A stretch of DNA of 20,110 nucleotides from a virus. The position numbers were made by a program, and so were the translations under genes. Below, piece after piece: positions 1 to 20,110 of the stretch. Every line of letters starts with the position of its first letter. Position 1 is the stretch's first letter. Location of the stretch: positions 1 to 20,110 of the IMG/VR virus record IMGVR_UViG_3300028666_000123. One strand, 5' to 3'. A model generated the notes under the pieces. It had not been told where the DNA came from and searched no databases. It was given only the letters and a program-made list of their open reading frames with translations.

Positions 1-120
1 CAACCCAGTACCGGTGTAACCAGGGCCAGGAGGAGTCGCAGTGCCCGTGTAGTTCGATGTCAACGCAGGCTGCGTGTACAGGTCGAACGGTGAGCTTTTG
101 TAATCTGATACTTCAGACAT
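1..120 (-). CDS. Partial unknown virion-region protein (N-terminal 40 residues)
   Basis: An ATG at 120 opens a frame that runs off the left window edge without a stop. The visible 40 residues begin MSEVSDYKSSPFDLYTQP and turn rich in Gly, Pro, Thr and Tyr. The gene follows the membrane-anchored protein at 147-653 on the same strand after a 26-base gap, so it is probably the next virion or virion-associated gene. No domain can be named from this fragment. Confidence 0.6.
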   Translation of the reverse strand, partial: MSEVSDYKSSPFDLYTQPALTSNYTGTATPPGPGYTGTGL

Positions 121-146
121 ATTTCTTACTTTTAATGACTAATAAT

Positions 147-653
147 TTAAGAGCCGAGATAACTAACGCCAATGGTACAAGCGGCTGCATTCGTACTATT
201 CCACACGAAGGTGAGATAGCTACCAGCAGGCCAAACATCATTCAGGAAGTTACCACTTAGCTGTGTTGTCGTTGAAGACATCACGAAGGAAGTGGAGCTT
301 GTCGCCACTGTCGCTACGAACGCGCTATTGGTATTGCCAATATTCGCAGGGGCATTCGTTGAAGTCGTAGCCGCCGTGAGAGTCAGTGTTGCAACAGATG
401 TCCCAGCAGCAGCAAGACCTGAACAACCAATTTCAGCATTCTTGATGTAACGAGCCGATGCATCGCTGTTGAGTACTGATGTTGAGGTTGCACTCGATGA
501 ACTTGGTGTCGAATTGATCATCGCAATCTTTGCCGTGTTGAAGGTAGTTCCCACTGGAGAACCAGCGAGCTGTGCCTGTCTCGGGTACACATAGCCTACG
601 AAATACGCACCTGCGATAAGAACAACCAGAACTGCGAGAGTTAGTTTGTTCAT
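147..653 (-). CDS. Membrane-anchored Ser/Thr/Ala-rich protein, function unknown
   Basis: 168 residues. Residues about 4-23 form one hydrophobic segment (LTLAVLVVLIAGAYFVGYVY) after a short MNK start, so this is an N-terminal membrane anchor or uncleaved signal. The rest is a low-charge Ser/Thr/Ala/Asn-rich domain that looks beta-rich, with motifs such as ATSTSVLNSDASARY and an ending near CTIGVSYLGS. The start overlaps the stop of the preceding gene as ATGA, implying translational coupling. Its position just after the capsid and possible decoration genes suggests a virion or cell-surface role. I associate this composition with proteins of uncultured Patescibacteria, but that is memory only. 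Function is not assigned. Confidence 0.8.
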   Translation of the reverse strand: MNKLTLAVLVVLIAGAYFVGYVYPRQAQLAGSPVGTTFNTAKIAMINSTPSSSSATSTSVLNSDASARYIKNAEIGCSGLAAAGTSVATLTLTAATTSTNAPANIGNTNSAFVATVATSSTSFVMSSTTTQLSGNFLNDVWPAGSYLTFVWNSTNAAACTIGVSYLGS

Positions 654-928
654 AGAATTGCGTAGTTATAGGTAAGACCCGCTGTTTCGGAATCACTTGA
701 GGTGACAACGAATTGTCCCTGTGTCACCACAACCTTCCAAAATCCCGCAGGAATTGCTCCTGTTGCGGAGACAACAACCGTAGAACTCGGATGGACTGTG
801 GCATCAATGACCGTATCGGTATTCCCAGTGGTTCCCCATGAGCGAGTGGAATTAAGACCATTCTGCATTGCAGGGTCGTATTGGGAAGGTTGTTGGCTGG
901 AGTAACCAGCCGCGCCAACTGTAGTCAT
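650..928 (-). CDS. Small beta-rich protein after the capsid gene, possible head decoration protein
   Basis: 92 residues, ATG at 928. The N-terminal half is Gly/Ser/Gln/Asn-rich and probably flexible. The C-terminal half (about 48-92) alternates hydrophobic and polar residues (STVVVSATGAIPAGFWKVVV), as expected for a small beta-sandwich. It lies 34 bases after the major capsid gene and is coupled by ATGA to the membrane-anchored protein. Small beta proteins directly after the capsid gene are often head decoration or cement proteins. That role is inferred from position and size only. No Shine-Dalgarno sequence is visible; an A-rich stretch precedes the ATG. Confidence 0.8.
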   Translation of the reverse strand: MTTVGAAGYSSQQPSQYDPAMQNGLNSTRSWGTTGNTDTVIDATVHPSSTVVVSATGAIPAGFWKVVVTQGQFVVTSSDSETAGLTYNYAIL

Positions 929-962
929 ATTGTTTTTTTCATAGACTGATAATGACTACGAG

Positions 963-1991
963 TTAGTTAACACCTGTGATGCCAGTTAGCACCGCCTGTC
1001 TTATGGGGTCAGTACAAATGAGTTGCCCACCCATAATCATGAAACCGTTGACGGCTCCCTGAGCGTAGGCCTCGATCCAGTTCGTCCATGTGAATGCCTT
1101 TGTGGCGTTCGCAGGATTGTACTCGTAGATGTTACCCTTGATGTTTTTGTCTTCAAGAGAGACCGGTTCACCCTTCCACCAGTTGAGTCCGTAGAACTTC
1201 AAGTAGTCGAGGTTGAGGAGGTAGAAGTTACCAGTGGTGCACTTCTTGTCTTTGAAGATGGTCAAACCATCCCAGATGAGGCCTTTGGCCTTGTAACCCG
1301 TACCGGCGTCCATGTTCTTGAAGTCGGAGTACGTGTTGCGCTGGAAGGGCATGAGCAACTGTTCGACGTATGACCACGTGGTGTAGTCGGTATAGGCGAA
1401 GTCAGGTGCCACACGACCATCCGTGATGGTGTTGGCAAGTTGACGAATCTTGAGGAGCGAAATCGTTCCTGAAGAAGCCGTCACTGTTGCGTTCAAACCT
1501 GCGTAGGTGGCTCGTGAGAGGCCTGCGTAGGTCGAGAGCGTGGAACCGTTGTCTACGATTCCCGTAAGACCCATCGGAGCCTTGCCGTTGAAGGCAGTAC
1601 CCGAACCTTGGAAGAAGGTACCGATGTCATCTGCACCGTCTTGGGCGCGAGACTTCATCATCGTCTTCATAAGGTTCAAGGTCTGCATCTTGGTCTTGTT
1701 GACCGAGAGGTCAGAGCCGGCGAGAGCGACGTTCGTAGCAGTGAAGGTCGGGTAGAACGTACCGTTCACCGTGACCGGCTGCTGCGAAGTCGGCAGGTCA
1801 TCGAAGCCGTTGAAAGCAACGGTTGCAACGCCTTTTTGATATTTGAATGGGAAGACCATTTGAGATCCGTCCCACCGTTCGGTGTTGCCAAGAAGCTCGC
1901 CGAACAACATGTTGTCTTTGAGCACTTGGTCTACCCAAGCCGACGCCAGAAACTGGTTGGTCGTCGCTTGGACGTTAATGCTAGGAGGCAT
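963..1991 (-). CDS. Major capsid protein, probably HK97 fold
   Basis: 342 residues, within the usual range for unfused HK97-type capsid proteins. Reasons for the call: its place after the scaffold-like gene and portal, an N-terminal helical segment (about 8-35), an acidic, hydroxyl-rich middle, a predicted P-domain-like region (MKTMMKSRAQDGADDIGTFF, about 108-127), and a C-terminal part with Trp/Tyr-rich strands (GLNWWKGEPVSLEDKNIKG) ending in a hydrophobic strand (FMIMGGQLICTDPIRQAVL). It would form the icosahedral shell. No separate maturation protease gene is visible nearby, so the scaffold may be removed without one or the protease lies elsewhere. It is the most plausible client of the phage chaperonins. 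The start is the ATG at 1991 with an AT-rich leader and no clear ribosome binding site. Confidence 0.85.
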   Translation of the reverse strand: MPPSINVQATTNQFLASAWVDQVLKDNMLFGELLGNTERWDGSQMVFPFKYQKGVATVAFNGFDDLPTSQQPVTVNGTFYPTFTATNVALAGSDLSVNKTKMQTLNLMKTMMKSRAQDGADDIGTFFQGSGTAFNGKAPMGLTGIVDNGSTLSTYAGLSRATYAGLNATVTASSGTISLLKIRQLANTITDGRVAPDFAYTDYTTWSYVEQLLMPFQRNTYSDFKNMDAGTGYKAKGLIWDGLTIFKDKKCTTGNFYLLNLDYLKFYGLNWWKGEPVSLEDKNIKGNIYEYNPANATKAFTWTNWIEAYAQGAVNGFMIMGGQLICTDPIRQAVLTGITGVN

Positions 1992-2015
1992 ATAGATTAG
2001 TAATTTTGTTACCTA

Positions 2016-2774
2016 TTAATTATTTGTCCTTTTAAGCTGCTCGAAATGTTTTTCGACATCTTTCCACGAGTTCCCCGTTTTCACAGTTGTCGTGGTGTCG
2101 CCTGAACGAGTCATTCCGCGCGATGCAAGTTCTTTAGCGCGACTTGCTGTTTGAGGTTTCGCACGTTCTTGGAACGCTTCCCATGCGGCGGGAATATCCG
2201 CGAACTGGTCTACCTCTCCATCCTCATTCTTGTGGGATACTCGGCGTAAGTACTCCACGAATGCGGCGCGTGTCTTGGTGTCCGTTGAAAGGTCTACTCC
2301 ATGCTCTTCTTCGATTTCCTCGAATCCTGCATTGAGTTCAGAAAGTGCGGCGTTGTCCTGTTGGACTTGCGCCTGCTCTTGTTCTTTCAACTCTTCCAAG
2401 AACTCTTGTCTCGCTTCTCCTTTCAAACCGCTGAAGTAGGATGACAAATCCTTAAGAACCTGTTTTTTTTCTTCTGTGTCGTTGCCGACCAGTTTGATGA
2501 ACGAAGGCGGTAGTTTGATTTCGTCCTGCACTTCTTGTCTGAATTGTTGTTCAACTGAACGCGGTTCAGACTCGTGTTTTGCCAGACGCTTTTCAACTTG
2601 TTTCTCAATGAACCGTTGGAGTTTTTCATCCTTCGCCCAAGAGACTTTCTCTTTAGGCTCGGGGATTTCTTCTGTATCAGCTTCCGCTTCTACTGAAGGT
2701 TCTTCCTTGAATATCTCATCGGGTTTCTCCGTGATGCTATTCAAGAAATCTGCTGTCTTGGTCTCATTTTCCAT
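2016..2774 (-). CDS. Putative head scaffolding protein
   Basis: 252 residues from the ATG at 2774 (MENETKTADFLNS). A TTG 90 bases upstream could extend it, but that extension is basic and unlike the rest. The protein is very acidic at the N terminus (PSVEAEADTEEIPEPKEKV), with long charged helices rich in Glu, Gln, Lys and Arg (about 45-150), including an EFLEELKEQEQAQVQQDN stretch likely to be a coiled coil. The tail is basic and Thr-rich, ending KDVEKHFEQLKRTNN. Charge, helix content and position between portal and capsid genes fit a scaffolding protein that guides procapsid assembly. No Ser protease motif is visible. The role rests on context and composition. Confidence 0.7.
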   Translation of the reverse strand: MENETKTADFLNSITEKPDEIFKEEPSVEAEADTEEIPEPKEKVSWAKDEKLQRFIEKQVEKRLAKHESEPRSVEQQFRQEVQDEIKLPPSFIKLVGNDTEEKKQVLKDLSSYFSGLKGEARQEFLEELKEQEQAQVQQDNAALSELNAGFEEIEEEHGVDLSTDTKTRAAFVEYLRRVSHKNEDGEVDQFADIPAAWEAFQERAKPQTASRAKELASRGMTRSGDTTTTVKTGNSWKDVEKHFEQLKRTNN

Positions 2775-2890
2775 AGGATATTTACATGGGTTCAACTTCA
2801 GGCGGAACCGCAAAGAGCCTCTTATGGTTAACGATTTACTTGGGCTGTTCTTTATAGTCCGCAACCGCAGAAAGGACTTGTGTCAAAGAG
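2775..2890. other. Intergenic gap upstream of the scaffold-like gene
   Basis: About 115 bases without a convincing gene. On the minus strand TTGACA lies near 2884-2879 and TATAAA about 24 bases further on, too far apart for a normal promoter. Two similar GC-rich stretches with GCGGTT occur about 55 bases apart. It could hold a promoter for the scaffold and capsid genes, but I cannot place one. Confidence 0.3.
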
Positions 2891-3124
2891 CTAACCGTTC
2901 ACTTGATCTCCTACGACTGGTTCTGTCGCTTCTACGGGCGCTTGGACTCCTTGGTCAGTCGGAGTGCTCGAAGTATCCGTTGCTTCAACTTGTGCAGTTT
3001 CGACTCCGCCGCTTGTACTTTCAGGTACTGCTGCTGGAGCTGTTGCCGGTTCATTGTCCATGTGTGATTCTGTAATTATGTCTGCTTTTAATTCGATGTC
3101 CTGTTCGTGAATGTGGATTTTCAT
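2891..3124 (-). CDS. Small acidic Pro/Thr/Val/Glu-rich protein, unknown
   Basis: 77 residues, ATG at 3124, three bases after the previous gene. A short N-terminal strand (MKIHIHEQDIELKADII) is followed by a disordered-looking Ala/Pro/Thr/Glu/Val tail. It lies between portal-side small genes and the scaffold-like gene. It may be a head-assembly accessory protein, but nothing identifies it. Confidence 0.6.
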   Translation of the reverse strand: MKIHIHEQDIELKADIITESHMDNEPATAPAAVPESTSGGVETAQVEATDTSSTPTDQGVQAPVEATEPVVGDQVNG

Positions 3125-3126
3125 AG

Positions 3127-3357
3127 TTATTGGTTGTGTTCTCTAGTTATTTTAGCGTCCCGTTCAAACTTTCTTTCTGACTTACCACTTTTCCAAACTT
3201 CTTTCGTTGTCATCTTGTGGCTTCCTGCTGGGCCATCGTGCTTTTCTCCTTGCAACGCATGACCTGTATACATTTTCTTGTTTCGGTTAAGGTCATAACT
3301 TGCAAGAGCTTTGGTCTGGGAAGTTGGTGCCTTTCGCCCTCCGAGTCTTGTTGCCAT
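3127..3357 (-). CDS. Small basic protein, unknown
   Basis: 76 residues, ATG at 3357, preceded by a good ribosome binding site (AGAGGAAG, seven bases before the ATG), one of the clearest in the window. It is strongly basic and hydrophilic with no hydrophobic core: MATRLGGRKAPTSQTKALAS, ending KFERDAKITREHNQ. It sits in the run of small Lys-rich proteins between portal and scaffold. The composition suggests a disordered, possibly DNA- or RNA-contacting or internal virion protein. Function unknown. Confidence 0.7.
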   Translation of the reverse strand: MATRLGGRKAPTSQTKALASYDLNRNKKMYTGHALQGEKHDGPAGSHKMTTKEVWKSGKSERKFERDAKITREHNQ

Positions 3358-3359
3358 AT

Positions 3360-3536
3360 CTAATCTTCCTCTGAATCGTTATTCTTCGCACCAAACTCTT
3401 TCTTGGGCTTCTTCCCTTTCTCATCCACCTCCTTTCCTTCACTCATGTCCATGTTGCAAACTTCGCACTTCTCGTCTTTTCCTTTTTTGTGTTTGTGCTT
3501 GGCTTTCTTCTCAAGCGCTTTCTCGTGTGATTCCAT
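3360..3536 (-). CDS. Tiny Lys/His/Glu-rich CxxC protein, distant relative of the TPQEKAM group
   Basis: 58 residues, ATG at 3536, TAG at 3362-3360. It starts MESHEKALEKKAKHKHKKGK, has one CxxC (KCEVCNMDM, about residues 23-31) and ends in a charged tail (NNDSEED). The SHEKAL start resembles the TPQEKAM/TPQEKAL motif of the neighbouring small proteins. Junctions are three bases downstream to the next gene and three bases upstream from 3540. Composition suggests disorder, with possible metal binding through CxxC and His. Function unknown. Confidence 0.6.
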   Translation of the reverse strand: MESHEKALEKKAKHKHKKGKDEKCEVCNMDMSEGKEVDEKGKKPKKEFGAKNNDSEED

Positions 3537-3539
3537 GTT

Positions 3540-3716
3540 TTATTCGTTACTTTTAATTTTCTTCTCCTGCCGACCTTTGGCTTTATGCAATGCCTTCTCT
3601 TGAGGAGTCATTAGTGATGTTGCCCATCCATTAACTAAATTTCCTAACTGACTCGATTTTCCTTTCCTTTGAGCGATGTTACTCAAAGGACGATGATTGA
3701 TGTGTTGTTTTGGCAT
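3540..3716 (-). CDS. Small basic protein carrying an internal TPQEKAL motif
   Basis: 58 residues from the ATG at 3716. The motif MTPQEKALHKAKGRQEKK sits at residues 36-53 rather than at the N terminus. The internal ATG at 3611 would give a 23-residue product starting exactly like the neighbouring family members. The DNA around this ATG matches the start of the gene at 4057-4239 over about 20 bases with one change, so a duplicated start fused to a new upstream segment is likely. Which start is used is undecided. Function unknown. Confidence 0.6.
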   Translation of the reverse strand: MPKQHINHRPLSNIAQRKGKSSQLGNLVNGWATSLMTPQEKALHKAKGRQEKKIKSNE

Positions 3717-3719
3717 AAT

Positions 3720-4055
3720 TTATCTGTAATCTTCCCTATAACCTTTCTCATGTTCTGCTTTCTGATTTCTTTGGTGAGCGGCACCGACCCTGCCAGCCCA
3801 GCCAAACATCTTTGAGACATTCCACTTTTCTTTGCTCTTAGTTGCATCCGTAACTGGCGTTTTGTATGACAGTTCTTTTGATTTATCTCTGTTGTGAAAC
3901 GCGGTTTTTTCGTCAATTTTGTACTGTTTGTAACTCTTTCCTTCCACACGAGGAATACCATTGGAATAAAACTTGGCTTTGTACTCTTTGGGATTCTCCT
4001 TCTTGAGAGCACTTTTAACTGTCCAGTGCATTGCGTTCTCCTGTGGGGTGCTCAT
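3720..4055 (-). CDS. TPQEKAM-group small protein (STPQENAM variant)
   Basis: 111 residues from the ATG at 4055 (MSTPQENAMHWTVKSALKKE). I chose this over an in-frame start 18 bases upstream because it places the shared motif at the N terminus and gives the TGATATG junction with the upstream stop that recurs in this genome. The protein is highly charged, Lys/Glu/Tyr-rich (NPKEYKAKFYSNGIPRVEG), with no hydrophobic segment. A Trp/Gly patch (KMFGWAGRVGAAH) lies near residue 85-97. It is the longest member of the group between portal and scaffold. Function unknown; internal virion or assembly factor is a guess. Confidence 0.75.
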   Translation of the reverse strand: MSTPQENAMHWTVKSALKKENPKEYKAKFYSNGIPRVEGKSYKQYKIDEKTAFHNRDKSKELSYKTPVTDATKSKEKWNVSKMFGWAGRVGAAHQRNQKAEHEKGYREDYR

Positions 4056-4056
4056 A

Positions 4057-4239
4057 TCAATCTTTCTTAGCAAGCTCTGCTAATTTCTTCCAGTTCACAT
4101 TCTTTCTTCGTTCGATTCCAAATCCTGCGTCCTTTGCTGACTGCTCGGGAAACTTCAATACCTTTTTTCCTTTCATAACTGTATTTCTGGGAGAGTCGCC
4201 AGTCTTCGTATACTTCATCGCCTTCTCTTGAGGGGTCAT
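4057..4239 (-). CDS. TPQEKAM-group small protein
   Basis: 60 residues beginning MTPQEKAMKYTKTGDSPRN, then basic and helical (NVNWKKLAELAKKD at the end). The ATG overlaps the portal stop as ATGA, and an AGGTG eight bases before it is a possible ribosome binding site. An 18-base stretch coding for QEKAMK is identical to the start of the gene at 6068-6292, which lies on the other side of the portal gene. The shared DNA argues for duplication. Function unknown. Confidence 0.75.
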   Translation of the reverse strand: MTPQEKAMKYTKTGDSPRNTVMKGKKVLKFPEQSAKDAGFGIERRKNVNWKKLAELAKKD

Positions 4240-6065
4240 TTTGGAACACCTAGATTTTTAATAGGAACTTTCGCGAGGGAAGAAGATGCTTCGGGCGCTG
4301 CAAGCGTACTAGGTGGAGGAGTCTGCTGTCGAGGCTGTATTGGGCTTACTTGACCGCCTTGTGGCATACCACCACCTTGTTGTGGCTGTGCGGGCTGTGC
4401 TGCTTCAGGGAAGAAGGTCTGCAAATAAAGCTGCGGATTGGTCGTCCACATGACGAGCATCTTTGCGCTGTTGATTGGATCTGCGTCATCAATCTCTTTC
4501 ATGAAATTAATCGGGTCGATGGCTTTCTGTTCCCATCGTTGAATGGCAAGATTGAGTTGTGAGGACTCGTCTTTCGGCTTCATGCTGTTGGGAGCAACCG
4601 AGACAACAAATTTCCTCTGAAGGTTCTCGGCAGTGAGTTGCACGTATTCCACTGCTGCTGCATTTCCCATCACTGCTGCGAAGTGCGGCTCATCGTAGAA
4701 GACAGCATAGAGCTGCACCCACCAGTTAAAGATATTCTTTGCGGTTACTTCGAGCCGGTCGCCAACTCCACCACCAATACGAGAAGAGTCATGTTCCGTA
4801 TCGAGGATGTTGTTACGTACTGCTTCGTCGGGATTGTTGCTTGGGATGAGGCCAGACGTGCCGTAAATCTGTCGCAGGCTGTTCATGTCACTATCCTGTG
4901 CTTCCATGATCCCATTCGGAAGAGGAGAGGCAGGAATACGTTTCACCGCTTCCATATTGCCGTCAGGAACGAGGAGGAAACCTTCCTCGTAGAAGGTCTG
5001 TACCGCTTGTTCTGCTGTCTCAGACGTGAACGATAGACCAGAGATGGCAACTGCGTTGTTGCCCGACGCGAGGTTCTTTGTTATCTGGTCATCGCGGTCG
5101 GAAATCCTGTCTTGATTCGGTATATTCTGCTCGATGAGGTTCGTGAAGTCGTAAGGTTCCTCTTGGAGAGAAAAGATGGAGAGGAATGTGTACGGTTTCT
5201 TTGGAGTGGCAAAGTGATTGGGCTTCCCTTCTTCGTAGTTGAAAAACTCGTTCTTGTGTTTGTCGAGCACGATGTCTTGGAAGGTGGTGAAGCAGTAGTC
5301 ATCGTTCCACCATTCTGTCGCAACGATTCTCGTGCCCAACTTCTCATTGACCTTGAGCGTGATGTAGTCCTTGTGCTTGGGGAATTTCTCAATAAACCAC
5401 TTAGCTTCTTTCTCGATACGGTCTCCGATGAATCCGTGGAAATCACCGAACTCATCAACGTATCCATCGGGATCGAGCACAAGATTCTGCGGCTTGCGAA
5501 GCTCTGTAGTAATATCACCTGTGTCTTCACCTGTTACAGGGTCAACATGCGGTGCCCATCCATGCTTCACGGCACCGATGAAATACTCTCCCCACTGCCA
5601 CACCATGATGCCGAGCTTCTGTCGCATGCCGAGAACATCAGCATGATACTGCAGCATTGTCTTGAGGTCGTTTGATGCTGCTTTGCCTTCGTCGGTGTTA
5701 TCACTGAACACGACCGGCTCGGGATTTTCTGCGAGTGAAGCGGGAACGAACGTCGCTGTTGCCTCGAAGAGAAGGTTCTTTGAAATGACTCTATCAGCCT
5801 GACCCGTGAAGTTACGCTGTTTGCCTTTGAGGTAGGTTTTGTTTCTCTCCTGACGAGCTTTGACTTTCGGATAGTAACCTGCAGATTTAGATTCCCACTC
5901 TTCTTTGAGAGTAAGGAGTTCTTCGTCAGACATCGGCAACTCAAGCAGGTCTTCGTAGTCTCCTTCAACGCCTTCTTCGACAGACTGTGAGTCCTTCACC
6001 TTGTTGGTGTCGTCGGAGACAACCATTGTTGCCCCGATGATATTCTCTTCAAAAGCGTCGGCCAT
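4236..6065 (-). CDS. Portal protein
   Basis: 609 residues. Portal proteins form the dodecameric ring at one head vertex through which DNA is packaged and ejected. Supporting points: size, place between terminase and capsid genes, an acidic N terminus (about 1-60), a mixed alpha/beta core with conserved-looking segments (LRKPQNLVLDPDGYVDEFGDF about 186-206), a long helical stem-like region (SDRDDQITKNLASGNNAVAIS) and a Pro/Gln/Gly-rich C-terminal tail (QPAQPQQGGGMPQGGQVSP) typical of disordered portal tails. The leader before the ATG reads AAAGAGATAAAT, a weak ribosome binding site. It is flanked on both sides by TPQEKAM-group genes and overlaps the downstream one by four bases. Confidence 0.85.
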   Translation of the reverse strand: MADAFEENIIGATMVVSDDTNKVKDSQSVEEGVEGDYEDLLELPMSDEELLTLKEEWESKSAGYYPKVKARQERNKTYLKGKQRNFTGQADRVISKNLLFEATATFVPASLAENPEPVVFSDNTDEGKAASNDLKTMLQYHADVLGMRQKLGIMVWQWGEYFIGAVKHGWAPHVDPVTGEDTGDITTELRKPQNLVLDPDGYVDEFGDFHGFIGDRIEKEAKWFIEKFPKHKDYITLKVNEKLGTRIVATEWWNDDYCFTTFQDIVLDKHKNEFFNYEEGKPNHFATPKKPYTFLSIFSLQEEPYDFTNLIEQNIPNQDRISDRDDQITKNLASGNNAVAISGLSFTSETAEQAVQTFYEEGFLLVPDGNMEAVKRIPASPLPNGIMEAQDSDMNSLRQIYGTSGLIPSNNPDEAVRNNILDTEHDSSRIGGGVGDRLEVTAKNIFNWWVQLYAVFYDEPHFAAVMGNAAAVEYVQLTAENLQRKFVVSVAPNSMKPKDESSQLNLAIQRWEQKAIDPINFMKEIDDADPINSAKMLVMWTTNPQLYLQTFFPEAAQPAQPQQGGGMPQGGQVSPIQPRQQTPPPSTLAAPEASSSLAKVPIKNLGVPK

Positions 6066-6067
6066 AT

Positions 6068-6292
6068 TTATCTCTTTTCTGCGTCCAGTTTAGCGCGGTG
6101 AGCGTTGACCCTTTCCTTATGTGCCGCTCTGTCTTTTAACATTGATTCCTGATTTCGCTGCCATTCACCCGAAGCCATTTGTTCTTTCTTTCTTTTTTCT
6201 TGATACAAACTCAACTTACTCGGCCCGCTATTGAAGATTGCGTTCATCTTTTTTCCAAAGTCCTTCATCGCCTTCTCTTGTGGTGTAGACAT
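6068..6292 (-). CDS. TPQEKAM-group small protein upstream of portal
   Basis: 74 residues, ATG at 6292. It begins MSTPQEKAMKDFGKKMNAIF and continues as a strongly charged helix (YQEKRKKEQMASGEWQRNQ, ending RVNAHRAKLDAEKR). It ends three bases before the portal start. It is the first gene after the terminator at 6384-6412 and so probably the first gene of the virion operon. Positive charge and helix suggest a nucleic-acid or portal contact, but the function is unknown. Confidence 0.75.
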   Translation of the reverse strand: MSTPQEKAMKDFGKKMNAIFNSGPSKLSLYQEKRKKEQMASGEWQRNQESMLKDRAAHKERVNAHRAKLDAEKR

Positions 6293-6315
6293 ATAAAATG
6301 TTATTTACTAAAGTT

Positions 6316-6363
6316 GGTGATTTACAGCTGTGCGTTTTGTTGGTGTGTGTCTGTCAAATCACC
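6316..6363. promoter_or_regulatory. Long hairpin in the leader of the virion operon
   Basis: Arms GGTGATTTACAG (6316-6327) and CTGTCAAATCACC (6351-6363) pair over 12 positions with one bulged C and a 23-base loop. It lies between the terminator at 6384-6412 and the start at 6292. The minus strand reads TTGACA at 6357-6352 inside one arm, but no -10 box stands at the right distance. Possible roles are an operator or an mRNA leader structure; neither is proven. Confidence 0.4.
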
Positions 6364-6383
6364 GGCTTCAGAAAACAATATGC

Positions 6384-6412
6384 AAAAAGGACGCCGCGAC
6401 TTGCGACGCCCT
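6384..6412 (-). terminator. Rho-independent terminator
   Basis: On the minus strand a 10-pair stem (AGGGCGTCGC with GCGGCGTCCT, including two G-U pairs) and a 5-base loop AAGTC are followed directly by TTTTTG. It lies about 20 bases after the stop of the 6432-6647 gene. It separates the packaging/chaperonin operon from the virion operon. Confidence 0.8.
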
Positions 6413-6431
6413 GTTAATTAAAACATTAGGC

Positions 6432-6647
6432 CTACACCATCAACTTTACATGAGTGAGGGTATCGTTGTCAATTTTCTGTTGTGTGGAATAGGTGTATAA
6501 CTCTATCTTTATTGTTTTTAGTTCTCCCTCATGGAAGTTGAGCGTCGCGTTGCCAGTTTTGATGGCGAAGACGCCCGACTCAGCAAGAAATCGGAGTTTG
6601 GCCGCAATATCAGGCGTAACCTCGATGCTAATCAAATTGGTCAACAT
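6432..6647 (-). CDS. Small protein downstream of the large terminase, unknown
   Basis: 71 residues, ATG at 6647, overlapping the terminase end by 20 bases, with AAGGAT directly before the ATG. Predicted alternating strands (LISIEVTPDIAAKLRFLAES, then ATLNFHEGELKTIKIELYT) suggest a compact alpha/beta fold. It is the last gene before the terminator. Function unknown. Confidence 0.7.
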   Translation of the reverse strand: MLTNLISIEVTPDIAAKLRFLAESGVFAIKTGNATLNFHEGELKTIKIELYTYSTQQKIDNDTLTHVKLMV

Positions 6648-8268
6648 ATCCTTGTATCTTCTTACCTAATACTCTACGAGCAGAAATAGTGTTGTTTTGA
6701 CTGCTGGCCATTGGGAACTTCATCGTATCATTACGCTTGATGAATGAGGCCGAGGCGGTTCCGAATCTGTCGAGACCAACAAGGGCATATAAAAGTGTGT
6801 GAGCGTAATGATCTGCACCGTTACGCTTCCATATCAGCTCTGCCCCGTAGTTCGTCGCTACATCCTTGCCTGGCTTGTCCAACGCAACTTTTATCTCCCT
6901 ATACACGTTATCGAAGTGAGATGCCCAATCAGTCCACTCTTCGACCTTTCCATTGAGTCTGATACGTCCTACATCACGTAGCTGTTCGACCATCCATTGA
7001 AAGTACTGATTGCGGTCTACTCGTACCGTCCCCTGTTCCTCATTCTCGCCCCAATCCACCATCTCCTTGCTCTTGCGGTCTTTGCGATAGAAGACGAGAA
7101 ACACACGCCCGGGATACTGTGCTTGAAGCTTTCTAATACCAATGAGGTCGCCGCCTTGGTCAGCAATGATGATGCTTGTAGTCCAACGCTTCAACAGCTT
7201 CTCAAGGTCGTCGTAGTTGAGCGTGGTGCCGTAATAGAACGCTCCTTGTTTGTTCATGCAGGTGTAGTGGATAGGAAGGCCGGTATCTACTCCGATGATG
7301 ATTCTATCAGCCTGTTCGTTCACTTCGGGGACGACGTTCTTGAGGACAACAGAAGAGGGGATTTTGTTCTCTGAACCGACATAGGGAAGGCCAAGGACGT
7401 AGTTGTAGAAGTATTGCTCGTTCTTCTTTGGGTCGTCCTTGGCATCGAGGATAGCTCTCGCTGTTATCCAAGCACACATGAGTTGGGAGACATGATAGCC
7501 AGAGAATCTCCCTACCGCCGTTGCTTTCCACTCACCTCTGCGGCGCACATCATCCGACAATTCCTGTTTGCAATACTTACACTGGTAGCACTCCCTAATG
7601 CGGTCAATGGAATCAGGCCATGAGAGGATTTGTCGCTTTCCACACGGGCAGGTGATAATCCACTCCTTCTTGTCGCTCTGTTGCCAGTACACATCCACTC
7701 CATGTCCCGCGACACTAGGATGCGAGAAGTACCATCGCCATCCTCCCACTTGGCCTTGCAAGCGTGTTTCGTATTGTGTAATGACATCAGAATTCGAGGC
7801 ATCCACTTCGTCATGAATATTGCATTGTGAAGAAACCATCATCGCCTGTTTCTGTGTGTACGTTCCGCGATAGTGAATGATGTTATCGCCCACAGATTTC
7901 TGCTCGATTGAATCGTGGTCTTTGACCCATGACATGAGGATAGGATTCTGAGCGATGATGCGGTTCACTTTGCCCCCGCCCATGTCGTACACATCATCTT
8001 GCGTTGGCAACGTATAGATAATGTCTTTGTGCAACATCTTCGCTACATGGAATGATTTGATGATTTCAGTTTCCGTCGCGCCTACCTGCGGAGCTTTCAA
8101 CATAACCTGAAGGGGACTCGTGTCGTTCAAGAACTCCCACATGAATCCTCTATCTCCTTCAAAATCAAACGGCAAACCTGATGAGGTTTTCATCTGATGC
8201 TTCTTGACCCACTCGCTTGGGATGTATTCTCTAAGCCGCTGATATGTTTGCTCGATGGTTTCTTGCAT
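6628..8268 (-). CDS. terL: Terminase large subunit (GpA-like ATPase/nuclease)
   Basis: 546 residues. This is the packaging motor that docks on the portal, pumps DNA using ATP and cuts concatemers. A Walker A-like segment lies at 57-66 (LKAPQVGATE, the GpA-type form without a classic GKS/T). A Walker B-like IHDEVD is at 151-156. A Cys cluster of zinc-finger type (C207, C209, C227, C230, C233) is inserted before the nuclease, as in lambda GpA-family terminases. The RNase H-like nuclease shows IIIGVDTG (D328), IIIADQGG (D370) and GADHYAH (D486, H487). The length is a little short of lambda GpA. The start overlaps the small terminase by 38 bases, with AAAGGA close before the ATG. Confidence 0.92.
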   Translation of the reverse strand: MQETIEQTYQRLREYIPSEWVKKHQMKTSSGLPFDFEGDRGFMWEFLNDTSPLQVMLKAPQVGATETEIIKSFHVAKMLHKDIIYTLPTQDDVYDMGGGKVNRIIAQNPILMSWVKDHDSIEQKSVGDNIIHYRGTYTQKQAMMVSSQCNIHDEVDASNSDVITQYETRLQGQVGGWRWYFSHPSVAGHGVDVYWQQSDKKEWIITCPCGKRQILSWPDSIDRIRECYQCKYCKQELSDDVRRRGEWKATAVGRFSGYHVSQLMCAWITARAILDAKDDPKKNEQYFYNYVLGLPYVGSENKIPSSVVLKNVVPEVNEQADRIIIGVDTGLPIHYTCMNKQGAFYYGTTLNYDDLEKLLKRWTTSIIIADQGGDLIGIRKLQAQYPGRVFLVFYRKDRKSKEMVDWGENEEQGTVRVDRNQYFQWMVEQLRDVGRIRLNGKVEEWTDWASHFDNVYREIKVALDKPGKDVATNYGAELIWKRNGADHYAHTLLYALVGLDRFGTASASFIKRNDTMKFPMASSQNNTISARRVLGKKIQGYVDQFD

Positions 8269-8635
8269 ATTCCTTTAGGACTTCGAGCAATGATTTGTCT
8301 TCTTCAGTGAGCGGAAGCTCTGTCGTGATGTTCAAATGCGCTGATTTCTCTACGGGTTTGTAACCTGCACGATCAAGAATGTCTTTGGAAGCTCCTAATG
8401 CTACTGGCAATGCTTCGTCTTGTTCGCTTAGTTCAACGACTCGTTCAGCAGCTCTGTTCGCCTTCGATTCAAGGTAAGCAATGACATTAGGCCTATTTAG
8501 GTTTTCACTCGCTATATTCCCTGCAGTACTTGGGTCTTCAGTGTCATACACTTTTAAAGCTGATTGCAGGCCATTGCCTGTCTCTAGATACTCTCTGGCA
8601 AACTTCTTTTGCTTTGGCGTTATTGTCCTCGCCAT
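8231..8635 (-). CDS. terS: Terminase small subunit
   Basis: 134 residues from the ATG at 8635 (MARTITPKQKKFAREYLETG), chosen over an in-frame TTG upstream because AGAGAGGT precedes it. Residues about 5-55 read like the N-terminal helix-turn-helix DNA-binding domain of small terminases (TPKQKKFAREYL, then a GN..SALKVY turn and NVIAYLESKANR). The central segment (SKDILDRAGYKPVEKS) is also common in this family. It recognises the packaging site and hands DNA to the large subunit, which is encoded immediately downstream with an overlap. Confidence 0.85.
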   Translation of the reverse strand: MARTITPKQKKFAREYLETGNGLQSALKVYDTEDPSTAGNIASENLNRPNVIAYLESKANRAAERVVELSEQDEALPVALGASKDILDRAGYKPVEKSAHLNITTELPLTEEDKSLLEVLKEYARNHRANISAA

Positions 8636-8642
8636 ACCTCTC

Positions 8643-9098
8643 TTATCCCGCAATCTCTTCTTTGATAGGTTCCTTGGGTTTGTTCTTACTTCCCGCCGGT
8701 CGGCCGCGCTTTTTACCTAAAACCTTGTCAGTAATATCGTTACCAGCTCGGTCAACAACTTTCCCCACAGTTGCGTGGATAGTTCCGTTATCAACCAGCT
8801 TTGCAAGCTCCTCATAGCCTTTTTCAGATAGAGCTGTATGCGTAGGATAAAACTGCTGTGCAACGTTCTCAAACCAATACTTCTCTATCATCTTCTTAAG
8901 TTCGATGTTGTTCTCATCCTCGAGGATATTCTTTGTGGAGAGCGGCACGGAATCTAACATCATCGTGAAATCTCCACTGTCGTCGAATTTGAGTGCGAGG
9001 TTTCCCTTGTTGGTGCGGCCGATAGGGAAGTCAATGTAGTTGACCTTGAGAAGGCGCATGATGTGCGCGACTATCTTTTTGGTTTGAGTGAGTTCCAT
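8643..9098 (-). CDS. Protein with AT-hook-like tail, possible DNA-binding packaging accessory
   Basis: 151 residues, ATG at 9098. The first 125 residues form an unidentified globular domain (HIMRLLKVNYIDFPIGRTNK, then LALKFDDSGDFTMML). The C terminus has KKRGRPAGSKNKPKE (about 128-142), which contains the RGRP core of an AT-hook that binds the minor groove of AT-rich DNA. It directly precedes the terminase genes and has its own extended -10 promoter, so a DNA-handling role in packaging or its control is plausible. The globular part has no known match that I recognise. Confidence 0.75.
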   Translation of the reverse strand: MELTQTKKIVAHIMRLLKVNYIDFPIGRTNKGNLALKFDDSGDFTMMLDSVPLSTKNILEDENNIELKKMIEKYWFENVAQQFYPTHTALSEKGYEELAKLVDNGTIHATVGKVVDRAGNDITDKVLGKKRGRPAGSKNKPKEPIKEEIAG

Positions 9099-9334
9099 AG
9101 CTTTATTATAGCAAACTTATAATGAAAATAATAATGTCGTAAAGAGGGTTGGTGGATAGTGATAAACTTAATATCCTGCATGCACCGATTGCACACGACG
9201 GTTAGGCTGGTAATAGGATCCGGAGAGACTTGAGGAGCTATGTAGGTCTGTATTTTAACCTTTGTGTACCACCAGTATTTTCTGCAACGAGGGCAGCGTT
9301 TTAACCAGCCATGTTCAATGAGGTAGTTTCTCAT
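9071..9334 (-). CDS. Small zinc-ribbon-like protein
   Basis: 87 residues from the ATG at 9334, which overlaps the upstream stop as ATGA; a GTG 15 bases upstream is also in frame. Two CxxC knuckles (CPRC about 14-17, CNRC about 48-51) with aromatic residues between fit a zinc ribbon. The C-terminal part is aromatic and basic. It overlaps the next gene by 28 bases. Function unknown. Confidence 0.65.
   Translation of the reverse strand: MRNYLIEHGWLKRCPRCRKYWWYTKVKIQTYIAPQVSPDPITSLTVVCNRCMQDIKFITIHQPSLRHYYFHYKFAIIKLWNSLKPKR
9105..9113 (-). promoter_or_regulatory. Extended -10 promoter for the terminase genes
   Basis: The minus strand reads TGC TATAAT with the -10 box at 9110-9105, six bases before the ATG at 9098. 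The predicted transcript would start at or next to the ATG, making it leaderless. No good -35 box stands 16-18 bases upstream, which fits an extended -10 type. It lies inside the end of the upstream gene. Confidence 0.5.
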
Positions 9335-9588
9335 AGTTTCTTTGGCCACTTAAAGTCATTGAAATGATTTCTAGTTTCTTTTGGGTGAAGTCGTTGCCAA
9401 TTCTTGGGTAGCATGCCCTCCATGAGGGGATACACATCAAAGTGCATTTTTTTAAGTCTTTCCTTCCTCGTTTGAATCTGCTCTTTTTTACACTGTTCAA
9501 TAAATCTTTTATATTCCTGTCGTTCATGAATGGAGAAGAAATCCCACCACCTTTTTTTTATCTTCCATTTAAGCGTTGAGAATTTCAT
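9331..9588 (-). CDS. Small basic protein after groEL, unknown
   Basis: 85 residues, strongly basic and aromatic (MKFSTLKWKIKKRWWDFFS, then EYKRFIEQCKKEQIQTRKE). The ATG overlaps the GroEL stop as ATGA, so translation is coupled to the chaperonin. A helical, positively charged protein could bind nucleic acid. I recognise no family. Confidence 0.65.
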   Translation of the reverse strand: MKFSTLKWKIKKRWWDFFSIHERQEYKRFIEQCKKEQIQTRKERLKKMHFDVYPLMEGMLPKNWQRLHPKETRNHFNDFKWPKKL

Positions 9589-11138
9589 AGTCCCATCATT
9601 GGATTCATCGTGGCTTTTTGCATGAGTTCTTCAGGTGATTTGGGCGGTGTTGTGATGACACTGCTTGTAGTCAAAAGCGTAGAAGCTATACCGAGAGCGT
9701 TTCTTATAGCACCCAAAACTACTGATGCCGCGTCGACGAGACCAGCATCGAACATATCGACCATTTTACCTGTCTTTGCGTCAAATCCTTGCGTCAGACT
9801 ATTGCGAAGGATTGCCGGTTTAATTCCAGCGTTCTCTAATATTTGTTTGTAGGGTCTTTGTAAAGCATTTGAGAGGATTCTTGCGCCAAGAGTGTCAATC
9901 TTTTCAAGAGCCACGGCGCAGTTATATAAAGCAATACCACCACCTGCCACGATACCGCTTCTTAGGGCGGCTCGGCTAGACATGACCGCGTCTTCGCACT
10001 TGAGCAGAAAATACGAAAGTTCCGTCTCACTTTTTGCGCCTAATTTCAATATCGCCGTCTTTGTAGTAAGCCATGAAAGACGTAGTTTTGCATCCGTTGT
10101 TCCTTCTGCTTCCAATTCCTTGAGGTGTTCAGAAATATCTTTTATCCCAATGACTGTTGTTTCTTCTTTGTCTACAATGATGGTGTCGCATGTTCCGAGC
10201 CAGTCGAGCCTGAATTTGTTTCCCAATGAAGTACCTGATGCATCCTCGATGATTGTTGCACCGGTAATCTTAGCGAAGTCCTCGAACACATATCCTTTCC
10301 ACAAAGTGGGAGCTTTGATGATGAGAATATTTATCGCTCGCTTCTCACTCTTCTGAAGCTCGATGAGCGCCCGAGCTACGTTCGAGTCCATGTCATCGGT
10401 GAAGATAACGAGGTCTTTCGTGCCTCCCGCAATGAGCGCCTGAAGAATGGGGTCGATGTCTTTGAGGTGGCTTATCTTGTTTTTCGTAACGAGGATTGCC
10501 GGTTTGTGGTAGAGGGCTTTTTTCCCGTCAGTTGCCATGTAGGGAGAGAGATAGCCCGTATCCACGAATCTAACACCGTCAATGAGGCTAAAACTCGTTT
10601 GGTATGTGCCACTTCCCTCGAGGTGGATAATTCCGTCTTTGCCAATTGATGTATAAATTTCACCCAACACTCGAGCAAGTTCTTTTGATTCTCCTGCAAT
10701 TTCCGCGACTGCGGGGATGTCTTCAACGGTGATTTGCTTTGTTTGGTCATGAATAGAGGCTTCGATTATGGGTAAGCACTCGTCCAAAGAGTATTTAATG
10801 TCCATCGAAGAAGCGCCTGATTTTATTCCTTCTTCGAGGATAGCGTTGAGTAACACTGCCGTAGTAGTTGAGCCATCGCCGCTGTTGTTGTTACTCCGGT
10901 CGGCGGCTTCCTGCAGATGTGAGAGGCCAAGTTGTTCGATAGGGTCAGCCAGTTTTATTTCCTTGATGATAGTTGCGCCGTCGTTTGTGATCCGGTGGAA
11001 TGGGTACAGCTTGCTCTCGAGCATCACGTTATTGCCTTTTGGCCCCATCGTCTTCTCGACGATGTGGGTTGCCTTGCGTATTCCTTCTGCAAGACGGGGA
11101 AGCGCGTCCACGTAGATGTTGTCTTCCTTATTTTGCAT
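9585..11138 (-). CDS. groEL: Phage-encoded GroEL-like chaperonin (HSP60)
   Basis: 517 residues, against 548 in E. coli. The ATP-driven double-ring chaperonin folds proteins in a closed cage. Equatorial domain: TMGPKG (30-35), ITNDGATI (D53, equivalent to E. coli D52), GDGSTTT (D88, equivalent to D87). Intermediate domain: CEDAV with D383 in the place of catalytic D398, then GIVAGGGIAL. The apical domain (about 190-350) includes LSPYMATDGKKALYHKP and IIKAPTLWKGYVFEDFAKIT, matching the E. coli [20 protein letters not shown] block. All ATPase residues that I can check are present, so it should be active. The C terminus ends MNPMMGL and lacks the usual Gly-Gly-Met repeats. It is divergent from host GroEL, is not adjacent to groES, and is co-transcribed with packaging genes. 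Confidence 0.95.
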   Translation of the reverse strand: MQNKEDNIYVDALPRLAEGIRKATHIVEKTMGPKGNNVMLESKLYPFHRITNDGATIIKEIKLADPIEQLGLSHLQEAADRSNNNSGDGSTTTAVLLNAILEEGIKSGASSMDIKYSLDECLPIIEASIHDQTKQITVEDIPAVAEIAGESKELARVLGEIYTSIGKDGIIHLEGSGTYQTSFSLIDGVRFVDTGYLSPYMATDGKKALYHKPAILVTKNKISHLKDIDPILQALIAGGTKDLVIFTDDMDSNVARALIELQKSEKRAINILIIKAPTLWKGYVFEDFAKITGATIIEDASGTSLGNKFRLDWLGTCDTIIVDKEETTVIGIKDISEHLKELEAEGTTDAKLRLSWLTTKTAILKLGAKSETELSYFLLKCEDAVMSSRAALRSGIVAGGGIALYNCAVALEKIDTLGARILSNALQRPYKQILENAGIKPAILRNSLTQGFDAKTGKMVDMFDAGLVDAASVVLGAIRNALGIASTLLTTSSVITTPPKSPEELMQKATMNPMMGL

Positions 11139-11292
11139 ATTGTTTTGCCACTTCTTTTATAGCTAGAATTTCCTCTTTTTTGTCCTTGAAATCTCTTCCC
11201 TTCAGAAGCCCGTTAATTTCCTTCAGAGATAAACGAGTCGTGGGAGCAATGTAGTGCTTATACGTTGCCTCAATGTTTACATCGGGATTCAT
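11128..11292 (-). CDS. 54-residue protein between the zinc protein and GroEL
   Basis: The ATG at 11292 overlaps the upstream stop as ATGA, and the TAA at 11130-11128 lies 11 bases inside groEL. The protein is basic and helical: MNPDVNIEATYKHYIAPTT, then LSLKEINGLLKGRDFKDKKE, ending KEVAKQYAK. The tight coupling on both sides supports a real gene that feeds translation into groEL. Function unknown; it might be a chaperonin accessory only by position. Confidence 0.65.
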   Translation of the reverse strand: MNPDVNIEATYKHYIAPTTRLSLKEINGLLKGRDFKDKKEEILAIKEVAKQYAK

Positions 11293-11513
11293 ACGCGCTG
11301 AAACTCATGCCCCCAAAGCCGGTGTTGTGGAATGAGAAATTCTTTCTGATGCCAACGAGCGTATTCTATGATGTTCGGCTCGCCTTTTACGAGTTTTATC
11401 ACATGCTTTTTCCCACACCGAACACAACGTTCAAGGACGGCATCTTGTGTGGATGAAATGGTGGAGAATTTATGCAACCACGAGCCTCGGCATTTTGAAG
11501 CATAGAAGTTCAT
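11289..11513 (-). CDS. Small zinc-binding-type phage protein
   Basis: 74 residues from the ATG at 11513, one base after the previous stop (TGATATG). An upstream TTG at 11576 is less likely. Zinc-type ligands: C8 and H15 (KCRGSWLHKF), then CVRCGKKH (about 31-38). The conserved-looking tail EYARWHQKEFLIPQHRLWGH follows. This layout, with CxxCG in the middle and a WH/RWH tail, is common in small phage proteins of unknown function. A structural zinc site is likely. Confidence 0.7.
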   Translation of the reverse strand: MNFYASKCRGSWLHKFSTISSTQDAVLERCVRCGKKHVIKLVKGEPNIIEYARWHQKEFLIPQHRLWGHEFQRV

Positions 11514-11514
11514 A

Positions 11515-11709
11515 TCAAAAATTGAAGTATATGGGAATTCCAATATAAGTACTGAAGCGCGGCCCATTTCTTTCAAACCCTTGAATCTTCGTTATTTTAC
11601 ATTTCTGCCTAATGCCCAAGACAGAATTGGTATATAACTTCTGTTTCTTAATCCATTCTGAAAGTTCCTTCATATTTTTCACCGAAAATGGAACAAGGTG
11701 AATCTGCAT
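11515..11709 (-). CDS. 64-residue protein between groES and the zinc protein, unknown
   Basis: The start is the ATG at 11709, one base after the GroES stop (TAATATG); an in-frame TTG at 11721 is the alternative. The protein (MQIHLVPFSVKNMKELSEWI, ending FSTYIGIPIYFNF) is basic with an aromatic C terminus. No family recognised. Its junctions suggest it is translated with groES. Confidence 0.6.
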   Translation of the reverse strand: MQIHLVPFSVKNMKELSEWIKKQKLYTNSVLGIRQKCKITKIQGFERNGPRFSTYIGIPIYFNF

Positions 11710-11710
11710 A

Positions 11711-11962
11711 TTAATCTTCAATCTTGGCGAGGAGAAACTCCCCCGATTCCCTTACGAAATAATACTTCTGTTCGTCAATGACGAGTTTTTCAACTCCGAA
11801 TACACTGAATCCCACGCGGTCGCCCACTTTTATGTGCAAAACTTCCGGCCCGATTGCTATGACTTCTCCGTACTCGTTGAGTGTTCCATCATCGCTCACA
11901 AGCACCTGTTGTTTTTCTACAGGCTTGATGAGCAAATAGTTAAACAAAGGCGATACTTTCAT
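11711..11962 (-). CDS. groES: GroES-like co-chaperonin without roof hairpin
   Basis: 83 residues, against 97 in E. coli. The co-chaperonin caps the GroEL ring to close the folding cage. The N-terminal strand (VSPLFNYLLIKPVEK) matches the GroES start (IRPLHDRVIVKRKE). YGEVIAIG, VKVGD-type IKVGDRVGFSVFGVEKLVID and the C-terminal strand FLLAKIED match the rest of the beta barrel. The mobile loop (about residues 15-31, with VLV as the hydrophobic tripeptide) is about six residues shorter than in E. coli. The roof hairpin is absent: GP-EVLH-IKVGD replaces the longer E. coli loop. T4 gp31 also lacks this roof. The start overlaps the upstream stop as ATGA. It is not next to groEL but is in the same operon, two to three genes away. 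Confidence 0.88.
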   Translation of the reverse strand: MKVSPLFNYLLIKPVEKQQVLVSDDGTLNEYGEVIAIGPEVLHIKVGDRVGFSVFGVEKLVIDEQKYYFVRESGEFLLAKIED

Positions 11963-12240
11963 GCGTCGTTAGCTATTCTAGTAACCTTGTCGATGGGCTT
12001 CTCACGGAAGCGGGGGATGAATGATGCCTTTTGATCTGTGGGCTTTTTGATTATTTGGGCAACGACTGTTCCCTCCTTCACGGGGTCGCTCTGTAACTTC
12101 CGAGGTTCGTACTCGGATAGTTTCCACAAGTTGCGAAGCCGCAAGAGAATCATACTTTTTTCCATTTCCAATCGGGTTTCGCGGTCATTAAAATCTCTAT
12201 TCTCGCCTTTGCAAACGATACGCCAATTGTTTGCCCCCAT
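11959..12240 (-). CDS. Unknown basic protein, overlaps the preceding gene out of frame
   Basis: 93 residues from the ATG at 12240, with AAGGA about 12 bases upstream; a GTG at 12270 would lengthen it to 103. Sequence begins MGANNWRIVCKGENRDFNDR and ends KPIDKVTRIANDA. It is Lys/Arg-rich and coupled to groES by ATGA. Its first 91 bases overlap the end of the 12150-12335 gene in another frame, so either both are real or the two are parts of a frameshifted product. Function unknown. Confidence 0.6.
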   Translation of the reverse strand: MGANNWRIVCKGENRDFNDRETRLEMEKSMILLRLRNLWKLSEYEPRKLQSDPVKEGTVVAQIIKKPTDQKASFIPRFREKPIDKVTRIANDA

Positions 12241-12335
12241 TCTTTGTTTAATTCCTTCTGGGTCTTGCACACATCGGCAACATCGCCGTCTCCATGTAAC
12301 ACCAAGAAAACAATCTTGTGTCCCTTCTTTCTCAT
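12150..12335 (-). CDS. 61-residue protein, possible frameshift partner of the next gene
   Basis: The ATG at 12335 overlaps the previous stop as ATGA. The product (MRKKGHKIVFLVLHGDGDVA, ending TAKPDWKWKKV) starts with a basic strand followed by a hydrophobic strand. It overlaps the next gene by about 91 bases in a different frame. The overlap is unusually long for this genome, where most junctions overlap by four bases. Function unknown. Confidence 0.55.
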   Translation of the reverse strand: MRKKGHKIVFLVLHGDGDVADVCKTQKELNKEWGQTIGVSFAKARIEILMTAKPDWKWKKV

Positions 12336-12538
12336 GGCGTCAGAGGACTTGCAGTCGGCGTATACCGCTCATCAGCCAAATACACCACCGGCTTTAGTCC
12401 AAAAACATCGTTGCCTATATTTACTGGTTGCATCATGACAGCGGGACGGAGTTTTAATCCTTGAAGAAACTGATTTGCTTCTGCGACACGTTTTTCGATG
12501 TCGGCACGTTGTTCGATGGAGTAGTTTTCGGGCGACAT
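12332..12538 (-). CDS. Small conserved-looking phage protein, unknown
   Basis: 68 residues, ATG at 12538. An N-terminal helix (YSIEQRADIEKRVAEANQFL) is followed by a beta part (LRPAVMMQPVNIGNDVFGLK) and an ending YLADERYTPTASPLTP. The pattern of helix then VNxGNDVF and KYTP-like tail is familiar from small phage proteins, but no function is known to me. Confidence 0.7.
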   Translation of the reverse strand: MSPENYSIEQRADIEKRVAEANQFLQGLKLRPAVMMQPVNIGNDVFGLKPVVYLADERYTPTASPLTP

Positions 12539-12542
12539 AAAG

Positions 12543-12785
12543 TCATTCTACCACGTTTTGTTCCGCTGTGAACGCTTTTAAGGTATTTTTGGGGATTCTT
12601 ATTACCTTGTTTTTCTTCTTCTCCTGTGGAATCATCTCAAAGAAAGAGGGTGGTAGTTCCTGCAATGCCCTTTCTGACGCTCTAATTGCCTCGCCACGCT
12701 CTTTTAACGACGAAGGTGTCCAGGCGGCACCAAGTTCTCCAATATCTCCTTTTACGTCGTTGAAGTGTCCATTGGGGCCGGTCAT
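12543..12785 (-). CDS. Small unknown protein
   Basis: 80 residues, ATG at 12785, one base after the previous stop (TAATATG). It begins MTGPNGHFNDVKGDIGELGA; the middle is helical and charged (SSLKERGEAIRASERALQEL) and the end is basic (QEKKKNKVIRIPKNTLKAF). It stops four bases before the next ATG. Function unknown. Confidence 0.65.
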   Translation of the reverse strand: MTGPNGHFNDVKGDIGELGAAWTPSSLKERGEAIRASERALQELPPSFFEMIPQEKKKNKVIRIPKNTLKAFTAEQNVVE

Positions 12786-12786
12786 A

Positions 12787-12930
12787 TTAGGGAAGCCCTA
12801 ACTCTTTATGCCAATCAGGAAATATCTTTGATTTCGTCCGGCGTTTCTGCAAACTAACGAAGAAGGCTGATCTAGCAGCAGGGACTCTCTGATGGTTCTT
12901 CCGGTTTACTGTAATTCTTCTTTCACTCAT
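12787..12930 (-). CDS. 47-residue basic protein
   Basis: ATG at 12930, TAA at 12789-12787. The protein is very basic: MSERRITVNRKNHQRVPAAR, then SLQKRRTKSKIFPDWHKELG. The tight TAATATG junction to the next gene supports it. A short basic protein without hydrophobic core may bind nucleic acid. Function unknown. Confidence 0.55.
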   Translation of the reverse strand: MSERRITVNRKNHQRVPAARSAFFVSLQKRRTKSKIFPDWHKELGLP

Positions 12931-13000
12931 AGAAATTTATTAAACTTCAATCTGGGATTTTTCATTATTTTCTCCAACTCAATCCAAGCCTTAAATAGCT

Positions 13001-13270
13001 TCAAATGATTTGAATTTCGCCACTACGAATAAAGAAATGAGCATTGCAATCCGTGCCCGTCTTTGTGCCGTGAGTGAAATCAATACTTGGTGATAGAGTT
13101 AGATTCTCGAATGAGTCGCCCGTCATTGTCCACGGCTTATCTTCAGGGTCAATTTTGCCCACAGGAATATATAACTGGCCGCCACCATCAACATTCAAGC
13201 ACTTCGGGCACTTGAACTTTATGTGAGTCTTGTTGTCGCTCCACTCAGGACTTAAATCAATTAGTTTCAT
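13001..13270 (-). CDS. DUF6527-like small protein
   Basis: 89 residues from the ATG at 13270 (MKLIDLSPEWSDNKTHIKFK); an upstream in-frame start would overlap the previous gene by more than 60 bases. Features: CPKC (about 22-25), WTMTGDSFENLTLSPSIDF, and C-NAHFFIRSGEIQ at the end. The order CPxC, W-x-TG-x-F-x-LTLxPSI, then CxxHFxIxxGEI is that of the DUF6527 family, small phage and bacterial proteins, some mis-annotated as ammonia monooxygenase. The Cys and His residues suggest one zinc site. The biochemical role is unknown. Confidence 0.65.
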   Translation of the reverse strand: MKLIDLSPEWSDNKTHIKFKCPKCLNVDGGGQLYIPVGKIDPEDKPWTMTGDSFENLTLSPSIDFTHGTKTGTDCNAHFFIRSGEIQII

Positions 13271-13295
13271 ACTCAAATAAATAATATAGTTCTTT

Positions 13296-13901
13296 TTATA
13301 TGTGGTTGGTTGGTGAGCCGATTTCTGTTTGTGGTGATTCCGCGTTTGGGGTTGGCTCACGTCTGTACCAATAGAGGTTATCAGCGAGGATTTCTACTTT
13401 GACGGTTTTCTGACGTTCGCCCATTGCACCATCTTCGGCATCGTGCCAGACCGCGTTGGGAAAGTCTGCGCCATCTTCTGTTTCCAACACCACACATCCT
13501 TGGTCTTCGAGAATCATTTTAACCACTGCTGGCGTTCGCTCAAACCATACCTTTGTGCCGATTTTGAGATTGTCCCAATTAAAGTCCTGTAGCTTGAGGA
13601 GTGTTGCGCCTATCTTTAGTGCGGCGATATTTGGTTCACGGCAAAACTCCGAGAAGCATTGTTTTCTGTTGCGGAAGTACCGTATCTCGCCTCCCTTGCG
13701 ATATTCGTCTCCCGATAAGCCACTAGACTTTAGGTACGTTGTCGGGAAGTACTCAAATCCCCAGAGCGTGTGATGACCATCAAACTCGGTTTCGCCCAAA
13801 AACCACCGCAAATCTTTACCACCATAATTGACCTCTTTTAATTCAAGATTTTCCTTCTTTTCCCATTGAGCATCTCCAATTATTACTTCGTGCTTAGACA
13901 T
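13296..13901 (-). CDS. Unknown 201-residue protein
   Basis: ATG at 13901. Acidic and aromatic protein with a mixed pattern: DLRWFLGETEFDGHHTLWGF, then YRKGGEIRYFRNRKQCFSEF (about 67-86), and a second half with beta character (KIGTKVWFERTPAVVKMILE and GCVVLETEDGADFPNAVWHD). The last 20 residues are Pro/Thr/Ser-rich. It is the largest unassigned protein in the leftward operon. I recognise no domain; the C-terminal region may be a small beta barrel. Confidence 0.7.
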   Translation of the reverse strand: MSKHEVIIGDAQWEKKENLELKEVNYGGKDLRWFLGETEFDGHHTLWGFEYFPTTYLKSSGLSGDEYRKGGEIRYFRNRKQCFSEFCREPNIAALKIGATLLKLQDFNWDNLKIGTKVWFERTPAVVKMILEDQGCVVLETEDGADFPNAVWHDAEDGAMGERQKTVKVEILADNLYWYRREPTPNAESPQTEIGSPTNHI

Positions 13902-13937
13902 AATCTCTTTATATTAAATAGGGTTAGTAGTGGGGGA

Positions 13938-14210
13938 TTACTTCTTTGAGGGATTCTTTTTCTTTTGAGGGAAAAACTTTAGCTGGATTTTCTTGACCGG
14001 AAATGGTTCGCCCGATTTCTTACACAGTTTGATAAACTCTCGTTCGGTGTAGTTCGGCTTGCCGCGAGTAATGGTCAATTCGAGGTTGCCCCGTGAGAAC
14101 GATTGACCGTATCGTGTGCGGGTGGCGCGAATAATCTCCTTATCACTAATATATTTTGTGGCTTTTATCGCTTTCGCCGCCACGAGCGTTTCTATAAGTG
14201 TGTCGTACAT
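13938..14210 (-). CDS. Unknown basic protein
   Basis: 90 residues, ATG at 14210, one base after the previous stop (TAATATG). N-terminal helix MYDTLIETLVAAKAIKATKY, then ISDKEIIRATRTRYGQSFSRGN that could form a helix-turn-helix-like segment, then LELTITRGKPNYTEREFIKL and a Lys-rich tail ending KKKNPSKK. A DNA-binding role is possible from charge. No family identified. Confidence 0.65.
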   Translation of the reverse strand: MYDTLIETLVAAKAIKATKYISDKEIIRATRTRYGQSFSRGNLELTITRGKPNYTEREFIKLCKKSGEPFPVKKIQLKFFPQKKKNPSKK

Positions 14211-14211
14211 A

Positions 14212-14412
14212 TTAGTTTAGTTTTTCTTCTTTTCCACAAACAACACAGTACGGTTGACCGAACGTAAAGTGATTTCCACGCCAATGGATAAAACGCTCTC
14301 TTAGATTCGGGAATAACAACATCGGCTTAGCCGCTTCCCAGTGTTTACCATCTCTAGATGTTGCACTATCGGGACTTAAATAATCTTGCGCTGTTACTTG
14401 TATATATCTCAT
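14212..14412 (-). CDS. First gene of the leftward operon, small CxxC protein
   Basis: 66 residues from the ATG at 14412 (MRYIQVTAQDYLSPDSATSR); a TTG at 14439 would lie inside the promoter. The single CVVCG near the C terminus (about 58-62) and the preceding FIHWRGNHFTFGQPY suggest a possible metal site. The predicted transcription start falls on the ATG, so the mRNA would be leaderless. Function unknown. Confidence 0.65.
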   Translation of the reverse strand: MRYIQVTAQDYLSPDSATSRDGKHWEAAKPMLLFPNLRERFIHWRGNHFTFGQPYCVVCGKEEKLN

Positions 14413-14418
14413 ATCATG

Positions 14419-14446
14419 ATTATAGCCTCCGACTATCAATAGTCAA
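14419..14446 (-). promoter_or_regulatory. Strong sigma70-type promoter with palindromic operator
   Basis: Minus strand: -35 TTGACT at 14446-14441, 16-base spacer, -10 TATAAT at 14424-14419. The start point predicted six to seven bases downstream coincides with the ATG at 14412. A perfect inverted repeat, GACTAT-TG-ATAGTC, at 14431-14444 overlaps the -35 box and fills much of the spacer, so a repressor bound there would block RNA polymerase. It would control the whole leftward packaging/chaperonin operon. Confidence 0.75.
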
Positions 14447-14780
14447 TGAGACTTTGGGGAAAAGTATTTCTCGCGCTTTTATTTTTTGCACACTTGTCTA
14501 CCTCGATGATGATGCGAGTTGAAGAAAATATATTACAGAGTCTTGATGAAGCCGCAGGATTAACACCTCGATGAGTGACCTTTAAGTGCTTCTTGGTATG
14601 CATAGACCTAGTTCAGATGGGGCGGCGACACAAGTGTTACAAAGTCGTTTTCCACCCTTTCGCAACTATACCCATGCATACCTTAATTGTTTGTGCGATT
14701 CCTGTTTATATAGCGGTGACCCGAAGAGGCCGCTGGTTTCTCTGTGAATGTGCTTTATGAAAAGTAAATTGGTGCATAGC
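14447..14780. other. Non-coding stretch with a 9-bp inverted repeat
   Basis: About 330 bases without a convincing gene; short open frames here lack plausible composition and start signals. The arms GGTATGCAT (14595-14603) and ATGCATACC (14674-14682) are perfect inverted repeats 70 bases apart. The same GGTATGCA core recurs at 18133-18140 in the other regulatory region. A GTGCATA follows at 14772-14778. Confidence 0.4.
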
Positions 14781-14807
14781 AAAAATCCCCCATTTCTAGG
14801 AGATTTT
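14781..14807 (-). terminator. Terminator of the 86-residue gene unit
   Basis: On the minus strand AAAATCTCC and GGGGATTTT pair over nine positions with one G-U pair and an 8-base loop, followed by further T and GC. It lies downstream of the 14963-15223 gene. The stem is symmetric enough to work weakly in the other direction too. Confidence 0.55.
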
Positions 14808-14813
14808 GGCCGC

Positions 14814-14877
14814 ACCTGTAATGCTTGTTGAGCACGCAACACCGTTGCACGCACAAAGAGCATTGTACATTACAGGT
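14814..14877. ncRNA. Structured element in the 3' region of the 86-residue gene
   Basis: Perfect 10-bp arms ACCTGTAATG (14814-14823) and CATTACAGGT (14868-14877) enclose a further imperfect stem with GCAAC/GTTGC at its tip. An alternative pairing AATGCT/AGCATT exists. It may be part of an mRNA 3' structure, a small RNA or a DNA cruciform. No known RNA family is recognised. Confidence 0.4.
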
Positions 14878-14938
14878 TTCATAAAGACAATCTACACCTC
14901 ACACGTTCCTCACGCAACTAGGTGGAAGTGAACAAACA

Positions 14939-14970
14939 GTGCATAACTTGATGCCTATCCCTTCACGACA
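14939..14970 (+). repeat. Left arm of a 32-bp inverted repeat
   Basis: It matches the reverse complement of 15253-15284 at 28 of 32 positions. It begins GTGCATAACTTG and ends CTTCACGACA, the last part covering the stop codon of the 86-residue gene. The first bases are the reverse of TTATGCAC, a near DnaA box. Confidence 0.85.
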
Positions 14971-15223
14971 TAATTGACCGAATGAGCGGCAAATACGGTC
15001 GCACCTGCTCTCTGTCGCTTTCTTTTTCTTTCTCGGAAAGCATTTGGTACGGCGTGTTTATTTGCATTTGCCAACGGTCTTTCCATTCGTGCGGAAGTAC
15101 CCACGCCTGAATATCGTTATTCCAAGCCAAACGTGAGTGAAGATAGTTTTGCCACTTTGCCCAACGGATATGTTCAAGTTCCGCGCCGCGCTCAACAAAC
15201 TCTTTTTCTTGGTCTGGTGTCAT
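14963..15223 (-). CDS. RyR-domain-like small phage protein inside the inverted repeat
   Basis: 86 residues, ATG at 15223, TGA at 14965-14963. It contains LEHIRWAKWQNYLHSRLAWN, then PHEWKDRWQMQINTPYQMLS and SEKEKESDREQVRPYLPLI. The order (E-H-x-R-W, then PY-x-x-LSEKEK-x-SDR) matches small phage proteins related to the RyR repeat domain (HE-x-W ... hP-x-L-x-pY-x-x-L-x-x-x-e-K-x-x-dR). RyR-type domains in bacteria are linked to nucleotide-ligand binding, but here that is only an analogy. It has its own promoter and terminator and runs opposite to the gene on its right. It is bounded by the two arms of a 32-bp inverted repeat. Confidence 0.75.
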   Translation of the reverse strand: MTPDQEKEFVERGAELEHIRWAKWQNYLHSRLAWNNDIQAWVLPHEWKDRWQMQINTPYQMLSEKEKESDREQVRPYLPLIRSIMS

Positions 15224-15231
15224 AGGTTTTT

Positions 15232-15261
15232 ATTATACAATATCGTGTCCAGTGTCGTCAG
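15232..15261 (-). promoter_or_regulatory. Promoter of the 86-residue gene
   Basis: The -10 TATAAT lies at 15237-15232, eight bases before the ATG, predicting an almost leaderless mRNA. A weak -35 CTGACG (15261-15256) lies 18 bases upstream and falls inside the right arm of the inverted repeat, so a protein bound to that arm would affect this promoter. Confidence 0.5.
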
Positions 15262-15284
15262 GGGATAGGCGTTAAGTTATGCAC
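15253..15284 (-). repeat. Right arm of the 32-bp inverted repeat, with DnaA-box match
   Basis: Partner of 14939-14970 (28 of 32 identical in inverted orientation). The end reads TTATGCAC and with the next base gives TTATGCACA (15277-15285), fitting the general DnaA box TTATNCACA. The left arm has TTATGCACT, one change off. Confidence 0.85.
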
Positions 15285-15336
15285 ACCCAATCCCCTTCCC
15301 TGTCATGGATGAGGGTGGAATGAAGTGATATTATTC

Positions 15337-15369
15337 TTGTATGACTTTGTGCAGTCTCGTAATTATAAA
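15337..15369 (+). promoter_or_regulatory. Possible rightward promoter
   Basis: TTGTAT at 15337-15342 and TAATTA at 15360-15365 are 17 bases apart; TATAAA at 15364-15369 overlaps. The predicted start lies at about 15371, directly at the first base of the terminator-like hairpin. Match to consensus is moderate. Confidence 0.35.
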
Positions 15370-15370
15370 T

Positions 15371-15408
15371 GGCGGCTTCCTTTGCACAAAGGGGGAGCTG
15401 CCGTTTTT
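15371..15408 (+). terminator. Terminator/attenuator hairpin before the replication gene
   Basis: GGCGGCT (15371-15377) pairs with AGCTGCC (15396-15402) with one G-U pair, with CC/GG and TTTG/CAAA continuing inside. It is followed by GTTTTTG. It lies between a promoter-like sequence and the gene at 15420, so it looks like an attenuator. ATG GCG ... TGA spanning 15369-15410 would code a 13-residue leader peptide. Confidence 0.6.
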
Positions 15409-15419
15409 GATTATGAGGT

Positions 15420-15722
15420 ATGCAATGGTTTAAGTTTTACGGGGCTGATTATTTAATTGACCCGAAGATGTCCGAGTTGAGTTCCGGCGAGCGCGTTTGT
15501 TGGATAACGCTACTCTGTTTCGCCGGTGCCTCGGAGAATAGTGGAAAAATCACTCATGTATCCGAGACTCATCTTTTACGGCAGTCCGGCATTAAAGAAA
15601 ACTCCGCCGAGTGGAAAGATACTACTGGAGTTCTGAAGAAGTTCTTGAAGTTGGGAATGATAACGCATGATAACGGAAAGAGAGAGAGAGAAGAGAGAGA
15701 GAGAAAGAAGAGAAGTTTCTAA
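15420..15722 (+). CDS. Replication-initiator-like N-terminal domain, frameshifted
   Basis: 100 residues before a TAA. Residues 1-85 (MQWFKFYGADYLIDPKMSEL, WITLLCFAGASENSGKITHV, LLRQSGI, VLKKFLKLGMITHDN) are typical of the winged-helix N-terminal domain of phage replisome-organiser proteins that load helicase at the origin. After DNG the frame enters a pure purine tract and ends abruptly at KREREERERKKRSF. In the +1 frame the reading continues past the stop, giving GMQRIAEFVKTLPPSKKII, and ends exactly at the ATGA of the methyltransferase gene. The gene is therefore frameshifted or length-variable, and the usual central part of such proteins is missing. A GAGGT directly precedes the ATG. Confidence 0.65.
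   Translation: MQWFKFYGADYLIDPKMSELSSGERVCWITLLCFAGASENSGKITHVSETHLLRQSGIKENSAEWKDTTGVLKKFLKLGMITHDNGKREREERERKKRSF
15675..15715 (+). repeat. Purine (AG)n microsatellite in the replication gene
   Basis: 41 bases of A and G only, including two (AG)6 blocks (15679-15690 and 15692-15703) split by one A. It sits where the reading frame of 15420-15722 breaks. Gain of one AG unit would join the frames. Confidence 0.9.
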
Positions 15723-15791
15723 AGAAACGGGGAAAGGGATGCAGCGAATAGCAGAGTTCGTAAAAACATTACCACCTTCAAAGAAAATTAT

Positions 15792-16424
15792 ATGAGTGAA
15801 CAGATAATCATAGAGGGCGACTGTCTCCAAGTTATGCGCGGCTTCGCTGATAAGTCGTTTGATTTGTGCCTCACTGACCCTCCCTACGGTATCAAAGCTG
15901 ATTCGGGCGTAGGTGGATTTGGTTCGAGCGATACGAGCAAACACTACAAAGATGACTGGGACGCTTATACCCCCCCCAGAGAGGTTTTTGATGAGATTTT
16001 GCGCGTGTCTAAGAGTGTTGTTATTTTTGGCGGACAATTTTTCACAGATAAACTTCCCCCTAACGGACATTGGATTGTGTGGGACAAAAAAGGAGGCATA
16101 TCTTTTGATAATCCTTTTGGTGATTGTGAGCTTGCGTGGACGAATATCAACCGTAAATCGGTCAAGAAGTATACCTGTATCCAACAGGGATTCGTAGCAG
16201 AGGAGCGCGATAGGTGGCATCCTACACAAAAGCCTGTAAAGTTGTTCGGCGAGATTATTCGCGACTACACGGAAGAGGGCGCAACAATCCTTGACCCGTT
16301 TGCTGGTAGCGGAACGACAGGACTTGCCGCGAAGTATCTAAATCGCCCATACACCCTCATAGAAATTTCCCCCAAATACATCGAAATCGCCCGCAAGAGA
16401 TTAAGTCAAGACATGCTGTTTTGA
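15792..16424 (+). CDS. DNA adenine/cytosine-N4 methyltransferase (beta-class order), solitary
   Basis: 210 residues, complete. Catalytic DPPY at 29-32; HPTQKP at 143-148; SAM-binding FAGSGTT at 170-176 followed by IEISPKYIEIARKRL. The catalytic motif comes before the SAM motif, the order of the beta class of amino-methyltransferases (N6-adenine or N4-cytosine). The stretch between (about 40-140), including the variable DTSKHYKDDWDAYT region, would recognise the target. No restriction enzyme gene is near, so it is an orphan phage enzyme that may protect phage DNA from host restriction or mark it for regulation. Its ATG overlaps the end of the frameshifted replication gene as ATGA in the +1 frame. 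Confidence 0.93.
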   Translation: MSEQIIIEGDCLQVMRGFADKSFDLCLTDPPYGIKADSGVGGFGSSDTSKHYKDDWDAYTPPREVFDEILRVSKSVVIFGGQFFTDKLPPNGHWIVWDKKGGISFDNPFGDCELAWTNINRKSVKKYTCIQQGFVAEERDRWHPTQKPVKLFGEIIRDYTEEGATILDPFAGSGTTGLAAKYLNRPYTLIEISPKYIEIARKRLSQDMLF

Positions 16425-16518
16425 GAGGATAGGGCTAGAGGGAGGAGAGTTCCTGTTTCAGTGCGATTATTTCTATCTTCCAGAAAACACCTTGATAACC
16501 CCTATCACCCCTTCAGTG

Positions 16519-16537
16519 AAGGCAACAGGTGCCTTTT
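16519..16537 (+). terminator. Terminator after the methyltransferase
   Basis: AAGGCA (16519-16524) and TGCCTT (16530-16535) form a perfect 6-bp stem around ACAGG, followed by TT. Outer GTGA/TCAC can also pair. It lies in the gap between the convergent genes 15792-16424 and 16539-16766. The short stem and U-tract make it moderate. Confidence 0.45.
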
Positions 16538-16538
16538 C

Positions 16539-16766
16539 TCACAGGTATTTCAAGTGTTGTTTGAGGAAATCAATGGTTTCAGCTGCTCGACAGCTCTGAC
16601 AACGAGCGTCTATCCAATATTCGTAGTCTTTCGGGGTCTTGCAGTGGAATAGATCTTTGTGGTCTTCATAGTCTTTCGTTTTGCAATTCCCTCCCCATCC
16701 CTTTTTAAGATAGCGGATCGTCGCTCTTACCGCAGCTCTTTCAGGAGTGTGTTTATCTATTTTCAT
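16539..16766 (-). CDS. Small Cys-containing protein after the NinG-like gene
   Basis: 75 residues from the ATG at 16766, which overlaps the NinG-like stop as ATGA. It begins MKIDKHTPERAAVRATIRYL, has KKGWGGNCKTKDYEDHKDLF and HCKTPKDYEYWIDARCQSC with a terminal helix (AAETIDFLKQHLKYL). Four Cys and two His could hold zinc. Last gene of its operon. Function unknown. Confidence 0.7.
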   Translation of the reverse strand: MKIDKHTPERAAVRATIRYLKKGWGGNCKTKDYEDHKDLFHCKTPKDYEYWIDARCQSCRAAETIDFLKQHLKYL

Positions 16767-17140
16767 ACCTTCAGTGAAGCTAGTAGGGAGGCGTAATGAG
16801 CTATGACTTCTTCCCAGTTCTTTATCGGATCGACTTTCCACCTGCGGGCTTCGAATTCTTTAACAACTTCTTCACCGTAATCTTTAACGAGGTGGGTTCG
16901 ATATGCCACTTGTTGCCCTTGTCCAACACCATTACAGCGGCCGCATTGAAGGTGAATCTGCCTGTTATCCCACGAGAGGCGATTGTTGCTGCCAGAAAGT
17001 GCAACTGGGATAAAGTGTCCTGCTTGAGCGTTCTGGCCCAGAAGGTTCTTAGATGGACATGTGTAGCAGTCTTTCTCCTTTGCCCGCGTGTAGGCTTTGA
17101 CTGCTTCCCACGCTTTTCCTTTAGCACCTTTGTAGCGCAT
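16763..17140 (-). CDS. NinG/Rap-like recombination endonuclease
   Basis: 125 residues, ATG at 17140. CYTC (25-28), QAGHFIPVALSG (H42) and NRQIHLQCGRCN (H63, C66, C69, N70), then a Tyr/Gly-rich tail (VAYRTHLVKDYGEEVVKEFE). This arrangement of CxxC, GHF, H-x-x-CxxCN is that of the NinG family. Lambda NinG (Rap) is a Holliday-junction/structure-specific endonuclease in phage recombination. The protein is shorter than lambda NinG (about 204 residues), so it may be a minimal form. It is coupled to the small gene downstream and lies in an operon with an HNH enzyme. Confidence 0.8.
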   Translation of the reverse strand: MRYKGAKGKAWEAVKAYTRAKEKDCYTCPSKNLLGQNAQAGHFIPVALSGSNNRLSWDNRQIHLQCGRCNGVGQGQQVAYRTHLVKDYGEEVVKEFEARRWKVDPIKNWEEVIAHYASLLASLKV

Positions 17141-17158
17141 TGTTCTTTCATGGTAGCA

Positions 17159-17464
17159 CTAAAGTCTAGGCAAATTTGCGTATATCCGGCTCCTCAATGA
17201 ACTAAGCTCACTCGGAACAGCAATCATGTATCCCTCCAACTCAATCAATCTTTGTCCTCCTTCCGAGACTTCCCATGCCATCTTCTTTCCTATCGCTGTC
17301 TTTTCTTCAGAGTTCATGAGAAAGAGAGCACGAGCTTTCTTGAGTTTTGATATTTCCAGCGCGAGGTCGGTTTTGAAGTGGGTAAGAGCGATGTGATAGT
17401 TTTCCAGTTGCTCCAAATTTAGCCTTTCATCCTTCACTGCTTTTAGTGTGTCGGAGAGGTTCAT
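17159..17464 (-). CDS. Coiled-coil phage protein, unknown
   Basis: 101 residues, ATG at 17464 overlapping the HNH stop as ATGA. It is mostly helical: MNLSDTLKAVKDERLNLEQL, LALEISKLKKARALFLMNSE, then EKTAIGKKMAWEVSEGGQRL and a final helix. The pattern ERL-x-LEQLE-x-Y and GQRLIEL occurs in small helical phage proteins of recombination modules, but I cannot name a function. Its place between HNH and NinG-like genes fits a recombination-related role. Confidence 0.7.
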   Translation of the reverse strand: MNLSDTLKAVKDERLNLEQLENYHIALTHFKTDLALEISKLKKARALFLMNSEEKTAIGKKMAWEVSEGGQRLIELEGYMIAVPSELSSLRSRIYANLPRL

Positions 17465-17937
17465 GGAGAGTTAGATGCTCTTAATTTCTTGCCGTATTCG
17501 GGATATTTCTTACGGCGAATGAGCTCCTTTTCACGATTCTTCGCATAATACTCTCTATAAGAAATCCGGGCACATTCAAAGCAATATCTTGTACCGTCAC
17601 TCATTTTAACAAATGCATGTCCTCTACGACAAACGACTTTCCGAGCATTTAGTGCTCCGCGACCGGTGCCTCGCAAGATATTTTCCTTCAAAGTACAGGC
17701 ATCGAGATGTTTAGGGTTTACGCATCTTGTGACCTTACAAAGGTGGTCAATTGTCATTCCTTTCTTGATTTTACCCCTGTGAATCTCATACATGAGACGA
17801 TGTATATAAATATGCTTCCCGTCTAAGTTTGCGTGACCATACCAGTGGTTACCACTACCCGCAACAGCGCCACTCCAAATCCAACATCCGGGTTTGGGAT
17901 TTTTTTTAATTGTTTTGTAGATTTCCTTCAACGTCAT
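17461..17937 (-). CDS. HNH endonuclease, probably homing type
   Basis: 158 residues from the ATG at 17937, which overlaps the preceding small gene's stop as ATGA; the ATG at 17943 is also possible, with a TTG upstream. An HNH_3-type core: HRLMYEIHRGKIKKGM (H46), TIDHLCKVTRCVNPKHL (D64, H65, C67, C72, N74, H77) with TLKENILRG. A second Cys/His zinc site follows in the C-terminal part (C104, H108, C120, C123) with a basic tail. Such enzymes nick DNA and are often free-standing homing endonucleases in phages. No intron or split gene is visible here. It could also be a cleavage enzyme of the recombination module. Confidence 0.85.
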   Translation of the reverse strand: MTLKEIYKTIKKNPKPGCWIWSGAVAGSGNHWYGHANLDGKHIYIHRLMYEIHRGKIKKGMTIDHLCKVTRCVNPKHLDACTLKENILRGTGRGALNARKVVCRRGHAFVKMSDGTRYCFECARISYREYYAKNREKELIRRKKYPEYGKKLRASNSP

Positions 17938-18071
17938 AGACATTCGTTTTTGCTCATTTCCTCGGCAATCTCCCAAATTTTCTTTTGCTTTCGCGCTGCC
18001 TTGACTTTTATACGAGAACGTGTGGTTTCTAGAACTCTGATAATAACGTACTTACCCTTAGTTTCAGCCAT
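17934..18071 (-). CDS. Small ribbon-helix-helix-like protein, possible operon regulator
   Basis: 45 residues, ATG at 18071. KGKYVIIRVLETTRSRIKVK and AARKQKKIWEIAEEMSK follow the ribbon-helix-helix pattern: one strand, a helix, then a second helix after a short turn. Arc/CopG-type proteins bind DNA as dimers, often repressing their own gene. It is the first gene of the leftward operon and lies next to a cluster of ATGCA palindromes. The sequence is short, so the fold call is tentative. Confidence 0.6.
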   Translation of the reverse strand: MAETKGKYVIIRVLETTRSRIKVKAARKQKKIWEIAEEMSKNECL

Positions 18072-18092
18072 ATATGGATATATTACCACACT

Positions 18093-18147
18093 ATGCATTA
18101 TATGCAAATGCAGTTATACCCCTTTTTAATTGGGTATGCACTTGCAT
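18093..18147. promoter_or_regulatory. ATGCA/TGCAT operator cluster in a divergent promoter region
   Basis: Within 55 bases there are five ATGCA or TGCAT copies: ATGCAT at 18093-18098, ATGCA at 18102-18106 and 18108-18112, and the inverted pair ATGCA-CT-TGCAT at 18136-18147. ATACCC (18116-18121) and GGGTAT (18132-18137) are also inverted repeats. A minus-strand TATAAT box overlaps the left copies. It lies between the two divergent operons starting at 18071 and about 18178, so it probably holds both promoters and repressor sites. Confidence 0.55.
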
Positions 18148-18177
18148 ATATTTCGGTATCTGTTACCATCTGTCTTA

Positions 18178-18453
18178 GTGAAGGTGGCACCGGCAGCTCG
18201 GTTCATTGTAGGACATCAAAACGATTGGTGTCTGACAACGAGCTTGGCTGTTCGACAGCCTTTGCCTTCATTAGAAGATTCAAAATATCTTCGAAAGCCT
18301 TTGTACCTTTCATTGCCTCTCTCGGGAAACGCACGTCGCCTTATCACTTACAAAGGCGATAGGGCGATTGAGCTGGGGAGGGGCAATAAAGGGAAAGGTG
18401 AAAACCTTATTCTTATCAGTAGTAACCATGAAGAACTACAAACAATTCGGTAA
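18178..18453 (+). CDS. Possible small protein (weak)
   Basis: 91 residues from a GTG at 18178; a TTG at 18130 would lie inside the operator cluster. Composition is plausible (ARFIVGHQNDWCLTTSLAVR, RRLITYKGDRAIELGRGNK, ending ISSNHEELQTIR) and the frame overlaps the next gene by 26 bases. No ATG start, no ribosome binding site and no known domain, so it may be non-coding leader. Confidence 0.35.
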   Translation: MKVAPAARFIVGHQNDWCLTTSLAVRQPLPSLEDSKYLRKPLYLSLPLSGNARRLITYKGDRAIELGRGNKGKGENLILISSNHEELQTIR

Positions 18454-18625
18454 GATATCTTGTAAGACGATGAGACAGATACATTGGGAGATGAGACTTA
18501 GAAGGTGGAAACGGATAGCGGCAAAAGCAAAACAATTCTTTAACAGCTTCCACCGGATAGACGCAGGAAGCTCGGTTTTTGCAGTCATTGCACTTACAAT
18601 TATCACCGCAAAACAATTCGTATGA
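18428..18625 (+). CDS. Small protein with C-terminal membrane segment
   Basis: 65 residues, ATG at 18428. A basic N-terminal part (MKNYKQFGKISCKTMRQIHW, then LRRWKRIAAKAKQFFNSF) is followed by one hydrophobic segment near the end (SSVFAVIALTIITAKQFV). The stop overlaps the next start as ATGA. It could be a small membrane protein with cytoplasmic basic head. Function unknown. Confidence 0.6.
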   Translation: MKNYKQFGKISCKTMRQIHWEMRLRRWKRIAAKAKQFFNSFHRIDAGSSVFAVIALTIITAKQFV

Positions 18626-18807
18626 GCACCGAACGAAACACTCGCTGGCTGGAAATGTCCCGAGAGAACTTCGAGGAAGCTACCCTAGAAGGAAACTGGG
18701 ATACCGCTAGAGCAATTATCCAAGATGTAAAAGGCTTCTCAAAATCATCTGCCGCAGTGTTGGAAGCCGAGCTTATCAGGATTCAAAATGAAGAAGTTGA
18801 CATATGA
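18622..18807 (+). CDS. Small acidic helical protein
   Basis: 61 residues, ATG at 18622 (ATGA overlap) and stop overlapping the next ATG as ATGA. MSTERNTRWLEMSRENFEEA, then LEGNWDTARAIIQDVKGFSK and an acidic end. Mostly helical. No family recognised. Confidence 0.65.
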   Translation: MSTERNTRWLEMSRENFEEATLEGNWDTARAIIQDVKGFSKSSAAVLEAELIRIQNEEVDI

Positions 18808-19166
18808 GTATTTTCTTGAAAAGAACAGCAAATCGACCCTCGATGATAGTGGGCATTCCCGCAGACGTGATAGCGGATATGGAAATTGTCTTAGAATTTG
18901 TGGAGCGGTGGAACAAAAACGATGAAGAAAAACTAGCTGCCGACGCCGCTGTACGAGTTCAAAACTTCCTCAAGATGTACAAGGATATTGAGGCCGAGAA
19001 TGATGCGAAAGAAAACCTCCTTGATAACCTCACCAACGCTGATGAGCTAAAGCTAAAGAATGCACACGCAGACGACTATCTCGGAACAGACGATGATATG
19101 CCGGACGCGTATGAGTTGTGGTTAGAAGGCCTTACGTCCGATGAGCTTAAACAACTCTTGGTATGA
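18804..19166 (+). CDS. Acidic protein, unknown
   Basis: 120 residues. It begins MSIFLKRTANRPSMIVGIPA and is then strongly acidic and helical (ADMEIVLEFVERWNKNDEEK, ENLLDNLTNADELKLKNAHA), ending DAYELWLEGLTSDELKQLLV. Acidic helical proteins of this kind in phage early regions sometimes act as DNA mimics or inhibitors of host proteins, but nothing here proves that. ATGA overlaps on both sides place it in the rightward operon. Confidence 0.7.
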   Translation: MSIFLKRTANRPSMIVGIPADVIADMEIVLEFVERWNKNDEEKLAADAAVRVQNFLKMYKDIEAENDAKENLLDNLTNADELKLKNAHADDYLGTDDDMPDAYELWLEGLTSDELKQLLV

Positions 19167-19531
19167 AAGACCACTTCGATAAGGAAAACCCAGAGGGAAT
19201 CTATCGGATTCCACAGGAAGATGCCACCTCTTATAAGGCCACCCTACACGTCCCCATTGAACAATATGGCTTTATAGCTATCGAGTGTGAAAACACGCCT
19301 ACGGGGCTTGTGGAGGCTTACAGAGCCATAGCAGCAGCGAACACGACTGTCGTAAATCAGTTACCGGCAAAGGAGTTCAACGCGGCCATTGACGAATACC
19401 TACTCACGAACGCACTGAAAGGTGGAGTTGAGATTTACTATCGAATGTCGCCACAACAGCAATTCACCTTCCAAGAAATCAAGAAGTCCCTTAAGAGAAT
19501 TAAAAGCCGTGAGACTAACGTAGAAGAATAA
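19163..19531 (+). CDS. Unknown 122-residue protein
   Basis: ATG at 19163 overlapping the previous stop as ATGA. MKDHFDKENPEGIYRIPQED, TLHVPIEQYGFIAIECENTP, VEAYRAIAAANTTVVNQLPA and a Gln/Lys-rich end (MSPQQQFTFQEIKKSLKRIK). Mixed alpha/beta with a possible beta strand core (YKATLHVPIEQYGFIAIECE). I recognise no domain. Confidence 0.7.
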   Translation: MKDHFDKENPEGIYRIPQEDATSYKATLHVPIEQYGFIAIECENTPTGLVEAYRAIAAANTTVVNQLPAKEFNAAIDEYLLTNALKGGVEIYYRMSPQQQFTFQEIKKSLKRIKSRETNVEE

Positions 19532-19532
19532 T

Positions 19533-20110
19533 ATGGAAACAACACTTGTATCGTTCAAGAACGACCCGAAGCTCAAAGAGATGTTAGTGGATGAAATTGA
19601 AGTACATCGCAAAGCAGATCAAATCATCCAACGAACCTACGGAGAAGGTTCTAACGGTGATTGGAAGGGCTGTGCTGTCGGTTGCAGCATTCACTCTCTC
19701 AATAAAAAGCTTGGTAAAACGTACGCAACGAATGACCATTCTGTGTACGAAAAAGAGCTAGGCATTCCCGAATGGCTTGCACGACTTGAAGATACGATTT
19801 TCGAGGGATTACCGATTGAGGAAGCAAAGAAGTGGCCGACGAAATTTACCAAAGCTGTTCCTGTTGGGGTAAATCTTGAACCTGTTAAATGGAAGTTTTG
19901 TGCCTTTATCCTGAAAGAAGGGATTGAAAGAGTGTTAAAACTTGATATAAAAGACGACCTTAAAAAGAAAGTAGTTGATTCCATACAAGGAGTTTTGAAA
20001 TTACACGAAGACGCAATCCTCTTAGGAACATGGGCGGAGTCGGCGGCGTGGTCGGCGGCGTGGTCGGCGGCGAGGTCGGCGAGGTCGGCGGCGAGGTCGG
20101 CGGCGGCGTG
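19533..20110 (+). CDS. Phage protein with Ala/Ser/Trp/Arg repeat tail, partial at right edge
   Basis: ATG at 19533, one base after the previous stop. 192 codons are visible and the frame is open at the edge. The globular part (1-165) includes KNDPKLKEMLVDEIEVHRKA, GDWKGCAVGCSIHSLNKKLG (about 43-62), IPEWLARLEDTIFEGLPIEE and KAVPVGVNLEPVKWKFCAFI. From about residue 167 the tail repeats WAESAAWSAAWSAARSARSA, which looks like an amphipathic Ala-rich repeat helix. I have seen this combination, a CAVGCSIHSL domain followed by SAAWSAA repeats, in other phage and uncultured-virus proteins. No function is established. The repeat may have ended the assembly. Confidence 0.75.
   Translation, partial: METTLVSFKNDPKLKEMLVDEIEVHRKADQIIQRTYGEGSNGDWKGCAVGCSIHSLNKKLGKTYATNDHSVYEKELGIPEWLARLEDTIFEGLPIEEAKKWPTKFTKAVPVGVNLEPVKWKFCAFILKEGIERVLKLDIKDDLKKKVVDSIQGVLKLHEDAILLGTWAESAAWSAAWSAARSARSAARSAAA
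20032..20110 (+). repeat. GC-rich imperfect 9/12-base tandem repeat coding W/R-S-A-A
   Basis: Units of GTCGGCGGCGTG, GTCGGCGGCGAG and GTCGGCGAG follow one another to the window edge. Base composition differs sharply from the rest of the window, where such GC density is absent. The repeat is in frame, so each unit adds whole residues. Confidence 0.9.

Follow-up and report, generated by a model that had tools for sequence, protein, structure and literature searches.

The window analysed here comprises the 20,110 nucleotides at positions 1–20,110 of the IMG/VR virus record IMGVR_UViG_3300028666_000123, and its minus strand encodes, in this order, GroES, GroEL, the terminase large subunit, a small gene at 6068–6292, the portal protein, a cluster of small genes at 3127–4239, a scaffold-like protein and the major capsid protein. 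The phage GroEL (9585–11138; PHROG 5725, E 4e-91; PF00118), the terminase large subunit (6628–8268; PHROG 675, E 2e-74; PF05876) and the major capsid protein (963–1991; PHROG 9953, E 1e-31) were recognised by their family matches, and the GroES-like protein (11711–11962) has homologues in relatives that adjoin GroEL. The 609-residue product of 4236–6065 shares 24% identity with the annotated portal of MW202566, with synteny in more than 100 loci, and as the gene order is the same in relatives, the placing of a family of small motif-bearing proteins around the portal gene in a preliminary description of this DNA holds. The protein encoded at 2016–2789 was assigned as scaffold-like on position and conservation; it is acidic, coiled-coil-like and carries a C-terminal RAKELASRxMxRSG. 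A further small gene between terminase and portal (6432–6647, ...FAIKTGNATLNFHEGELKTIK...), conserved in many relatives, is free of the motif described below.

All five ORFs in which that description had reported TPQEKAM, TPQENAM, TPQEKAL or SHEKAL are open on the minus strand. The 74-residue protein of 6068–6292, between terminase and portal, starts MSTPQEKAM (tag TPQEKAMK, 6263–6286), and the 60-residue protein of 4057–4239, whose gene overlaps the portal stop, starts MTPQEKAM with the same tag at 4213–4236. The 111-residue protein of 3720–4055 starts MSTPQENAM (tag TPQENAMH, 4026–4049) and has orthologues in relatives L030 and L056 (MSTSQEHALKF...) and L054 (MSTPQENALNG...). In the 58-residue protein of 3540–3716 the tag (...MTPQEKALHKAK, residues 36–47; TPQEKALH, 3585–3608) is internal, or N-terminal if the true start is the ATG at codon 36. 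The protein of 3360–3536, also of 58 residues, starts MESHEKALEKK and continues with a CEVC knuckle-like motif and an acidic tail; its tag, SHEKALEK (3507–3530), scored 16.1 against a profile from which its own clade had been left out, and KAL is invariant throughout its six orthologues among relatives. AlphaFold gave only a low-confidence model for this family (pLDDT 55), in which a short helix covers the tag. Lastly, TSQTKALAS near residue 13 of the small basic 76-residue protein of 3127–3357 is probably a sixth copy, overlooked in the preliminary description; it is divergent and alone not significant.

A 7-mer with at most one mismatch is common to four of the six small window proteins, whereas shuffles of the same proteins shared it between two at most (100 trials). 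In a repeat search the DNA that encodes the tag came out as a single dispersed repeat of 24 nt, present four times (the TPQEKAMK, TPQENAMH and TPQEKALH tags), its copies 75–92% alike and confined to the tag, and the 18-base identity noted earlier between the ends at 6292 and 4239 is present. Searches of the window's small proteins against Pfam and PHROGs returned no family, and the strict regular expression [ST]PxExA[ML] found no match beyond the window; it was reading of the ORFs around relatives' portals that revealed how the motif drifts.

Relatives were collected from IMG/VR by portal and capsid searches (28, 26 and 80 loci), and removal of portals at least 90% identical left a set of 85 phages, which belong to a large, uncultured group of tailed phages. 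Two more scans supplied 50 further non-redundant phages, which were held out while the profile was frozen. In relatives the genes for terminase, portal, the small proteins, scaffold and capsid follow one another in this same order. The nearest annotated phages, MW202566 and TM7 phage DolZOral124_53_65, are only 24–28% identical in portal and coat; they have homologous portal, coat protein and GroEL but no tagged cluster. In the TM7 phage record MG269973 (the record behind L118) a GroEL-like ORF lies at 15237–16595 (E 5e-32 to the window GroEL, translated search). From this phage we would guess at a host among the Patescibacteria. A search of GTDB genomes with the portal, made to find the host, yielded no related portal, and a search with the coat protein yielded only two small contigs, one in a Hydrogenedentes MAG and one in another metagenome bin, which may be mis-binned phage contigs.

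In these phages the tag takes the ten-residue consensus [AS]-K-[ST]-K-A-L-x-K-K-K, of which the TPQEKAM and SHEKAL of the preliminary description are one lineage's version and not the general motif; in the lineage of the window the tag reads TPQEKA[ML]K or SHEKALEK. Motif discovery, allowing zero or one copy per sequence and seeded with random 11-mers from the same proteins, recovered a 15-bit motif from ~71% of 311 small portal-scaffold ORFs of the 85 phages, with a log-likelihood of 1269 as against 225–245 for four shuffled sets, and MAFFT aligned 95 mutually unrelated representatives on the tag. With profiles built without the clade under test, 171 of the 311 portal-scaffold ORFs outscored their own shuffled versions (p <= 0.01), compared to 8 of the 106 small ORFs in the terminase-portal interval. 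Only the ten residues are conserved, most strongly Ala (97%) and Leu (90%), with the flanks near background, and proline is absent from residues 3–11 in 194 aligned 11-mers. In one well-modelled tagged family (MPKFLEEKLKKEYG..., 10 members; mean pLDDT 85) the tag lies within a helix, and the tag is predicted to form a short helix that is amphipathic and basic. Across IMG/VR an exact DNA pattern for AK[ST]KAL[EK]KK had seven matches, three in the clade (L122, L124 and L125) and four not recognisably related, and a search of the open-licence literature for a description of such a tag found none. Copying of the tag from a coat or terminase segment was rejected, there being no such segment; scaffold and portal show weak, modest resemblances to it, each in a single column (A...AL in the scaffold), which may be due to chance. 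The scaffold C-terminus of the window protein and its relatives is itself strongly conserved (RAKELASRSMxRSG) and faintly tag-like, and is a candidate coat-binding element.

The distribution of the tag along the genome is strongly biased. At a score of 10 or more it was found in 106 of 224 small portal-scaffold ORFs (47%), whereas the terminase-portal interval had it in 6 of 96 small ORFs and the regions elsewhere in 4 of 527 (<1%), the enrichment of the portal-scaffold interval over elsewhere having an odds ratio of 117 (Fisher p ~1e-59); ORFs were called mechanically and alike in all regions, and the fractions depend on ORF choice. In the 50 held-out phages the tag was present in 64 of 122 small portal-scaffold ORFs and in 6 of 367 from other regions (odds ratio 66, p ~1e-38), with 1 of 122 after shuffling, and for held-out phages with portals 30–65% identical to the first set the counts were 20 of 45, 3 of 192 others and 1 shuffled. 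The preliminary description would have been refuted by a lack of further occurrences near phage head genes or by an origin of the motif in just one recent local duplication; neither applies, as the motif recurs in the 85 and the 50 non-redundant phages nearly always beside the portal. In seven near-full-length contigs strong matches fell nearly all within the portal-scaffold block, the exception being a 530-residue protein encoded downstream of the capsid gene. In L259, a contig from a genome collection, tagged proteins adjoin the portal; this contig also has a lineage-specific, tag-like form, KSKEKSLKKAE and PHKEKALKKAE, before the terminase and between terminase and portal (520–735 and 2478–2723). 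The general profile found no tag in 7 of 67 phages with a complete interval, in some of which close variants are seen by eye (e.g. MSLDKALKNK in L110), and in about a dozen held-out phages (L184–L207), ~40% identical to the reference set, small genes are scarce or absent in the interval and the tag is lacking. Untagged portal-scaffold proteins, for example in L021 and L059, include acidic ones, ones with a zinc-like CxxCxGxG and beta-rich ones with an N-terminal hydrophobic stretch.

At a score of at least 7 the census of carriers comprised 194 tagged proteins from 71 phages, in 119 body families of which 98 are singletons. The proteins are small (median 64.5 residues) and mostly basic, with a median net charge of +9 and 4% of them net negative, and usually carry one copy of the tag. 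In 51 it lies no more than six residues from the N-terminus, in 52 no more than six from the C-terminus, and in 91 it is internal. A short tag common to variable, basic, soluble bodies near head genes, as had been described for the window, is therefore borne out across related phages, yet it is not the N-terminal feature it was taken for: it stands at the protein start in only four of the window's genes, and in relatives it is found at either end or inside. A single duplication-derived family is ruled out by the 119 body families, the 98 singletons and the untagged homologues outside the clade. DUF6496 (PF20106) was matched in only 2 of 95 representatives, with the tag after the domain in those inspected. 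Both DUF6496 and the small proteins of the MPLTKKGKKI...VFYASKNKG type include some tagged bodies, whereas the members examined outside the clade end untagged: the DUF6496 proteins of three other phages end without the tag that is appended to the versions found here, and so does the MPLTKKGKKI protein of HMO-2011, HTVC033P and MW202711, to which the clade versions append it. In MW202711 there is also, judged by eye, an untagged relative of L057's tagged protein MTSHNKALERF... As these outside homologues end without it, the tag is an add-on.

Tags of unrelated proteins within one genome are alike (similarity 14.6), whereas those of different clades are less so (9.9), and none of 2000 permutations reached the observed value. 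Since tags of the same clade in another genome are equally alike (15.6), the unit of variation is the lineage. Concerted variation is seen for instance in L178 (KEIAI, KEQAM, KEEAI) and in L083 (SAISKAI, SPISKAI), and a tag resembles the unrelated tags of its own genome (15.5) more than those of its homologues in other clades (13.4; p 0.02), both of which would be predicted if each phage had one partner for the tag. Where tag residues agree within a genome, the same codon is used at a frequency of 0.418, compared to 0.417 expected from codon usage; agreement at that level argues that the tag is kept by protein selection rather than by recent copying, and as synonymous sites are as different as codon usage predicts, most tags are old. 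The duplication considered likely in the preliminary description thus applies to the window, whose copies look recently copied, and not to most tags; the 75–92% alike tag DNA of the window suggests that tag copying is still ongoing. Judged from sequence, it is close to certain that the tag is a modular feature varying in concert within lineages.

The docking or sorting signal proposed earlier is the best reading of the tag, supported by its recurrence beside the portal in the 85 and 50 phages. Its presence on many unrelated proteins, its confinement to the head block and its concerted drift point to one docking partner per phage, and the head-assembly gene block indicates procapsid assembly. 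Together with the analogous signals of phages T4 and P1, this leads us to consider it reasonably likely, though far from assured, that the tag serves as a position-independent head-loading, or capsid-targeting, signal for small basic internal proteins.

In T4 the internal proteins (IPI-III, Alt) carry a capsid-targeting sequence (CTS), a short tag on diverse head-associated proteins whose bodies vary between related phages (PMC3012670, PMC5694885). The likeness is that of a short tag common to otherwise divergent small proteins of one phage, as in the 194 proteins and 119 families found here. The CTS is, however, an N-terminal propeptide cleaved off by the prohead protease gp21, whereas the present tag is N-terminal, internal or C-terminal and not evidently cleaved, and the T4 genome is of ~170 kb as compared to ~40 kb for these phages. 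No protease of the Peptidase_S78 type (PF04586) was detected in the 21 records searched; the search with PF03420 (gp21 family) gave no match anywhere, controls included. In P1, DarB carries an N-terminal packaging signal that suffices to direct cargo to the head interior (PMC9024508), a role like the one proposed for the tag; the P1 signal, however, comprises 30 residues at the N-terminus of a single large protein, as against a 10-residue tag on many small proteins here.

An alternative that we regard as unlikely is that the tagged proteins are assembly co-factors, which would bind portal, coat or scaffold outside the head or during assembly and be absent from the virion. Their genes do lie beside portal and scaffold, and tag similarity follows the distances of scaffold and portal slightly more than those of coat or terminase (Spearman 0.19, 0.18, 0.13 and 0.07, respectively; all weak, and in this mirror-tree test too weak to name the partner), but such numerous, fast-changing orphan bodies resemble replaceable cargo more than assembly factors. 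Quite improbable, in our view, is a nucleic-acid-binding element that contacts DNA rather than protein and would make the carriers DNA-condensing, histone-like factors. Tag and bodies are Lys-rich, in keeping with the median net charge of +9, and for that reason a general electrostatic role is possible; nevertheless, the most conserved tag positions are Ala and Leu (97% and 90%) and not Lys, shuffled proteins of the same composition lack the tag, and a usually single copy varying in concert by lineage fits a specific protein partner better than DNA.

Docking to the phage's own GroEL or GroES, with the small proteins as chaperonin clients or co-factors, seems to us very improbable. GroEL was found upstream of the terminase, in the same gene block as the tagged genes, wherever a locus extended far enough in that direction (30 loci), and likewise in each of the 21 longer records searched, two outgroup phages included, with GroES in many; yet GroEL is also present in the tagless relatives MW202566 and the TM7 phage, and the tagged genes cluster with portal and scaffold rather than with groEL. 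To our knowledge, client signals for GroEL are not typically basic, mostly hydrophilic helices, which further counts against this reading. That the tag has no common function and stems from recent local duplication, or is a helix-cap motif (TPxEKA) recurring by chance, is hardly credible despite the window's 24-nt repeat, as the general motif recurs in the sets of 85 and 50 phages with enrichment in one interval (odds ratios 117 and 66), its synonymous sites are as different as codon usage allows and its conservation does not extend beyond the tag. The held-out test refutes this reading for the entire clade, whereas recent copying inside the window stands.

If the tag is a head-loading signal, small basic proteins encoded between portal and scaffold, usually with one tag anywhere along the chain, would dock through it onto one common partner during procapsid assembly, most likely the scaffold core, the coat interior or the portal. 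The docked proteins would be enclosed with the DNA inside the head and would probably leave the virion along with it at ejection. Their bodies would turn over fast, and new small ORFs would join through gaining a copy of the tag. It is conceivable, and here we are tentative, that a plug-in loading peptide, free in its position, allows small phages of ~40 kb to maintain a quickly changing repertoire of tiny ejected proteins, which might act in counter-defence or early take-over, that new genes join this set by the copying of a 24–30 nt tag onto almost any short ORF, and that the tag co-evolves with one docking site per lineage.

Head-loading tags have so far been described for few phages, such as T4 and P1. 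If the proposal is correct, a position-independent tag on nearly 200 proteins would provide a sequence rule by which packaged proteins could be found in uncultured phages, and the tagged proteins would be a ready candidate set of ejected effectors. Small capsids might likewise be loaded with cargo by using the tag as a minimal peptide, and it would offer a view of how new small genes are recruited.
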